From Hyphomicrobiaceae bacterium (lineage in GTDB: Bacteria > Pseudomonadota > Alphaproteobacteria > Rhizobiales > Xanthobacteraceae), in NCBI GenBank assembly GCA_021324465.1, contig JAJPJB010000065.1, positions 1-64,000 on the forward strand: a stretch of DNA of 64,000 bases, in the 5' to 3' direction. Positions 1-64,000 of the stretch are shown one piece after another (within the stretch, counting starts at the first letter, position 1; each line of letters starts with the position of its first letter). Below the pieces are notes generated by a model, which searched no databases, was not told the origin of the DNA, and worked only from the letters and a program-made list of their open reading frames with translations. A program made the position numbers and the translations under genes.

Positions 1-3
1 GCC

Positions 4-112
4 GACCCGGGATCGTCACAGGCTCGGTGCCGGCCCGCCGGGCTTGCGCAGGCCCCGGATCTGCGGTGCACCGCTGCGCTTCGCTGCGCGCTGCACCGCG
101 TCCGGGGGAACG
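4..112. repeat. Dispersed GC-rich palindromic repeat, partial copy
   Basis: This stretch matches the second part of the 160-bp unit found in tandem near 32.7-33.1 kb. Shared blocks in the same order include GACCCGGGA.CGTCACAGGCTCG, TTGCGCAGGCCCCGGATC, GCGGTGCACC and TGCACCGC..CCGGGG. It can fold into a nested hairpin (CCCCGGA... with ...TCCGGGGG, then GCGGTGCA with TGCACCGC; the inner loop differs from the tandem copies and is itself palindromic). The copy may continue left of the window. No coding role is seen. Confidence 0.75.
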
Positions 113-121
113 AAGGCAAAG

Positions 122-150
122 AAAAACCCCGGCGGATCGCTCCGCCGGGG
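122..150 (-). terminator. Rho-independent terminator of the porin gene
   Basis: A perfect 10-bp inverted repeat, CCCCGGCGGA / TCCGCCGGGG, with a 4-nt loop (TCGC) lies 29 nt past the porin stop codon. Read on the minus strand it is followed directly by TTTTT (122-126). This is a textbook intrinsic terminator for the minus-strand porin. Confidence 0.92.
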
Positions 151-178
151 CTGGGGATTTCACGCTCTGATCAGACGA

Positions 179-1783
179 TCAGGGCAGGAAGTCCTTGTGG
201 GCGCGGAACCGGATGGTCCAGGCGCTCGAATGGTCTTCCGTCAGGAAGGCGTTGCCCAACCCACAGCCGGGCTGGCCTGAGCCAGAGGTGCCGCAGCCAT
301 TGAAGCCGCCCAGTACGGGAGTGCCCGTGCTGGCGCTCTTCATATCCGAGTAGATACCCTCGATGCCCATGTAGAACGTCTTGCTCACGTTCCATTGGGT
401 TCGGGTGCCAATGAACCAGGTCGACCAGTTCATGTTACAACCCGGTGTAGCGACGGCAGCGGACCCTTGGCCGGCCCCGAAGCCGGCAGCCGAGCACAGC
501 TCGGCATTGGCCTGGGCATTATACCTGACCGCATCCCAGCCGCCGAAGACGGAGGTCTGCCAGGCCGGGCTCCAGTGATGCTCGAACGACGCATTGAAGC
601 CGTAGGCCGTGGTCAGGTTACAGCCGGTCACCGTTCCACCACCCGCTCCGGGAATGCCGCCATAGACGCAGTCGCTCAGAATACCGAAGGCGGCGTTGCT
701 GCCATCGACCTTGCCCCAGTTGAAGTTCGGGGTGAAGAAGATGTAGCGGAGCGCGCCCTGGGTGTAGTTGCCCTGCGCCTGGAAGTAGTCGCCCTCGCCG
801 ATGAACGGCGTGTTGATGCGCAGACCGGCGCCGGCCGCCCAGCCCCACTTGTCGCCCGGATGCCCGACGCCAATGCTGGTCGCAGACCCGCTGAGATTGA
901 CGCCCTGAACCGGACCGGCACCGATCGCCGTGCTGTAGTAAGAAGCGTTGTCCTCATGCAGCGCGGCCATGATCTGGGCGCCGCCCCAGGCCTGGTCGAG
1001 GCGGATATTGCCGACGATATCGCCGATCTGCTGGCCACCATAGGCGCCGTTGTTGGCGGTGATACCGGGAACCGCTGTCGTGAACCCGCCGGGCACGATG
1101 CTGCCGGTGCCGGCAGCTGAACCCGTACTGATGGTTCCTCCAGGTGTGAAGCCGGAAGCGTCGACAATCTGCGTCGTGCGCCGCGTTTCCATCGACAAGG
1201 TCGCCGACAGGCCGTTGCCGAGCTGCGCGGTGTAGCCGATCACGAACCAGCCCGGATCGCCAGTGTCGGAGGCCGGGTAGTAGCCGCTATAGGCCACCGC
1301 CGGCACGCTGTAATAGTCGTAGAACGACTGCGACAGACCGGCAGTAATGCCCGCGAACTGGACGAAGGCGCGGTTGGCGCTGAACGTGTTGGCCGCGGTG
1401 TTCAGGCCGATGTCGGTCGTGTTTACGCCGACGGCGATGTAGCCGCGGGCGGTGCCATAGGCGGTCTGCTCACGCGCGTCGGCGGTGATGTAGCCGCGGG
1501 CGCGGAACACCAGGTTGCTGACGGTGCGGCCGCCTGCGTTACCGTTGAACGGACCGTTGGTCAGGCTGCCGTTGAAGCCCCAGCCGGCCTCGCCGCGCAC
1601 CCAGCCGCCGATCTTCAAGCACAGATCGGTGCCGGGCATATAGTAGAATCCTGCCCCGTAGAGGCTGCAAACCTTCACGTATTCGACCGGCTTGGCCTTG
1701 ACGGGAAGATCAGCTGCCTGCCCCGTAGTAACCGCAACCAGACCGGCCGCGGAGCCGAGGAGGAGGCTTTTCACCATCTTCAT
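179..1783 (-). CDS. Porin (Porin_2 / Omp2b-like outer-membrane channel)
   Basis: Predicted outer-membrane general porin of 534 aa, allowing diffusion of small hydrophilic solutes. The chosen ATG has a strong GGAGG seven bases upstream and starts a clear signal peptide, with cleavage predicted after GQAA near residue 24 (mature end [15 protein letters not shown]). The N-terminal pair C39 and C55, then [12 protein letters not shown] and the RGYITADAR segment, are typical of the alphaproteobacterial Porin_2 family; the rest is Gly/Asn/aromatic-rich beta-barrel sequence ending in FRAHKDFLP with a near-terminal Phe. The reading frame extends 26 codons upstream, but that part has no ribosome site and would bury the signal peptide. 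It appears monocistronic with its own terminator. Length is within the usual range for the family. Confidence 0.93.
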
Positions 1784-2453
1784 TTTGAACCTCCAGATGT
1801 TTGCCGTGGGAGGGTTCGCTCCGTCGGGTTTGCACCCTGGATAGTCCCCTTTGGTCCCCAAACCGCCCGGTCCTCGCTGTCCCGAACACCGGACGGGTCG
1901 ACTTGGGGTTCCCCCCTCCGTCGCATCACCACATTAACCAAGAGGTTCCGAGGCGCAACGGAGAACTGGCCAACACACAGTCCGCTTTGACCGATTTCGG
2001 CAATGTGTTGCGCAAAAAACACGCAGGCGATGCCGCTGCGCTGTGCGACCGGACGACGAAGAATGCGCCGCGAGCATGGCAAATCCCACTATAAAATCAG
2101 GTGCTTATCATTGCCGCTCCGGTCGCCGGCAGAGCCGCGCAAAAGCCGCTTGCGGCAGCGCGCCCGGCGCGGCGAGCTTGGCTTGCGCTCGATGCGCGCG
2201 TTTTCGGTGCGTCCCCCGCCGCCGCACGCAGGCGAGATTCGCGCCCGATTCTTTGGTCGGAGCAGCCTTCTTCGACGACCGCTTCGCGGCCGCCGCAGGA
2301 GGAGGGCTCCACCTGTTCCATGCAGCGGCATACACCTTTCTATACGGCTCTATACGGCAGCAGCAGCACCGTCGCGTTTTTCGCGACGCGATGTGCCGCG
2401 CCGGCTTGTGCGCGAATTGACTGGTTCTGGCGCACGCCTTGAAGTCCCTAGAT
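1784..2453. other. Intergenic region upstream of the porin and tRNA-Ser
   Basis: Several short overlapping reading frames exist on both strands, but none has a ribosome site, sensible composition or recognisable motif. It should hold the minus-strand porin promoter and 5' leader. I could not identify a convincing promoter or structured leader. Confidence 0.5.
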
Positions 2454-2482
2454 TTGACGCAGAAATACCGCAACGATAAGCA
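2454..2482 (+). promoter_or_regulatory. Possible sigma-70 promoter of tRNA-Ser
   Basis: TTGACG (2454-2459), a 17-base spacer and TAAGCA (2477-2482) place a transcription start a few bases before the tRNA at 2495. The -35 is good and the -10 is weak, so this is a proposal from spacing and position only. Confidence 0.45.
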
Positions 2483-2494
2483 TTTGCCGCGCCC

Positions 2495-2587
2495 GGAGAG
2501 GTGGCCGAGTGGCTGAAGGCGGCGGTTTGCTAAACCGTTATACGGTCTAAAGCCGTATCAAGGGTTCGAATCCCTTCCTCTCCGCCA
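2495..2587 (+). tRNA. tRNA-Ser (anticodon GCU)
   Basis: The acceptor stem GGAGAGG pairs with CCTCTCC, followed by discriminator G and an encoded CCA. The anticodon loop TTGCTAA carries GCU, reading AGC/AGU serine codons. A long variable arm (TATACGGTCTAAAGCCGTATC) marks a class II tRNA as expected for serine, and the T arm contains GGTTCGAATCC. Total length of 93 nt fits bacterial tRNA-Ser. Confidence 0.96.
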
Positions 2588-2643
2588 GTTCGACGCCACG
2601 GCACGCGGGATTATCCCGGCCGTCGCCGCGGCACCGCTCAGCG

Positions 2644-3036
2644 TCATACCAATTCGATCTGCGCACGGTGGCCGGCGGCGATGGCCAAACGTCTGTCGCG
2701 CGTCAGCAGCGGCGCCTCGAGCGCCTCGGCCAGCGCGACATAGGCAGCGTCATAAGCCGTCAGATTGTTCCGTAGAGCCCAGATGCGCGGCAACAGGAAA
2801 TCGTGCGGGTATCGCCGCAAGGGAAAATCCGCCAAGTCGGCCAGAGCTATGCGACCACGCTCGGCGCCGATTTCGCCGCTGGCGGCATAGCGCCGGATCA
2901 CCTGTGCGACCTCCACATCGAGCAGATGCGGCGCGTGGAGTGTTTGTCGAGGAGCGAACATCCGATCTTCCACGACTTTCGCCGCCGACGTGCGGAGCAG
3001 GACTTCAAGCAGGGCTGAAGCATCGACGACAATCAC
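2644..3036 (-). CDS. vapC: VapC-like PIN-domain toxin ribonuclease
   Basis: A 130-aa PIN-domain protein, expected to be a Mg2+-dependent endoribonuclease toxin of a type II toxin-antitoxin pair. The acidic active-site set is visible: D5 in VVDAS, E42 in DVEVAQVIRR, D96 in AYDAAYVALAEAL and D114 in TRDRRLA. Length matches VapC proteins (about 130 aa). It starts with GTG, overlapping the antitoxin stop by four bases (GTGA), so the two are translationally coupled and co-transcribed. Targets of VapC toxins (tRNA or rRNA) cannot be predicted from sequence. All catalytic acids are intact, so the toxin is probably functional. Confidence 0.92.
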   Translation of the reverse strand: MIVVDASALLEVLLRTSAAKVVEDRMFAPRQTLHAPHLLDVEVAQVIRRYAASGEIGAERGRIALADLADFPLRRYPHDFLLPRIWALRNNLTAYDAAYVALAEALEAPLLTRDRRLAIAAGHRAQIELV

Positions 3037-3263
3037 GCGCGATCGCGCTCGGCACGAACCGCCTCCGCAGGCGTCACTGACGGGACCGTTTCCGTGCGGC
3101 TGTGCAGTCGCGCCCGGAGTTCGTCAAGCGTCGGCCGTTCCGCGACCTGACGAAGCTCGCTGAGCAGATAGTCCGACAGCGACATGCCAGCCAGTGCCGC
3201 GCGCGATTTGAGCCGGCGATGCAATGTATCCGGCATGTTGCGGATTTGAACCATCGTGGCCAT
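3033..3263 (-). CDS. vapB: VapB/FitA-like antitoxin (ribbon-helix-helix)
   Basis: A 76-aa antitoxin for the adjacent PIN toxin. The N-terminus MATMVQIRNMPDTLHRRLK, then AALAGMSLSDYLLSEL, is a ribbon-helix-helix DNA-binding domain of the FitA/Arc type; the charged C-terminal tail (RTETVPSVTPAEAVRAERDRA) would wrap and inhibit the toxin. The frame extends upstream, but the family alignment and the operator position favour the ATG at 3263. A perfect palindrome (3279-3295) sits just upstream, the expected site of autorepression by the VapBC complex. A decayed copy of the same 5' end lies at 3423-3499. Confidence 0.88.
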   Translation of the reverse strand: MATMVQIRNMPDTLHRRLKSRAALAGMSLSDYLLSELRQVAERPTLDELRARLHSRTETVPSVTPAEAVRAERDRA

Positions 3264-3278
3264 GTGTAGAGCATAGAA

Positions 3279-3295
3279 ACATGTGGTACACATGT
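3279..3295 (-). promoter_or_regulatory. Palindromic operator of vapBC
   Basis: ACATGTG-GTA-CACATGT is a perfect 7-bp inverted repeat with a 3-bp centre, ending 16 bp before the vapB start codon. Position and symmetry fit autoregulation by a ribbon-helix-helix antitoxin. Binding is inferred. Confidence 0.65.
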
Positions 3296-3422
3296 CAAAG
3301 CGCATCCCGGCCGGCGCGTACGATCGCGCCGCGGGCGTCATTATAGGGCTGTGGCGTAGACGAAGTGCTCATCATCGTCGGGCGCGGCCCGCGCGGTCGA
3401 GAGCGATCGTCGAACGCGGCGC

Positions 3423-3476
3423 CAGCGGGCGGTGCAGCGCATCGCGAGCGTTGCGGATTTAAATCATGGTCGACAT
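3423..3476 (-). pseudogene. Decayed 5' fragment of a second vapB-like antitoxin gene
   Basis: Read on the minus strand from the ATG at 3476 this gives MSTMI*IRNARDALHRPL, which aligns with MATMVQIRNMPDTLHRRL of intact vapB (11 of 18 positions identical), with the glutamine codon replaced by a TAA stop. DNA similarity extends into the leader: 3450-3499 resembles 3237-3286, including GTTGCGGATTT and AAACATG. Beyond about 18 codons the similarity stops, and no matching toxin follows. It looks like the remnant of a duplicated or second toxin-antitoxin locus. Confidence 0.7.
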
Positions 3477-3608
3477 GCGGTAGACATAAAAACATGGGCA
3501 GCCCAAGGCAAAAACGCGCGCTCGTTCGTGCAGCCGCGCCCGTTGACCCGATCTTTGGCCTCCGCTAGCTGCAACACGCGGCAATCACAACGCGCGGCGT
3601 CGGCAACA

Positions 3609-6029
3609 ATGAACCGGGACCCACGGCAAGTTCCAGCCGGCGCGCCATCGCCATTGGCGGGCGCCGGCAATCCGGCAGCCGGCGGCACGCTTGCCAAGCT
3701 TTTCGCGGCAGCGGTGACGCTTCATCAAAAAGGCGCACTCGCCGAGGCCGAGCGGCGCTACCGCGACGTGTTGGCGCTTGCGCCAAATCATGCCGACAGC
3801 CTGCACAATCTGGGACTGATCGCGCTGTCGCAAGGCAATGCCGAGGCGGCAGCGGAACTGATCGCGCAGGCGATCGCCGCCAGCGATCACAAGGCGGAAT
3901 ATCACTACAACATCGCGCTGGCCTACCGCGCGCTGGGCCGCCTCGATGATGTCGCCTTGCATCTGCAACGCGCGATCGCGATCCGCGGCGATTATGCGCT
4001 TGCGCATCTCAATCTCGGCAATGTGCGCCGCGAGCAAGGCCGGCCGGCCGAGGCCGTGGCCTGCTACGAGCGCGCGCTCGCGCTGAGCCCGCATTCCGCG
4101 GCAGCCCGATTCAACCTCGCCAATATGCTCGCCGAGCAACGGCGCTGGGATGCGGCGATTGCACATTATCGCCAGGTTCTGGCGCTCGATCCAAGCCACG
4201 CCGAGGCGCATAGCGGGCTCGGCGTCGCGCTTGCCGGCCAGGGCAAGCCGCGCGAAGCCATCCCTCATCTCGAGCGGGCGCTGGCGTTGAAGCCCGATAG
4301 CGCCGGCGTCTGCGAAGAGCTGGCCAATGCCTATATGGCGGCGGGCGACGTGCAATCGGCGGTGCGCGCCGCGAGCCGCGGGCTCGAAGCGAGCGAAACG
4401 ACGGCCGGCAAGATTCTGTTCGCGCAGTGCGTGACATTTGCCAAATTCGGAAGCGACAGCGACGGCCGTTACCGCAGGCTGGTGCAGCGCGCCCTGGTCG
4501 AATCGTGGACCGTGCCGCGCGAGCTTTCCAGCGTCTGCATCAGCCTGATCAAGCTCGATGCGCGCATACGCGACCTGATCATGCGCGCCGATGCGGCCTG
4601 GCCGCAACGCCTGCCGGAATTGTTCGATACCGATGGACTGGCGGCGCTCGGCAACGACGAACTGCTGCGCCGTCTGCTCGAATGCGATCCGGTGACCGAC
4701 ATCGGTTTCGAGCGGCTGTTGACCAATCTGCGCTATGCCATGCTGAGAAGCATTGCATCGGACATGGCGGCAGACTCGACGGACCAGCTGCCGCTTGAGC
4801 TTTACTGCGCCCTGGCCCGGCAGTGCTTTGTCAATGAGTACGTTTTCTCGGTGCTCGACGACGAGCTCGATCAGGCCCGACTGCTGCGCAGCTCGCTCGA
4901 CGAGGCCCTGGCGACAGGCGCACCCGCAGCTGCGATGTTGCCGGTCACCGTCGGCGCCTATTTTCCGCTCCACACGCTGGCGAATGCGCAAGCCTTGCGC
5001 GAGCGATGCTGGCCTGCCGCGGTCGAGGCCTTGCTTGTTCAACAGATCGACGAGCCGGCCGAAGAGCTGCGGATCCGGGCGACACTCCCTGCCCTCACCG
5101 ATATTGATGACAAAGTCTCGCGCGCGGTGCGCGCGCAATACGAGGAAAATCCCTATCCGCGCTGGGTCAAGGGCGGACCGCCTGCGCAGCCCCTCATTCT
5201 CGATCGCCGCCCCGAGCCGATCTCCGAGGTGCTTGTTGCGGGCTGCGGCACCGGCATGTTCGCGACCGGCTTTGCAAGAAAGGCGCCGCAGGCGCGCTTT
5301 CTCGCCGTCGACCTGAGCCTGGCCAGTTTGAGCTATGCCAAGCGCATGGCGAATGGTCTCGGCCTGACCAACATCGAGTTCGCACAGGCCGACATCATGA
5401 AGCTCGATGCGATCAACCGCAGCTTCGACTTCATCGATGCGTCCGGTGTCTTGCACCACATGGCCGATCCATGGGCCGGCTGGCGCGTGCTGCTGTCGCT
5501 GCTGCGCCCCGGCGGCATCATGCAGATCGGGCTCTACAGCGAATTGGCGCGGCGAGGGGTCGTCGCGGCGCGCGCCCTCATCGCCGACCGCGGCTATCGC
5601 CCGGTGCCGGAGGACATAAGGCGGGTTCGCGAGATCATTGCCGCGGCGGAAGACGGCTCGCCCCTGCAGCAGATCAGTCAATGGGGCGATTTCTTCACCA
5701 CCAGCGAATGCCGCGATCTCTTATTTCATCCGCAGGAACACCGCACGCGCCTGCCGGAGATCAAATCGTTTCTTGCGGCGAACGATCTGCAATTCGCCGG
5801 ATTCATTTTGGACGCGCTGACCTCGGACCGTTTCGCGCGACGTTTTCCGGAATTGGCCAAGTTGACCGGCAAGGCGCGCTTTGACGGCTTTTTCGATCTC
5901 GATCGTTGGCACGCCTTCGAGACGGAATTTCCGGCGACCTTTGCCAGCATGTATCGCTTCTGGGTGCACAAGCCCGGCGTCCCTTCGAGGCACGCGCCGG
6001 GATTTGCGCCCCAGGCAATGCCGCGCTAA
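3609..6029 (+). CDS. TPR protein with C-terminal SAM-dependent methyltransferase domain
   Basis: An 806-aa cytoplasmic two-part protein. Residues about 30-290 are tandem tetratricopeptide repeats of the type found in peptide/glycan-modifying enzymes (for example GRPAEAVACYERALALSPHS). The C-terminal part holds a class I Rossmann methyltransferase: motif I VAGCGTGMFATGFA near residue 544, acidic loop FLAVDLSLASLSYAK, motif IV region FDFIDASGVLHHMADPWAGW and LLRPGGIMQIGLYS. The first reading-frame ATG (3432) lies inside the vapB remnant, so the start is placed at 3609 where family-like sequence begins. The methyl acceptor is unknown; TPRs suggest a protein or a glycan on a protein. It converges on the Sel1 gene with a 4-bp overlap of stop regions. 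Confidence 0.85.
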   Translation: MNRDPRQVPAGAPSPLAGAGNPAAGGTLAKLFAAAVTLHQKGALAEAERRYRDVLALAPNHADSLHNLGLIALSQGNAEAAAELIAQAIAASDHKAEYHYNIALAYRALGRLDDVALHLQRAIAIRGDYALAHLNLGNVRREQGRPAEAVACYERALALSPHSAAARFNLANMLAEQRRWDAAIAHYRQVLALDPSHAEAHSGLGVALAGQGKPREAIPHLERALALKPDSAGVCEELANAYMAAGDVQSAVRAASRGLEASETTAGKILFAQCVTFAKFGSDSDGRYRRLVQRALVESWTVPRELSSVCISLIKLDARIRDLIMRADAAWPQRLPELFDTDGLAALGNDELLRRLLECDPVTDIGFERLLTNLRYAMLRSIASDMAADSTDQLPLELYCALARQCFVNEYVFSVLDDELDQARLLRSSLDEALATGAPAAAMLPVTVGAYFPLHTLANAQALRERCWPAAVEALLVQQIDEPAEELRIRATLPALTDIDDKVSRAVRAQYEENPYPRWVKGGPPAQPLILDRRPEPISEVLVAGCGTGMFATGFARKAPQARFLAVDLSLASLSYAKRMANGLGLTNIEFAQADIMKLDAINRSFDFIDASGVLHHMADPWAGWRVLLSLLRPGGIMQIGLYSELARRGVVAARALIADRGYRPVPEDIRRVREIIAAAEDGSPLQQISQWGDFFTTSECRDLLFHPQEHRTRLPEIKSFLAANDLQFAGFILDALTSDRFARRFPELAKLTGKARFDGFFDLDRWHAFETEFPATFASMYRFWVHKPGVPSRHAPGFAPQAMPR

Positions 6030-6355
6030 GCCGCCAATGGCGGTACCGCCATCGCAGCGGGCAACGCGGGCATCACGGGCAATTCGCAATTGCCGCGCAA
6101 CCAGTCGCGTGCTGCACGCTGCGCGGCGGCAATTTCGGCATCCGACATCTGACCGGCGATCTCGCGGCGCAGGCGGATCGCATCGGCATTGCCTTTCATC
6201 GCCGCCAGATTGAACCACTTGTGCGCGGCGATGAGATCGACCTGCACGTCGCGGCCGACCGAATACATCAAGCCGAGCTCGAACAGCACGTCGCCGGCGG
6301 CGGGTCCTGCGCCGAGCGGCGCCATGCTGCTGTCGAGAATCTCGAACCGAGCCAT
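6026..6355 (-). CDS. Small Sel1-repeat protein
   Basis: A 109-aa soluble protein with one Sel1-like (SLR) helical repeat, GDVLFELGLMYSVGRDVQVDLIAAHKWFNLAAMKGNADA, spanning roughly residues 20-60, and a helical C-terminus (MSDAEIAAAQRAARDWLRG). Sel1 repeats mediate protein-protein contacts. The start at 6355 has GGGGAG upstream; the longer frame beginning at 6469 has no ribosome site. No signal peptide. Partner and process are unknown. Confidence 0.78.
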   Translation of the reverse strand: MARFEILDSSMAPLGAGPAAGDVLFELGLMYSVGRDVQVDLIAAHKWFNLAAMKGNADAIRLRREIAGQMSDAEIAAAQRAARDWLRGNCELPVMPALPAAMAVPPLAA

Positions 6356-6702
6356 TGAACACTCCCCTGTTTGCACTTCGAGAGCGTTCTGCTCTCGCGT
6401 GTTCGCCGGCTTTTTCCCCCAGCCGACATGCGGATAATCCGCAGAAGATTTGAATGGTGGTTTAAGCAATGCGATGAATGGATTCTGAACTGCGCACGGC
6501 GTGCGCCGTTGCGCGGCAACGTCTTGTCAAACTCTTGGCAAGTTTCCGGCAAGCTCTCGGCAAGGCGCCATTAAGCAAGGTCGGGCGCGCCATGCCGGTG
6601 AAGGCCCGGGGCAAGACGATTGCACATCACTCCCCGGCAGCTAGGCAAGCACGGCGGCCTCGTCTATCGTCCGCCGCGGCGGACATTGAGGACGAGGTAG
6701 CA
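6356..6702. other. Intergenic region between Sel1 and DUF2147 genes
   Basis: Divergent intergenic region expected to hold two promoters. It contains GGCAAG three times at exact 11-bp spacing (6537, 6548, 6559) before the DUF2147 gene. No coding sequence is supported here. Confidence 0.5.
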
Positions 6703-7152
6703 ATGAAAAATTACCGTAAAGCGGCGTTAGCAATTGGACTTGCGGCAATCGCGTTTTCGTATCTGGTCGGGCCGACAGCGGCGGCCGATCCGACGGGCAC
6801 CTGGTATACGGGTGACAAAGACAGTCAGGTGCGCATCACCAATTGCGGCGGGGCGCTGTGCGGTACGCTGGTATGGCTGAAGGAGCCGAACGATCCGGCA
6901 ACCGGCCGGCCGAAAACCGACAAGAACAATGCCGACGCGTCGAAGCAGAGCCGGCCGCTCATCGGCGTACCGATCGTGCTCGGCATGCGCCCGAGCGGCA
7001 CGCCCAATCAATGGACCGGCAGCGTCTATAACGCGTCCGACGGCAAGACCTATACCGGCTCCTTTACGCTGACGGATGCCAATACGGCGGAGCTCAAGGG
7101 CTGCGTGCTCGCGGTGCTGTGCAAGTCACAGACCTGGACGCGGGCAAAATAA
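6703..7152 (+). CDS. DUF2147 family secreted protein
   Basis: A 149-aa protein with an N-terminal signal peptide (MKNYRKAALAIGLAAIAFSYLVGPTAAADPTG, cleavage near TAAA). The mature part has the DUF2147 pattern: DPTGTWYTGDKDSQVRI, then CGGALCGTLVWLKEPNDP, GVPIVLGMRP, SVYNASDGKTYTGSFTL and a C-terminal CVLAVLCKSQTWTR. Four cysteines could pair. Family members are periplasmic beta-barrel-like proteins of unknown function. The chosen ATG follows GAGGACGAGG; the longer frame lacks a signal at its start. It converges on the glycosyltransferase gene 17 bp downstream. Confidence 0.88.
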   Translation: MKNYRKAALAIGLAAIAFSYLVGPTAAADPTGTWYTGDKDSQVRITNCGGALCGTLVWLKEPNDPATGRPKTDKNNADASKQSRPLIGVPIVLGMRPSGTPNQWTGSVYNASDGKTYTGSFTLTDANTAELKGCVLAVLCKSQTWTRAK

Positions 7153-7169
7153 GGTGAGGAGCACGGCGG

Positions 7170-9170
7170 TCAGCGTGGCGCGACAGCAAAGCTTTCCGGC
7201 GGTTCGCCGCGCTGCGCGCGTTCCCACATGGTGACGTAGGCCGCCTCGATGTGACGGGTGAAGCGCGCCGTATCGAACAGCGGAAACGTATTCCGGTTGC
7301 GTGCGAGCTTGGCGCGGATCGAAGACAGAAGCTCCGGCTCGCGCGCGAGCTTTAGCGCCAGCGCTTCGTACTCGGCCAACGAGTTTTTCACCAGCTCGGG
7401 AAGGCCCACGGCGCGCAAGAGGCTTGCCGCAACGCGTGCGGCGAAGGTTGAGCCGAGACAGGTCACGACCGGAACGCCTGCCCAAAGCGCGTCGGCCGTC
7501 GTGGTATGCGCGTTGTAGTAACGCGTATCGAGGAACAGATCGGCCTGCCGTTGCCGCGCCAAATGATCGGCGGGATCAGGCAGCGACGGCGCAAAAATCA
7601 GGCGCTCCGGCGATATGCCGCGGCGCTGCGCTTCTAGGCGCAGATTGCACGAGGCCGCCGCTTCGCTCTCCTTAAGCCATAACACGCTGCCGTCGATCGC
7701 GGCGAGAAGCCGCATCCAGACGTCGAATATTGTCGGCTCGATTTTGTAGGGTTGGTTGAAGCTAAAGAAGACGAAAGCGTTCTCGGGAAGATTCACTTCG
7801 CTGCGGCTTGGTGTCCGTTCCGCGATGGGGCGCTTGTCATCATTGGCCATGAAGCAGTCGGGCAGCCAGACGACTTTCTCGCTATAGAAGGGGAAATGTT
7901 CCTTCGGAAGGATTGTGGAGTCGGCGACAATATAGTCATAAAAATCGGCGCCCATCGTGCCGGCATAGCCAAGGTAGTTTACCTGAATCGGCGCGGGACG
8001 GCGGGCAAAAACGCCGAGCCGCGCATTGCGCGTGAAGCCGTTGAGATCGACTACAATATCGATCTCGAGTTGCCGGATCAGTTCGGCGATCTCCTGGTCA
8101 CTTTGTGCCGACGCGTCGATGAAGCGCTCGAAGGCGGCGGTAATGCGGCGGCCAATTTGCGAATCCCGCGCGGTCTCGAACGAGATCGCCGTCGTCTCAA
8201 AGCGAGATTTGTCGTGGTGCTCAAACAGGCCAACCGTCAGATGAGCAACCGCATGTTCGCGCAGATCCGAGGAGAGATAGGCGATGCGAATCCGTTCGTG
8301 CGCATAGCTCTCGCCTTTCCAGATCGGGTCAGGCGGCGACCCGTACTCGATGTTGATTTGGGCGCACCGCAACTGATCGGCGGGCGTCGAAGGCAATGGG
8401 AGAAGCGCAAATGGCACGCTGACGGTTTTACGCTCACGCACACCGTCCAGGAGACGGCTGATATCAGCGTCTAGATTTGTCCATTCGCAAATGCTGAGCT
8501 TGGCGTAGAGGCGGTGGCCCGCCACGAAGCTCAGCGCGAGGCCGGCGTCCAAACTCAGTGCCCTTTCATAAGCGGCAAAGGCCTCGGCGAAGCGCTTCAG
8601 TTCCAGCAAGGCCGTCGCGCGGCCAAGCCAGGACTCAGCCAGGTCGGGAACCAGCGCCAGGGCGCGGTCATATGTGCCGATCGCCTCACGATAACGCCTG
8701 AGCTGGAGCAGAACGTTGCCGCGGTTGTTCCAGGCATCGGCGTAGTTGGGTGCGATCTCGAGCGCTGCATCGCAATGCGAGAGCGCCTCTTCGGCCTTGC
8801 CCTGCCTACGCAGGATGATGCTCAGATTGCTGTGCGCCAGCGCCGATTTCGGATCGAGCGTCAGCGCCTTCTTGTAAGTCGCGACGGCCGCATCATGATC
8901 GCCAAGCTCGCTTTGCATGCGGCCGAAATTGATCAGCGCCTCCGGCGCATTCGGGCGCACGCGCAGCGCTTTCTTAAAGTGCTCAAAACCGGCGGTGAAA
9001 TTGCCGCGCTGCGCCTCGATCAGGCCGAGCATGTGCAGCGCTTCGAACTGGCGTTTGTCGGCCTGCAGCACCATTTTGTAGAGGAACTCGGCCTGCGCGA
9101 TATTGCCCGTCTGATGGGCCGCGATCGCGCGCGCAAGTATCTGCTGAGATTGAGGAATTGACGGTGGCAT
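7170..9170 (-). CDS. TPR-containing O-linked N-acetylglucosamine transferase (SPINDLY-type)
   Basis: A 666-aa protein predicted to glycosylate proteins on Ser/Thr from a nucleotide sugar. Residues about 5-240 are TPRs (for example APNYADAWNNRGNVLLQLRRYREAIGTYDRALALVPD). Residues about 265-645 match Glyco_transf_41: IRIAYLSSDLREHAV, IDIVVDLNGFT, QVNYLGYAGTMGADFYDYIV, FVFFSFNQPYKIEP, and the donor-site block HTTTADALWAGVPVVTCLG followed by FAARVAASLL. Length fits bacterial SPY-type transferases. It is near the TPR-methyltransferase, a possible functional partner, but they are on opposite strands with two genes between. Sugar and acceptor are not predictable; flagellin or adhesins are common guesses. 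Confidence 0.9.
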   Translation of the reverse strand: MPPSIPQSQQILARAIAAHQTGNIAQAEFLYKMVLQADKRQFEALHMLGLIEAQRGNFTAGFEHFKKALRVRPNAPEALINFGRMQSELGDHDAAVATYKKALTLDPKSALAHSNLSIILRRQGKAEEALSHCDAALEIAPNYADAWNNRGNVLLQLRRYREAIGTYDRALALVPDLAESWLGRATALLELKRFAEAFAAYERALSLDAGLALSFVAGHRLYAKLSICEWTNLDADISRLLDGVRERKTVSVPFALLPLPSTPADQLRCAQINIEYGSPPDPIWKGESYAHERIRIAYLSSDLREHAVAHLTVGLFEHHDKSRFETTAISFETARDSQIGRRITAAFERFIDASAQSDQEIAELIRQLEIDIVVDLNGFTRNARLGVFARRPAPIQVNYLGYAGTMGADFYDYIVADSTILPKEHFPFYSEKVVWLPDCFMANDDKRPIAERTPSRSEVNLPENAFVFFSFNQPYKIEPTIFDVWMRLLAAIDGSVLWLKESEAAASCNLRLEAQRRGISPERLIFAPSLPDPADHLARQRQADLFLDTRYYNAHTTTADALWAGVPVVTCLGSTFAARVAASLLRAVGLPELVKNSLAEYEALALKLAREPELLSSIRAKLARNRNTFPLFDTARFTRHIEAAYVTMWERAQRGEPPESFAVAPR

Positions 9171-9225
9171 GGTGCGGGCGGGTGAAGCTTAGCGCAGTGC
9201 GCCCGCCAAGGAAATGCACATGCTG

Positions 9226-9981
9226 CTACCGCGCGCGCTGGCCGAACAGCACGGCGCGCACCTGCGGATCGTTCATGTCGACGGCCGAGGCCGCCTCGAT
9301 GCGGATGGCAAAGGCGCGCTTGACGGCGGGCCGTGCGCGGACAGCTTCGAACCAGCGCTTAAGATGTGGAAATTCGCCGAGGTCCTGACCCTGGCGCTGC
9401 GCAAGCCGCACCCAGCCGACGCAGGCCATATCGGCGATGGAATAGCGGCCGGCCAAATAGTCGCGGCCGGCTAGGCGGGTATTCATCACGCCATAGAGGC
9501 GATTGACCTCGTCAGTATAGCGCGCGATCGCATAGGCGATCGCATCCGGCGCGTAACGGCGAAAGTGGACGGCTTGCCCGGCCATCGGTCCAAGGCCGCC
9601 GACCTGCCAGAACAGCCACTCCTCGACCGCGACGCGAGCGCGCTCGTCACGCGGATAGAATTTGCCGGTCTTGCGCCCGAGATATTGCAGGATCGCCCCG
9701 GACTCGAAGACTGAAATCGCGCGGCCGCCCGGTCCCGCCGGATCGACGATCGCCGGCATCCGATTGTTGGGCGAGATGGCAAGAAAGTGCGGCGAGAACT
9801 GTTCGCCTTTGGAGATGTCGAGGGGTCGCACGACGTAAGGCAGCCCGCATTCCTCCAACATGATCGAAATCTTCCAGCCGTTCGGGGTCGGCCAGTAATA
9901 CAGCTCGATCGGCCGCTCGCGGCTTGCCCGAGCTGCGCGGCGTGCGGGCTGTCCGGTCTCCCTCTTAGCGGCGCGCGGCAT
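9226..9981 (-). CDS. Glutathione S-transferase (YfcG/YghU-like)
   Basis: A 251-aa cytosolic GST. The N-terminal thioredoxin-like domain shows ELYYWPTPNGWKISIMLEECG, the glutathione-binding PNNRMPAIVD loop and VFESGAILQYLG; the all-helical C-terminal domain follows (GRYSIADMACVGWVRL). The TPNGWK motif is characteristic of the Nu-class YfcG/YghU disulfide-bond oxidoreductases. The Arg/Ala-rich leader before the domain is unusual and the start is uncertain: 9981 has GGGAA upstream, another in-frame ATG lies at 10011. A role in glutathione-dependent disulfide reduction is inferred from the family. Confidence 0.88.
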   Translation of the reverse strand: MPRAAKRETGQPARRAARASRERPIELYYWPTPNGWKISIMLEECGLPYVVRPLDISKGEQFSPHFLAISPNNRMPAIVDPAGPGGRAISVFESGAILQYLGRKTGKFYPRDERARVAVEEWLFWQVGGLGPMAGQAVHFRRYAPDAIAYAIARYTDEVNRLYGVMNTRLAGRDYLAGRYSIADMACVGWVRLAQRQGQDLGEFPHLKRWFEAVRARPAVKRAFAIRIEAASAVDMNDPQVRAVLFGQRAR

Positions 9982-10346
9982 GCGAAGTTCCCAGCCACAC
10001 AGAAGGCTCATGCGATAAAAAACGGCGCCGCGGAACTGCTCCGGGCGCCGAAAAAAGTTTCGGGAGGATATCCGAGGGCGTCGGCGAGATGGTTGAAGGC
10101 TCAAGTCTGCCAGCGGCACGCCGGAGCGAGAGCGAGGTTTTGCCGCCTCTCGTCGTCACCATCGCGTGGAGATTGCGAGAGTGAAGCTTGCGCCTCCGTC
10201 CCGCCGACGCCCTCTGTCATTCACCGGAGCCGGCCAGTCCAGGAGGATCGTCCAAGTGGATCATGGCGATCCGTCCCGCGACCTCGGCCGGTCCGCGTGA
10301 GGCGATCTCCGACACACGAAATGTCGAAGACCGAATACGGCATCGA

Positions 10347-10418
10347 CTACTTCTTCTTCCGGCGCTTCGCTGCCGGTTTCTTAGCCGCCTTAGCCTTAGC
10401 TTTTCTCTTCTTCGCCAT
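10347..10418 (-). CDS. 23-aa lysine-rich histone-like mini-protein
   Basis: A very short frame encoding MAKKRKAKAKAAKKPAAKRRKKK, entirely Lys/Arg/Ala/Pro. It has a near-perfect ribosome site, AGGAGGG, four to five bases before the ATG, which argues for real translation. The composition resembles the C-terminal tails of bacterial histone H1-like DNA-binding proteins, so nucleic-acid binding is likely but unproven. A longer frame upstream has no such ribosome site and no plausible composition. Confidence 0.62.
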   Translation of the reverse strand: MAKKRKAKAKAAKKPAAKRRKKK

Positions 10419-11023
10419 TGCTGCCCTCCTAGCCTGAGTGGATGGCGATATCGGTGCAGTGCAGTCGCGAATCGATCCGCACTGCTTCCCGATTACTACA
10501 GCAGAAAAAAAATAACAGTGACTCTGCTTAATTTTGTGTGTAAGGGGCGCGCCCCGCTGTTGCGTGCGGCCTGCCTTCGCCGCAGCCGCTGGGCGCGCGA
10601 CGTCAATTATTTCTTTGCTTGCGCGCGGCCGGGCAAAAGTTTGCGACTGCGCAGAAATGCCGATGAAATGCGACTTTTTGCGCTGTCCACTTTTTGAATC
10701 TCGATTTTTCGGCACCCGACTCCGCGCTTTGCGTATGCCGCGCCGCAGCCAGAGCTTCGCGCCGATTCCGGCGCCTCCGCGGCACGAAAAAAATTTATGC
10801 ACCGGGCGCCTTTACGGGCGGGTTGACCGCTCGCGCCGGTCGCAAAACGCGCGAATCGGTGCAAAGCGATTCGCTGAGTCGCATCGCGTAGAGCGGTCTT
10901 GGCAGGTGCGCGCGGCACGGTCCGATCGTCCGCGGCACGTCAGATTGCCGCGGCTCGGGGCAGATAGGGAGCGGCAGCAAGAGGCAACACGCGCTTGTCC
11001 GCGGTGCCGGGCGAGGCGAAAGT
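10419..11023. other. Non-coding region, no gene identified
   Basis: About 600 bp between the mini-protein and gatB. It includes AT-rich patches (around 10501-10540, and the A-run near 10785-10797) that stand out from the GC-rich background and may contain the mini-protein promoter. Reading frames here have no ribosome sites or recognisable sequence. I see no clear terminator for gatB. Confidence 0.5.
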
Positions 11024-12511
11024 TCAGATGCCGATCTTCTGCTTCAGGAGATCGTTCACGGCTTGCGGGTTGGCCTTGCCGCCGGATGCCTTCATGACCT
11101 GGCCGACGAACCAACCGATCGCCTTCGGATTGGTTCTGGCATCGGCGACCTTGTCGGGGTGCTGGGCGACGATCGCAGCCACCAATTTTTCCAGCGCGGC
11201 CACGTCGGTGACCTGCTTGAGGCCGCGCTGTTCGACGATGACCCGCGGATCGCCGCCCTCGGTCCAGACGATCTCGAAGACATCCTTGGCGATCTTGCCG
11301 GAAATCGTGCCGTCGCCGATCAGATCGAGGATGGTCCCGAGCTGTGCCGCCGAAACCGGCGCGGCGGTGATGTCCTTGCCTTCACGATTAAGCCGCCCGG
11401 CGAGTTCATTGATCACCCAGTTGGCGGCGAGCTTTGGATCGCGGCGCTGCGCGGTACCGGAACCGCCGAGCAGCGTTTCGAAATATTCGGCAGTTTCGCG
11501 CTCGGCGACCAGCACGTCGGCATCATAGGCGGTCAGCGCATAGTCGCGCATGAAGCGCGCCTTCTTCGCGTCGGGCAGTTCAGGCAGGTGTGCTTTCAAT
11601 TCCGCAACCAGCGCCGGCGACAGTTCGAGCGGCAGCAGATCCGGATCCGGGAAATAGCGATAGTCGTGCGCCTCTTCCTTGGTGCGCATCGACCGGGTCT
11701 CGCCCTTCGCCGGATCGAACAGCCGCGTTTCCTGCTCGATCGCGCCGCCGTCCTCGATGACCTCGATCTGCCGGCGCGCCTCGTGCTCGATCGCCTGCCC
11801 GATGAAGCGTATCGAATTGACGTTCTTGATCTCGCAGCGCGTGCCGAGCGGCTCGCCCGGCCGGCGCACCGAAACATTGATGTCGGCACGCAGATTGCCC
11901 TTCTCCATGTCGCCGTCGCAGGTGCCCAGGTAGCGCAGCACGTTGCGCAGCTTGGCGACAAAGGCCTTGGCCTCCTCGGCGGAACGCAGATCCGGCTTGC
12001 TCACGATCTCCATCAGCGCGACGCCGGCGCGATTGAGATCAACCAGCGACATGGTCGGGTTCTGTTCGTGCAGCGATTTTCCGGCGTCCTGCTCCAGATG
12101 CAGCCGCTCGATGCCGACGCGGACCGTTTCGCCGTCCGGCATGTCGACGATCACTTCGCCCTCCCCCACGATCGGCGATTTGTATTGGCTGATTTGATAG
12201 CCCTGCGGCAGGTCGGGATAGAAATAGTTCTTCCGGTCGAACACCGATCGCGGATTGATCTTGGCGTTGAGCCCCAGCCCGGTGCGCACCGCCTGCCGCA
12301 CGCATTCGGCGTTGATCACCGGCAGCATGCCCGGCATCGCCGCATCGACCAGCGAAACATGCGTATTCGCCTCGCCGCCGAATTCGGTCGAGGCGCCGGA
12401 AAACAACTTTGCGCGCGAGGCGACCTGGGCATGAACTTCCATGCCGATGATCACCTCCCAGTCGCCGGTTGCGCCTCTGATCAGCTTTGACTTTCGCGCG
12501 GGTGCGTCCAT
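11024..12511 (-). CDS. gatB: Aspartyl/glutamyl-tRNA(Asn/Gln) amidotransferase subunit B
   Basis: A 495-aa subunit of the GatCAB complex, which amidates misacylated Glu-tRNA(Gln) or Asp-tRNA(Asn). Recognisable blocks are [62 protein letters not shown] and [33 protein letters not shown] in the kinase domain, and a C-terminal YqeY-like tail ([22 protein letters not shown]). Full length for the family. The ATG at 12511 has GGAAAGG upstream; an in-frame TTG lies three codons earlier. gatA and gatC are not adjacent in the part visible. Confidence 0.97.
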
Positions 12512-12611
12512 TGCGTCCAAACCTTTCCGGTTCGGTTACGCGCTTGCGTCGCGCGCGGCAAGCCCCAGGCGCAATCCGCCAAATCGCGGTTCCGGCGGGC
12601 GGACCCGGCGC

Positions 12612-12881
12612 TCAGCCGCCGCACTTGGCGCTGCAGAAGTTGCCGTAGCACGGAATGACCTTGGTCAGAGTCCCATTCGTGCACAGCTGTTGCGAGCACC
12701 AATTGGTCGCCGGGTCGCAATCGAACGAGCAGAACGTATTGTTGGCGATCGCCGCCTTTTGATAGGCGCAGCCACCGGCCGGAATACTCACTTTGCCGCC
12801 TTTCGCCAAAGCGACTGGAACGCCCGCCGCCGCGAGCGCGCCCGCCAACACGGCGACGTTCACAACCGACATCATGCGCAT
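12612..12881 (-). CDS. Small secreted protein with eight cysteines
   Basis: An 89-aa protein I do not recognise. It starts with a clear signal peptide (MRMMSVVNVAVLAGALAAAGVPVALA, cleavage before KGG) and has a strong GCGGGGGA ribosome site. The mature part of about 63 residues has eight cysteines, in the order GGC, FC, DC, WC, LC, PC, FC, KC, suggesting four disulfides in the periplasm or outside the cell. There is no heme CxxCH or obvious metal site. It lies 100 bp upstream of gatB on the same strand but is probably a separate gene. Function unknown. Confidence 0.7.
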   Translation of the reverse strand: MRMMSVVNVAVLAGALAAAGVPVALAKGGKVSIPAGGCAYQKAAIANNTFCSFDCDPATNWCSQQLCTNGTLTKVIPCYGNFCSAKCGG

Positions 12882-13023
12882 GCTTTTCCCCCGCTCATGA
12901 CCGGTACCATTGTACATTCCCGCGGAACATGGGCAAGGCAGTGCGGGGCACAACGCCGCCGCGGCACCGCGCTTCGACGAGACCGGGTCGCTGTCAGCGG
13001 CCGAGGGGCCGTGTCACGAAGCG

Positions 13024-14085
13024 CTAATTGCCCTCGCGCCAAATGCCGAGCGCTTCCTGCGCCGGGCGGTCGGAAATCGAGAACAGCACCGACTGCTCGG
13101 GCGCGTTATGGGAATAGCGCTTCCATGGCGGCACGACGAACACGTCGTTCGGGCCCCATTCGAGCACCTTGCCGTCGACCGCGGTGGTGCCGCGGCCTTC
13201 GACACAGACGAAGATCGTGCCGTCGGTCGAGCGATAGGGCTCGCCGCGAAAACCCTTTGGCAGCATGGCAAGGCAGGCGCTCATGGTTGGCAGCACCGGG
13301 CCGCCGGTGACCGGATTGGCGTAACGCACGCGCGCACCATGGCGTCTGTCAATATCGCCCGACTGCATCAGGCGCTCGACGATCGGCCGGGTGCGGGCAT
13401 AGGTGTAGTTGATGACGGGGCTGCGGTTCATCGCATGGGTGCCGTCGGGGAGGACACCTGAGCCATAGAACGCCAGCGAGTCGCCGTCTTTGCGCCTCGT
13501 CGCCTGCGTCGCATCCTCGAAATGCTCGGCGAAAGAGGCCTCGTAGAAATTCACCGCCGGGAAATCCAGCACGTCGAGCCACAACATCGGCTTGTCGGAG
13601 GGGTTGCCATGATCATGAGGCGCCCAGTTGGCGGTAATGACGAAGTCGCCGGGCGCCATGAAGGCCTTCTCGCCTTCGACTGCCGTATAGGCGCCCTCGC
13701 CGTCAAGCACGAAGCGGATCGCGGAGGAGACGTGGCGGTGGGCCGGCGCCACCTCGCCCGGCATGATCATCTGGACGCCGGCAAATAGCGTATTGGTGAT
13801 ACGGGACTCGCCGTGCAGTGCCGGATTTTCCAGGATCAGCACGCGCCGCTCGGCTTCCTCGGCGGTGATCAGGCCGCCGGATTCCATGACCAAGGACTTG
13901 ACATCGGCATAATGCCAGACATGCGGCTGACAGCGTGTCACCGGCTCCTTGGTCACGACCGACTTCATCACCTTCCATAGTGGCGCCATGTCCTTCTGCG
14001 CGATGCGTGCGTAGAACGCATCCCGCATGGCCTCGATATTGTGTTTCGAACTCGGCGTGCCCGTCTGAGTTGCGGCGACCGCCAT
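13024..14085 (-). CDS. Gentisate 1,2-dioxygenase-like bicupin
   Basis: A 353-aa double-cupin Fe(II) ring-cleaving dioxygenase, predicted to open gentisate (or a related salicylate) to maleylpyruvate. The first cupin shows metal-site residues H116 and H118 in PAHRHVSSAIRFVLDGEGAYT, and H157/H159 in ANWAPHDHGNP; the second has STDGTIFVCVEGRGTT and FVVPPWKRYSHNAPE. Length fits the family. The ATG has AAGGAGG upstream. It is the last gene of a minus-strand series with an SDR, FMN reductase, cytochrome c, ThDP enzyme, solute-binding protein and FAH hydrolase. FAH hydrolases can act on fumarylpyruvate, two steps later in the gentisate route. The exact aromatic substrate is inferred. Confidence 0.85.
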   Translation of the reverse strand: MAVAATQTGTPSSKHNIEAMRDAFYARIAQKDMAPLWKVMKSVVTKEPVTRCQPHVWHYADVKSLVMESGGLITAEEAERRVLILENPALHGESRITNTLFAGVQMIMPGEVAPAHRHVSSAIRFVLDGEGAYTAVEGEKAFMAPGDFVITANWAPHDHGNPSDKPMLWLDVLDFPAVNFYEASFAEHFEDATQATRRKDGDSLAFYGSGVLPDGTHAMNRSPVINYTYARTRPIVERLMQSGDIDRRHGARVRYANPVTGGPVLPTMSACLAMLPKGFRGEPYRSTDGTIFVCVEGRGTTAVDGKVLEWGPNDVFVVPPWKRYSHNAPEQSVLFSISDRPAQEALGIWREGN

Positions 14086-14214
14086 GGGGTCCTCCTTAAA
14101 AGAAATCGCGTCGCTCGCGGCGAATATAACGAAGCCGTTTACCGGCGAAAATAGCGGAAAATACCGCGCCCTTGCCGCAGGAAGCGGGGCTGCCATGCGC
14201 AGCGACGCGGCTCA

Positions 14215-14982
14215 TCAGGTATTAACGTTGCCGCCGTCGACCGCAATGGTCTGGCCGGTGATGAAGTCGCTGTCGGCGCTGGCAAGAAAGACCAGCGCAC
14301 CCAAAAGATCCTGTGGCGTCTCGTCGCGCTTGAGTGCCCGCGAGGCGACCGCCCGCGCTCGCGCCGTTTCGACATGGCCCGGATTTTCGGCAATGACTGT
14401 CTCGCTCATGGTGAAGCCGGGGGCGAGCGTATTGACCCGGATGCCCTGCTCCCCGAGCTCGCGCGACAACGCCCGCGTCATGGCCATGATGCCGCCCTTG
14501 GAGGTGACGTAATGCAGCATCCAGGGAATGCCGCGGAATGCCGTGCCCGACCCGATATTGATGATCTTGCCGTAGCCCTGCGCCGCCATATGCGGCGCGA
14601 CATGCTTGACCATCAGAAACGGCCCGCGCAGATTGATCGCCATCACCCGGTCCCAGAGCGCAGCGTCAATCTCGGTACATTTTTGCTCTTGCAGGGGCGC
14701 GAACAGCGCTGCGTTGTTGATCAGCACGTCGATCTTGCCGAACCGGTTCATGGTCTCGGCAACAAGGGTCCGCACGGCGCTTTCGTCGCTGACATCGGCG
14801 CGGCGGCTTGCCACCGAGTTGGCGCCGTGCTCACGCGCCAAGCCTTCAGCGAGCCCCTCGCCGTCGGCGATGTCCACGATCATGAGGCGCGCGCCCTCGG
14901 CGGCGAGCGCACGCGCATAATGCGCGCCGATGCCCTTGGCGCCGCCGGTAAGGATCGCGACGCGGCCGTCGAGACGTCCCAT
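14215..14982 (-). CDS. Short-chain dehydrogenase/reductase
   Basis: A 255-aa classical SDR using NAD(P)H. It has the cofactor motif TGGAKGIG near residues 12-19, NNAA near 89-92, and a catalytic Ser-Tyr-Lys set in IGSGTAFRGIPWMLHYVTSKGG. The C-terminus ends FITGQTIAVDGG, standard for the family. GAAGG precedes the ATG. It sits 129 bp upstream of the gentisate dioxygenase gene and 24 bp downstream of the FMN reductase, so it is probably co-transcribed and oxidises or reduces an intermediate of the same pathway. Specific substrate unknown. Confidence 0.92.
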   Translation of the reverse strand: MGRLDGRVAILTGGAKGIGAHYARALAAEGARLMIVDIADGEGLAEGLAREHGANSVASRRADVSDESAVRTLVAETMNRFGKIDVLINNAALFAPLQEQKCTEIDAALWDRVMAINLRGPFLMVKHVAPHMAAQGYGKIINIGSGTAFRGIPWMLHYVTSKGGIMAMTRALSRELGEQGIRVNTLAPGFTMSETVIAENPGHVETARARAVASRALKRDETPQDLLGALVFLASADSDFITGQTIAVDGGNVNT

Positions 14983-15006
14983 TGCCTTCTCTTTCGGGCC
15001 CTTGGA

Positions 15007-15576
15007 TTAGCGCTTCGGGCCGTGTTCGACAATGAATTTTGCGAAAGCTTCGAGCTGCTGCTTGATGAAGCCGATGGTCTGCTCATCCTTGATCTGGCCG
15101 GTCTTGTCGTCGATGCGCGCGGGCGCATTGCCGATGAAAATCTCCGGCTTGTTCATGGTGATGGCGTCGAGAAAGATCATGCAGCGGCGCAGGTCGTATT
15201 GCATGCGCCCGCCGCCCAAGATTCCCGCTGCCGCCGAAATGAGCGCGATCGGCTTGCCCGCAAAGGGCTGGTTCGGCATGCGCGACACCCAGTCGAGCGC
15301 ATTCTTCAAGCCACCCGGGATCGAGAAATTGTATTCCGGCGAAACAAAGATAACGCCATCGGCGGCGCGCACCGCCTCAGCGAGCCTCTGTACCGGAGCT
15401 GGAAACCCGGTCGAGTTCTGTATGTCGGCGTTATAGATCGGGAAATCGGCGAACGACGGCGCTTCGGTGATTTTCAGGCCTGCCGGCGCATAGCCGGGAA
15501 GCAAGTTCATGACAATGCGATTATAGGAACCCTTGCGCAGGCTGCCGCAAATACTGATCACACTGAGGTCGGGCAT
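15007..15576 (-). CDS. NADPH-dependent FMN reductase (flavodoxin-like fold)
   Basis: A 189-aa flavoprotein. The phosphate-binding loop ICGSLRKGSYNR is at the N-terminus and the flavin-ring-binding block FVSPEYNFSIPGGLKNALDWVSR in the middle, both typical of the NADPH-dependent FMN/quinone reductases (ChrR/YieF-like). It may supply reduced flavin or reduce quinones within the surrounding catabolic operon. The start at 15576 has GAGAG upstream; an upstream extension in the same frame lacks family similarity. Confidence 0.9.
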   Translation of the reverse strand: MPDLSVISICGSLRKGSYNRIVMNLLPGYAPAGLKITEAPSFADFPIYNADIQNSTGFPAPVQRLAEAVRAADGVIFVSPEYNFSIPGGLKNALDWVSRMPNQPFAGKPIALISAAAGILGGGRMQYDLRRCMIFLDAITMNKPEIFIGNAPARIDDKTGQIKDEQTIGFIKQQLEAFAKFIVEHGPKR

Positions 15577-15704
15577 CTGATCTCTCTCGTCATTGAATAC
15601 CGATGGGCGACTGATGGGCGCCGGAGCGGCCCAGCGCACCAAGATGACCTATGGCCCGAACTGCCGCAATGCCAGCACGCGCCGCGTATCCTTGGGCAAG
15701 TCCT

Positions 15705-16082
15705 TCAATTGTTCAGGACGGCAATATCCTTGGGAGAGCGGCGACCCGACAGCGACTGCACGAAAGCGTAGATATCGGCGATGTCCCTGTCCGATAGGAT
15801 GGCGTCGGAATAGGCCGGCATATCGTTGACCGGATTGCGGATCTGCATCTTGAAGCCCTCGAACGGCAGCGCCGTCTTGGCGAGGATCGGCGCCGGGCCA
15901 TTATAGGCGCCGCCCTGGCCGGAGCGGCCGTGACAGGTAAAGCAGCCGTCGGCGAGATAAAGCCGCTTGCCGTTGGCCGCATCGCCGGGCGGGGCGTTTT
16001 GCGCCGCCGCGACTGTGGTTGCGACCATGCCGTACAGCGCACCGGCAACAATGGCCCGCGCGATGTGTTCAAACGACGTCAT
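15705..16082 (-). CDS. Periplasmic class I cytochrome c
   Basis: A 125-aa exported monoheme cytochrome. It has a signal peptide (cleavage near ATTVAAA/QNA), the heme site CFTCH (C47, C50, H51) and a probable distal Met88 in NPVNDMPAYSDAILSD, followed by the usual C-terminal helix (DRDIADIYAFVQSL). AGGAGG precedes the ATG. It starts only 12 bp after the stop of the Tat-exported ThDP enzyme, implying co-translation and a role as electron acceptor for a periplasmic oxidation. The electron partner is inferred from context. Confidence 0.93.
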   Translation of the reverse strand: MTSFEHIARAIVAGALYGMVATTVAAAQNAPPGDAANGKRLYLADGCFTCHGRSGQGGAYNGPAPILAKTALPFEGFKMQIRNPVNDMPAYSDAILSDRDIADIYAFVQSLSGRRSPKDIAVLNN

Positions 16083-16094
16083 CGTGCGCCTCCT

Positions 16095-18026
16095 CTACCG
16101 TGGGTCGGTGACGACATCGACCACGGCCGGCCGGCCGCTCTTGACGGCGGCGATGGCGCGCGTGAGCGCCGGCGCCAGATCTTGCGGGTCGGTGATCGGA
16201 CCTTCCCCGTACGCGCCCATGCCGCGCGCCACCGTGGCGTAATCGATATTGGGATCTTTGAGCGTCGTGCCGATGTCCATCTTGGTGACATCGCGCCCAT
16301 GCCGCGCCGCCATCGCCACGAGGTACATGTATTCCTGGTGATAGGCGCGGTTATTCTGGATGACGTAGAGGATCGGTATTTGGTGGTGCGCCGCCGTCCA
16401 TAACGCGCCAGGATTGAACATGAAGTCGCCGTCGCCGCCGAAGGCGAGCGTGAAGCGGCCATGCTTCTTGTTGGCAAGCGCCGCGCCGATCGAGGCCGGC
16501 AGATTATAGCCGACGCCGGCCCCGCCGGAACTGCCGTTCCACTGATACGGCTTGTTGAAGTCCCATAGCCGGTGCGGCCAGGACAGCCTGATCGTCGTAC
16601 CGACCACCGACCAGTCTTCGTTCTTGATCTGGTTGTAGACTTCGGCGCACATGCGCGCGGTGGTGATCGGGCTCGCATCCCAGCCGATCGTGGCATCGCT
16701 CTTCGACTGTTCGACCATTGCCAGATGCGCGGCGGCAAGCTTCTTGCCCCGCGCTTCAAAAGCCGAACTTTTGGCATCATCGGTGAGCCGCTTCACCGCT
16801 TCGGTAAGGGCCGGCAGCGAGGCCTCGCCGTCGCCGGCGATGTCGAGATCGACATCCTGCCAGCGGCCGAAGTCCTGATAATTTGATTTCAGATAGAGGT
16901 CGCGCACGCCGAGCGTGATGACTTTCGCGCCGGGCTTGGTGCCCGGCCGCGAGCGGCGCACGATCCGATCGCTGAAATGGGTGAGTGTGCCCCATAGATC
17001 GTTCATCTCGATCGCCAGAATTACGTCCGCCTGTCCGATCAGTGCCCGGCGAAAGCTCTGGTTGAGCGGATGCCGTGACGGGAAGTTCATCCGTCCGGCG
17101 TTGTCGATGACACCGCATTGCAGTGCTTCGGCAAGCGCGACCAGATTGGCCATTCCGGCCGGCGTGCGTGCCACGCGATCGCAGACGATGATCGGATTCT
17201 GCGCCTCGACCAGCATTTTTGCGGCTTCGGCGATGGCGCCGGCGTCGCCCTGCGGCGGCACGACGGGTGCGAATTTCGGGATGCGCAGGCTCTCCGCGTC
17301 GGCGATCGGATTTTCCTGCAGCTCGGCATCGAGCGCGATAAAGACCGGGCCCATCGGCGGGGTGGTTGCGATCTTGTAGGCGCGCACTGTCGACTCGGCG
17401 AAATGTGTCAGCGAGGCCGGCTGATCGTCCCATTTGGTGAATTCGCGCACGATCTGGCCGATATCGACGCCGGCATGCAGCCACTCCGCGCCCGGCGCGC
17501 GCTTATCCGCCTCCATGATATTGCCGCCGAAGACGAGAACCGGCACACGGTCGCACCAGGCGTTGTACATCGCCATGGTCGCGTGCTGCAGGCCGACCAC
17601 GCCATGGCAGGCCATCGCCATCGGCTTGCCCTCGATCTTGGCATAGCCCTGCGCCATGTGGACCGCGATGTCCTCGTGCACGCAGGTGATGATCTCCGGC
17701 CTGTTGTTGGTGTGATTGACGATCGCCTCGTGCAGGCCGCGATAGCTCGAAGCGCAATTGATCGCCATGTACTCGATGCCGAGCGCATTCAGCACCTCGG
17801 CCATGAAGTCGCCGCCGCTCGAACCCTGGTTCACGGGATCGCTCGAGGGACTGAGCGCCTCGACTGCGGTCTGCAGCGGGCCGGGCAGCGCCGCTTTCGA
17901 TATTTCCTGCGGCGCGGCCGGAAAGGCCGTGGCGGCAGGCGGCGCGACCGCGGCAGCAGCACCGGCGAGGCCGGCGGCTCTCAAGAAATTGCGGCGGCTG
18001 GAATCGGCAATTCTGCGCTCCGGCAT
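16095..18026 (-). CDS. Tat-exported thiamine-diphosphate-dependent enzyme
   Basis: A 643-aa member of the acetolactate synthase/benzoylformate decarboxylase superfamily. The C-terminal domain has the ThDP motif GDG (531-533), 24 residues, then NN (558-559); the N-terminal domain has a catalytic glutamate at E118 in ITCVHEDIAVHMAQGYAK. Unusually, it starts with a twin-arginine signal, SSRRNFLRAAGLAG (R11, R12), followed by an Ala-rich stretch, so the folded cofactor-loaded enzyme should go to the periplasm. GGGAGG precedes the ATG. The next gene is a cytochrome c. The substrate is probably an aromatic or aliphatic 2-oxo acid, but this is inference. Confidence 0.87.
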   Translation of the reverse strand: MPERRIADSSRRNFLRAAGLAGAAAAVAPPAATAFPAAPQEISKAALPGPLQTAVEALSPSSDPVNQGSSGGDFMAEVLNALGIEYMAINCASSYRGLHEAIVNHTNNRPEIITCVHEDIAVHMAQGYAKIEGKPMAMACHGVVGLQHATMAMYNAWCDRVPVLVFGGNIMEADKRAPGAEWLHAGVDIGQIVREFTKWDDQPASLTHFAESTVRAYKIATTPPMGPVFIALDAELQENPIADAESLRIPKFAPVVPPQGDAGAIAEAAKMLVEAQNPIIVCDRVARTPAGMANLVALAEALQCGVIDNAGRMNFPSRHPLNQSFRRALIGQADVILAIEMNDLWGTLTHFSDRIVRRSRPGTKPGAKVITLGVRDLYLKSNYQDFGRWQDVDLDIAGDGEASLPALTEAVKRLTDDAKSSAFEARGKKLAAAHLAMVEQSKSDATIGWDASPITTARMCAEVYNQIKNEDWSVVGTTIRLSWPHRLWDFNKPYQWNGSSGGAGVGYNLPASIGAALANKKHGRFTLAFGGDGDFMFNPGALWTAAHHQIPILYVIQNNRAYHQEYMYLVAMAARHGRDVTKMDIGTTLKDPNIDYATVARGMGAYGEGPITDPQDLAPALTRAIAAVKSGRPAVVDVVTDPR

Positions 18027-18183
18027 GGCGGCCTCCCGGGAACTGCCCGAACGGCCAGTCGGAGCGTCACCCGCGTCCTGGCATTTCGAGCATTGTTTGC
18101 TTGCCGCGAATCTTCCGTTCGGGCGGTATGGCGTCAACTCGGCTTTGCGGGGACCAGCTATGCGGCCGCGCCGCAAAGCGCGA

Positions 18184-19179
18184 TCAACTGCTCGGCGAAT
18201 TGAGCAGCGCCGGCGCGACCACCTCTTTCCAGCTTTTTGGCACGGTTTTCAGTTCCCCGTGCCGGCCCATGAAATCGGCAGTCGTCTGCATGCCGAAAAC
18301 GGGGCTGCCGAACTCGTCCTTAATCTCGCGGATCACCGCCTCCATCGCGGCGCCGTTGATCACGCTTGAGGGTTCGTGGGTGAGATAGATCTGCGCGGCG
18401 CGGCGCGGATCGTCATGGACTATGCGCGCCGCTTCGTCGATCGCTTTTTCGATCACCTCGGGCAATTGCGGATGGGCATCGATATAGGCTCGGGTCGCGC
18501 CGAGGATGAGAAACGAGGACTTGCCGCCCATCACCTCGGATGAATTGAGCACGGCATGCACGTTCGGATCGCGCAGGGCGATCTGAGTGAACGGCGGCGA
18601 CGAAAAATACGCCTTCACCGGCCCGCTACGCTCGACGAGATCGCTGATCGCCTGCGCATGCGGCAGCGCCACCACTTGACCGCGCAGCTTGTCATATTGG
18701 CCGAAACTCTTTTCCGATTGCAGCTCCAACAGATACATTTGCGGCGAGGACAAAGTCGGCATCGCAATCTCGTCCGCCGGCTTGAAGTCGGCAATGGTTT
18801 TCACCCCCGGCTGATTGCTCAGCAGCACCAGCGGCAGGGATGTCATGCCGGAGACAACAAGAATCTGCCGCGGCTTGTCTTTGCCCTGCTGCCAGGCCGC
18901 AAGCAAGGGCGCCGGGCCGAACGGTGCAATATCGACTGCGCCAGCGGCAATGGCGCCCTGCACGTCTGCCGCACTGGTGAAGCGCTGAAACTCGGCCTTC
19001 AGCTCGAGATGCGCGTCCTTGCCGTGCTTTTCGATCAGCTTTAAATCTTCGCAGATATAGATCGGCAGAAAGGCAAGGCCGAAGCCGACGCCGATCTTGA
19101 GCTGACCCTGGGCGAGCGCGGGAGCTGAGCCCGCGCACAGCGCAAGCGCAGCCGCCACGATGCGCAGAAACCGCCTCAT
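18184..19179 (-). CDS. ABC-type solute-binding protein (NMT1/THI5-like)
   Basis: A 331-aa periplasmic binding protein of the NitT/TauT/SsuA class. A signal peptide (MRRFLRIVAAALALCAGSAPALAQ) precedes LKIGVGFGLAFLPIYICEDLKLIEKHG, the usual start of the first lobe, and GAVDIAPFGPAPLLAAW further on. No permease or ATPase gene is adjacent. Its place between the FAH hydrolase and the ThDP enzyme suggests it captures the aromatic substrate of the operon. The start at 19179 was chosen because it begins the signal peptide; the frame opens at 19215. Confidence 0.88.
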   Translation of the reverse strand: MRRFLRIVAAALALCAGSAPALAQGQLKIGVGFGLAFLPIYICEDLKLIEKHGKDAHLELKAEFQRFTSAADVQGAIAAGAVDIAPFGPAPLLAAWQQGKDKPRQILVVSGMTSLPLVLLSNQPGVKTIADFKPADEIAMPTLSSPQMYLLELQSEKSFGQYDKLRGQVVALPHAQAISDLVERSGPVKAYFSSPPFTQIALRDPNVHAVLNSSEVMGGKSSFLILGATRAYIDAHPQLPEVIEKAIDEAARIVHDDPRRAAQIYLTHEPSSVINGAAMEAVIREIKDEFGSPVFGMQTTADFMGRHGELKTVPKSWKEVVAPALLNSPSS

Positions 19180-19227
19180 CTGCGACGCTTCATCTCGCCG
19201 CTGCGCGCGCGACATCGGTCCGACCGA

Positions 19228-20100
19228 CTACTCGTTGGCGATCGGATTGCGCAACGTGCCGATGCCTTGGATTTCCACTTCCACCGTGTCGCCGGCTTTC
19301 ATCCAGACCGGGTTGGGCTTGCGCGCATGGCCGACGCCCGACGGCGTACCGGTGAAAATGACGTCGCCGGGCTCGAGCGTCATGCCTTGGCTGATATAGA
19401 CCAGCATCTCGACAACCGGAAACATCATGTTGTCGGTATTGTCGGACTGCATCACCGTGCCATTGAGCCGGCTCTCGATCTTGAGCCCCTTGGCCGCAGC
19501 CGGCAATTCATCAGCGGTGACCAGCCACGGGCCGAAGCCGCCGGTGCGATCAAAATTTTTGCCCATGTCCCACTGCGTCGTCTTGCGTTGATATTCGCGC
19601 ACCGAGCCTTCGTTGCCGCACGAATAGCCGGCAATGCAGAACGTCGCATCGGCGGGGGTGAGATGCTTGGCGCGCTTGCCGACCACCAGGATCAACTCGG
19701 CTTCATAGTCGAGCGTCTCCGACACTTGCGGGCGGATGATCGGCTCGCCATGCGGCACCAGCGAGGTGAGCCCGCGCATAAAGATCGTCGGGAATTTCGG
19801 AATATTGTCGCGCTGTGAGCCTTCCTTGACGTGCTCGAGGTAATTAAGGCCAAGGCATATGATCTTTCCCGGCCGGCCGACCGGCAGCGAATATTTCAGG
19901 CCGGCGAGCGGCTTGCGGGCCGCGGCCGGCGCCCCTTTGGCAAGGTCGGCAAGCGGCTTGGTGTCGCCGTTGGTCTTTCTCAAGAACTCGCCGAGATCGC
20001 TCGGCACTTTGCTGTCGACAGCCTGCAGATCGATCACCTGATCGCCTTCGACCACGCCAAGACGCGGGCCCGCCTGCCCTTCGAACGCAACGATCTTCAT
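19228..20100 (-). CDS. Fumarylacetoacetate hydrolase family protein
   Basis: A 290-aa FAH-fold hydrolase/isomerase. Key blocks are ICLGLNYLEHVKEG, the metal-binding ETLDYEAELILVVGKRAK, GYSCGNEGSVREYQRKTTQWDMGKNFD and the C-terminal VIFTGTPSGVGHARKP. Such enzymes cleave C-C bonds in acylpyruvates; with a gentisate dioxygenase in the same gene set, fumarylpyruvate hydrolase is the best guess. AAGGAAG precedes the ATG. It is the first gene of the minus-strand set and so lies next to its probable promoter. Confidence 0.9.
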   Translation of the reverse strand: MKIVAFEGQAGPRLGVVEGDQVIDLQAVDSKVPSDLGEFLRKTNGDTKPLADLAKGAPAAARKPLAGLKYSLPVGRPGKIICLGLNYLEHVKEGSQRDNIPKFPTIFMRGLTSLVPHGEPIIRPQVSETLDYEAELILVVGKRAKHLTPADATFCIAGYSCGNEGSVREYQRKTTQWDMGKNFDRTGGFGPWLVTADELPAAAKGLKIESRLNGTVMQSDNTDNMMFPVVEMLVYISQGMTLEPGDVIFTGTPSGVGHARKPNPVWMKAGDTVEVEIQGIGTLRNPIANE

Positions 20101-20325
20101 GCTCTTGCTTCCTTCAATGAGGTCCAATGGGCGGCGGACTATATCGGCCCGCATGGCGCCAATCTACCGGGCTGCAGCGCGCCCCAAGATACGGTGCAAT
20201 AACCGCAGCAGGCCAAACATTTCGTCAGAAATTTTATTCGGTATACAATGGCATAAGCACGAGCGCAGCGGAAATGAGCGCAGCTCAGTGGCGACGGCGC
20301 CCCACTTCCGGCGGAGATTTTTGGC

Positions 20326-21126
20326 ATGGCAGCTGTCCCGCTGATCCACATTTGCGATGCATGCAAATCATACGATGCCGGCCGCTCATTCGCCGTGCAC
20401 AAGGCAAATCTGAGCGTTGCCGAGGGCGCTTTTGTCGCACTGGTCGGCACCAGCGGATCCGGCAAGACCACGCTTTTGAAGTTCATCAATCGCCTGGTTC
20501 AGCAGGACAGCGGCAGCGTGGCGGTCGCTGGCAGGGAGACGCTGAGCAGTGACGTTCTAAGCCTTCGCCGGAGCATCGGCTATGTTTTCCAGAACGCCGG
20601 ACTGTTTCCGCACATGAGCGTGGCGGAGAATATCGGAATTACACCTGATCTCCTCGGATGGCCTGCTGAAAGAATAACGTCGCGTGTCGCCGAGCTCTTG
20701 GAGTTGCTTGAATTGCCGCGCGGCTATGCGTCGCGCTACCCGGCGACATTGTCCGGCGGTGAACGTCAGCGCGCTGCTGTGGCGCGGGCGATCGCGGCCT
20801 ATCCCAGGATCGTACTCATGGACGAACCGTTCGGCGCGCTCGATCCTCTCACCCGCGACACCATCGGCGCCACATATAGAAAACTGCACGATCAATTCGG
20901 CTTCACCACGCTGATGGTCACCCATGACGTGCAGGAGGCGATCCTTCTTGCCGACCAAATCGCGGTCATGAAATCGGGCCGGGTGCTTGCGCAAGATACG
21001 CCACGGCGTTTGATATTGGAAAATAGCATCCCTGACGTTTCGGCCCTGATATCCGTTCCACGACGCCAAGCTGAACAGATTCGCGCTGCCATTGACTCGC
21101 GCAATGAAGGCAATGCTCATGGGTGA
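20326..21126 (+). CDS. Glycine betaine/osmoprotectant ABC transporter ATPase
   Basis: A 266-aa ABC ATPase. Walker A is GTSGSGKTT near residue 42, the signature LSGGERQR, Walker B RIVLMDEPFGALDP and the switch histidine in MVTHDVQEA. The FQNAGLFPHMSVAENIG block and overall similarity place it in the OpuCA/ProV/YehX group. No C-terminal CBS domains are present. GGAG lies nine bases before the ATG. It overlaps the downstream permease-binding protein fusion by eight bases. Confidence 0.92.
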   Translation: MAAVPLIHICDACKSYDAGRSFAVHKANLSVAEGAFVALVGTSGSGKTTLLKFINRLVQQDSGSVAVAGRETLSSDVLSLRRSIGYVFQNAGLFPHMSVAENIGITPDLLGWPAERITSRVAELLELLELPRGYASRYPATLSGGERQRAAVARAIAAYPRIVLMDEPFGALDPLTRDTIGATYRKLHDQFGFTTLMVTHDVQEAILLADQIAVMKSGRVLAQDTPRRLILENSIPDVSALISVPRRQAEQIRAAIDSRNEGNAHG

Positions 21127-22678
21127 GCGGCTTGCCAATGCGATCCGGCTGTTACCCGAATATCTGCTTCAGCACGTCTTGTTGTCGGCGGCCGCGCTTA
21201 TTCTCGGCATGCTGCTTGCCATCCCGTTGACGATACTGGCGGTCCGCCGCCGGCGCGCCGGATCCTGGGTGTTGGCCGCCACGAGTCTTGTTCAGACGGT
21301 GCCCGGGCTTGCGCTCCTGGCCTTGTTCTATCCAATTTTCCTTGGCCTGTCGCGGCTTTCGCAGACCCTGTTCGGCGTCGGCGTTCCTGCGCTGGGGTTT
21401 CTGCCGAGCGTCGCTGCGCTCACGCTCTATTCAATGTTGCCGATGGTGAGAAACGGCGTCGCCGCCTTCACCAATCTCGATCCGGAAGTGATCGACGCGG
21501 CGAACGCGGTAGGCATGACCGCGCGCCAACGCTTTTTTCGCGTGGAAGTGCCGATGGCGGCGCCGGTCGTCATGGCCGGAATTCGCACGGCAGCGGTTTG
21601 GACCATCGGGGCAGCCACTTTATCGACGTCCGTCGGACAGACGAGCTTGGGCAACTACATCTTTTCCGGCTTGCAGACGCAGGACTGGACCTCCGTTCTG
21701 TTCGGCTGCATCGCCGCCGCGGCGCTGGCCTTCGCGGTCGATCAAATTCTTGGGCTGATCGAAATCGGCCTGTCGCGGCGAAATAACAGGCTCACTTATT
21801 TTGGCCTGACCACCTTCGCGATCGCCCTTGGCGGCGCAATCGCATGGTCGGGCGAAATGCGTGCGCCGGGTTACACGGTCGGCGCGAAAAACTTCAGCGA
21901 ACAGTTCATCCTTGCCGAACTGATCTCGCAGCGGCTGATAAGCGCTGGCGCAACGACCCAACTGCGGACCGATCTTGGCTCGGCCGTCGCCTTTCGCGCA
22001 CTCGCCGGCAATGAAATCGATGTCTACGTCGATTATACGGGTACGCTATGGCTCAATGTCCTGGGGCGGCGCGACCTGATCTCAGGCGAGGCAATGCAGA
22101 AGGAACTTAAAAACCTGTTGGCGAGAAACTATGGCGTTCTTCTGCTCGGGCCGCTTGGCTTCGAAAACGCCTACGTCCTCGCCATGCGGCGCGAGCAGGC
22201 GGCGGCGCTGCACATAACCGGAATAGGCGATCTGGCGCGCTATGCGCGGCGGCTTACGCTGGGGGCAGATCTGGAGTTTTTGAGCCGACCGGACTGGACC
22301 ATGATCAAGAACACTTATGGTTTGCAGTTCGGCGCAACGCGCGAGTTCAATCCGACCTTCATGTACAAAGCCATTGAGGACGGCACCGTGGATGTCATCT
22401 CGGCATTTTCCAGCGATGGCCGGCTTGCCGCAGAAAATCTCCTGACGCTCGCCGATCCGCAGCATGCCGTTCCCTCTTATGACGCGGTCATCCTGCTCTC
22501 GCCGCAAAGGTCGCAAGACGGCCTCCTCATCAAGGCGCTTGCACCGTTGCTGGGGCATATTTCTCTCGAGAAGATGCGCGACGCAAATCTGATGGTGGAT
22601 CGCGACGACGGCAAAGCGACGCCTTTGCAAGCGGCGCAATTCCTGGCGCGGACGATCGATCAGCCGAAATCGCAATGA
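21119..22678 (+). CDS. Fused permease and substrate-binding protein of a glycine betaine-type ABC transporter
   Basis: A 519-aa fusion. The N-terminal part (about 1-235) is an OpuCB/ProW-like permease with several membrane helices and the EAA-loop region VIDAANAVGMTARQRFFRVEVPMAAPVVMAG. A further membrane segment (FGLTTFAIALGGAIAWSG) leads into a periplasmic OpuCC/ProX-type binding domain, with YTVGAKNFSEQFILAELIS, ALAGNEIDVYVDYTGTLW and KNTYGLQFG. Fusions of this kind are known in this transporter family. GAAGG lies eight bases before the ATG at 21119. The ligand (betaine, choline or another quaternary amine) is not decided by sequence. Confidence 0.9.
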   Translation: MGERLANAIRLLPEYLLQHVLLSAAALILGMLLAIPLTILAVRRRRAGSWVLAATSLVQTVPGLALLALFYPIFLGLSRLSQTLFGVGVPALGFLPSVAALTLYSMLPMVRNGVAAFTNLDPEVIDAANAVGMTARQRFFRVEVPMAAPVVMAGIRTAAVWTIGAATLSTSVGQTSLGNYIFSGLQTQDWTSVLFGCIAAAALAFAVDQILGLIEIGLSRRNNRLTYFGLTTFAIALGGAIAWSGEMRAPGYTVGAKNFSEQFILAELISQRLISAGATTQLRTDLGSAVAFRALAGNEIDVYVDYTGTLWLNVLGRRDLISGEAMQKELKNLLARNYGVLLLGPLGFENAYVLAMRREQAAALHITGIGDLARYARRLTLGADLEFLSRPDWTMIKNTYGLQFGATREFNPTFMYKAIEDGTVDVISAFSSDGRLAAENLLTLADPQHAVPSYDAVILLSPQRSQDGLLIKALAPLLGHISLEKMRDANLMVDRDDGKATPLQAAQFLARTIDQPKSQ

Positions 22679-22746
22679 AGGGCGTGGCCAGCAAGCAGCC
22701 GGACGAAGCTTGCAAAATCATCGTTTACGCAAGGTAAGCCCCGACC

Positions 22747-23718
22747 TCACTCGCCGTCGCGGCGAAACGTCAGCACGCCGAACAGGCCGTCAGTCCAGGC
22801 CTTGAGCGGCGCCCAGCCAGTGCCGCGCGCCAGCGCCTGAAAGGATTCGATCGTATATTTGTAGCTGTTCTCGGTGTGGATCGTTTCACCGGCACGGAAG
22901 CTGAAGGCTTTGCCGTTCACCTTGACCTTCTGCCGCTTGGTGCTGGCGAGATACATTTCGATCCGGTTCTTGTCGCGATTGTAGCAGGCGTGATGCTCGA
23001 ACGCACCGAGATCAAAATTGGCGTCAAGCTCGCGATTGATGCGCGCCAGCACGTTGAGATTGAACTTCGCGGTGACGCCCTCCGCATCATTGTAAGCGGG
23101 ACAGAGGATCGCGGCGTCTTTGACCAGATCAACGCCGATCACCAGCACCGCATCCGCACCCAGCACAGCGCCGGCGTGCCGCAAAAACTCGGCCGCCTCA
23201 TGCGGCTCGAAATTGCCGATGGTCGAGCCCGGAAAGAAGCCCACGCGCGGCAGCGCAGCAATCTGCGGCGGCAGCTCGAACGGCCTGGTGAAGTCGGCAA
23301 TGACCGGTTGCACCACAAGGCGGGGAAAATCGCGGCGCAACTGGGTCAGATCGCCTTGCAGAAAATCACCGGAAATATCGACGGGCACATAGGCTTCCAC
23401 GGTCGCTGCGGCGCCGAGCAGAATGCGCGCCTTCTTGCTCGAACCGGCGCCGAATTCAATCAGCACGCAGCCCTGCGGAAACAGCGACGCAATCGCCGGA
23501 GCCTGCGCGCGCAACAACGCGATTTCGCAACGCGTTGGGTAATATTCCGGCAACTGCGTGATGCGCTCGAACAGCGCGGAGCCGGCGAGATCGTAGAAAT
23601 ATTTCGGCGGCAGACGTTTGGGTTTTGCCGCCAGACCTTCGAGCACGTCGGCGGCAAAGGCTTCGCTCGTTGCGATGGACCGTGCCGCTCGGCGAGCAGC
23701 CTGCATTGCGGTGGGCAT
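22747..23718 (-). CDS. egtD: L-histidine N-alpha-methyltransferase
   Basis: A 323-aa SAM-dependent enzyme that trimethylates histidine to hercynine, the first step of ergothioneine synthesis. Characteristic blocks are KYFYDLAGSALFERITQLPEYYPTR (split here: KYFYDLAGSALF, ITQLPEYYPTR), the SAM site LIEFGAGSSKKARILL around E88, VGFFPGSTIGNF and the C-terminal SYKYTIESF. Length fits EgtD. It lies 42 bp downstream of egtB and is surely co-transcribed with it. Confidence 0.95.
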   Translation of the reverse strand: MPTAMQAARRAARSIATSEAFAADVLEGLAAKPKRLPPKYFYDLAGSALFERITQLPEYYPTRCEIALLRAQAPAIASLFPQGCVLIEFGAGSSKKARILLGAAATVEAYVPVDISGDFLQGDLTQLRRDFPRLVVQPVIADFTRPFELPPQIAALPRVGFFPGSTIGNFEPHEAAEFLRHAGAVLGADAVLVIGVDLVKDAAILCPAYNDAEGVTAKFNLNVLARINRELDANFDLGAFEHHACYNRDKNRIEMYLASTKRQKVKVNGKAFSFRAGETIHTENSYKYTIESFQALARGTGWAPLKAWTDGLFGVLTFRRDGE

Positions 23719-23760
23719 GTTGTTCTCGTTAGGAGCTTATTTGAAGGCTACTTCTGCTAC

Positions 23761-25065
23761 TCAGCTTTCATATTCGGCAAGGCGCAAACCGGAGAATTGC
23801 CAGCGCGCCGGCGGATAAAAGAAATTACGATAGGACGGCCGTGCGTGCCCGGCCGGCGTTGCAAGCGAGGAGCCGCGCAATACCATTTGGTTGACCATGA
23901 ACTTGCCATTGTATTCGCCAAGCGCTCCGGGAGCTGCCTGGTATCCGGGATAGGCCGTGTAGGCGCTGCGCGTCCACTGCCACACGACGCCAAACGCGTC
24001 GCCAAGCGCGCCGGCTTTGGCGGCGGCCTCCCACTCCGCTTCCGTCGGCAAGTGCCTGCCGGCCCAGCGCGCAAACGCATCCGCTTCATAATAGCTGATA
24101 TGGCACACCGGCCTGTCGGGCTCGACGCAGCGCAATCCGCCGAGCGTCAGTGAAAACCACGCGCCATCGACCTTGCGCCAATAACCGGGCGCATTCCAGC
24201 CTTGCGCCGCCACCGTCGTCCACCCGTCGGAGAGCCACAGCGTCGGCGTGCTGTAGCCGCCATCGGCCATGAATTCGAGCCACTCGCCGTTGGTAACCAG
24301 CGACGGCGAAAGACGTACCGGTTGCAGCAGGACCTGGTGCGCCGGCTGTTCGTTGTCGAAGCAAAATCCTGCACCGTCATGCCCGATTCTGTGAATGCCA
24401 TGCAGCGTGACACCGCCGTTGAACGCCTTGCCGGCCGGCGGCCATTGCCAACTCGGATCGTAAACCGGAGAGGTCTCGTTGAACGAGAAGGCATGCAGAA
24501 TATCGGTGAGCAGCAATTCCTGATGCTGCTGTTCATGATGTAGTCCGATTTCGATGATCGGGATCAGCGCGTCAAGATTTTCCGCAGTCTCGATCAGCTG
24601 CGTGACAGCATCGTCGACATGGGCGCGATAGGCGGCGACTTCGTCAATGCTTGGCCGCGTGATCAGGCCGCGCTGCGGGCGTGCCTGGCGCGGACCGGCA
24701 GAGATGTAATAGGAATTGTACAGGAAAGCGAAACGCTCGTCGAAGACGCGATAGTTTTTGGCATGCGGCCGCAACAAAAACTGCTCGAAAAACCATGTCA
24801 CATGCGCGCGGTGCCATTTGGTCGGGCTGGCGTCCGGCATCGACTGCACGACCTGGTCTTCCGCCGACAGCAATGCCGCGCGGCGTTCCGTCTCGGCGCG
24901 CACGGCTTGAAAAGCTTTAAGCCAATCCTGACGCAGGGCGTGGCGCGCGCGATCGCGCGCCGCGCGATGCGGGGGCTCGGCGAGTTCACTTGACGATGCG
25001 GAAGCGGCCAAATCAGCGGCCAGGTCGGAAGGCCGAGTGTGCGCCGAAGCGCCCGATTGTGACAT
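23761..25065 (-). CDS. egtB: Hercynine oxygenase/sulfoxide synthase EgtB
   Basis: A 434-aa non-heme iron enzyme joining hercynine to gamma-glutamylcysteine or cysteine. It has an N-terminal DinB-like helical domain with WHRAHVTWFFEQFLL and the iron-binding HEQQHQELLLTDI near residue 176, and a C-terminal formylglycine-generating-enzyme-like (FGE-sulfatase) domain with PTEAEWEAAAKAG, WQWTRSAYTAYPGY and VLRGSSLATP. The ATG at 25065 follows a 16-bp tandem duplication with no good ribosome site. Together with egtD it forms the two-gene bacterial ergothioneine core; egtA, egtC and egtE are not nearby. Confidence 0.94.
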   Translation of the reverse strand: MSQSGASAHTRPSDLAADLAASASSSELAEPPHRAARDRARHALRQDWLKAFQAVRAETERRAALLSAEDQVVQSMPDASPTKWHRAHVTWFFEQFLLRPHAKNYRVFDERFAFLYNSYYISAGPRQARPQRGLITRPSIDEVAAYRAHVDDAVTQLIETAENLDALIPIIEIGLHHEQQHQELLLTDILHAFSFNETSPVYDPSWQWPPAGKAFNGGVTLHGIHRIGHDGAGFCFDNEQPAHQVLLQPVRLSPSLVTNGEWLEFMADGGYSTPTLWLSDGWTTVAAQGWNAPGYWRKVDGAWFSLTLGGLRCVEPDRPVCHISYYEADAFARWAGRHLPTEAEWEAAAKAGALGDAFGVVWQWTRSAYTAYPGYQAAPGALGEYNGKFMVNQMVLRGSSLATPAGHARPSYRNFFYPPARWQFSGLRLAEYES

Positions 25066-25372
25066 GATAAGAGTCCGCAAATGTAAGAGTCCGCAAATGC
25101 CGGCCCAACTGCAGGTTTCCCCTACCGCAGGTTTCAGTGTCTGGAGATAATGGGCCCCCGGCAGCTTGGTTCCATAGATGAGCGAGACAGTTCCCACTGC
25201 AATGCGAATCAGGACGATTTAACGCTGTTGTGAAGGCACGGCAAAAGCCCCTTGGAAAACCACGATAAAATCGTCACGAGGTGGAAGTTGTCGTCGATCA
25301 AGCGACCGACGTATGTTTTGCGCTCGGTTTTGGCAAGTGGGCGCTCGACCAAAGGGTAAAAACGGGGGAGGG
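25066..25372. other. Divergent intergenic region between egtB and a deacetylase gene
   Basis: Holds both divergent promoters. It contains two perfect 16-bp tandem copies of TAAGAGTCCGCAAATG (25068-25099) directly upstream of the egtB start. No further gene or recognisable operator is seen. Confidence 0.55.
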
Positions 25373-26293
25373 ATGATCAAGCGCGTGACCAAGAAGACGA
25401 GCGGCGCGGCAAGGGTCATGCTGCCGCGCGAGCGCAGCGATTATTCGGCCATCGTCGATCGGCCGCCGTTAAGGCTTCCGAGCGGCGCGCGCATCGTGTT
25501 CTGGAGCATCGTCAATCTCGAAGTGTGGGACATCGCCGCGCCGATGGCACGGCAGGTGCTCGCGCCGCCCACCGGCGTCACGCACCTTCCCGACGTGCCC
25601 AACTGGAGCTGGCACGAATACGGCATGCGGGTCGGCGTGTGGCGCTTCTTCGATCTGTTCAAGCGCGAGAAAATCCGTCCGACGCTGGCGATCAATGCGC
25701 GCGTCGTCGAAGATTATCGGCGTGTCGCAGAAGAAGCGAAAAGAGACGGCTGGGAATTCATGGGCCACTCATATCAGCAAGGTCCGATTCACAAAGAGCC
25801 GAACCAGAAAGCCATGATCGCGCGCTCGCTCGATCTTCTCGAAAAATTCTGCGGCAGGCGGCCGGTCGGCTGGCTTGGGCCGGGGCTCACCGAGACGCTC
25901 GAGACCCCGGATCTGCTCACTGCGGCGGGAATAAAATATATCGGAGACTGGGTCTATGACGACGAGCCGACTACGATCCGCACCAAGAACGGTCCCCTCG
26001 TCACACTGCCCTACACGATGGAGCTGAACGACATTCCGATGATGGCGGTGCAGCACCACGAGGGCGAATATCTCTTCAAGCGCGCGACTGATCAGTTCGA
26101 CCGGCTTTATGCCGAAAGCGAAAAGCGCGCCAAAATCCTTGCGCTGGCGATTCATCCCTATCTGAGCGGTCAGCCGCACCGGATCAAATATTTGGAGGCA
26201 ATTTACGAGTACACGCGCAAATTCGAAGGCGTCGTGTTTTGGACCGGCGAAGAAATTTTGGATTGGTATTTGAAATCCAGGGCCGCTGGCTGA
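25373..26293 (+). CDS. Polysaccharide deacetylase/allantoinase-like protein
   Basis: A 306-aa protein of the NodB-fold (carbohydrate esterase 4 related) group, closest to the PuuE/DA1-like branch rather than to true chitin deacetylases. Recognisable parts are the N-terminal ARIVFWSIVNLEVWD, the metal-region block WEFMGHSYQQGPIHK, RRPVGWLGPGLTETLETPDLL and the C-terminal LALAIHPYLSGQPHRIKYLEA. GGGGGAGGG directly precedes the ATG. No signal peptide, so it acts in the cytoplasm, possibly as a ring-opening amidohydrolase. Substrate unknown. Confidence 0.85.
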   Translation: MIKRVTKKTSGAARVMLPRERSDYSAIVDRPPLRLPSGARIVFWSIVNLEVWDIAAPMARQVLAPPTGVTHLPDVPNWSWHEYGMRVGVWRFFDLFKREKIRPTLAINARVVEDYRRVAEEAKRDGWEFMGHSYQQGPIHKEPNQKAMIARSLDLLEKFCGRRPVGWLGPGLTETLETPDLLTAAGIKYIGDWVYDDEPTTIRTKNGPLVTLPYTMELNDIPMMAVQHHEGEYLFKRATDQFDRLYAESEKRAKILALAIHPYLSGQPHRIKYLEAIYEYTRKFEGVVFWTGEEILDWYLKSRAAG

Positions 26294-26304
26294 ATCCAGG
26301 GTAT

Positions 26305-26447
26305 TGTCATGGCGGGCTTGTCCGGGCCCTTTAGGGCCCTGGTAAAGAGAAAAAGTCGTGGATGCGCGCGACACCGGCGAGCGAAGCGACGCTGTTCTTC
26401 GAACGGCTACGCGCGGGTCTTCGAACGGCTACGCGCGGGCATGACGG
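26305..26447. repeat. Degenerate palindromic intergenic repeat with internal 22-bp duplication
   Basis: Starts GTCATGGCGGGCTTGTCCGGGCCC and ends GCGCGGGCATGACGG, i.e. inverted ends GTCATG..CGGGC, resembling the GTCATGGCCGGGCTTGTCCCGGCC repeat common in Bradyrhizobium-type genomes. GGGCCC-TTTA-GGGCCC forms a hairpin. Inside, TCTTCGAACGGCTACGCGCGGG occurs twice in exact tandem (26396-26417 and 26418-26439; 22 bp each). Confidence 0.65.
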
Positions 26448-26461
26448 CATCGGGGCGTATA

Positions 26462-27664
26462 ATGCATCGTTTGTTGGCCTTGGCCGCGTTGCTGGTAGGC
26501 GCCTGCATCGCTGTCGCAGCGCAAGCCGCGCCCTGCCGCACCGGCGGGCCGTACGACAAATGGCTCGCCGACTTCGAACGCGAAGCGATGGCGGACGGGA
26601 TTTCCCAGCGCACCATCGCCGCGACCGCGCCCTATCTCAGTTATGACCAGCGCATCGTGAATATCGACCGCGGCCAGCGCGTTTTCACGCAGACATTTTT
26701 GGAGTTTTCCGATCGTATGGCCGCCGCCTATCGCATCCAGATGGGCGCGGCAAAGATCAAGACCTACGCACCGGTCTTTGCCCGCATCGACCAGCAATAC
26801 GGCGTACCGGCGCCGGTGATCGTTGCGTTCTGGGGGCTCGAAAGCGATTTCGGCGCCAATATGGGCAAATATCGCACGCTGAGCTCTATCGCCTCGCTCG
26901 CCTATGACTGCCGCCGCGCCGATCGCTTTCGCGGGCAGCTTGTCGATGCCCTCCGTCTAATCGAACGCGGCGATCTGCGCCCCGAAGAGATGATCGGGTC
27001 ATGGGCCGGAGAGCTCGGCCAGACGCAAATGATGCCGTCGGAATATTTCAAATATGCCGTCGACTACGACGGCGATGGCAAACGCAATTTGTTGCGCAGC
27101 GCCCCTGACGTACTTGGCTCGACGGCGAATTATCTGGTGGGGCTCGGCTGGCGCCGCGGCGAGCCGTGGCTCACCGAGGTACGCGTCCCAGCCAGCATGC
27201 CGTGGGATCAGGCCGATCTCGACATTCAATTGCCGCGGGCGAGATGGACGGCGCTCGGCGTCACGCTCGCGGATGGACGCGCGCTGCCGGCCGACAACCT
27301 GCCGGCATCACTGCTGTTGCCAATGGGACGGCTCGGCCCGGCCTTTCTGGTCTATCGGAATTTTCAGGTCTATCTGCAGTGGAACAATTCACTGGTCTAT
27401 TCGACCACCGCCGCTTATCTCGCGAGTCGCATCGCCGGCGCGCCGCCGCTCCATCGCGGCACGCCACCGCCGGCCCTCTCCTTTGCCGAGGTCAAGGCCA
27501 TGCAAGGCATGCTTGCCCATGCCGGCTATGATGTCGGCGCGATCGATGGCTTCTTGGGCCTAAAGACCCGACAAGCGGTCAAGGCCATGCAGATCAAATA
27601 CGGTCTGCCCGCCGATTCTTATCCGACAGCAGACTTGCTCTTGCGCATGCGCTCGGGACACTAG
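26462..27664 (+). CDS. Lytic murein transglycosylase (MltB-type) with peptidoglycan-binding domain
   Basis: A 400-aa periplasmic enzyme that cleaves peptidoglycan glycan strands. Signal peptide MHRLLALAALLVGACIAVAAQA; it has a Cys in ALLVGAC, but cleavage before APCRTG seems more likely than lipidation. The SLT_2 catalytic domain (about 25-320) shows the catalytic glutamate in VIVAFWGLESDFGANMG and GSWAGELGQTQMMPSEY. A C-terminal PG_binding_1 domain has VKAMQGMLAHAGYDVGAIDG and LKTRQAVKAMQ. Start choice rests on the signal peptide; upstream frame lies in a repeat. Confidence 0.93.
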   Translation: MHRLLALAALLVGACIAVAAQAAPCRTGGPYDKWLADFEREAMADGISQRTIAATAPYLSYDQRIVNIDRGQRVFTQTFLEFSDRMAAAYRIQMGAAKIKTYAPVFARIDQQYGVPAPVIVAFWGLESDFGANMGKYRTLSSIASLAYDCRRADRFRGQLVDALRLIERGDLRPEEMIGSWAGELGQTQMMPSEYFKYAVDYDGDGKRNLLRSAPDVLGSTANYLVGLGWRRGEPWLTEVRVPASMPWDQADLDIQLPRARWTALGVTLADGRALPADNLPASLLLPMGRLGPAFLVYRNFQVYLQWNNSLVYSTTAAYLASRIAGAPPLHRGTPPPALSFAEVKAMQGMLAHAGYDVGAIDGFLGLKTRQAVKAMQIKYGLPADSYPTADLLLRMRSGH

Positions 27665-27873
27665 CCACTCTCTCGATCGCGGAAATTTGCAGCGCGTCGG
27701 CGCAGCCCGCGGCTTCGGCCCGCATGCCGACATAATAATGTGCGAGCGGCGTGGACGCGCAGCGAAGCTTGATGGTAGAGCACAGCGGCGGCCGAGCTGG
27801 GGGGACGCCACAGGCGGGGAACATGCATGTCCGCAGGGGCGGCGTCCATTTCTGGGGAGCGCTGCGCCGCAAT

Positions 27874-27891
27874 ATGTTATAGTGTTACATT
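27874..27891 (+). promoter_or_regulatory. Zur-box-like palindrome upstream of exbB-exbD-tonB
   Basis: ATGTTATAGTGTTACATT matches the enterobacterial Zur consensus ATGTTATAnTATAACATT, as I recall it, at 15 of 17 defined positions. It lies 52 bp before the preferred exbB start (13 bp before an alternative GTG). TonB systems often power zinc or iron uptake, so metal-responsive control is plausible. Binding is inferred. Confidence 0.5.
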
Positions 27892-27942
27892 GGGGGCAGC
27901 GGTGTGACACGGCAGGACTGGAACGCAATCGTGAGAGATGAA

Positions 27943-28968
<1,026 letters not shown>

Positions 28969-28983
28969 TCGAGGGCTGCTTCG

Positions 28984-29409
28984 ATGGCCATCCGGCTCGA
29001 CCACGGCACTGACGAACTCATCGAAGTTCACGACATCAATGTCACGCCGTTCATCGACGTGATGCTGGTGCTGCTCATCATCTTCATGGTGGCGGCGCCG
29101 CTTGCCACGGTCGATGTGCCGGTCGACCTGCCCGCCTCAACCGCGCAGCCGCAGCAGCGGCCGCCCAAGCCGGTCTATGTCACCATCAAAGCCGACGGCA
29201 GTCTCGACATCGGCGACAGTCCGGTCACCCGCAGTGCGCTGCCTTCCGCGCTCGCCAGCGCAACGGGCGGCGACAAAGACCAGCGCGTTTTCCTGCGCGG
29301 CGACAAGGCCGTCGCCTACGGCCAGGTCATGGAGGTGATGAACGCGTTGCGCGATGCGGGCTATCTCAAAGTCGCTCTGGTCGGCATGGAGACGCGTGAC
29401 GCAAGATGA
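28984..29409 (+). CDS. exbD: ExbD/TolR family biopolymer transport protein
   Basis: A 141-aa partner of ExbB with one N-terminal membrane helix. The motif HDINVTPFIDVMLVLLIIFM contains the conserved membrane aspartate, and the periplasmic domain follows (YVTIKADGSLDIGD, VFLRGDKAVAYGQVMEVMNALRDAGYLKVALV). It ends in a 4-bp ATGA overlap with tonB, indicating coupled translation of the complex. Confidence 0.95.
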   Translation: MAIRLDHGTDELIEVHDINVTPFIDVMLVLLIIFMVAAPLATVDVPVDLPASTAQPQQRPPKPVYVTIKADGSLDIGDSPVTRSALPSALASATGGDKDQRVFLRGDKAVAYGQVMEVMNALRDAGYLKVALVGMETRDAR

Positions 29410-30095
29410 AGATGCAGACGACGGTCAACGCTCCGGCCTGGTTCGACGACTATGATCCGCGCGAGCTCAAGCGCTGGGCGGTCGCCGCGGCGATCGTGGC
29501 CGGTGTCCATGTCGGCGCGATTTCCGGATACCTTTACGTGCATCAGCCGGACGAGATCGGCGACGATACCGCCCCCATCGCAGTCGATTTTTCGCCGAGC
29601 GACGACACCGTCGACCAAACCGAGGTCGCTCCTACGCCGGATCAGCCGCCGCCTCCGCCAAAAGTCGAAGAGCAGCCGCCACCTCCGCCGCCGCCCGAAC
29701 CGCAGGCCGTCGCTGTTCCGGAAACCCCGCCGCCTCCGCCAAAAGTCGAAGAGCAGCCGCCGCCGACGCCGCCCATGCCGGCGCGGACCAAAGGCGGTGC
29801 GCCGCACATCGAGGCGTCCTGGGAGACCAGCCTGGTCAAGCGCCTGCAGCAGTTCAAGCGCTATCCGAGCGAAGCGCAATCGCGCGGCGAAGAAGGCGTC
29901 GTGATGCTCAGCTTCAGCGTCGACCGCAACGGCCGCGTGCTCGCGCATAAGATCGTGCACAGTTCGGGCTATCCGGCACTCGATGCCGAGGTTACGTCCA
30001 TGATCGAACGCGCCCAGCCGCTGCCCGCGTTTCCGCCGAGCATGACGCAAGCGAGCCTCGACCTGACTGTGCCGATCCGCTTCTCGCTGCGTTAA
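29406..30095 (+). CDS. tonB: TonB energy transducer
   Basis: A 229-aa periplasm-spanning protein that couples the ExbBD proton channel to outer-membrane receptors. One membrane helix (RWAVAAAIVAGVHVGAISGYLYV, written with two positions: 22-44), a long Pro-rich linker containing the block PPPPPKVEEQPPP twice, and the C-terminal TonB domain with KRYPSEAQSRGEEGVVMLSF, VHSSGYPALDAEV and IRFSLR. The linker duplication is also visible as a 35-bp direct repeat in DNA (29646-29680 and 29727-29761). Confidence 0.95.
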   Translation: MKMQTTVNAPAWFDDYDPRELKRWAVAAAIVAGVHVGAISGYLYVHQPDEIGDDTAPIAVDFSPSDDTVDQTEVAPTPDQPPPPPKVEEQPPPPPPPEPQAVAVPETPPPPPKVEEQPPPTPPMPARTKGGAPHIEASWETSLVKRLQQFKRYPSEAQSRGEEGVVMLSFSVDRNGRVLAHKIVHSSGYPALDAEVTSMIERAQPLPAFPPSMTQASLDLTVPIRFSLR

Positions 30096-30244
30096 GCCGT
30101 AGACTCTCTCGTCTTCATTTTCGGGCACCGGGTTCGGCAGCCCGCGCCGATGAGCTTCAAACCCAGCCTGCCCCGGCTCGGTTCGGTCAAGAACTGCCGC
30201 CGGCCGCAGCCCGGCCCACCGCATCATCGGTCGGGCTCGTGCGA

Positions 30245-31126
30245 TCACGCCAGCCCGCTCGCCCGTGCCTGATCTTTCGCCATTACCGCCCAATCATGCT
30301 CGCTCTCGCCGTGCGCTACGGCGCCGATCAGACGGTCGCGCCAGACATTGCCGCTCGGCAGCGGCACGCCGACGGCGCCGCCCGCTTCAAGCGCGAGATT
30401 GGCGTCTTTGAGCCCAAGCACCGCGCGCTGGCCTGCCGGCTGGTAGCGCTCTTCGGTGATGAGCTTGCCGTACACCTTGTAGGCCGAGCAGGCGAACAGC
30501 CCGTCGGTCATCACCTCATAGAAGACATGCGGCACGACATTGTATTTGCGTACCAACGAAAAGCCCTCGCCCATCGCTTCGATCGCGCAGCCCAGCACGA
30601 AATTGTTGGCGATCTTGATCGCGGCCGATGCAACGGGATCGGCACCGCCTTCGAAAGTCCGTCGTGCGATCGCCGTAAACAACGGCCGACAACTTTCGAC
30701 GCTTTGCTGATCGCCGGCCAGCACCATGCCGGCTTGACCGGAGGTGACGACTTCCGGACGCCCGAGCATCGGCGCTGCGATCAGGATCTGCCCGGCGTCG
30801 GCGTGCAATCTTGTCAGCGCCTGAATGGAGGCGACGCTGTGCGTGCCGGCGCAGATGTGAATGCCGCCCTTGCGCAGCGATGCCAAAAGCCCGCCGGGCT
30901 GATTGACGACGTCCATCACCGCCGCGTCGTCGGCAAGCATGGTGAAAACCGCTTCGCCGAAATTGGCGGCGGCGGCAATCGTATCCTGCGGCTTGGCGCC
31001 AAGCGCGATCAGATCTTTGAGCTTCTCGCGCGTGCGATTATAGACGCCCACCTCATGCCCGCCCTCGATGAGGCGGCGCGTCATGGCCGCGCCCATGCGG
31101 CCCAACCCGATAAATCCGACTTTCAT
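30245..31126 (-). CDS. NAD-binding beta-hydroxyacid dehydrogenase (3-hydroxyisobutyrate dehydrogenase family)
   Basis: A 293-aa oxidoreductase. The N-terminal Rossmann motif is KVGFIGLGRMGAAMTRRLIEGGHEVGVYNRT; substrate-site blocks GGIHICAGTHSVASIQAL and MLGRPEVVTSGQAGMVLAGD follow, with the catalytic lysine region in AIKIANNFVLG. These match 3-hydroxyisobutyrate/tartronate semialdehyde-type dehydrogenases. GGAGAT precedes the ATG at 31126. No neighbour points to a pathway, so the substrate is open. Confidence 0.91.
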   Translation of the reverse strand: MKVGFIGLGRMGAAMTRRLIEGGHEVGVYNRTREKLKDLIALGAKPQDTIAAAANFGEAVFTMLADDAAVMDVVNQPGGLLASLRKGGIHICAGTHSVASIQALTRLHADAGQILIAAPMLGRPEVVTSGQAGMVLAGDQQSVESCRPLFTAIARRTFEGGADPVASAAIKIANNFVLGCAIEAMGEGFSLVRKYNVVPHVFYEVMTDGLFACSAYKVYGKLITEERYQPAGQRAVLGLKDANLALEAGGAVGVPLPSGNVWRDRLIGAVAHGESEHDWAVMAKDQARASGLA

Positions 31127-31305
31127 GCAATATCTCCGGCGGTCTGTGTCCCGGATGCAGTACAACACCATCAGCGCGTTCAAGCGCGCCCTTGACGCGC
31201 TATGGCGGTCGCACTGCTGATCCGGGACCCCAACAAACTCCGTGCTTGTGACGATGCCGGGTCAGCAGCACATCGCTTCGTGCCGCGCTGCGCCCAGGAA
31301 AAACA

Positions 31306-32502
31306 TCAGCTCAACTGCGCCTTCACCCAATCGAGCTCGCGACAGACATAGTCGACGATGTCGCCGGTTTTCAGATTTTCAGGCAACACGTCCCAGGTAT
31401 AGGTCTCGATCTCGAGCTGGCGCGACAGCGGCTTCTTCTTGTGGAAGCGCAGTGCGTCTTCGATGGCAAAGCGCGTGGTGCGGAACGGGCCGAGATCGTC
31501 AAGAAACACCGGCACGTGGAAATGCGTGCGCCACTCGCGCGGCCCGGGATTGTTGTCCCAGGCGGCGAAGGCGTCTTCCAGATTGAGAAAGCGCGTGAGC
31601 TTGCTGTCTTTCTTCTCGACCGTCTGCGTCAGATAGATCGTCTTGGCATAGCGCTTGAGCGTGTCGACGATTTCCTGCGTCACTTCCGGAATATGCAGTG
31701 CGGCCGCTTCCTGCAGCTTGAAGATTGGAATGCCGGCATCGACCAGCTTCTGCAAATTGTCGGAAATATTCTCGTATTCCACCGCCTGATGGCAGATGTC
31801 GAAGACAACGCCGAGATGGCGGCGCAGCGCGACATGCGCTTCCGAGATCGGAATATGCGCAAGCTTCGCCACGGTCTCGGCGGCCGCGCCGGAATAGAGA
31901 TGCTTGGTGAAATAATCGACCGTCTCGTCGGTGGTCTCGAGAAAGCAGTAAGGCTCGGGCTCGAGCGCGAGCGTCACAACCCGGCCGGTGCGCTGCTCGA
32001 GGCCGACGAGATGCGCGACCACACGCATGACATGTTCGGTATAGCTCTTAACGATATCGCTACCGGTCACCCGCGGCTTAAAGCCGAGCGGGGCGCTCTG
32101 GATCGATGGCGAGATGCCGGCCGGACACACATCGGCCAATATGTCGGCGACATTGATCGTATAGCGGGTGCGCTCCTCGGAGCGCCAATCGGGCTCGTAG
32201 ACCTGCTCCTTCACCACCGTGCCCTTGAACGCGCCATAGGGAAAGGCGTTCACGGTGTAAAGATACATGTCGTTGTCGCCGAGAAATTTCTTCAGCTTGT
32301 CGCGCTCGGCCGCGCTCTGGACCAGCGTCTGCGCCGACTCGGCCGATAGCCGCAGCGACACGCCGAACGCCTTGTTGCCGGCCACACGCGCCTTGACCTT
32401 GGGAACGTAGGTGTTCAGCGACGCCCACATCTGCTCCCAATTGTCGCCGGGATGCACAAGCGTCGAATAGGTCAAATGACCGAGGCCGTTACCAAGATCC
32501 AT
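31306..32502 (-). CDS. EboE-like xylose-isomerase-type TIM-barrel protein
   Basis: A 398-aa soluble protein resembling the metabolite-traffic protein EboE. It opens MDLGNGLGHLTYSTLVHPGDNWEQ and has TIM-barrel metal/phosphate-site-like segments VTLALEPEPYCFLETTDETV, GVVFDICHQAVEYE and THFHVPVFLDDLGPFRTT. In known ebo clusters EboE acts with EboA, B, C, D and F to move metabolites to the periplasm, but none of these is adjacent here. AGGAAC precedes the ATG at 32502; a longer upstream frame has no support. Confidence is moderate for the family and low for the process. Confidence 0.7.
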   Translation of the reverse strand: MDLGNGLGHLTYSTLVHPGDNWEQMWASLNTYVPKVKARVAGNKAFGVSLRLSAESAQTLVQSAAERDKLKKFLGDNDMYLYTVNAFPYGAFKGTVVKEQVYEPDWRSEERTRYTINVADILADVCPAGISPSIQSAPLGFKPRVTGSDIVKSYTEHVMRVVAHLVGLEQRTGRVVTLALEPEPYCFLETTDETVDYFTKHLYSGAAAETVAKLAHIPISEAHVALRRHLGVVFDICHQAVEYENISDNLQKLVDAGIPIFKLQEAAALHIPEVTQEIVDTLKRYAKTIYLTQTVEKKDSKLTRFLNLEDAFAAWDNNPGPREWRTHFHVPVFLDDLGPFRTTRFAIEDALRFHKKKPLSRQLEIETYTWDVLPENLKTGDIVDYVCRELDWVKAQLS

Positions 32503-32720
32503 TGTTGTTCCTGCCCTTATGAAGTCGCACCGCGCGCGGCGCGCGCCATCGACGATGGCCGTCTTAGATAGCCAAAATTCAACGTCGACTAAAGCGTCTT
32601 CGCGGGCTGCCAAAGGACGACGGCTCCCGTTCCCGCGCCGCGCCATTGCGCGCGCGTGGTGGTGTGATGCAGCGCAGCCTCCCTCGGCGTATCCCGGGCT
32701 CCGCGCAGCGTCGTATCTGC

Positions 32721-33070
32721 GTTTCCCGGGCGCAGCGCAGCACGGAACGAAGTGGAGCGGTGCGCTGCAGACCCAAGACCGTCACAGGCTCGAATGCTTC
32801 AGGAGCTGAGCTTGCGCAGGCCCCGGATCAGCGGTGCACCACTTCGTGCTGCACCGCAGCCGGGGAACGTCACGTTGTTTGTTTCCCGGGCGCAGCGCAG
32901 CGCGGAACGAAGTGGAGCGGTGCGCTGCAGACCCGGGACCGTCACAGGCTCGAATGCTTCCGGAGCTGAGCTTGCGCAGGCCCCGGATCAGCGGTGCACC
33001 ACTTCGTGCTGCACCGCATCCGGGGAACGTCAAGTTGTTTGTTTCCCGGGCGCAGCGCAGCGCGGAACGA
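32721..33070. repeat. Tandem 160-bp palindromic repeat, 2.2 copies
   Basis: The unit begins GTTTCCCGGGCGCAGCGCAG and recurs at 32721, 32881 and 33041, a period of exactly 160 bp. Units 1 and 2 differ at only about seven positions; the third copy stops after 30 bp. Each unit can fold into two large hairpins: CCCGGG...GCAGCGCA/TGCGCTGC...CCCGGG and CCCCGG...GCGGTGCA/TGCACCGC...CCGGGG. A related partial copy is at the left window edge. The rest of the 32503-33135 gap shows no gene. Confidence 0.9.
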
Positions 33071-33135
33071 ATGCGCATTCGATGTCTATTGTCGGACTTC
33101 GCCTTGTCCGCCCCAGGCTTCACCCGCCTGTCGCG

Positions 33136-33708
33136 TCAGGTCCGCCGTTTGGCCCGCCATTGCAGCGCCTGGCGGGCCAGCCACAGGATGGCAAGGATAG
33201 CCATCAACACTTCGGTCAAGCCGCCCAAGACGATCTTCGCGCGCGTCGCCAGGCTCGAAGCCTGAACTATATGCGCCGATAGGTCTGGCCAGGTCGAGAG
33301 CATGATCGCAATACAGCTGTTTTCGATCAGGTCGAGAGTCGCCATCGCGATGGGCACGGCCACCAGTGCACGCCGCAGGCCGGGCGCAAGGGGCCGCTCC
33401 CGCACACGGCCCGGCATGGTCAGCCACCACAAGGCAAGCCCGCGCGAGAGCGCATAGAGCGGCGGATAAAGTGTGTCGAGCGCCAATTCAGGAAAAGCGT
33501 AGTAACGCCGACCCTCGCTGCCAATTGCGGCGAGAAATGCCTGCGCCTCGGCAAAGCTGTAGCCTGCCGGCCTGATATCGAATGGCGCCGCGCCACCCGC
33601 CAAGCGTGACAGCTCGGCCAGCGGGCCAAAGAACATCACGGCCCACAGCAGGCCGCTTGCCGCCAGCAGCACGGCAACCAGCAGCCCGCAAGGACACCGG
33701 CATCGCAC
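33136..33708 (-). CDS. Small membrane protein, unknown function
   Basis: About 190 aa with four predicted membrane helices: CGLLVAVLLAASGLLWAVMF, LYPPLYALSRGLALWWLTM, ALVAVPIAMATLDLIENSC and LGGLTEVLMAILAILWLA. Not recognised as a named family. The start is uncertain: the frame is open from 33840, overlapping the solute-binding-like gene, and a GTG at 33708 precedes the first helix but lacks a good ribosome site. Same strand as, and last gene after, the nitronate monooxygenase group. Confidence 0.6.
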   Translation of the reverse strand: MRCRCPCGLLVAVLLAASGLLWAVMFFGPLAELSRLAGGAAPFDIRPAGYSFAEAQAFLAAIGSEGRRYYAFPELALDTLYPPLYALSRGLALWWLTMPGRVRERPLAPGLRRALVAVPIAMATLDLIENSCIAIMLSTWPDLSAHIVQASSLATRAKIVLGGLTEVLMAILAILWLARQALQWRAKRRT

Positions 33709-33755
33709 GGAACGCAGGGCGCGCGGCGCCCAGGCTTGCCCGCGACGGTGCGCGC

Positions 33756-34631
33756 TTAGCTCATCAGCCTGAGCACCGATGTGTCGTATTGCTTGGATCC
33801 GAGATTGCCGTCGGCGAAGATGCCGTGCTCGGAGACCCACTGGATCATGTCGTTGAAGACTTCGCGCGTATAGGGCTCGAACACGATGCGCTCGCCCGGC
33901 CCCCAGCGCCGTGTGTCCATCTGCGCATGCCAGCGAACCGGAAATTCTTTCTTGTAATAGTGCGTGTAGAGCTCCGGCCGTTGGTCGATGTCGCGTTGGG
34001 CGCGTTTGAGGCCGCGTGCATATTTGCGCAGGTCCTCGATATCCGGGTCGCCGTGCACCATCATCGCCATCATGAAAGTGGTGTCGATGATCTTGCGGAA
34101 GCCGAGCTGCTCGGCGAAGTAATACGGCCCGCTGAACAGATGTACGGCCGGCACCTTGCGGTCGAGCAGAAGCTCCATGCGCTTGAACAGGAGCCCGTCA
34201 TTGAACGACAGATTCATCTGCTCGGGCTTGAGATACTGCTCAAGCGCCTGCACCGTCGAATAGTGGCTGCCGGATTGATAGCCCACGGAAATCGGCACCC
34301 CGGCCAATTGCTCGGGCGAGGTTATATTGGATTCCGGCGCAACGAAGACGCCGGCCGGGCTCACCGAATAAAGCTCGCCGAACAGCTTGCCATGGCCCGC
34401 CGAGGCCGCGACGCCGATCGTCCAGTGACAGGCGCAGCTGACATCGGCCTTGCGACCGGCCTCGATCGACTGATAGGCCCCCACCTTGTTGGACGTGGCG
34501 TGGTTCTGGCCGTCGGTCGATTGTACGAGCTCGCGGAAGACGTAATCTAGCCCTTCGTCTTTGAAATAGCCCTTCTCTTCCGCAACCCATTCCTGAAGCC
34601 TGAAGTGAGGCTCAATGATGAACTTTGACAT
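33756..34631 (-). CDS. NMT1/THI5-like solute-binding-fold protein without signal peptide (copy 1)
   Basis: A 291-aa two-lobe binding-fold protein. Blocks are LQEWVAEEKGYFKDEGLDY, SCACHWTIGVAASAG, LAGVPISVGYQSGSHYS and EPYTREVFNDMIQWV. It has no signal peptide or lipobox, so as annotated it stays in the cytoplasm; that is unusual for transport and recalls 4,5-dihydroxyphthalate decarboxylase, an enzyme of the same fold. AAGGAGC precedes the ATG, and the start overlaps the nitronate monooxygenase end by 20 bp. The paralog at 35650-36525 has the same length. Confidence 0.8.
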   Translation of the reverse strand: MSKFIIEPHFRLQEWVAEEKGYFKDEGLDYVFRELVQSTDGQNHATSNKVGAYQSIEAGRKADVSCACHWTIGVAASAGHGKLFGELYSVSPAGVFVAPESNITSPEQLAGVPISVGYQSGSHYSTVQALEQYLKPEQMNLSFNDGLLFKRMELLLDRKVPAVHLFSGPYYFAEQLGFRKIIDTTFMMAMMVHGDPDIEDLRKYARGLKRAQRDIDQRPELYTHYYKKEFPVRWHAQMDTRRWGPGERIVFEPYTREVFNDMIQWVSEHGIFADGNLGSKQYDTSVLRLMS

Positions 34632-35631
34632 TGGCTGCTCCTTTGACGGCGTTGTCTTGCATTATAAAGCGCGGAAGTGCGCATGTCAGAAGCTCATCGG
34701 CCTCCCGTGCAATCCGCGTCACAATCTCGCCCGCCGGCGGGATGTCGTGAATAAGGCCGGCATCCTGGCCCATGGATAGCGGACCCTCGTCGACATCGCC
34801 GGATTCGCGCGCCGCCCGCAATTTCGCATTGGCTTGGGCGCGGTGCTGACGCAGCGCCCATTCGCGCCCGGCCCAGCGCTCGATGAACCGATTGCGGCGC
34901 GAGCGCGTCATCGCGCCGGGCCAGACCAGACCTGCGGCGATATCGGGAATTTCTGAGAGCTGCGTATCGTGGCCGTCGCTGTCGACGATGGCCTGCTTGA
35001 AATTCGGGTGCAGCGGCGACTCCTGCGTGGCGAGAAAGCGCGTGCCGAGCAGAATGCCCTGCGCGCCGAGCGCCAGCGCCGCGATCAGGCCGCGCCCGTC
35101 GGCAAAGCCGCCTGCCGCCAAGACCGGAATCGGCGAGACCGCGTCGACCACCATCGGGATGAGCGGCATGCTCGCCATAAAGCCGACATGGCCGCCACCT
35201 TCGGTGCCCTGCGCGACAATCACATCGGCGCCGGCTTCGGCCGCGCGCACGGCCTCTTGGACGGTCCCGGCCATGTGGGTGACCTTGCAGCCGGCGCGAT
35301 GCGCGCGGTCGAAATAGCTCTTGAGGTCCTGCTCGGGACGCGCCCAGGCGAACTGCATCACGCTCGGTTTGAGTTCGAGCGCCGCTTGCAAACTGTCCTC
35401 GCGCGTGTCGAACAGGAGAAAGTTCAGCCCGAACGGCCGGTTTGTTCCCCGACGAATGGCTGCGGTGCGCTCGCGCACCTGTTCCGGCGTCTGATAATGG
35501 CAACCGAGCGCGCCCAGCCCGCCGGCGCGCGAAACAGCCGCGACCAATTCGGGCGAAGTTGCCGAGCCCATCCCGCCAAGCGCAATGGGATGATCGATAT
35601 CGAGGAGATCGCAAATCGGCGTGCGGATCAT
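34612..35631 (-). CDS. Nitronate monooxygenase (NPD-family flavoprotein)
   Basis: A 339-aa FMN enzyme of the 2-nitropropane dioxygenase/nitronate monooxygenase family. It has PIALGGMGSATSPELVAAVSRAGGLGALG at the N-terminus, ADVIVAQGTEGGGHVG, PVLAAGGFADGRGLIAALALGAQGILLGTRFLATQES in the FMN-phosphate region (given in parts: PVLAAGGFADGRG, GAQGILLGTRFLATQES). The conserved-histidine region is GGGHVG. It oxidises nitroalkane anions or, in some members, acts as an enoyl reductase. GGAG precedes the ATG. It sits between two solute-binding-like genes in one operon. Confidence 0.92.
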   Translation of the reverse strand: MIRTPICDLLDIDHPIALGGMGSATSPELVAAVSRAGGLGALGCHYQTPEQVRERTAAIRRGTNRPFGLNFLLFDTREDSLQAALELKPSVMQFAWARPEQDLKSYFDRAHRAGCKVTHMAGTVQEAVRAAEAGADVIVAQGTEGGGHVGFMASMPLIPMVVDAVSPIPVLAAGGFADGRGLIAALALGAQGILLGTRFLATQESPLHPNFKQAIVDSDGHDTQLSEIPDIAAGLVWPGAMTRSRRNRFIERWAGREWALRQHRAQANAKLRAARESGDVDEGPLSMGQDAGLIHDIPPAGEIVTRIAREADELLTCALPRFIMQDNAVKGAANVKVHH

Positions 35632-35649
35632 CACGGCGCTCCGCAGCTT

Positions 35650-36525
35650 TCAGGCCGCCCGGGATATGAGTTTTGCGAATTCCCGCTCCTTGAGATGCTG
35701 ATCGAGACCCCAGCGCTCGACCTGCTGCATCACTTCGTCGAATTCGGCTTTCGGAACCGGCTCGTAGACAAAGCGCTCGCCGCGGCCGAACTTGCTGAAA
35801 TTCCAGGCGCGATCGGAAAACTCGGCGGGAATCGACAGGTTCCACAGCGGCAGAAAGCGGTTGAGATCGGCCTGCAGCGCGTCCTCGGCGCGATCCAGAG
35901 CGCGCAGATATCGGCCCAGTACGTCGGCCGGCATGTCATCCGGCACCCACCAGATGGTGTGGAACGTGTCCTCGATGATCGCGCGCAAGCCGAGCTGCTT
36001 TGCCATGTCGATTTGCGGCGGCAACAGGCTGGCCGCTTCGACTTCGCCATTGAGCAAAGCGGAGAGTCGCGCACCGAAGCCGCCGACATTTACGGTCCTG
36101 ATATTCGCAAGCGGCAGATATTTTTCCAGCCGGTAGGGGACGTTGAAATGGCTGCCGGCGCGCATGCCGACGGCGACCGGAACGTCTTTGAGGTCTTCCG
36201 GCCGCCTGATCCTCGAATCCGGCCGGACAAAGATCGCCCACGGCGAGACGCCATAACAATCCGGGACGAACTTTCCCATGCCGGCACTGGCATTGCAGAT
36301 GCTGCCCCAGGCGCAGGCACCTTGAATGACCGAGCGGCCTTCAGCGAAAGGCCGGTCCTGCGGGCGCTCGAAATATTGCAGATCCTTCCAGCTGCTCTGG
36401 GTACCGCGGAAGGTCTTCATATCGAATTCGACGTCGAGCCCCTCGGCGCGGAAGAAGCCTTCCTGCATGGCGACGAAATCGTTGAGTCCCATGCCTTTGG
36501 GAGCAACCGACACCTTGATGGCCAT
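35650..36525 (-). CDS. NMT1/THI5-like solute-binding-fold protein without signal peptide (copy 2)
   Basis: A 291-aa protein of the same length and fold as the protein at 33756-34631. Blocks include KGMGLNDFVAMQEGFFRAEGLDVEF, ACAWGSICNASAGMG, LKDVPVAVGMRAGSHFNVPYRLEKYL (in parts: DVPVAVGMRAGSHFNVPY) and EPVPKAEFDEVMQQVERWG. Again no signal peptide. GGGAGG precedes the ATG. It is the first gene of the minus-strand operon, whose promoter faces that of the IclR regulator, across a tandem 19-bp repeat. Possibly an enzyme or cytosolic sensor rather than a transporter part. Confidence 0.8.
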   Translation of the reverse strand: MAIKVSVAPKGMGLNDFVAMQEGFFRAEGLDVEFDMKTFRGTQSSWKDLQYFERPQDRPFAEGRSVIQGACAWGSICNASAGMGKFVPDCYGVSPWAIFVRPDSRIRRPEDLKDVPVAVGMRAGSHFNVPYRLEKYLPLANIRTVNVGGFGARLSALLNGEVEAASLLPPQIDMAKQLGLRAIIEDTFHTIWWVPDDMPADVLGRYLRALDRAEDALQADLNRFLPLWNLSIPAEFSDRAWNFSKFGRGERFVYEPVPKAEFDEVMQQVERWGLDQHLKEREFAKLISRAA

Positions 36526-36550
36526 GATGATCCTCCCCTGCGAGGTTCTT

Positions 36551-36588
36551 GTACATTATTTTGTAACGCGTACTGTATTCCGTAACGC
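36551..36588. promoter_or_regulatory. Tandem 19-bp direct repeat, probable IclR operator
   Basis: GTACATTATTTTGTAACGC (36551-36569) is followed immediately by GTACTGTATTCCGTAACGC (36570-36588); 15 of 19 positions match, with GTAC and GTAACGC fully kept. It lies between the divergent IclR gene and the operon it probably controls, 25 bp from one start codon and 33 bp from the other. Role is inferred from position. Confidence 0.65.
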
Positions 36589-36621
36589 CAAGCGGTCAAG
36601 GCACCCTTTGCCGCAAACCCC

Positions 36622-37536
36622 GTGGGTTCCGTCGTGAAGAGAACACAAGCAAGATTGCGCAAGATGCTCTCCGCGCGCGGCGCAGCCGAGCGCGGCGGCG
36701 TGCGATCGGTCACGATTGCGGCGCGAATCCTCAACACGTTGGCCGCCGGGGGCGGGAGCCTCGCGCTCAAGACGCTCGCAGCGAATACCGGATTGGCGCG
36801 CGGCAAGGCCCATCGCTACCTGCGCAGCTTGCGCAGTGCCGGACTGGTAGCGCAGCAGGCCGAGACGGGCCTGTACCGGCTCGGGCCGCAGGCCATTGCG
36901 ATCGGGCTTGCCGCATTGCGCGGGGTCAATCCGGTCGCCGAGGTCTGTAACGCCCTGCCCGCGCTTCGCGACCAGATCAATCAGACCGTCACGGCGGCGG
37001 TCTGGAGCGAGGCCGGACCGGTTATCGTGGCCATGCAGGAAAGCGACCACTGGCTGACGATGAATATCCGCGTCGGGTCGCGACTTCCAATCCTGACAAC
37101 CGCCATCGGCCGCACCTTCCTCGCCCATTTGCCCGAGGCCGATACCGCACCGCTGATCGCGGCCGAGCGAAAGGCGGCGCAGACGCGCGGCGTCACCCTG
37201 CCAAGCGTTGAGGAGATTGCAAGCCTCACGGGGGAAATTCGCAAGCGCGGCCTCGCCCGCGCGCCGAGCGCGATCATTCCCGGCATCGATGCCGTCGCGG
37301 CGCCGGTGTTCGATTTCGCCAGCGCGCTGGTCGCGGTCATCTGCGTGGTGGCGCGATCGGAGGCGAAAATCACGGGCTGGAACGGCAGCGCGGTGCGGGC
37401 GCTGAGCGAGGCTGCGGCGGACATTTCCGCGCGCCTGGGCTTCCTCACCAATCGGCTGCCCAGCGGGCCGCAAGAACGAGCCGCCGCAAGCGGCAAGCGT
37501 GTCACTCAGCGCAAGGGCTGTTATCGCCTCGGATGA
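36622..37536 (+). CDS. IclR-family transcriptional regulator
   Basis: A 304-aa regulator. The N-terminal winged helix-turn-helix covers about residues 30-90 (VTIAARILNTLAAGGGSLAL, ANTGLARGKAHRYLRSLRSAGLV), followed by the ligand-binding IclR effector domain (LRVGSRLP-like region IRVGSRLPILTTAIGRTFLAH, and LARAPSAIIPGIDAVAAPVFD). The gene starts with GTG at 36622; a later in-frame ATG at 36664 would still keep the HTH. It is divergent from the solute-binding/nitronate monooxygenase operon and is the likely regulator of it. Ligand unknown, often an aromatic or carboxylic acid. Confidence 0.92.
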   Translation: MGSVVKRTQARLRKMLSARGAAERGGVRSVTIAARILNTLAAGGGSLALKTLAANTGLARGKAHRYLRSLRSAGLVAQQAETGLYRLGPQAIAIGLAALRGVNPVAEVCNALPALRDQINQTVTAAVWSEAGPVIVAMQESDHWLTMNIRVGSRLPILTTAIGRTFLAHLPEADTAPLIAAERKAAQTRGVTLPSVEEIASLTGEIRKRGLARAPSAIIPGIDAVAAPVFDFASALVAVICVVARSEAKITGWNGSAVRALSEAAADISARLGFLTNRLPSGPQERAAASGKRVTQRKGCYRLG

Positions 37537-37774
37537 ACCTTGGAAGGGCGGATCCAAGTCCGGCGCTGCCGAGCCGCTGTGCGCGCTCTACCCCCCTCGG
37601 GCCCTCGACCGGCATTTGCCGCGTCAAACCAAATGCGATTGAACCCGATTTACAGGACGGCGGCCCCGCCCTGCCATTTCTGCGAGTGAGCGCCAGGAAC
37701 TCGAATGCCGGGCAAAAGGTTACATACCAAAAGGTTATAGGGAAAAGCTAAATCCATCAGTCAGAGGCAGATCC

Positions 37775-37933
37775 ATGGAGGCGAAACAGCCATCGAATGA
37801 CAACGATCGTTGGCGGCACCTGGAAAAGGCACGCGAGATCGGACGCGCCAAGGAGGATCCTGCAGCGGACGAGTTGAAACGTCAGTTCCTGCAAAAATCG
37901 CAGGGCTCACGCCTTGAGAGCATGCAGAGTTGA
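37775..37933 (+). CDS. 52-aa charged small protein
   Basis: A short frame encoding a hydrophilic, probably helical protein: MEAKQPSNDNDRWRHLEKAR, then EIGRAKEDPAADELKRQFLQ and KSQGSRLESMQS. AGAGGCAG lies a suitable distance before the ATG. Its composition is protein-like, unlike out-of-frame translation of GC-rich DNA, and the frame is not overlapped by another credible gene. Function unknown. Confidence 0.6.
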   Translation: MEAKQPSNDNDRWRHLEKAREIGRAKEDPAADELKRQFLQKSQGSRLESMQS

Positions 37934-37975
37934 CCTTCCTCCGGTCCCGTCCGGAGAGGTCATCTCCTATTTCCT

Positions 37976-38017
37976 TTGACTTGCTTCCGTTGACTTGCTT
38001 CCCTTGACTTGGCTTAC
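37976..38017. repeat. Three tandem 14-bp repeats
   Basis: TTGACTTGCTTCCG, TTGACTTGCTTCCC and TTGACTTGGCTTAC follow each other without gaps, 43 bp after the 52-aa gene. Each starts with a TTGAC -35-like hexamer. The third copy is imperfect. Confidence 0.8.
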
Positions 38018-38114
38018 CGGCGTCGCGAGCGCACCTTCGCTTCCGCGACAGGCGGTTCCCGCGCCGTAAGTGGCCCGGTTTGACGACCACCTTCACAATC
38101 CCGACCGCAACACT

Positions 38115-39137
38115 TTAGCCCACCTGTTCGATCTTCTGCGAAGCCGCGGAGCGCACGATAGCTTCGGTCACAGCAACCCCGTGGATCATTTGGTCGTAGG
38201 GGATAGGATAGGCCGGCCCCCCTTCCGCGGCCTTGGCGAAGGCTTCGAGGGCGGCGCGCGAAATATCCATCGTCGCCGCCTGCCAGGTCTTTGCCTCACC
38301 CTTCACCGGCTGAAATTTGCAAGCGCCGAACAGCCGCGTGCGGCGCTCCTCCGACGATGCGCCTGCCACATGGGTGACGCCTTCGAGCCGCAGCCAGCCC
38401 TTGGAGCCGAACACCTGGAAGGAAAAGCCGGGGCCGGTCGTTGTCATCGTGCCGAGATAGCCGGACATGCCGTCCTTCATGCGCAGCAGGATCGAGGTCG
38501 TGTCATCGGCATCGATCGATGCGGCGCGGCGAAAGCTTTGCGCAAAGACGTGGTCAATCGGCCCGCACAGATCGATCATGCCGTCGATCGCGTGCACGCC
38601 CATCGGCATCAGGCCGCCGCACGGCGTCTCGTGCTTGTCGGCGCGCCAATGGCTCGGATTGATGAACAGCACATTGGGAAACGTCATGGTCGCTTCGACG
38701 TGCAGGATGGTGCCGAGTTCGCCGGAGCGGATCATGTCGCGCAGCTTGACCATCTCGGGATGAATGCGCCGGTTATAGCCGAGCGCGAGCGTGACGCCGG
38801 CCTGGCGCACCGCGGCGACCGCGGCTTCGGCCTCCTCTTTGGTTAGCGTGAACGGCTTCTCACAAAAGATGTGCTTCTTGGCCTTGGCCGCCGCGACGAC
38901 CTGCGCGCCATGCATCGAATGCGGCGTCGCCAGCACCACAGCGTCGATGCCGCGCTCGGCGAGCACCGCGTCGTAATTGGCGGCGAGTCTTAGGCCGTGC
39001 CTTTTCGCAAAGCCCTCAATCTCCGGCGTCATCGTGCGGGTGGCGCCGGAAATGAACCGGATTGCCGCGCTCTTCTCGGCCGCTTCGACAAGCGTCTTGC
39101 CCCACCAGCCCAGCCCGACAATGGCGGCATTGATCAT
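38115..39137 (-). CDS. Gfo/Idh/MocA family oxidoreductase
   Basis: A 340-aa NAD(P)-dependent dehydrogenase of sugars, inositols or related compounds. The Rossmann motif AIVGLGWWGKTLVEAAEK is at the N-terminus, the family motif FCEKPFTLTKEEAEAAV near residue 95, and NRRIHPEMVKLRDMI and the substrate-site block PCGGLMPMGVHAIDGM follow. GGAG lies eight bases before the ATG at 39137. No neighbouring gene reveals the substrate. Confidence 0.92.
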   Translation of the reverse strand: MINAAIVGLGWWGKTLVEAAEKSAAIRFISGATRTMTPEIEGFAKRHGLRLAANYDAVLAERGIDAVVLATPHSMHGAQVVAAAKAKKHIFCEKPFTLTKEEAEAAVAAVRQAGVTLALGYNRRIHPEMVKLRDMIRSGELGTILHVEATMTFPNVLFINPSHWRADKHETPCGGLMPMGVHAIDGMIDLCGPIDHVFAQSFRRAASIDADDTTSILLRMKDGMSGYLGTMTTTGPGFSFQVFGSKGWLRLEGVTHVAGASSEERRTRLFGACKFQPVKGEAKTWQAATMDISRAALEAFAKAAEGGPAYPIPYDQMIHGVAVTEAIVRSAASQKIEQVG

Positions 39138-39244
39138 GTGCAAACTCCAAAGCTGTTGTAAGGCGGATTGGCCGCAGGCGTAAACCCGCCGCCGGGATGA
39201 GATGCGTTGGCGGATTGCGCTGCGCTAGTCCGACCTACGCTTGG

Positions 39245-39640
39245 TTACCAGAGGACCATGTCGGCGCGATAATGCATCGCCACCACGAGGCAGCAGATCG
39301 CCCAGAATACGCAATATTCGAAGCCGCCGATATTCCACAGCCACTTGCAATTGGTCACCTTCCATACCGCGCCGGCCGCAACCAAGAGATGGATGAAGCC
39401 GATCGCGCCCGCGTAGAAAGGCAAGATTGCGAAAATAAGCCCGATGGCAAGGAAGCTCTCGATGATGCAGGCGGCATACATCCAGGCTGCAGGCGCGCGA
39501 AACTTTGCCGCTTTGAAGAAACCGAGCGCCTCCGGCACGAAGAATTTGGCGTAGATGTGCGGAATGAAAAACAGCCCGCAGATCAGGCGCAGGATGTTGA
39601 ACTCGTTGGTGAGATCGAAACTTTGCGCAAGTCCGTGCAT
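39245..39640 (-). CDS. DoxX-like four-helix membrane protein
   Basis: A 131-aa inner-membrane protein with four hydrophobic helices, in a DoxX-like pattern: LRLICGLFFIPHIYAKF, AAWMYAACIIESFLAIGLIF, AGAIGFIHLLVAAGAVWK and CVFWAICCLVVAMHY. The opening EFNILRLICGLFFIPHIYAK is typical of DoxX relatives. GAGGGG precedes the ATG. Role unknown; some members join thiosulfate/quinone redox or stress responses. Confidence 0.8.
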   Translation of the reverse strand: MHGLAQSFDLTNEFNILRLICGLFFIPHIYAKFFVPEALGFFKAAKFRAPAAWMYAACIIESFLAIGLIFAILPFYAGAIGFIHLLVAAGAVWKVTNCKWLWNIGGFEYCVFWAICCLVVAMHYRADMVLW

Positions 39641-39739
39641 GTCCCCTCTTGTTCCTTCGGTGCTTGTTTAGCGTCGCAATCACAGAGCATAACGCGCCCG
39701 CGCCGCACCACAACCCGCTCGCTCCCGCGGGCCGATAAC

Positions 39740-40447
39740 TCACGCATCCAGCTCCTTGTAATAGCGAAAGATGCCCCATTCGTTGAACGGAATGCGTCGT
39801 TCCGAGGCGAGATAGGCCTTGATGCGCGGACGCTCGCGGACGCGCTCATGCAGCGCGAGGAGGCCGGGGATGTTCTTCTCGAAACGCTTCATCCGCCTGG
39901 GGAAGGCATAGCGCAGGCCCTCGACGATCTGAAACAGCGACAGGTCGACATAGCTGAGCCTGCGCCCGATCGTATATTGACCGCCATTCTTCTGCAGGAC
40001 CTGCTCGAAATAGCCCAGCATTTTCGGCACCCGGTCGCGCCAAAACGCTGATGCGCGTTGCTTGGCCGCCGCTTTCTGCTGCTCGTAATAAAGCGCGGAC
40101 GAGATCGGGTGATGCGTGTCGTGTATTTCCACGATCAGATCGGAGATCGTCAGCTGCAATTGATGCGCCCAAAGCCGCCCGGCCTCCTCGCGCGGCGCGA
40201 GATTGAGACGCGAGCCGAGATAAAGGAGTATCTCCGCAGTCTGTGCGATGACAAGCTTGCCGGCCTTGAGAAAAGGCGGCGCGAAGGGTGGTCGCGCAGC
40301 GCGCTTGTCCTCGAGAATCTTCTCCATTGCCGCTACGCCACGCCTGCGAGCGACATCGACGTAATCGGCGCCGGCTTCTTCAAGCGCCAGCCGAATGAAT
40401 TCGCCGCGGCCCTGAATCTCCGGCCAATAATAAAGCTCGTAGCGCAT
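39740..40447 (-). CDS. Glutathione S-transferase
   Basis: A 235-aa cytosolic GST. The N-terminal thioredoxin-like domain has YELYYWPEIQGRGEFIRLALEEAG with tyrosines at the start, and KLVIAQTAEILLYLG in the glutathione-binding region; the helical C-terminal domain has IGRRLSYVDLSLFQIVEGL. GGAGGT precedes the ATG. Overall pattern is close to sigma/alpha-like bacterial GSTs. Substrate unknown. Confidence 0.9.
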   Translation of the reverse strand: MRYELYYWPEIQGRGEFIRLALEEAGADYVDVARRRGVAAMEKILEDKRAARPPFAPPFLKAGKLVIAQTAEILLYLGSRLNLAPREEAGRLWAHQLQLTISDLIVEIHDTHHPISSALYYEQQKAAAKQRASAFWRDRVPKMLGYFEQVLQKNGGQYTIGRRLSYVDLSLFQIVEGLRYAFPRRMKRFEKNIPGLLALHERVRERPRIKAYLASERRIPFNEWGIFRYYKELDA

Positions 40448-40556
40448 AGCTTGACCTCCGGGCGTGCGAGTGGCCGCAGCCGCACAGTCGTCCGCTCATT
40501 TTCGCCAAACCGGGGCACCGTTTGAGCGTGCGGCAGAGCGGCATATTCGGCACGCA

Positions 40557-40966
40557 TTACCCTGCCGCCGCCGCTCTGTACTGCTCGTCGGTCACGTGTT
40601 CCATCCAGGTCACATGCTTGCCGTCAAGCGCCTCCTGCATGGCGACGTGGACCATATTCGTGTCGGGGGCGGCGCCGTGCCAGTGCTTCTCGTTCGGCGG
40701 GATCCACACAACGTCGCCGGCGCGGATTTCGCGCACTTTACCGCCCCAGCTCTGCACCCGGCCGGCACCGGCGATGACAAACAGCGTCTGGCCGAGCGGA
40801 TGCGCATGCGCCAGGCGGTGCGCGCGCCGGGCTCGAATCGCACCACGCCGGCGCGCACCCGTGCCGGCGCTGGCGCCTCGATGATCGGCTCCTGCCAGAC
40901 GACGCCGGTAAAGCTCTCCGCCGGTCCGCGGCGCGAAGGCACAGTGCCGCAGGTTCGAATATCCAT
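40557..40966 (-). pseudogene. Cupin-domain gene broken by a 2-base frameshift
   Basis: The ATG at 40966 has a perfect AAGGAGGAG and starts [14 protein letters not shown]...[16 protein letters not shown]. The frame then goes out of register. The expected continuation [23 protein letters not shown]...[18 protein letters not shown] is read in another frame down to the stop at 40557. Removing two bases (40809-40810, CG) after the TGG codon restores one cupin of about 135 aa with its metal histidines ([15 protein letters not shown]). It is either a recent pseudogene or a sequence error. Confidence 0.8.
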
Positions 40967-41212
40967 TTTGTCTCCTCCTTGGTTCGGCCCGGCTCACGGA
41001 GGCCGGCCCTGGGCCGCTCGTAACATCTTGGGCCGCGCGTACGATAATCAGCTTCCTCGCCCGGCACCCGCTAGCGGCAGAGCCTCGCGGCTCCCGCCTC
41101 AACGCCGTATCATACCGAACGCGGGCATGTTTCGGAAAAGTGGGTACGGTTTTCCGTAAGAGAATGCGACAAAACAAAAAACCATGGAGCGGGATCAGCC
41201 CGGCATGAGGCC

Positions 41213-41389
41213 ATGCTGCGTGTTGCGCATCGGACACATGCGAACCGCGACGTCGTGCGGGCCCTGGTCACAGCCGGGCTCCTTCTGAGTGCGCTTGCGC
41301 TCGGCGCCTGCTCGAAATGCGACGTGCCGATCCTGCTGCCGACGCAAGCGGCAGTGCAGAGCTGCCACGATGGGCCGCGGCCACAATGA
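41213..41389 (+). CDS. Small putative lipoprotein
   Basis: A 58-aa frame with a lipoprotein signal: a hydrophobic stretch [15 protein letters not shown] ending in a lipobox LGAC with C33. The mature peptide is short: [20 protein letters not shown] and GPRPQ, with two more cysteines. The ribosome site is poor (GAGG very close to the ATG), so the true start may differ. Function unknown. Confidence 0.5.
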
Positions 41390-41420
41390 CACTTGAGCCA
41401 TCGGCGGCGGCACTGGCGGA

Positions 41421-42155
41421 TCAGTCTTTTTGCTCGAAGTGGCCGTCGGCGAGTTCGTGGGAGCCGGAGTCAGTCTCCGCTAGAGAATCGATATCTGGCA
41501 GGACTTCGTTGCGCGGCCTGCCATAGGCGTCGGCCAGTTGCCGTGGCGACATTTCAGGAAAGGCGGCCCCGCGGTCGGCGCGCCACCATGTCCAGATCAA
41601 TCTTGCGAGCATGACAATCAAAGCGAGCTGAAAGACGAGGCCCATGACGGAAGCGGCGCCGCTGAGTTCGCTCACCAGACCGTGGCCGAACACCAAGCCG
41701 AGCAGGCCCGAACCGAGGAAGCCCGCGGCAAAGCCGCCGACCACACCCGGCCGGTTGAACAGTCCGCCCAGTGAACCGCCCGTCGGCTGCGCGGCTTGCG
41801 GCCGCACAAAAGTACCGGCATCCCCGAGATCGCCAAACGCATCTCGTCCGAAGATACCGTCGCCTGTCGCCGAACCGAACGGCAGCGCCAGAATGGTGCG
41901 CGCAACATTGCCGCCGAATCGCCACTCGCTCTTCAGCGTCGCATCCGCACCTTGCGCGGAAATGAGCATGCTCAGGACCAAGGCGGCAAATATGATGAGT
42001 CCACGCAGATAGGGCGTGCGCGCCCCCGGCGATCGCCCGCCCGTTCGCAGATAAGGCGCCCGAAAATACCCAAGTGACCACGAAGCCGTCTGGGTGCCAA
42101 CGAGATGGTACACGTATGGTCGCCCTTCCCTGCGCGGCGCCTTCGGCCAAGGCAC
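41421..42155 (-). CDS. Membrane protein resembling the N-terminal half of Tim44-like proteins
   Basis: Up to 244 aa; the true start is uncertain and probably lies near the signal-like helix LRGLIIFAALVLSMLISAQG. After a Gly/Phe-rich region (RFGGNV, GRDAFGDLG) comes GVVGGFAAGFLGSGLLGLVFGHGL and a helix VFQLALIVMLARLIWTWWRA. This order is seen in the N-terminal half of bacterial Tim44-domain proteins, but the C-terminal globular Tim44 domain is absent; the protein ends about 50 residues after the last helix. Confidence 0.6.
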   Translation of the reverse strand: MPWPKAPRREGRPYVYHLVGTQTASWSLGYFRAPYLRTGGRSPGARTPYLRGLIIFAALVLSMLISAQGADATLKSEWRFGGNVARTILALPFGSATGDGIFGRDAFGDLGDAGTFVRPQAAQPTGGSLGGLFNRPGVVGGFAAGFLGSGLLGLVFGHGLVSELSGAASVMGLVFQLALIVMLARLIWTWWRADRGAAFPEMSPRQLADAYGRPRNEVLPDIDSLAETDSGSHELADGHFEQKD

Positions 42156-42383
42156 TGACCTGCGCTGGACGGTAAAAAGCCCGTAAAATCAGCTCATGCG
42201 GCAGCGCGCGCTTCATCATCATCTACGCCAAAGACGGCACAAAAAGGTCTGCCGCAAAGCGTCGCACGCGCATCTGCCGCATGCCTGCACGGCGGGTCTG
42301 TGATGCGCGTCACAGCCAAACCGGCGCCGGGCCGAGCAAAAGCCGATCAATTTTCATGTCAGGCCGCTCGGCACGTCCCCGGC

Positions 42384-45050
42384 TCAAGCCGCCAGCGTCT
42401 CCTTAACCGCATTGACCAGCTGCTTGAGCGTGAAAGGCTTTGCCAGAAACGCGAACTGGCCATCCGCCGGCAGGTGTTTTTGGAACGCGTCCTCGGCATA
42501 GCCGGACACGAAAATGATCTTAAGATTGGGATTGCGGCTGCGCAGCTCGCGCAACAGCGTCGGCCCATCCATTTCCGGCATGACGACATCGGAAACCACG
42601 AGATCCACGCGACCCTCGGATTTCTCAAGCACATCGATGGCTTCGACGCCGTTGCCGGCTTCCAGCACGGTATAGCCGCGCGAGGCAAGGCCGCGTGCAT
42701 TGAGCGCCCGCAAGCCTTGCTCGTCCTCGACGAGCAAGATCGTCCCCTCGCCGGTGAGATCGGTGGCGGCCGCGCTTTTGCCGCGGTCCGCAAACGGCGA
42801 CGTCGCGATGGCCGACCCATTGGTCGCGCCAATCGTTTCAGCCTCGGCGGCGCGATCAGCGCTCTCCTCGGCGGCTGCGACATGCCGCGGCAGGAAGATG
42901 CGGAATGTGGCGCCCGCGTGCTCCGGCGACTCGACATAGACGAAGCCGCCAGTCTGCTTGATGATGCCGTATACCGTGGAGAGACCAAGTCCCGTGCCTT
43001 TGCCCACCTCTTTGGTCGAGAAAAACGGCTCGAAAATCTTGTCGAGAATTTTTGCAGGGATTCCGGTGCCGGTGTCGGAAACCTCGACCAGCACATAGTC
43101 GGCCGGCGGCATGCCTTTGGCGCGGAAGCGCTCACTGTCCTCGCGCGTGACATTGCTTGTGCGCACCGTCAAGCGGCCCCCATTCGGCATCGCGTCGCGC
43201 GCATTGACCGCGAGATTTACGATCACCTGCTCGAACTGCGAAATATCGACCTTCACCGGCCACAGATCGCGCCCATGCACGACTTCCAGCGCAACCTTTT
43301 CGCCGATCAAACGCCGCAGTAGCATGGTGAGATCGGACAGCACCTCGCCGAGATCGAGCACCTGCGGGCGCAGCGTCTGCTTGCGCGAGAAGGCGAGCAG
43401 ATGCCGCACCAGGCTCGCTGCCCGGTTGGCATTTTGCTTGATCTGCATGATGTCGGCGAAAGACGGATCCGTCGGCTTGTGTGCGTTGAGCAAAAAGTCG
43501 GTCGCCATCATGATGGCGGATAGAACATTGTTGAAATCGTGAGCGATGCCGCCGGCAAGCTGGCCGACCAGCTCCATCTTTTGCTGCTGCGTGACCTTGT
43601 TCTCGAGCTCGCGCTGCGCCGTCGTCTCGAGTGCATAGACGATGGCCGCTTCCTGATCGCGCTCCTCTTCCTCGACCGCAGTCACATAGAAGCGGCCGAA
43701 CCGCTCGCCCTCGCCCGCGAGCATCGCGTCGACCGGCGCGATATCCCCTTTGCCCTGTGCCGCCTTTTGGATCGCATTCGCCAGCGCTTCGCGATCGCGC
43801 GCCACGACGGTCAACAGGATCGAGCGGTCTTCGCTCTCGCCTTGCGTCTCCCCGCTCCTTGCACCGTGGAACAGCCGCGCGAAGAGGGGGTTGGTGCGCA
43901 CCACGCCGCCATGCTTGTCGATCGTCGCGATCGCCATGGGCGTATTGTGAAAGAAGCGCATGAAACGGATTTCGGCGGCGCGCTGCGGGTCGGTGCCGTC
44001 GTCGCGGGCGCGGTTGAGGACGAGCGTGCGGGACGCGCCGGGCGTGCCGTCCGCACCGTAAGCAAGCTTGTGAAAGACGCGCACCGGCAGCGTGCGGCCG
44101 CTTCGCGTGCGCAGATCGAGGTCGAGAACCTCGGTTTTCACCTCGCCCGGCGCGCCGCGCAAGGTCGTCAACAAGGCGGCGCCGTCGCCGGCAACCAGAT
44201 CGGAGAGCTTCAGCCCGCCCGAGCCGACCTGTGCCAGATCCTGATCGAGCCAATTGGCAAGCGTGGCGTTGAGATAGACGATTTCGCCCTTGTCATCGAC
44301 CGAGAAAAAGCCGGCCGGCGCGTGGTCGAGATAATCGATCGCGTGCTGCAGTTCCTGAAATACGTTTTCCTGATGCGCCCGCTCGCGCGTCACATCCGAC
44401 AGCGACCACACGGTGAGCCGGCCCTCGCGCCGACCGGCGCCGAGCGGCCGAATACGAAAGCGCAGCCAGCGTGCCGGCCGGCCCTTGCTGCCGGCAACTC
44501 GAACTTCTTCCTGGAGGCGCTTGCCGTCGCGCGCGGCCTTGAGCAGCCGGTATATCGCCTCCGACGCATCGGCATCGCCGATGAAGACCCGCTCCACCGG
44601 ACGCAGATCGTTTTGATCCACGGCGTCGGTGAGATCGAGATAGGCGGCATTGGCATAGACCACCCGGCCCTCGCCGTCGGTCACGACGATGCCGTCGAAG
44701 GCATTGTCCACGACGGATTTGATCAGCGGCTGAACGGCCTCGGCGCCCCAGACCCTCAAGATCCCGCAGGCCAAAGCAAACAGCGAGAACACGCCGACGG
44801 TCGCAAGCACCGCCAGGAAAGCCTGGATATAGGGCTGGGCCTTATTGCCGCCGACAAGAACGATGCCGGAAGCGCTGGCGACCAGGAGCACGGCGACCAA
44901 GAGCACGAGCACGATGCTGCCGCCGCGAGCGGCGCTGGCGCTGCTGCGGTCGACCGCGCGTCGCGACGCGACGAGAGCCGGCCGCTCAACCCTGGACCCA
45001 ACAGCCTTGGTATCGGCATTACCCGACGCTGTCATGGTCTGCTCTGTCAT
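42384..45050 (-). CDS. cckA: Hybrid sensor histidine kinase CckA
   Basis: An 888-aa membrane kinase that starts the phosphorelay to the cell-cycle and motility regulator CtrA. Two membrane helices near 45-95 ([40 protein letters not shown]), then PAS domains ([35 protein letters not shown]), a HisKA box with the phosphohistidine near 504 in [13 protein letters not shown], ATPase motifs [31 protein letters not shown], and a C-terminal receiver with Asp near 819 in [14 protein letters not shown]. Full length for CckA. It precedes flhB, as in Bradyrhizobium-type genomes. In Caulobacter CckA also acts as phosphatase. Confidence 0.95.
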
Positions 45051-45158
45051 GCCCCCGCATTTGCCTTGATTCCCTGCCTTGCGCTACTGAATCGCGCAAG
45101 AGATTTTGGCGGGAAGGCGCGTGATAAACCGCCAATCGCCGGTCCGATCACCTCCTGC

Positions 45159-46229
45159 TCATCGGCGCAAAGCCCCACGCAGCCGCATGACATAGCCGAT
45201 GACTTCGGCCACCGCCCGGTAATGCTCCTGCGGAATTTCCTGATCGACTTCGACCGTGCCATGCAATGCCCGGGCCAACGGCGGATTTTCGATGATCGGG
45301 ATATTATGGCTCGCGGCGATCTCGCGGATCTTGCGCGCGATCAGATCGGCGCCCTTGGCGACGCATACCGGCGCATTCATGCCGCGCTCGTATTGCAGCG
45401 CCACGGCAAAGTGGGTCGGGTTGGTGATGACGACGGATGCTTTCGGCACCTGCGCCATCATGCGCTTGCGCGCGCGGGCCTGACGGAGCTGACGGATTTT
45501 GCCTTTGATGGCGGGATCGCCTTCGGTCTGGCGAAATTCCTCCTTCATCTCCCGCACCGTCATTTTGTGACGGTCGTACCATTGCCGATACTGAAACAGG
45601 TAATCACCCGCGGCGACGATGGCGAGGATGGCCACGACCGTGCCCAGCATCTGCATGGCGAGGGAGCGCGTGAAAGGCATCAACAGCGCGGGGTCCACGT
45701 CGACCAGCCCGCCGAGGCGATGGCGCTGCGGCCACAACAGGGCCCCGATCACGGTCCCGAACAAAGCAAGTTTGGCAAAGCCCCTGGCGAAATTGACCAG
45801 CGCCTGTTTGGAAAACAGCCGCGTAAAACCGGCGATCGGCGAGATTTTGGAAAGATCCGGCTTGATCGGCTCGAACGAAAAGATGATGCGGTGCTGGATC
45901 GCTGTGCCCGCCAGCGCGGCAAGCGCAAGCAGGAGCAACGGAATGCCGAGTGAGACCAGGAGCCTTTGCGCCAAGCTCTTCGACAGATCGAGCAGCGCCG
46001 ATCCGTCGATTGGAATCTGATAGGAATTGGCAACAAGCCCGCGCAGCATGGTCTCGACGCTTGATGCTGTCGAACCGGCAAACAGCATCAGCACCAGGGT
46101 CGCACCGCCGATCGCGAACCAGGTCGAGACCTCGATGCTTTTGACGACATCGCCGCGCTGGATGGCCTCCTCGAGCCGTCGCGGCGTCGGGTCTTCTGTA
46201 TGTTCCGAATCATCGCGTTCTTCGGCCAT
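45159..46229 (-). CDS. flhB: Flagellar type III export protein FlhB
   Basis: A 356-aa inner-membrane export-gate switch. N-terminal DSEHTEDPTPRRLEEAIQRGDV is the standard FlhB opening, with four membrane helices, then the cytoplasmic autocleavage motif NPTH near 268-271 in SVVITNPTHFAVALQY and the C-terminal PIIENPPLARALHGTVEVDQ and IPQEHYRAVAEVIGYVMRLR. Cleavage at NPTH switches substrates from rod/hook to filament. It lies 69 bp downstream of fliR in one minus-strand run. Confidence 0.97.
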   Translation of the reverse strand: MAEERDDSEHTEDPTPRRLEEAIQRGDVVKSIEVSTWFAIGGATLVLMLFAGSTASSVETMLRGLVANSYQIPIDGSALLDLSKSLAQRLLVSLGIPLLLLALAALAGTAIQHRIIFSFEPIKPDLSKISPIAGFTRLFSKQALVNFARGFAKLALFGTVIGALLWPQRHRLGGLVDVDPALLMPFTRSLAMQMLGTVVAILAIVAAGDYLFQYRQWYDRHKMTVREMKEEFRQTEGDPAIKGKIRQLRQARARKRMMAQVPKASVVITNPTHFAVALQYERGMNAPVCVAKGADLIARKIREIAASHNIPIIENPPLARALHGTVEVDQEIPQEHYRAVAEVIGYVMRLRGALRR

Positions 46230-46298
46230 CGCTATTTAGATTTCCCGTTTGCGCATGATCTTTTCCAGAAACCGGCCTGCACTGTTGGGGATCATGCT

Positions 46299-47069
46299 CT
46301 AGGCATGCGGAGCGAGCAGGTGCAGGACGCCGCCCGCATAATTGAGAAAGACGCCCATCATCGAGCCCAGCGCCAGTACCAGGAACAAAAATCCGATCAG
46401 GATCGAAAGCGGCAGCGCGACGAAATAGACCTGCATCGCCGGCATCAGTCGCGACAGCACGCCCAAGCCGAGATTGAACAGAAGGCCGAAGGCCAGGAAC
46501 GGCGCGGCGAGCTGGATGCCGATGCGGAAGGCGCCCGAAATGATCTTGGTCACCAGCGCCGCGGCATCACCGGTTGCCGGCACTTCGCCAGGCGCAAACA
46601 GCGTATAGCTGTCGTTGAGCGCGGCGAGGACCAGATGATGCATGTCGGTCGCGAAAAACAAGGTCACGGCCAGCATCGTGAAGAAATTGGAAAAGATCAT
46701 CCCCTGCTCGGCCTGGCTCGGATCGACCTGAGTGACAAAGCCAAGGCCCAGCTGCTGCGCGATCACCGAGCCTGCGACTTCCAGCGCCGAGACGGTCAGT
46801 CGCGCCGTCAAGCCCAGCACGGCGCCGATAACGATTTCTTCGATCACCATGACGATCGCCGGACCCAGAGCGCCGGGATTGATCGGATAGGAACTGCGAT
46901 GCAGCGGCAGCAGGACGGCCGCCAGGATCAGCGCAATCGTCAGCCGGATGCGCGGCGACAATCCCTGCTCGCCGATGCCCGGCAGCAGCATGAGCATCGT
47001 GCCGGTGCGCGCAAAGACCAGAAGAAAGGCTGCGCCCAGCGCCGGCAGGAACGAGACATCGATCCGCAC
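46299..47069 (-). CDS. fliR: Flagellar export gate protein FliR
   Basis: A 256-aa membrane protein of the export gate with FliP and FliQ. Six hydrophobic segments, with family blocks ARTGTMLMLLPGIGEQGLSPRIRL, EEIVIGAVLGLTARL, GLGFVTQVDPSQ and FGLLFNLGLGVLSRLMPAMQVYFVALPL (in part: GLGVLSRLMPAMQVY). Starts with GTG after GGAG, 12 bp past the fliQ stop. Confidence 0.95.
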   Translation of the reverse strand: MRIDVSFLPALGAAFLLVFARTGTMLMLLPGIGEQGLSPRIRLTIALILAAVLLPLHRSSYPINPGALGPAIVMVIEEIVIGAVLGLTARLTVSALEVAGSVIAQQLGLGFVTQVDPSQAEQGMIFSNFFTMLAVTLFFATDMHHLVLAALNDSYTLFAPGEVPATGDAAALVTKIISGAFRIGIQLAAPFLAFGLLFNLGLGVLSRLMPAMQVYFVALPLSILIGFLFLVLALGSMMGVFLNYAGGVLHLLAPHA

Positions 47070-47081
47070 CGCTCACTCCGT

Positions 47082-47348
47082 TCAGCCGTTGGTGATATGC
47101 GCCGCGATGCGCACGAAATTTGCATGCATCCGGTCAGCCATGAACGGCAGCGCGATCAGCAGGGCAAGGAAGATCGCGATGATCTTCGGCACGAAGACCA
47201 GCGTGGTTTCCTGGATCTGGGTGAGCGCCTGCAACAGCGAAATGACGACGCCCACGACAAGGCCGACAAGCATCAGCGGCGCCGAGACGATGAGCAGCGT
47301 AACAATCGCGTCGCGCGCCACGTCCATCACTTCGGGCCCGGTCATCAT
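47082..47348 (-). CDS. fliQ: Flagellar export gate protein FliQ
   Basis: An 88-aa protein with two membrane helices, standard for FliQ (LLIVSAPLMLVGLVVGVVISL, LALLIALPFMADRM). The core motif SLLQALTQIQETTLVFVPK is fully conserved. The ATG at 47348 follows GGGGGAGAG; an upstream TTG in frame would add six residues. Middle gene of the fliE-fliQ-fliR-flhB run. Confidence 0.96.
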   Translation of the reverse strand: MMTGPEVMDVARDAIVTLLIVSAPLMLVGLVVGVVISLLQALTQIQETTLVFVPKIIAIFLALLIALPFMADRMHANFVRIAAHITNG

Positions 47349-47414
47349 TATTGTGCTCTCCCCCAAACCCTATGACGTCTGTTGCAAGCGCGGCGGGGTG
47401 ACCTCAAGACGATT

Positions 47415-47735
47415 TCAAATTTGCATTTTCAAGATATCTTCATAGGCCGCGATCACCTTGTCGCGCACCGAGACGAGGGTTTGCACCGCAGTTTCGGTCT
47501 CGGCGACGGCCGTGACGACGTCGACCATATTGGCCTTGCCATTGGCGACGGCCATGGCTTGCGCATCGGATCTCTGCGCCGCCGCGGTGACATTATCCAT
47601 CACCGTCCTGAGGACGGCGCTGAAGTTTAGACCGCCGCTCGGCGCGGAGCTCAGCCCGCCGGCGACTTTGGCAGTGTCGTCGCGCATGCGCGCGAGCGCG
47701 GCATAGGCATTGGCGGCGACAGTCGGTGTCGGCAT
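47415..47735 (-). CDS. fliE: Flagellar hook-basal body complex protein FliE
   Basis: A 106-aa rod-adapter protein linking the MS ring to the proximal rod. Family features are SFSAVL-like NFSAVLRTVMDNVTAAAQRS, ANGKANMVDVVTAVAETETA and the C-terminal LVSVRDKVIAAYEDILKMQI. It lies between flgC and fliQ. Confidence 0.94.
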   Translation of the reverse strand: MPTPTVAANAYAALARMRDDTAKVAGGLSSAPSGGLNFSAVLRTVMDNVTAAAQRSDAQAMAVANGKANMVDVVTAVAETETAVQTLVSVRDKVIAAYEDILKMQI

Positions 47736-47776
47736 TGTCGGCTCTCTGAAAGGCTCTCGGCCGGGGTCTTGTTCGG

Positions 47777-48187
47777 TTACGTCTTGATGATGTCGATGGT
47801 GCGCTGGATCATGCGGCGCGTGGCCGTGATGACATTGAGGTTGGCCTCGTAGGATCGCTGCGCGTCGCGCAGATCGGTCATTTCGACGAGCGTATTCACA
47901 TTCGGATATTTGACGTCGCCGTTGGCGTCGGCGGCGGGATTGCCAGGCTCGTGCTTGACCAGAAAATCAGACGAATCGGTTTGGATTCGCCCGAGTTCGG
48001 GCACCTGCACGCCGAGCGAACGGTCGAGCTCAGAATTGAAAGTGACAATGCGGCGCCGATAAGGGTCGCCGCCCGGCGTCTGCGCCACCGAATCGGCATT
48101 GGCGATGTTCTCGGAGATCACCCGCATGCGGCCCATCTGCGCCCGCAGGCCGCTCGCAGCGACGGTCAGCGATTTGATGAAGTCCAT
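47777..48187 (-). CDS. flgC: Flagellar basal-body rod protein FlgC
   Basis: A 136-aa proximal rod protein. The N-terminal FlgBCFG motif SGLRAQMGRMRVISENIANADS is followed by QTPGGDPYRRRIVTF, then PDGNVKYPNV-like ANGDVKYPNVNTLVEMTDL and the C-terminal QRSYEANLNVITATRRMIQR. Full length. 17 bp downstream of flgB. Confidence 0.96.
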   Translation of the reverse strand: MDFIKSLTVAASGLRAQMGRMRVISENIANADSVAQTPGGDPYRRRIVTFNSELDRSLGVQVPELGRIQTDSSDFLVKHEPGNPAADANGDVKYPNVNTLVEMTDLRDAQRSYEANLNVITATRRMIQRTIDIIKT

Positions 48188-48204
48188 GAGTCGAGCGCTC
48201 CGTC

Positions 48205-48600
48205 TCAGCTCCGATCGAGTGCAATTTTGATGAGCGAAAGACTGTGCGTGTACATCGCGGTCACCGCCTCATAGTCCATCTGATTGGCGGCGACCTTCAT
48301 CATTTCGTCTTCGTGACTGACGGCATTGCCGCGCGGGCGAATCTCATAGCGCGCAGTCTTGTCTTCGGCGAATTCGGAATCGCCGCCGCCCTGCCCGACA
48401 ATGTGATTGGGGTCTGTGCGCACGAGGCCGATCGAGGCGGCGGCCAATTCGCGGCTGAAATCTGGCGGCGCGAGGTCGCGCGCCCGATAATTCGGCGTAT
48501 CGGCATTGGCGACGTTTTCGGCCAAGACTTCCTGGCGGACCTGATGCCACTGCATGCGGCTGCGCAGCATCGACAGGATCGGAATGTCGGAAATCGGCAT
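48205..48600 (-). CDS. flgB: Flagellar basal-body rod protein FlgB
   Basis: A 131-aa proximal rod protein. Motifs RMQWHQVRQEVLAENVANAD and TPNYRARDLAPPDF, then GNAVSHEDEMMKVAANQMDY and ALIKIALD-like SLIKIALDRS. First gene of the minus-strand flagellar run; CtrA-like boxes lie 78-134 bp upstream of its start codon. Confidence 0.96.
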   Translation of the reverse strand: MPISDIPILSMLRSRMQWHQVRQEVLAENVANADTPNYRARDLAPPDFSRELAAASIGLVRTDPNHIVGQGGGDSEFAEDKTARYEIRPRGNAVSHEDEMMKVAANQMDYEAVTAMYTHSLSLIKIALDRS

Positions 48601-48677
48601 TGGCGGCGTCCCCGAGAGGCCGACAGAGGTCGGCTTGGCGCCCGATCGGCGCTGGGCAGACTTTGCCCGGTGTATGG

Positions 48678-48692
48678 TTAATGCCCGGTTAA
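48678..48692 (-). promoter_or_regulatory. CtrA box upstream of flgB
   Basis: TTAATGCCCGGTTAA on the plus strand (TTAACCGGGCATTAA on the minus strand) is a perfect TTAA-N7-TTAA, the established CtrA consensus, and on the minus strand it continues TTAACC. It lies 78 bp upstream of the flgB ATG. Confidence 0.72.
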
Positions 48693-48717
48693 AACCGCAT
48701 TCGTGCCGGTTTTGCCA

Positions 48718-48734
48718 TTAAACCGCCGTTTACC
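48718..48734 (+). promoter_or_regulatory. CtrA-like box between flgB and fliO
   Basis: TTAAACCGCCGTTTACC matches TTAA-N7-TTAACC with one mismatch. Oriented toward fliO, 147 bp before its start codon; spacing to flgB is also compatible with control. Confidence 0.55.
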
Positions 48735-48783
48735 AAGAAAATGCTGGAACCATCGGCCCTGGCGCGAATTTCGGCTATCCTTT

Positions 48784-48798
48784 TTAATTGTTTGTTAG
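48784..48798 (+). promoter_or_regulatory. Weak CtrA-like box upstream of fliO
   Basis: TTAATTGTTTGTTAG is TTAA-N7-TTAG, one base off TTAA-N7-TTAA. It lies 83 bp before the fliO start. Being in an AT-rich promoter stretch, chance occurrence is possible. Confidence 0.35.
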
Positions 48799-48880
48799 TA
48801 ATCACGGCGGCAAATGTTTCCGGCGCTGTTAACCTTTGGGGGCCGGGGAGAGCGCCGAGGCGAGCGGGGAGTCTGTACGG

Positions 48881-49861
48881 ATGTTGGATAGCCTATTTGG
48901 AGCGGAAATGCCGCTAGCCGTGCGCTTCTTCCTGGCATTTCTCATTGTGCTGGGCCTGATCGGTGCGATCGCTTGGGCGGTGCGACGGTTTGGTTCGGGC
49001 CGGCTTGGCGCGGCGACGCGCGGGCGCCAGCCGCGGCTTGCCGTGATTGATTACGCCAGCGTCGATAACCGACGTCGGCTCATTTTGGTCCGGCGCGACA
49101 ATGTCGAGCACTTGCTGATGATCGGCGGACCGACTGACGTGGTCGTGGAACCCAATATTGTGCGCGCGGTGGCTGCGCCGCGTGATGTGCCGGGCGCGCG
49201 GCCGCCAGCGGGCATCGAGGCGCTGCCGCGCGCCATTCCACTTCCCGACAACGGAGCGAACGGCTCTTCGTGGCCGCTGCAGCCGGAGCCCGGCGCGCGG
49301 CCGTCGCCGAGACTCGAGCCCTTGCCGGACGAATCGCCGGCGCGGCCGCAGCAGAGCGCCGAGCCGCCGCCACGGGCGCAACGCGACACGCTTGCCGCGC
49401 TTGCCGACGAGCTCGGGGCAGCTCGCCCTGCCCCGCCGCGTCGCTCGAGCGTGTTCACGCGGCCGCAACCGGCCGAACCGCGCGCCGAGACGAAGACAGA
49501 GAAGATCGAGCCGCGCGCGGAGCCGCATTCCGCGACGCCAAGCGCGCCGCAAACGGCGCCGACAATTACCCCGCCCCCAACCGCCGTCGGCTCCGACTCA
49601 AAAGATTCCGATCAAAGCCTCGCCGACATGGCGCAGCGGCTCGAAGCCGCGCTGCGCAAGCCGAACGCGCCCTCTGAGCCGCGCCGGCCTGCTGGCGGCG
49701 CCGAACCGGCGCACCCAGCCGACACGCTGCCGCGCGGGCGCCGCGCAGGCGAGCCGAAGTCAGCGGCGCCGGAGGCAAGGCCGAACGAGAGCAAGACCGC
49801 GCTCTACGATAGCCTCGAACAGGAGATGGCGAGTTTGTTGGGCCGTTCAAACAAGACCTGA
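48881..49861 (+). CDS. fliO: FliO-like flagellar biosynthesis protein
   Basis: A 326-aa protein with one N-terminal membrane helix (FFLAFLIVLGLIGAIAWAVR) and a FliO-like cytoplasmic domain (RQPRLAVIDYASVDNRRRLILVRRDNVEHLLMIGG, in parts: RLAVIDYASVDNRRRLILV, VEHLLMIGG). A long Pro/Ala/Arg-rich tail of about 200 residues follows, longer than in enteric FliO. FliO helps assemble the FliP ring. GGGGAG lies upstream of the ATG, and the stop overlaps the fliP start (TGATG). Confidence 0.85.
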   Translation: MLDSLFGAEMPLAVRFFLAFLIVLGLIGAIAWAVRRFGSGRLGAATRGRQPRLAVIDYASVDNRRRLILVRRDNVEHLLMIGGPTDVVVEPNIVRAVAAPRDVPGARPPAGIEALPRAIPLPDNGANGSSWPLQPEPGARPSPRLEPLPDESPARPQQSAEPPPRAQRDTLAALADELGAARPAPPRRSSVFTRPQPAEPRAETKTEKIEPRAEPHSATPSAPQTAPTITPPPTAVGSDSKDSDQSLADMAQRLEAALRKPNAPSEPRRPAGGAEPAHPADTLPRGRRAGEPKSAAPEARPNESKTALYDSLEQEMASLLGRSNKT

Positions 49862-50625
49862 TGCGCGCCGCAAGAGGCCGCCGCGTCCGGTGCATAACCG
49901 TAGCGGCCTCGGTAGCGGTCCTCTTGTTTTCGGCGACGCCGCTCGCCGCGCAGGATATCAGCATTAATTTCGGCCAAGGCGCCGCCGGCGGCGGATTGAA
50001 CGAGCGCGTCATTCAGCTGATCGCACTTCTCACCGTGCTGTCGCTGGCGCCGTCGATCTTGGTGATGATGACCTCGTTCACGCGGATCGTCGTGGTGCTG
50101 TCGCTCTTGCGCACCGCGCTCGGCACCGCGACCGCGCCGCCGAATTCAGTCGTGATTTCGCTCGCCCTCTTCCTCACCGCCTTCGTCATGGGCCCGGTGC
50201 TGACCAAGGCCTATGACACAGGCGTCAAGCCGCTCGTCAACAACGAGATCAGCGTCAACGAAGCGTTCGAACGCGCCAGCGTGCCGCTGCGCGGCTTCAT
50301 GGAGAAGAATGTCCGCGAAAAGGACCTGCAGCTGTTCATGGACATGTCGGGCGACAAGCCGCCGGACAAGCCGGAAGATCTGTCGATGCGCATTATCGTT
50401 CCGGCCTTCATGATCTCCGAGCTGCGGCGCGCCTTCGAGATCGGCTTTTTGCTTTTCCTGCCGTTTTTGATCATCGATCTCGTGGTCGCCTCGGTGCTGA
50501 TGTCGATGGGCATGATGATGCTGCCGCCGGTCGTGGTGTCCCTGCCGTTCAAGCTGATCTTTTTCGTGCTGGTCGACGGCTGGACCTTGGTGGCGGGATC
50601 GCTGATCCAGAGTTACGGCACGTAA
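49861..50625 (+). CDS. fliP: Flagellar export gate protein FliP
   Basis: A 254-aa core protein of the flagellar export gate. It has a cleavable signal peptide (VAASVAVLLFSATPLAAQ), family blocks MTSFTRIVVVLSLLRTALGT, NSVVISLALFLTAFVMGP and IVPAFMISELRRAFEIGFLLFLPFLIIDLV (in parts), ending KLIFFVLVDGWTLVAGSLIQ. Coupled to fliO by a TGATG overlap. Confidence 0.97.
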   Translation: MRAARGRRVRCITVAASVAVLLFSATPLAAQDISINFGQGAAGGGLNERVIQLIALLTVLSLAPSILVMMTSFTRIVVVLSLLRTALGTATAPPNSVVISLALFLTAFVMGPVLTKAYDTGVKPLVNNEISVNEAFERASVPLRGFMEKNVREKDLQLFMDMSGDKPPDKPEDLSMRIIVPAFMISELRRAFEIGFLLFLPFLIIDLVVASVLMSMGMMMLPPVVVSLPFKLIFFVLVDGWTLVAGSLIQSYGT

Positions 50626-50627
50626 CT

Positions 50628-50664
50628 TGTAGCCCGGATGGAGCGAAGCAAAATCCGGGCTACA
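50628..50664. repeat. REP-like hairpin after fliP
   Basis: TGTAGCCCGGAT and ATCCGGGCTACA are a perfect 12-bp inverted repeat around a 13-nt loop, directly after the fliP stop. The GTAGCCCGGATGGAGCGAAGC sequence is a repeat common in proteobacteria. It has no T-run; it may stabilise or end the fliP message. Confidence 0.75.
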
Positions 50665-50707
50665 GCTCTATATCGATGCGGCATGCCATTGGGGCGCCGG
50701 TTGGTTC

Positions 50708-50893
50708 TCAGCTGGACGCCGGCTGCAAAGGCTTAAGTGAGAGTTGGGGGGCGCTGATGGTGACATCGCACAACTCGCATTCATATGCGGGCGTGACCGA
50801 GCCACGCAAATAGGGAGCCAGCCGGCTCATTTGCATCAAGCCCGCGCAGCTTGGGCAGACAGGCAGCAGTTGATGGCTTTTTGGTTTGCGCAT
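50708..50893 (-). CDS. Small zinc-ribbon-like protein
   Basis: A 61-aa protein with two Cys pairs, CPSC near residue 13 and CELC near residue 39 (PVCPSCAGLM ... YECELCDVTIS), likely binding one zinc ion. The ATG at 50893 is preceded by GGGG. No other domain. Function unknown; similar short zinc ribbons are frequent in these genomes. Confidence 0.65.
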   Translation of the reverse strand: MRKPKSHQLLPVCPSCAGLMQMSRLAPYLRGSVTPAYECELCDVTISAPQLSLKPLQPASS

Positions 50894-51130
50894 CGGCGAG
50901 CCCCATGAAAGGGAAGACTCCGGCGGTCGTCGGCAGCGCCGAAGTTTCCGCGTCCGCCAGGTACGCTGCACCAGTCCCAGCGAATAATGTTAGGCCGCAA
51001 CGGTAAGCATGCAGTTAAAAAGTGCGCTCCTGAAAAAACGTCTCCCGTCGAAATGGTCGGATTTCCAGGGCTCCGCCGTCTCCAACGCTTGCTTCACGCG
51101 GACCCGTTGGCGCCTTTGCCCGCCCTACGA

Positions 51131-51697
51131 CTAGGCGCCTTTCGGCGACCACACACCCGCCTCTTCGAGCTCCTTCATCGCTTGATCGGTGAACTCCGCC
51201 TTGGGTCCGTCGCCGCCGATGACGAACATCAGGATTGCGTCCTCGCCGCCCGGGCCCGGCGTCACGTTCTCGAAGCGCCGAATGGCGCCCGGCGGAAACG
51301 AGATTACATCGAGCGGATCGAGATCGACCGACTCCACCTCGCCCTTCTCGTTCTCCCAGCTGCAGCGCCAGGTGCCGGTCATCGGAATGAACGTCTCGTT
51401 GGTGTCGTGGTTGTGCATCATCGGGCCTTTGCCGGGCTTGGCGCGGCAATAGCCCAGATTGAATCCTTCCGAGATCGGGATCGCCGCGAGCCGCGAAGCA
51501 TCGTCGCCGACCGGCGAGGTCACCGCGCCGCCGGAATTTTTCGGCGGCTGAAAGCCGATCACGTTATAGAGCGTGCGTTCGCATTGCGGCGCCTTGCTGT
51601 CGGGAAGCCCGCCGTCGGAGCCCTTGAGGTCCCTGAAGCGCGCCACGCGCTTCATCATGTCGGCGCGCGAAATGCCAAACCGGGGCAGCGTTTCCAT
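51131..51697 (-). CDS. Cupin-domain protein
   Basis: A 188-aa single-cupin protein. The cupin core is GPMMHNHDTNETFIPMTGTWRC, with the H/H/E metal site, and DPLDVISFPPGAIRRFENV. The ATG at 51697 is preferred because the AGGAGG lies ten bases upstream, while an earlier ATG (51706) is only one base from it. It follows the alcohol dehydrogenase by 32 bp, completing a three-gene operon. Could be a dioxygenase or isomerase. Confidence 0.85.
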   Translation of the reverse strand: METLPRFGISRADMMKRVARFRDLKGSDGGLPDSKAPQCERTLYNVIGFQPPKNSGGAVTSPVGDDASRLAAIPISEGFNLGYCRAKPGKGPMMHNHDTNETFIPMTGTWRCSWENEKGEVESVDLDPLDVISFPPGAIRRFENVTPGPGGEDAILMFVIGGDGPKAEFTDQAMKELEEAGVWSPKGA

Positions 51698-51729
51698 GAC
51701 GATCATTCCTCCTCGCGATTGCGTTTCGG

Positions 51730-52839
51730 TCAGCTATCATGCGGCATGCGCAGCACGGGCTTTATGGTCAGGCCGGCCGAGGATTCTTGGGCGGCCCGGT
51801 TGATTTCGGCAAAATCGTAGAATTTTATCATTTTCTCGATCGGAAATTTGCCTTCCATGATCAAGTCGACAAGCCGGGGGATGAATTTTTGCGGGAAGCT
51901 GTCGCCCTGAATCACGCCGCGAACCACGCGTCCTTCATGAATGAAGGGCATGTCAAACGTTACCTCGGTACCCTTGCGCGCGCTGCCGAGAATGACGCAG
52001 GTGCCGCCCGGCATCAGCGCTTCGGCGGCCTCGCGAAGCACCACCGGCAGCGCCGAGGTATCGACCGACGCGCGCACGCCGCGGCCGGCGATCGCACGGA
52101 TTTCGGCGACGACATTGCGGCCAGTGGTGTGATCGATGACATGCGTGGCGCCGAGCTCGCGCGCGAGCGCAAGGCGGTGCGGATGAATGTCGACGGCGAT
52201 GATGGGATCGCAGCCGGCAATCTTCGCCGCGATCAGGGCCGACAGGCCGACTGCGCCGACGCCGAAGACAGCGAAACCATCGCCCGGCTTCGGCTTGATC
52301 ACGTTGAACACCGCGCCGGCGCCGGTCTGGCCGCTGCAGGCGAGCGGGCCGAGCAGCTCGATCGGCGCATCCTTGCGCACCTTCACCGCATAGCGTTCTT
52401 GCGTCAGCGCAAACGTGCCGAACGACGATTGTTGGAAGAATGCGCTGTAGACCGGTTTGCCGTTCTTCGACAGCAGCGTGGAGCCATCGGCGCGCGTGCC
52501 TTTCATCTTCAGATCGAACGCATGCACACAGTAGCTGTGCAGGTCCTGCGCGCAGTTCTCGCACGTGCCGCACCACGGGAATGACATGACGACGTGATCG
52601 CCGGGTGCCAGCCTGCGCACGGCCGTGCCGACAGCATGGACGATGCCGGCGCCTTCGTGGCCGTAAACACCGGGATAGGGCGAGGCGTAATAGCCGTCGC
52701 GGCCATGCAGATCGGTCTGACACATGCCGCTTGCCACAACCCTGACGATCACTTCGTCGGGTCGCGGCGCGCAGAGCTCTACAGTGTCGATGACGAACGG
52801 GCCCGACCTTTCGTTGACGATGGCCGCTTTGATCCGCAT
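51730..52839 (-). CDS. Zinc-dependent alcohol dehydrogenase
   Basis: A 369-aa MDR-family dehydrogenase. Catalytic zinc ligands are in SGMCQTDLHGRDG and the PGVYGHEGAGIV block; structural zinc Cys set in WCGTCENCAQDLHSYC; NAD-binding AVFGVGAVGLSALIAAKIAG with IAVDIHPHRLALARELGA. Closest to class III-like aryl/alkyl alcohol dehydrogenases. Lies 31 bp downstream of a solute-binding protein gene, so the alcohol may be the imported compound or derived from it. Confidence 0.93.
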   Translation of the reverse strand: MRIKAAIVNERSGPFVIDTVELCAPRPDEVIVRVVASGMCQTDLHGRDGYYASPYPGVYGHEGAGIVHAVGTAVRRLAPGDHVVMSFPWCGTCENCAQDLHSYCVHAFDLKMKGTRADGSTLLSKNGKPVYSAFFQQSSFGTFALTQERYAVKVRKDAPIELLGPLACSGQTGAGAVFNVIKPKPGDGFAVFGVGAVGLSALIAAKIAGCDPIIAVDIHPHRLALARELGATHVIDHTTGRNVVAEIRAIAGRGVRASVDTSALPVVLREAAEALMPGGTCVILGSARKGTEVTFDMPFIHEGRVVRGVIQGDSFPQKFIPRLVDLIMEGKFPIEKMIKFYDFAEINRAAQESSAGLTIKPVLRMPHDS

Positions 52840-52870
52840 GGTCCCCGTTCTCAGCCTTTTCTTCGACGCA

Positions 52871-54139
52871 TCATTGCGCGAACGGGTGCTGTAGCTCGCC
52901 GTCCTTGTATTCCGGCGGATAAAGAATGACAGCTTTTCCCGGCTTACGGTACTGGTCGAGATTGCCGCCCTCGATATTCTGGTACTGGATCATCAGAAGC
53001 CGCGGCGTCGCCCATTCGCCTTTGGCGTCGAAGCGGATCGTGCCGACGATGGTGTCGAAAGCGTTCCTGTGGATGTAATCGGCAAGCTTTCCGTCATCCA
53101 GCGAGCCCGTGGCCTTGACGGCCTGCTCGATCACCTGCATCGCCGCAAAGGCGAACGGCGGCTGGTAGAAGCCGAGCGGATCGGTGCCCTGCTGCGGCGC
53201 GCGCGCCTGGTAGATCTTCAAAAACTCCTCGATGCCCGGAAACGACATGGTCGGCGCCGGCACATAGAGATGATAATTCACCACGCGGTCGAGCTTGTCC
53301 GCCAACTGTTGCAAAAAGGTCGCGTATTGCAGCCCGACCATGCCGCCGCCAAACAATTGGGCCTTCAGGCCGATCTCGGTTGCCGCCCGCACGATCCCGA
53401 CCGAATCGAGCGGATAGGACGCGACGAAGACGAGATCTGGATTGGTCGCCTGGATCCCGCGCACGATCGGCGTATAGTCGGTCGTGCTCGGCGGATAAGT
53501 GTGATCATAGACAATGTCAAAGCCTTCCTGTTTGGCGATTGCGCGGGCGCCGGTCATGACATTGTTGGAGAACTCGGCATCGGCGCCGACGATTGCGACG
53601 GTCTTCGGCCGCGGCGTAATGGTCTTGGCGACCTCGAAGAAAGCGCGGCCCATCACGCCCTTCGCATCGGGGCCCCACGCGGCGGTTTGGAAGTAACGCG
53701 GATATTTGAATTCGTCGTTGCTGCCCAGCGCGACCAGCACCATCACCATTTTCTGGCGCTGCATGATCTCCGGCATGGCGGCGACGATCAGATTGGTGGC
53801 GGCGCCCATCAGCAAATCGACCTTGTCCACGTCGAGCAGCTTGGCGTAGATGCCGGGAACTGTGTCGGCCTTGGACTGGTCGTCGTAATAGACGAATTGC
53901 ACCTGACGTCCGAGCAGGCCGCCGCCGGCGTTTACCTGCTCCTGCCAAATTTGCTGTGCCAGCAAATTGGCCTTGCCGGATGAAGCGAGCCCGCCCGTCA
54001 ACGAGGTGCTGAAGCCGATCTTGATCGGATCGGCCGCCTGTGCCGCCGCAGCTGCGCAAAGTACCGCTGCGGTGGCAAGCGCTGCAGCAGATTTTCGCAG
54101 GCAAAATGCAAAGCCGCCACGTGCCGACCGACCGCTCAT
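52871..54139 (-). CDS. ABC transporter substrate-binding protein (branched-chain amino acid/aromatic type)
   Basis: A 422-aa Peripla_BP_6 protein. Signal peptide with cleavage after AAAAAQA, then DPIKIGFSTSLTGGLASSGK, QVQFVYYDDQSKADTVPGIY, LLMGAATNLIVAAMPEIMQ and TVAIVGADAEFSNNV. GGGGAGGATGTC precedes the ATG. No permease or ATPase is adjacent. It leads a three-gene operon with an alcohol dehydrogenase and a cupin; family members bind amino acids or aromatic acids. Confidence 0.92.
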   Translation of the reverse strand: MSGRSARGGFAFCLRKSAAALATAAVLCAAAAAQAADPIKIGFSTSLTGGLASSGKANLLAQQIWQEQVNAGGGLLGRQVQFVYYDDQSKADTVPGIYAKLLDVDKVDLLMGAATNLIVAAMPEIMQRQKMVMVLVALGSNDEFKYPRYFQTAAWGPDAKGVMGRAFFEVAKTITPRPKTVAIVGADAEFSNNVMTGARAIAKQEGFDIVYDHTYPPSTTDYTPIVRGIQATNPDLVFVASYPLDSVGIVRAATEIGLKAQLFGGGMVGLQYATFLQQLADKLDRVVNYHLYVPAPTMSFPGIEEFLKIYQARAPQQGTDPLGFYQPPFAFAAMQVIEQAVKATGSLDDGKLADYIHRNAFDTIVGTIRFDAKGEWATPRLLMIQYQNIEGGNLDQYRKPGKAVILYPPEYKDGELQHPFAQ

Positions 54140-54281
54140 GACATCCTCCCCGGACGTTTTGTTTGCTTATCCGTTGGCCCGGGATTCTCAAAGCCGCCAA
54201 TGCGGCTGTCAATAAAGCCGGCGCTGTATTGTCGGTCTGGCGGAAGGAAAAGGCGGGGGCGGCAGCCCACTGCCAAAAAAG

Positions 54282-57200
54282 TCAGCGCATCGCGGTGCGG
54301 CCGCTCGCGCGCGCCGGCGCTGCGGGCGCGAGCACTGGCGCCGACGGCCGCAAGCCGGGTGGCTGTGATAAGAGCTGCGGCGGCGCAGGAGGCGGCGACG
54401 GTGACGGCGAGGCGCTCGCGGATTCAGGATAGCGCGCCTTCAAATCACGCAGAAAGCCTTCGAGCGTATCGATCGAGGTCGCGGCGTGGGCGATGGAAGC
54501 AAACTGGTCGCCACTCGAGCCGATCGGGGACGAGACGATGTCGAAGACATGCGCGTCGGGGGTCTGCGCCATCTTGGCGGCATATTTCTCGCGGAAGCGG
54601 CCCAGACCGAGCGTATCGCCCGACAGCGCATAGCCGATCTCGGCGCGCAAAATGTCCTGCTGCTCGACATCGCTCAGCGGCGCAAAATCCTTGTAGCGAT
54701 CGCCATACATCAACTCGATTTGTTCCGCCGCCTCATCCCAGCGCTTCGCCGCCCACAGAATATCGGAGCGCAGCCGAATGGCCTCGCGGCCGTCGATATT
54801 GGCGATGACCTCAAGCGCCAGATCATGCCGTCCGAGGTCGGATAGCGCGCGGCCTTCAAGCAGCAGGCGCTGATTGCGCAGCTCGTTCGACAGATCGGCC
54901 ATGCGGGTGGCGCGTAAAGTCGCAAGCGCCCGGTCGGCCTTCCTGTTCATCAGATAGATCACCGCAAGCCGCGTCGCCACTTGCGCCCGCGCGGCGCCTT
55001 GCAGGCGGTGGTCGACCTGGTACTGCAGCAGATCGGCGGCCTGATCGAGAAGATCGACCGAAACCAAGCGCTCGGCGAGCCGCCGGATCATCTCGTCGCC
55101 GCGGCTGCCGACCGGCGTTAATTCGCGAAAGTCGTAGAACAGCGCCAGCGCATCGATCGGCGCCATCGCGTCGCCTTTGGAGGTGAGAAAGAGCGAGTCG
55201 AATGTCGCCGCCGCCTCGTCCTGAATCTGGCGCGTCATCGCCGAATCCGGGTGTGCGGCCATGGCGCTGCGCATCACATAAAAGGCGTCGCGGTAGCGGC
55301 CCTCCTCGGTATAAAGATGCGCCAACACCTTGAGCGCCTCGATTTCGGTCTCATCACCGCGCCAGATCGTGGTGAGCGATTCCAGCTGTGCGATCACATC
55401 GTCGCGCTTGAGATCGCCCAGCCTGTAACGCAGCAGCGTCTCGCGCAGCAGGCCCTGCGCGGCAACGGGACGGTCCCAGGAATCGGCCGCAGTACGGTAC
55501 GCCTGCAGCGCATCTTGGGTGCGCCCCATGCCTTCATCCAGCCGCCCCACCAGGACCGCGATCAGCGGCTGCATCTCGCGCGGCACGCCAATGGTCTGAA
55601 AGTCATTGAGATCGGCGGTCGCGCCGTCGAAGTCGCCAACCTCGATGGCGGAGCGCATTTCGTCCTTGAGCGCGACGCGCTGCAGCTCGATCGGCAGCGT
55701 GGCGACTGCCGCCTCCACGCTTTTAAAGCCCTCGCGTGCCCGCGCCCATTGACCCTGTTGCGCAAAAGCGAGCGCGCGCCACAGCGGCGCGTCATGCTGG
55801 TCGCCGATCCCGGGATTGGACAGATCTTTGAGCGCATCGTCGGGCCGATCCATCATGATTTCGGCAATCGCCCGCAACACGATGGCCGGGACGCCCCTCA
55901 CCGGGGGCTTTTCGTCGGCGATCGCCACATCGAGCACGCCCTTGGCTTCGGCATACATGTCGCGTGCAAGATAGAATCGCGCAAGATCGAGCCGGGGCTC
56001 CATGCGCTTGCCCTCCGGCGCCTGCGCGGCGGCGTAGATCAGATCGGCCTGCCGCCGCATATAGGAGCCTTGGCGATCGGAGCCCCAGGTCTGCGAATCG
56101 AATGTCACCGGCCGATTGGGGCCGTGCAGCAGGGTCTGCAGCGACGGCGACAAGGTCAGGCCCGCCGGGCGGTCCACAACGACCTTGTCGGCTGCAAGCT
56201 TGATGGCGAGGTCGTCGGCGAGCGGCTCGATGGCAATGCCCTGTGTCGACGCCAATGCGCGAAACTCGACGAAGTCGTGTTCGCTGAGGAAGCCGCGCAC
56301 CGGCGCAAAGCCGGTGACGACAAAGAGCATATTGCCGGTCTGCGGATCTTGGATGCGGTGAACCTGCTGCGGCTCGTCAAAAGCGATGGTGATACTCGCA
56401 CGATTGGGCCCGATCATGTTGCGGGCGAGTTCCAGCGCGCGCGATGGCTCGAGCACGGAATCGCCGATCTGGATCGTCCACATCGCGCCATCCGCCATGA
56501 CGCTGGAAAGATGCGGACGATCGAGCTTGAGGCGTATGACAGCGGCTTCATCGACGCGGCTCAGCTCATAGCTGCGAATGGTCCGGCTCGGCTCGCCTTC
56601 AAGGGCGGCAAGGTCGATGGCGGCTTTGCTGTCCAAGACGAGCCAGAGCGTGTCGGCGCGCTGAAATACGGCGATCGGCACCGGCGCTTTGAATGGAAAC
56701 GAGAGCTTCAGGCTAGCGCCATCGCGCGTGAGCTCGACGGCAACACTATTGCGGCCTTTGGCTGCTGGGACAGCAGGTGCGGCCGTCGATGGCGCGGCGG
56801 GCGCCGCGGCAGGCGGCGATGCCGCGGCCTGTGGTCCTGGTGCACCGGCGCTTGGCGGCGCCGCGGCAGCTCGGGTGGCCGGCTGCGGCTCAGACTGTGC
56901 CCCTTGCGCGACCGCCGGCGGCGTGGATTGTGACGGCAATGCAGGGGCGCTGATCGCAGGAACCTGCGGAGCGGGCGGCGCCGCTGCAGGCGTCGCGGCG
57001 GGCGCAACGGCCGCCGCCTGCGGCATCGGCGGAGTCAAGCCGCTCAACGGCACAGAGGGTCGCGGTGCCGGTGGCGCAGGCGAAGGCGGGCGCAGCTCCA
57101 CTGGCACGTTGGAGGCGCCGCCCGGCGTTGGCGCTGCGTCTGACACCGCGGCGTGAATGGCCGCGGCCGCCGCCTCCGGGGTCGGCGTGCCTTCATTGCC

Positions 57201-58061
57201 GCTCTTAGCGAGCGGCACCGACGCGGGCGCGCTTATTGCGTCGAGAGCGACGATATCAACCACATAGCCCTTTTCGTCGCGGAACGTGCGCACGTCGATG
57301 CCGGCGCCCAATGTAAACCGCACCAGCGACGAATCCTTCTCCAATTCGCTGCTGATGCCTTCGACGCCGGGTGGCAGTGCGGCTTGCGCATCGGCAAGAT
57401 CGAAGGTCAACGGCGCGTCGAAATTCAGAACCAAGCGGTCCTTGGCGCGATCGGCCGCCACCGCGGTTTGATTTGACACGTCGAAGACGTAGCGTGTGAA
57501 AGTCGGCTGCGTCGCGACATGAACACGGATCGGCGCCACATATTTGGCCTGCGCCAATTTACGCTCGCGCTGCAGCGCCGCTTCCGCTTCACGCGCGCGT
57601 CGGGCGAGCTCGCTAACGACATCTTGCGGCAAGCTCGGCGGCGGACCGCTCCAGGAATCCGGTAATAGATCGATGAACAGCTTCTCGCCGGCACCCATCA
57701 TATTCACGGTGACGTTCTGCGCCAACGCCATGCGGATGGCCTTGCCGTCAGGATCGCGCCGCGCCGCGCCGATATAGTCCGGCGCTTGCTCGGGAACCCG
57801 CTCTACGGCAACGTCGATCGGCTGTTTGAACGTGATAATCAGCACATGGCCGGAAACGCGCGTGCTGGCATCGATATATTCGCTGGAGCTGAAGAGAAGC
57901 CGGGCATAGCCGCCGCCCACCGTTACCTTCAGGGTGGCCTTGAGCGGCGCGGCTGTGGCGGGCGCGGCGAGTGTCGCGATCAAAAGCGCCGACTGGGCGC
58001 AGCGCCAAAACGATCGGCTGAGGCGACGGCCAACGCTCCGGATGGTGTGACCACGCGCCAT
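54282..58061 (-). CDS. Large secreted tetratricopeptide-repeat protein
   Basis: A 1259-aa exported protein. Residues about 1-35 form a signal peptide (CAQSALLIATLAAPATA). The N-terminal part has a beta-rich AMIN-like segment (LKVTVGGGYARLLFSSSEYI, VVDIVALDAI), a Pro/Ala-rich linker of about 150 residues (around 300-450), a second beta-rich part, and a long TPR-like helical region from about 690 to 1190; the tail is Pro-rich. A CtrA box lies 121 bp upstream of the start. Start is uncertain (frame opens at a TTG at 58082). Likely periplasmic scaffold; link to the flagellum is inferred. Confidence 0.75.
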   Translation of the reverse strand: MARGHTIRSVGRRLSRSFWRCAQSALLIATLAAPATAAPLKATLKVTVGGGYARLLFSSSEYIDASTRVSGHVLIITFKQPIDVAVERVPEQAPDYIGAARRDPDGKAIRMALAQNVTVNMMGAGEKLFIDLLPDSWSGPPPSLPQDVVSELARRAREAEAALQRERKLAQAKYVAPIRVHVATQPTFTRYVFDVSNQTAVAADRAKDRLVLNFDAPLTFDLADAQAALPPGVEGISSELEKDSSLVRFTLGAGIDVRTFRDEKGYVVDIVALDAISAPASVPLAKSGNEGTPTPEAAAAAIHAAVSDAAPTPGGASNVPVELRPPSPAPPAPRPSVPLSGLTPPMPQAAAVAPAATPAAAPPAPQVPAISAPALPSQSTPPAVAQGAQSEPQPATRAAAAPPSAGAPGPQAAASPPAAAPAAPSTAAPAVPAAKGRNSVAVELTRDGASLKLSFPFKAPVPIAVFQRADTLWLVLDSKAAIDLAALEGEPSRTIRSYELSRVDEAAVIRLKLDRPHLSSVMADGAMWTIQIGDSVLEPSRALELARNMIGPNRASITIAFDEPQQVHRIQDPQTGNMLFVVTGFAPVRGFLSEHDFVEFRALASTQGIAIEPLADDLAIKLAADKVVVDRPAGLTLSPSLQTLLHGPNRPVTFDSQTWGSDRQGSYMRRQADLIYAAAQAPEGKRMEPRLDLARFYLARDMYAEAKGVLDVAIADEKPPVRGVPAIVLRAIAEIMMDRPDDALKDLSNPGIGDQHDAPLWRALAFAQQGQWARAREGFKSVEAAVATLPIELQRVALKDEMRSAIEVGDFDGATADLNDFQTIGVPREMQPLIAVLVGRLDEGMGRTQDALQAYRTAADSWDRPVAAQGLLRETLLRYRLGDLKRDDVIAQLESLTTIWRGDETEIEALKVLAHLYTEEGRYRDAFYVMRSAMAAHPDSAMTRQIQDEAAATFDSLFLTSKGDAMAPIDALALFYDFRELTPVGSRGDEMIRRLAERLVSVDLLDQAADLLQYQVDHRLQGAARAQVATRLAVIYLMNRKADRALATLRATRMADLSNELRNQRLLLEGRALSDLGRHDLALEVIANIDGREAIRLRSDILWAAKRWDEAAEQIELMYGDRYKDFAPLSDVEQQDILRAEIGYALSGDTLGLGRFREKYAAKMAQTPDAHVFDIVSSPIGSSGDQFASIAHAATSIDTLEGFLRDLKARYPESASASPSPSPPPAPPQLLSQPPGLRPSAPVLAPAAPARASGRTAMR

Positions 58062-58181
58062 GACCAACTCGAACACACTCAACTCACTCGAACACGCGGG
58101 ACCGCTCGCATGGGCGCCCAGCGGACGCGATCACACAGCCGGTCTGGCAGCCCCCGAAGCCCCTACACTAAAGGGCCGTAC

Positions 58182-58196
58182 TTAATGGCGGCTTAA
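58182..58196. promoter_or_regulatory. CtrA box between TPR protein and corA
   Basis: TTAATGGCGGCTTAA is a perfect TTAA-N7-TTAA. It lies 121 bp before the minus-strand TPR gene start and 116 bp before the plus-strand CorA start, so it could serve either. Confidence 0.6.
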
Positions 58197-58311
58197 TCCA
58201 ATAATTTCAAACTGTTGCTTAGAGTCCTTACGGCGCGCCGGCGCGCTGAAATGCTGCCGAGCTCAGCCCATAGGGATTGCAAGACAAAGCCTAATCGGCG
58301 AACAGTTCGCC

Positions 58312-59262
58312 ATGCTCCGCGCCTTTCCTTCGCATCACGCTCCGGCTGCTTTGTCGCAATGCGCCTGGGTCGATTTGACCGATCCGACCGACGCGGAGCG
58401 CTCCTCGATCGAGACGAGCTTCGGCCTGCGTGTGCCGACGCGAGCGGAAATCGATGAGATCGAGGCGACGAGCCGGCTGCAGCTCGACAACGGTGCGCTC
58501 TACATGACTGCGCCCCTCATCCTTGCCTCAGGCAACGAGCCCTGGATTCCGGCTTCGACCGGATTCGTATTGACAAAGCGCGTCTTGCTGACCGTACGCT
58601 TTGCGCCGTCGCAATATTTCGACACCGTAGTCAAGGAGATAACCGATCTCGAAGCATTCGAGCCTGCGCTGGCCTTTGTCCGCATCCTCGAAGCGCTCAT
58701 CGATCATATGGCGGATCTGCTCGAAGCGAGCAGCGGAGAGCTCGACGAAGTCTCTCATATCATCTTTCGGCCCGGCCCGCCGCGGCGAGGCAAGCTTTCG
58801 CATGAAGCCGCACAACTACGCGAGCTCATGATCCGCACCGGCCGGACCAGTGAACGCATGGCGCGCATTCACTACACCTTGGTCTGCCTTGATCGCATGG
58901 CCAAGTTCGCCGCCGAGCGCGGCCGCGAATGGATCGCACAGAATCTGATCAGCGAGCTGCAATCGGTCTCCTCCGACATCGCTTCGCTGGTGCAGTTTGC
59001 CGATGGGCTGGTAAACCGGGTGCAGCTCCTACAGGACGCCGCGGCCGGTATCATCAATATCGACCAAAACGACGTGATGAAGGTTTTGACCATCGCCTCG
59101 GTGGTCGGCATCCCGCCAGTCCTGGTCGTCGGCATCTACGGCATGAATTTCAAGAATATGCCGGAATACGACTGGAGCTGGGGCTATCCCTATGCCCTGG
59201 TGCTGATGGTCGTCACCGCGCTGCTGCCGCTGATCTGGTTCAAATGGAAGGACTGGATTTAG
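58312..59262 (+). CDS. corA: CorA-family magnesium/divalent-cation channel
   Basis: A 316-aa protein. A soluble N-terminal domain and long stalk helix are followed by two C-terminal membrane helices. The diagnostic GMN motif is in YGMNFKNMPEYDW, after helix one (VLTIASVVGIPPVLVVGI), and helix two is ALVLMVVTALLPLIWFKWKD. Ends with Lys/Trp as usual. It transports Mg2+ (or Co2+/Ni2+). Ribosome site is weak. Confidence 0.94.
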   Translation: MLRAFPSHHAPAALSQCAWVDLTDPTDAERSSIETSFGLRVPTRAEIDEIEATSRLQLDNGALYMTAPLILASGNEPWIPASTGFVLTKRVLLTVRFAPSQYFDTVVKEITDLEAFEPALAFVRILEALIDHMADLLEASSGELDEVSHIIFRPGPPRRGKLSHEAAQLRELMIRTGRTSERMARIHYTLVCLDRMAKFAAERGREWIAQNLISELQSVSSDIASLVQFADGLVNRVQLLQDAAAGIINIDQNDVMKVLTIASVVGIPPVLVVGIYGMNFKNMPEYDWSWGYPYALVLMVVTALLPLIWFKWKDWI

Positions 59263-59493
59263 CGTCGAGCGATGACGCGCTCGACATCAATGCCGCGATC
59301 TACACCATCTCTTAACCTCGTCATGGAAACCACGCTCTGCGGTCGAAGCTGCAGCGGTCGATCGTGGGGAACTCTCGTTAACGCGGCGTTGGTCACGCCG
59401 GCGAAAGTCCGAGCGGCTGAGGGCGGCGCATAATCAGTCAGTTCTTCAAATTGTCATAGAACGAAGACGGATAGGGCGGAATCCGCTGTCAAA

Positions 59494-62139
59494 ATGCTCG
59501 ACGGGCTTCACTCTGAAAAATGGGCTCGTGTGGCGATTGCTTCTGCTTTCGCCCTCGTCGGCATCATTTGGCCCCTCAAGGCTCTCGTCGCCGGCGACGT
59601 CGATGCGCTTGCGCTCCTGATCCTGCCATCGGTCGGGACGATGGCTCTGCTGCTCGCGGGATGCAACTTTCCGCGCAGCAAGCGCGCTGAAATGGATCAC
59701 CAGGCGGCACTCGACACCGCGATCGGCCATATGTCGCAGGGGCTGGTGATGTTCAACTCGTCGAGCCGCCTCGTCCTGTTCAACGCGCGCTACGCCGAGC
59801 TCTATGGGATCCCGCAGGACCGGCTCAAAGTCGGTCTTTCGCTTCGTGACTTGCTGTTGCTTCGCAAAGACAGCGGCTCGTTTCTCGGCGACGTCGACAC
59901 TTACTGCAAATCAATCGCGGCGAATCTTGGCGAAGGCAGGGTGACAAGCCTCGTCGCGCAGACCGGAAACGGCCGCTCGATCCAGATTGTCAATGTCCCG
60001 CTGGCACAAGGCGGCTGGCTCGCGACCCACGAGGATGTCACCGAGAAACTTCGCGCCGAGCAGGCGCTTGCCGCGGCGAAGGCCGATGCGGAGCGCGCCG
60101 AACGCGAAGCGCGCGATGCGCATGCGAGACTGCTCGATGCCCTTGATCTCGTTCCGGAAGGATTGGTGATCTTCGATGCAGATGACCGCTATCTGCTCTG
60201 GAATCAAAAATATGCGGAAATCTACGGCGCCAGCCGCGACCTGCTCGTGCCGGGGGCTGGCTTCGAGGATGTGCTGCGCGCGGGCGTGAAGCGCGGTCAG
60301 TATCCCGATGCAATCGGCCGCGAAGAGGAATGGATTGAAGAGCGGCTCGGGCTGCATGCGCGACCGCAGAGTCAGCATGAGCAGCGGCTGCCGGGCGATT
60401 GCTGGTGCCGCATCGAGGAGCGCCGGAACGAGAAGGGCAGCATTGGCATTCGCATCGACATCACGGAACTCAAGCAGCGCGAGACGCGATTTCGCGTATT
60501 GTTCGAGAGCAATCCGGTGCCGATGTGGGTGTTTGATCGGGAAACGCTGCGATTCCTCGCCGTCAATGACGCGGTGGTCCAGCACTACGGTTATTCGCGG
60601 GAGCAATTCCTGCGCATGACATTGCTCGACATCCGGCCGCGCGAGGACTGGGACAAGCTGCGCGAGATCGCCCGGTCAGAGGACAATTCGCGCAAACAGC
60701 GTGTGTCCTGGCGGCATTTCAAAGCGGACGGATCGCTGATCGAAGTCGAGACCTACGGCCGGACGATTCAATATCAGGGCCGACCGGCGGTCATGATTGC
60801 CGTCATCGATGTGACCGAGCGCAAGAAAGCGGAGCGACGTATCGCTCACATCGCGCTGCACGATACCTTGACCGATTTGCCGAACCGCGCGGCGCTCGAC
60901 GAGCATTTCTCCTCAGTGCTAAAGGCGGCGCAGGACGGCGGAGAGTTTTCGGTACTGTGCATCGATCTTGATCGGTTCAAAGAGATCAACGATCTCTACG
61001 GCCACTCGGTCGGCGACGCCGTATTGTGCGAAATTTCGGCGCGGCTGCGTCAGGCCTGCGGCCCATCGTTCCTCGCCCGCGTCGGCGGCGACGAGTTCAT
61101 CGCTATTGCTTCGGGCAATGACGAAGTCGGAGCGCTGGTCCGACGTCTCGAGGGCACCGCGGAGACCGATATCGCGGTAGCGGGCCACAATTTTCGTCTC
61201 GGCCTGAGCATCGGGATTGCGACCTATCCCAAGGACGGAACGGACGCGACCAAATTGATCGCCAATGCGGATACGGCGCTCTATCGCGCCAAGCACGAAG
61301 GCCGCGGCACCACCCGCTTCTTTACACTCTCCATGGATCAGCAGCTGCGCGCGCGGCGCGATCTCGAGCGCGATCTGCGCGTCGCGATCGAGCGCAACGA
61401 ACTCAGCCTCGCCTATCAGCCACAGGTCCGAGCGGACCGGAGCGTCATCGGCTTCGAGGCGCTGGCACGCTGGCGCCACCCGGCGCGCGGCTGGGTACCG
61501 CCGGCAGAGTTCATCCCGATCGCCGAGGAAAGCGATCTGATCGTGGAGCTCGGCGAATGGGTATTGCGCGAGGCCTGCCAGGAGGCAGCACGCTGGCCGC
61601 AGCCGCTGAAACTCGCCATCAACGTGTCGGCAGTTCAGTTTCGCCGTGGCGACCTGCAGGCCATCCTGCACAATGTCTTGTTGGAATCCGGAGTTGCTCC
61701 GGCCAGGATCGAGCTTGAAATCACCGAAGGCGTATTGATCGAGAACGTGTCGCGGGCCGCCGCGATCTTGCGCAAGCTCAAGACTCTTGGTGTCCGGATC
61801 GCGCTCGATGATTTCGGAACCGGATATTCGTCCTTGTCGTACCTGCAATCGTTCCCGCTTGATCTCATCAAGATCGACCGGACTTTTATCGGCGGGCTCG
61901 ATCGCGAGACCGGTGCTTTGGCGATCGTGCGAGCGGTCATAGGACTGGCGCATGGCCTGCATTTGCCCGTGCTCGCCGAAGGCGTCGAGACCGAGCACCA
62001 ACTTGCCGTTCTTGCGGCGGAAGGCTGCGACGAATTCCAGGGTTATCTGTTCGGCCGGCCCGCTGCGATCGAGCGCTATTGGCGAGCGGTCGGCCGGCCG
62101 GCTGACGGCCGAGCTCACCTGCGCGCGCGAACGGGGTAG
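59494..62139 (+). CDS. PAS-GGDEF-EAL bifunctional cyclic-di-GMP enzyme
   Basis: An 881-aa protein. Two N-terminal membrane helices (VAIASAFALVGIIWPLKAL; LALLILPSVGTMALLLAG), two PAS_7-like domains (GLVMFNSSSRLVLFNARYAE; GLVIFDADDRYLLWNQKYAE), a third PAS (VLFESNPVPMWVFDRETLRF), then GGDEF (intact RVGGDEF near 531) and EAL (intact FEALARWRH near 655, with DDFGTGYSSL, KIDRTFI and EGVET). No RxxD inhibitory site is seen before GGDEF. Both catalytic sites look active, so it could make and break c-di-GMP, affecting motility. It is beside, but convergent with, the motor cluster. Confidence 0.94.
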   Translation: MLDGLHSEKWARVAIASAFALVGIIWPLKALVAGDVDALALLILPSVGTMALLLAGCNFPRSKRAEMDHQAALDTAIGHMSQGLVMFNSSSRLVLFNARYAELYGIPQDRLKVGLSLRDLLLLRKDSGSFLGDVDTYCKSIAANLGEGRVTSLVAQTGNGRSIQIVNVPLAQGGWLATHEDVTEKLRAEQALAAAKADAERAEREARDAHARLLDALDLVPEGLVIFDADDRYLLWNQKYAEIYGASRDLLVPGAGFEDVLRAGVKRGQYPDAIGREEEWIEERLGLHARPQSQHEQRLPGDCWCRIEERRNEKGSIGIRIDITELKQRETRFRVLFESNPVPMWVFDRETLRFLAVNDAVVQHYGYSREQFLRMTLLDIRPREDWDKLREIARSEDNSRKQRVSWRHFKADGSLIEVETYGRTIQYQGRPAVMIAVIDVTERKKAERRIAHIALHDTLTDLPNRAALDEHFSSVLKAAQDGGEFSVLCIDLDRFKEINDLYGHSVGDAVLCEISARLRQACGPSFLARVGGDEFIAIASGNDEVGALVRRLEGTAETDIAVAGHNFRLGLSIGIATYPKDGTDATKLIANADTALYRAKHEGRGTTRFFTLSMDQQLRARRDLERDLRVAIERNELSLAYQPQVRADRSVIGFEALARWRHPARGWVPPAEFIPIAEESDLIVELGEWVLREACQEAARWPQPLKLAINVSAVQFRRGDLQAILHNVLLESGVAPARIELEITEGVLIENVSRAAAILRKLKTLGVRIALDDFGTGYSSLSYLQSFPLDLIKIDRTFIGGLDRETGALAIVRAVIGLAHGLHLPVLAEGVETEHQLAVLAAEGCDEFQGYLFGRPAAIERYWRAVGRPADGRAHLRARTG

Positions 62140-62145
62140 CCGACC

Positions 62146-63096
62146 TCAGGGTAACGGGGACTGCGGCGTGGTCGGCTGACCGCTGATCTTCGGCAGATCG
62201 GCGGCGCCGTTGTCGTTTTGCTGCGCCAGCTGCGCCTTGCTGGCAAGCGCGATGGTCAAATGCTGCGCCACTTCGGGCTGCATTTGCGCCAGGATCTCGG
62301 CCATGGTGCGCGGATTGATCTGCGAGGCAACGGCAATGAGCACGCTGTCGTCGAGGCCATTGAAGATTTTGGCGGCGTCGCGCGGCTTCATGTTCTCGTA
62401 CATCGTGATCAGCGACTTCAAGCGCGCGCTTTCGACTTCATCTTTCTGCTGCGTTTCGGTCTTGATCCGCGCTTCGACGTCTTTGAGCTCGGAAAGCTGC
62501 GCGGCTACGCGCTTCTCGGCGCTTTGAATCAGGCTTTCGCGAAGATCAAGCTCGCGCGCCCGCGCATCGAGCTCTTCACGGCGCTGCTGCAACCGTTCGA
62601 GGATGGCGCGCTCGGCACCGGTCGGCCGCGGCTGTCCCTGAGTCGGAATGACCGTGCCGCTGGGAAGCGGCTTTGTCTCCTTGCCTGGCGGCCCCTTCTT
62701 ATCCGCGCCATTGCCGTCCGGCTTGATCGCCGGCTTGCCCTCAGCTGCCGCCGGTCCCTTGACCGAGCCGGTAATATCCGGATTGTCCTTCGCAGCGAAA
62801 GCGCCCTGCGCCGCCTTCGGCGCAATGATCGGCGGCAGATCTTGCGCCGGCGTTGAACCCTTGCCGTCGGGGAAGTTGAACATCTGGGTAGCCCAGGACG
62901 ACGATGATCGGGACGCGGCCGGCGCGCCGGGTACGGCGCGTGTGATCGATACCTCGCCCGCGTCACCTGGCATTTTGTCGCCGCCGAATACAGCCGGGCC
63001 GTCCAGCACAAGGTCGGCGGTTTTGAGCGCAAGCAGACAGGCACTGGCAATCAGCGCGACCGGAATGAGCCGCAGATCGCGGTAGAAGCGGGTCAT
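62146..63096 (-). CDS. motE: MotE-like flagellar motor chaperone
   Basis: A 316-aa protein with one N-terminal membrane helix (LIPVALIASACLLALKTA), a Pro-rich periplasmic linker of about 140 residues, a coiled coil (LERLQQRREELDARARELDL, VAAQLSELKDVEARI) and a C-terminal MgtE_N-like domain (MYENMKPRDAAKIFNGLDD, INPRTMAEILAQMQPEV). This order is that of MotE/FlbB-type chaperones needed for stator assembly. The ATG overlaps the stop of the DUF6468 gene (ATGA). Gene set fliM-DUF6468-motE is a motor operon. Confidence 0.85.
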   Translation of the reverse strand: MTRFYRDLRLIPVALIASACLLALKTADLVLDGPAVFGGDKMPGDAGEVSITRAVPGAPAASRSSSSWATQMFNFPDGKGSTPAQDLPPIIAPKAAQGAFAAKDNPDITGSVKGPAAAEGKPAIKPDGNGADKKGPPGKETKPLPSGTVIPTQGQPRPTGAERAILERLQQRREELDARARELDLRESLIQSAEKRVAAQLSELKDVEARIKTETQQKDEVESARLKSLITMYENMKPRDAAKIFNGLDDSVLIAVASQINPRTMAEILAQMQPEVAQHLTIALASKAQLAQQNDNGAADLPKISGQPTTPQSPLP

Positions 63097-63593
63097 GCCG
63101 CAAGACCGTGCACTTTGCTTCGCAGTCGCTCGGCAAAGGCTTCGACCGCCGCGGCGACAGCGCTCGGGTCCGCCATCGACGCGAGCCTGGCTTTGCTCTC
63201 GGCCTTGCCATTCGCCTTGGCTTCGCCGTAGCGGAGGTTGTCCGGCAGGGCTTGATCCTCGCTGCGTCGCCCGGCGCTGACGATCTGCGACAGGCGGTTG
63301 AGCAGATCCTTGCCGGCCACCACCGCCCGGTCGATCTCGATATTGACGCGCTCGGCTTTGCGCAGCCGCTCGCCCAGCCCCATGTCGCATTCGTGCACGG
63401 TGATTTTCAGGCCGCCGATCGCACGCTCGGCGATCTCGGTCGCGGTGACCAGTTCGGATATCGTCGCGCGCAGCGACTGCTCGTCCGCCTTGAGCATTTT
63501 CAGACGGCGATTGAGCAGCATGCAGTAACCAATTGTCAGCACGAGCAGGATCGCGACCAGGCTGTCGATGATCACTCCAATGCCGCTAGTCAT
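63093..63593 (-). CDS. DUF6468 flagellar-cluster protein
   Basis: A 166-aa protein with one N-terminal membrane helix (GVIIDSLVAILLVLTIGYCM) and a helical domain with coiled-coil character (LKMLKADEQSLRATISELVT, AERAIGGLKITVHECDMGLG, LRKAERVNIEIDRAVVAGKD). DUF6468 proteins are found between fliM and motE homologs in Hyphomicrobiales; molecular role unknown. Both ends overlap neighbours by four bases (ATGA), indicating strong coupling. Confidence 0.85.
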   Translation of the reverse strand: MTSGIGVIIDSLVAILLVLTIGYCMLLNRRLKMLKADEQSLRATISELVTATEIAERAIGGLKITVHECDMGLGERLRKAERVNIEIDRAVVAGKDLLNRLSQIVSAGRRSEDQALPDNLRYGEAKANGKAESKARLASMADPSAVAAAVEAFAERLRSKVHGLAA

Positions 63594-64000
63594 GGTGTCT
63601 CCATCCGATTTCCCGAACCGCCCGCGCTTTCAAACATGGCAAGCGTCATGTTAGGCTTGCGCAGCGGCTTCGATATGCGCACCGCGACCCGATCGCCGAC
63701 GCGCCCCATCCGGCCTTCCGTCAGCGTCACGTCGCCGCAACGCACGATCACCGGCGTGTCCGCCTTCAGTTCCAGCATCAGCGTGTCGCCGACGTCCAAC
63801 TTCATGATCTGGTGAAGCGGCAGGTTTGCTTCATAAAGCACTGCATCGACTGAGATTTCCGCAAGCCCCAGCTCGGTCGCGAGATGCCCCTCCCAGGTCG
63901 GATCGCGGCCGAATTTTTCGCCCATGAACATTTGCAGCAGAACGTCGCGGATGGGCTCGATGGTCGCGTAAGGCAGCAAGAGCTCGATCGTGCCGCCGCG
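63590..64000 (-). CDS. fliM: Flagellar motor switch protein FliM (partial, C-terminal end)
   Basis: The last 136 residues of FliM; the gene continues past the right edge. The frame reads RGGTIELLLPYATIEPIRDV at the window edge, then QMFMGEKFGRDPTWEGHL, AEISVDAVLYEANLPLHQIM and a C-terminal SpoA domain (LDVGDTLMLELKADTPVIVR, GRVGDRVAVRISKPL). FliM of the C-ring binds phospho-CheY and controls rotation. Its stop overlaps the DUF6468 start by four bases. Confidence 0.95.
   Translation of the reverse strand, partial: RGGTIELLLPYATIEPIRDVLLQMFMGEKFGRDPTWEGHLATELGLAEISVDAVLYEANLPLHQIMKLDVGDTLMLELKADTPVIVRCGDVTLTEGRMGRVGDRVAVRISKPLRKPNMTLAMFESAGGSGNRMETP

Follow-up and report, generated by a model that had tools for sequence, protein, structure and literature searches.

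What might a ThDP-dependent enzyme do outside the cytoplasm, with a small cytochrome c encoded directly beside it? ThDP enzymes are, as far as we know, textbook catalysts of the cytoplasm, and the question is raised by two adjacent genes in a stretch of 64,000 nucleotides from a Hyphomicrobiaceae bacterium (contig JAJPJB010000065.1), hereafter the window. In the reading that we favour, and hold to be fairly probable, the pair constitutes a periplasmic cytochrome c oxidoreductase that acts on a 2-oxo acid (or an acyloin or aldehyde) without NAD and CoA, and would form a two-gene extracytoplasmic respiratory module.

The enzyme gene occupies positions 16095..18026 on the minus strand and encodes a protein of 643 residues counted from its ATG start, a longer frame of 693 residues from an upstream TTG start being the alternative in the ORF list. 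The Pfam domains TPP_enzyme_N, TPP_enzyme_M and TPP_enzyme_C all score above their cut-offs in the protein, which is predicted to be exported by the Tat route. The GDG-X24-NN cofactor motif and catalytic Glu reported in the initial annotation were both confirmed, with GDG at residues 531-533, NN at 558-559 and 24 residues between them (a spacing kept in 77/83 family members, with 23 residues in 6/83), and with the Glu at position 118. Among the residues singled out in the window enzyme (Glu118, His141, His563 and Glu565), Glu118 and His141 align with a Glu and a His of benzoylformate decarboxylase; we take the former counterpart to be the catalytic Glu47 and assume a corresponding role for the His. 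The three TPP domains in order, the GDG...NN motif and the Glu place the protein in the ThDP superfamily, within the decarboxylase/acetolactate synthase type. Its predicted structure, built from 46 aligned family members, has a mean pLDDT of 86, with values below 50 over residues 1-48, the pattern that a signal peptide and linker would give. Protein lengths range from 556 to 673 residues across the 83 loci of the wide sample, the shortest being clipped by a contig edge, and no fusion of the enzyme and cytochrome genes was seen in these 83 loci.

Benzoylformate-decarboxylase-like ThDP enzymes are the nearest solved folds according to both profile search and Foldseek. Scores against curated models all lie below the respective cut-offs: 281.6 bits (cut-off 456) for PRK08327 (NF006203; 'thiamine pyrophosphate-requiring protein'), the best-scoring NCBIfam model, 152.8 bits (cut-off 493) for the benzoylformate decarboxylase PRK07092, and 87.3 bits (cut-off 742) for the pyruvate oxidase PRK08611. 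These values bear on the possibility that the protein is an exported flavoenzyme resembling pyruvate oxidase, in which electrons would move from ThDP to a bound flavin and then to the cytochrome. Flavin-carrying ThDP enzymes, among them acetolactate synthase and glyoxylate carboligase, do share the fold and occur among the Foldseek matches, but the closest proteins by sequence and fold are benzoylformate decarboxylases, which we take to be flavin-free, and the pyruvate oxidase score is the one just given. We regard such a flavoenzyme as improbable, and the oxidoreductase proposed above as the better description.

Residues 1-40 of the enzyme (17907..18026, minus strand) form a Tat signal peptide region, recognised from the motif SSRRNFLRAAG, a hydrophobic stretch, a TAT_signal match and conservation; the ATA at residues 32-34 is the likely cleavage site. 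The Pfam TAT_signal match spans residues 10-28 and reaches 20.7 bits, just below the cut-off of 22.7 bits. In a thinned family alignment, from which L046, L049 and L076 (start cut or unclear) and L097 were omitted, R11 and R12 are invariant in 46/46 rows and F14 and L15 are kept at ≥90%, which bears out the Tat signal read at the outset even with the Pfam score alone just under its threshold. Defined as RRx plus two hydrophobic residues (FL in nearly every case), a Tat-type twin-arginine N-terminus is found in 79/82 related loci, a fraction that is not an unbiased estimate because 80 loci were picked by similarity to three Tat-bearing seeds. In the three exceptions, the sequence begins at a contig edge (L049) or has no clean start (L046 and L076). 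A TatC gene is present in the window's own genome, so that the S/T-R-R-x-F-L motif, the hydrophobic stretch, conservation in homologues and TatC, the features expected of a Tat substrate, are found together. Export of the ThDP enzyme by Tat is strongly supported by these features. Proteins exported by Tat fold and load their cofactors beforehand, and Tat rather than Sec would fit here since the protein must bind its cofactor before export.

The partner gene (15705..16082, minus strand) encodes a predicted exported mono-haem cytochrome c of 125 residues, identified from its ORF, Pfam matches, conservation and structural model. Its haem site, CFTCH, lies at residues 47-51, and Met88 is the likely second axial ligand of the haem. 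The Pfam domains Cytochrome_CBB3 and Cytochrom_C both score above cut-off, and C47, C50, H51, R82, M88 and P89 are invariant in 41 aligned cytochrome partners. The predicted model is helical (mean pLDDT 84), and CxxCH, the Met ligand and the helical fold together assign the protein to class I. Among 72 partner cytochromes from related loci, 69 have Met-Pro after the haem site and 7 have two haem motifs. The enzyme stop had been placed 12 bp from the cytochrome gene, and this was confirmed, both genes lying on the minus strand with an intergenic gap of 12 bp (16083..16094, minus strand) whose AGGAGG is likely a ribosome-binding site. Genes for cytochrome c assembly are present in the window's own genome. 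On a Novosphingobium plasmid (L031:8686-9398), two small CxxCH genes follow the Tat-type ThDP gene in succession.

Conservation of the pair was assessed by a profile scan of a species-genome collection, using a seed alignment of three members (the window, a Caballeronia plasmid and the Novosphingobium plasmid). The scan returned at least 583 relatives, of which the best 80 were examined; by record title these comprise 44 Acidobacteria-type, 29 Alpha-, 4 Beta- and 2 Gammaproteobacteria and one 'Deltaproteobacteria' MAG. MAGs account for 72 of the 80 and isolates for 8. The isolates with the pair are seven Bradyrhizobium and Steroidobacter agaridevorans, to which the Caballeronia zhejiangensis and Novosphingobium plasmids are to be added, and contamination of a single MAG was rejected as an explanation because isolates carry the pair too. 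A cytochrome was counted when a CxxCH frame on the same strand possessed a start codon and had its haem motif no more than 600 bases from the ThDP stop, its start being the candidate with the most hydrophobic N-terminus (all scored 10 or 11 of 11). By this rule, a cytochrome c lies directly downstream in 72/81 assessable loci, window included (83 related loci, with L068 and L097 not assessable). Nine loci lack one (L060, L063, L070, L081, L086, L090, L092, L099 and L100); a cytochrome is encoded farther downstream in L081, L086 has a CxxCH frame whose product shows no recognisable signal, and inspection by eye of eight of the nine revealed no consistent third enzyme or alternative acceptor. 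In the control set of other ThDP loci, the same rule found a cytochrome in 0/27 and a Tat-type N-terminus was likewise seen in 0/27 (26 distinct genes, L006 being the L008 gene; strands were set by tblastn, and L007, with no match, and L015 and L026, with short downstream sequence, were uncounted). The search for conserved ThDP-cytochrome pairs that the initial annotation had suggested thus gave 72/81 loci against 0/27 in the control, and a coincidence peculiar to the window was rejected, the pair being conserved in relatives.

A second comparison covered 296 genomes from the bacterial family to which the window belongs, in which the family profile gave 51 matches at ≥647 bits in 38 genomes, none between 647 and 589 bits, and 44 matches below this gap. 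Besides the window, 45 of the 50 top-tier matches were examined, the remaining five being mostly partial: a cytochrome was found in 45/45 and the Tat motif in 44/45, the exception, L130, being a match that begins only at profile position 21. In the lower tier, represented by 20 of the 44 matches (those with stops avoided) and by L115 from the phylum scan, both counts were 0/21. Some top-tier sequences are common to both samples, so the wide and family counts are not independent. A phylum-wide draw of 398 genomes (E up to 1e-120) contained one exported member, the window itself, and an order-level draw of 297 genomes contained none near the window's own score, the next best reaching 438 bits; the exported-type gene is thus rare outside the window's family.

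The two tiers also bear on whether the RR motif could be a non-working signal, with the enzyme remaining in the cytoplasm and the cytochrome a merely frequent neighbour. The window's TAT_signal score, below the curated cut-off, is the point in its favour, but 46 divergent rows all keep R11 and R12, and the Tat motif and the cytochrome co-occur, both being missing in 21/21 lower-tier and 27/27 further loci. With the twin arginine invariant and the two traits absent together in the lower-tier homologues, a cytoplasmic location was rejected on sequence grounds, and we give it very little credence compared with a periplasmic oxidoreductase. The two outcomes that the initial annotation named as refuting it, a cytoplasmic protein and an unconserved gene pair, thus both run counter to the sequence evidence.

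The exported enzymes are also set apart by their phylogeny and active site. In a tree of 159 sequences (L006, L007, L008, L024 and L026 left out), the 113 exported-type tips, including the cytochrome-less ones, form one group containing no other tips, with moderate support (0.75, and 0.91 on the sister side). Its members come from Alpha-, Beta- and Gammaproteobacteria and from Acidobacteria. Among the nine loci without a cytochrome, seven sit beside cytochrome-bearing ones, and the L099/L100 pair forms an early betaproteobacterial branch in which the Tat motif is present and no cytochrome occurs within 600 bases. Glu565, Asn382 and Glu100 are each found in 113/113 exported sequences, their places being taken in 43/43 non-exported homologues by Asp, Trp and Asp, respectively; His563 is kept in 111/113, against Tyr in 28/43 and Phe in 11/43 of the non-exported sequences, and Met567 in 113/113 exported ones. 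Glu118 and His141 are common to all 113 exported and all 43 non-exported sequences, and the signature NNRx(Y/W)HxExM is complete in 79/83 loci. Given this split of residues (113/113 versus 43/43), the Tat signal, the cytochrome and the active-site change mark the same group.

If the two proteins work together, their divergence might be expected to run in parallel. Distance matrices of enzyme and cytochrome are correlated over 104 non-redundant pairs of 113 (Mantel r 0.786), a value reached in 0/2000 permutations, the highest of which gave 0.088; L073 was omitted from this analysis, as were L046, L049 and L076, whose starts are odd or cut. Because shared genome ancestry adds to such a correlation, paralogues were taken as a control, using five of the nine genomes with at least two pairs, the five sharing two types of pair, with one copy of each. 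Same-type copies from different genomes have mean distances of 0.11 and 0.12 for the ThDP enzyme and of 0.26 and 0.27 for the cytochrome, whereas the two copies inside one genome are separated by 0.51 and 0.62, respectively. Paralogous enzymes each retain their own diverged cytochrome type. A functional pairing of the ThDP enzyme with the cytochrome c is strongly supported by these comparisons, and the co-encoded exported cytochrome, the mark of membership in the proposed class of ThDP:cytochrome c oxidoreductases, is a conserved one.

The genes around the pair were examined for clues to the substrate. Just upstream in the window, on the minus strand, lie genes for an NMT1/SsuA-like exported substrate-binding protein (18184..19215; Pfam NMT1_2, cluster 10), which holds the same position in L035 and L037, and for a fumarylacetoacetate-hydrolase family protein (19228..20154; Pfam FAA_hydrolase), possibly in the same transcript as the pair. 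Downstream, also on the minus strand, follow an NADPH-dependent FMN reductase family protein (15007..15579; Pfam FMN_red, cluster 20), with counterparts after the pair in L036, L037 and L039, a short-chain dehydrogenase (14215..14982; Pfam) and a gentisate 1,2-dioxygenase (13024..14088; TIGR02272, 468.6 bits against a cut-off of 442.1). The FMN-reductase-like gene, the short-chain dehydrogenase and the gentisate 1,2-dioxygenase accompany the pair in L036 as well, where the dioxygenase scores 449.4 bits against TIGR02272. An aromatic 2-oxo acid, the substrate type suggested for assay in the initial annotation, is compatible with this setting, a weak clue confined to the window and L036; neighbours elsewhere differ. 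On the strand opposite to the pair, positions 20326-22678 of the window encode an ABC ATPase and, after it, a permease that carries a fused OpuAC-type binding domain. Positions 22747-25197 hold two genes that we take to be ergothioneine-biosynthesis-like, for an EgtD-like methyltransferase and an EgtB-like protein.

Clustering of neighbours over the 83 loci found none conserved besides the cytochrome, and the pair can therefore be regarded as a free-standing module. The largest other clusters are an MHS-like transporter (10/83 loci) and then a TctC-type binding protein (7/83), while of two clusters with 8 loci each, cluster 4 appears to be a scattered ABC ATPase and cluster 3 a frame antisense to the cytochrome gene. 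Among the 109 of 220 eligible neighbours scanned against Pfam and NCBIfam (seven redundant loci, the window and very long proteins omitted), tripartite tricarboxylate binding proteins account for 5, MFS for 6, TcuA for 3 and TcuB for 2. TcuA-like tricarballylate dehydrogenase genes adjoin the module in some Acidobacteria, such as L059 and L074 (cluster 8, 5/83), and in Phyllobacterium (L033:2766-8613) a non-exported homologue directly follows a complete tripartite tricarboxylate transporter. These hints are thin, and no substrate is claimed from them.

The neighbourhood bears more directly on another explanation, in which the enzyme would be a periplasmic non-oxidative decarboxylase releasing an aldehyde, or would join or cleave C-C bonds, with the cytochrome serving another dehydrogenase that oxidises the product. 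Glu565 lies where pyruvate decarboxylase presumably has a catalytic Glu that protonates the enamine, and would for that reason suit a protonating, non-oxidative reaction. Candidate dehydrogenases do occur: a molybdenum-hydroxylase pair (2Fe-2S subunit and large subunit with an RR motif) directly follows the ThDP-cytochrome pair in L034 (L034:10065-12768) and possibly shares its cytochrome, and PQQ-dehydrogenase-like genes, judged from sequence, are found at 5/83 loci (cluster 9), a PQQ domain being present in 2/109 neighbours. Against this, no third enzyme is conserved, the largest non-cytochrome cluster reaching 10/83, and through paralogue divergence it is the ThDP enzyme that the cytochrome follows. 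A non-oxidative lyase is rated next after the cytochrome c-linked oxidoreductase, and we consider it unlikely.

Were the pair such an oxidoreductase, the enzyme would fold and bind ThDP and Mg2+ in the cytoplasm, Tat then exporting the folded protein, and in the periplasm the enzyme would attack a carbonyl compound, for which a 2-oxo acid is the likeliest candidate. Release of CO2 would yield an electron-rich ThDP enamine, with Glu118, His141 and Glu565 in place, and this enamine, instead of being protonated alone, would give up two electrons, singly, to the cognate cytochrome c. The resulting acyl-ThDP would be hydrolysed by water to the carboxylic acid, and the cytochrome would deliver its electrons to a terminal oxidase. 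The periplasmic steps are deduced from the chemistry of the family together with the strict enzyme-cytochrome pairing. The conservation of Glu118, His141 and Glu565 is in keeping with oxidative decarboxylation of a 2-oxo acid, and such an acid is probably the compound oxidised, with an acyloin or aldehyde as the alternative. Where the initial annotation had proposed a periplasmic oxidative decarboxylation with electrons passed to cytochrome c, the export and the pairing have gained comparative evidence, but the chemistry is still a deduction; the substrate, the electron transfer, the independence from flavin and the export itself are what we infer.

A broader and more tentative proposal, to which we lend somewhat less than even weight, is that these pairs represent an undescribed class of extracytoplasmic oxidoreductases, spread over at least two phyla, in which a c-type haem directly oxidises the enamine without flavin, Fe-S, NAD or CoA. 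Soil bacteria could then use 2-oxo acids, acyloins or aldehydes as periplasmic respiratory substrates, and paralogous pairs within one genome would be tuned to different ones. We know of no precedent for direct electron transfer from ThDP to haem. If the proposal is correct, periplasmic respiration would acquire a new cofactor type, borne by an exported clade with a dedicated cytochrome in scores of genomes, and soil bacteria would possess an undescribed route by which electrons from small organic molecules enter respiration outside the inner membrane. It would also offer a possible case of ThDP-to-haem transfer for study and a 2-oxo acid oxidation free of NAD and CoA that might be useful in biocatalysis and biosensors, and would give a function to genes, for instance in Caballeronia, whose annotation stops at 'thiamine pyrophosphate-binding protein'.

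Several known systems each share part of this arrangement. The best solved relatives are benzoylformate decarboxylases (MdlC; PDB 1bfd, 4q9d and 6qsi), cytoplasmic and non-oxidative enzymes with the same three ThDP domains; the window enzyme shares 20-22% identity with them in fold alignments and differs in its Tat-type signal, its cytochrome partner and its Glu565, which aligns with Leu in benzoylformate decarboxylase. The non-exported homologues L145-L164, at 30-40% identity, have neither Tat motif nor cytochrome; Glu565 is replaced in them by Asp, Asn382 by Trp and His563 in most cases by Tyr. The use of ThDP is shared with PoxB and the flavin enzymes of acetolactate-synthase type; PoxB needs neither NAD nor CoA to oxidise a 2-oxo acid, but works on the cytoplasmic side, with a flavin and a quinone acceptor. 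The 2-oxoacid:ferredoxin oxidoreductases oxidise the ThDP enamine in one-electron steps, as proposed for the window enzyme, but are cytoplasmic and use CoA and iron-sulfur clusters; a Pfam scan found no iron-sulfur domain in the window pair. In architecture, the pair matches exported dehydrogenases with a small cytochrome c, such as the sulfite dehydrogenase SorAB, in which a redox enzyme passes electrons to the cytochrome; the familiar examples use molybdenum, PQQ or flavin, and we know of none with ThDP. D-malate:cytochrome c oxidoreductase is reported as another exported enzyme-cytochrome c system (PMC12294151). In a literature search that covered subscription journals only slightly, and sources in part, no periplasmic or Tat-exported ThDP enzyme with a cytochrome c was recognised. 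The ThDP fold is thus known, as is the format of an exported enzyme with a small cytochrome c; what is new, to our knowledge, is a ThDP enzyme in that format.
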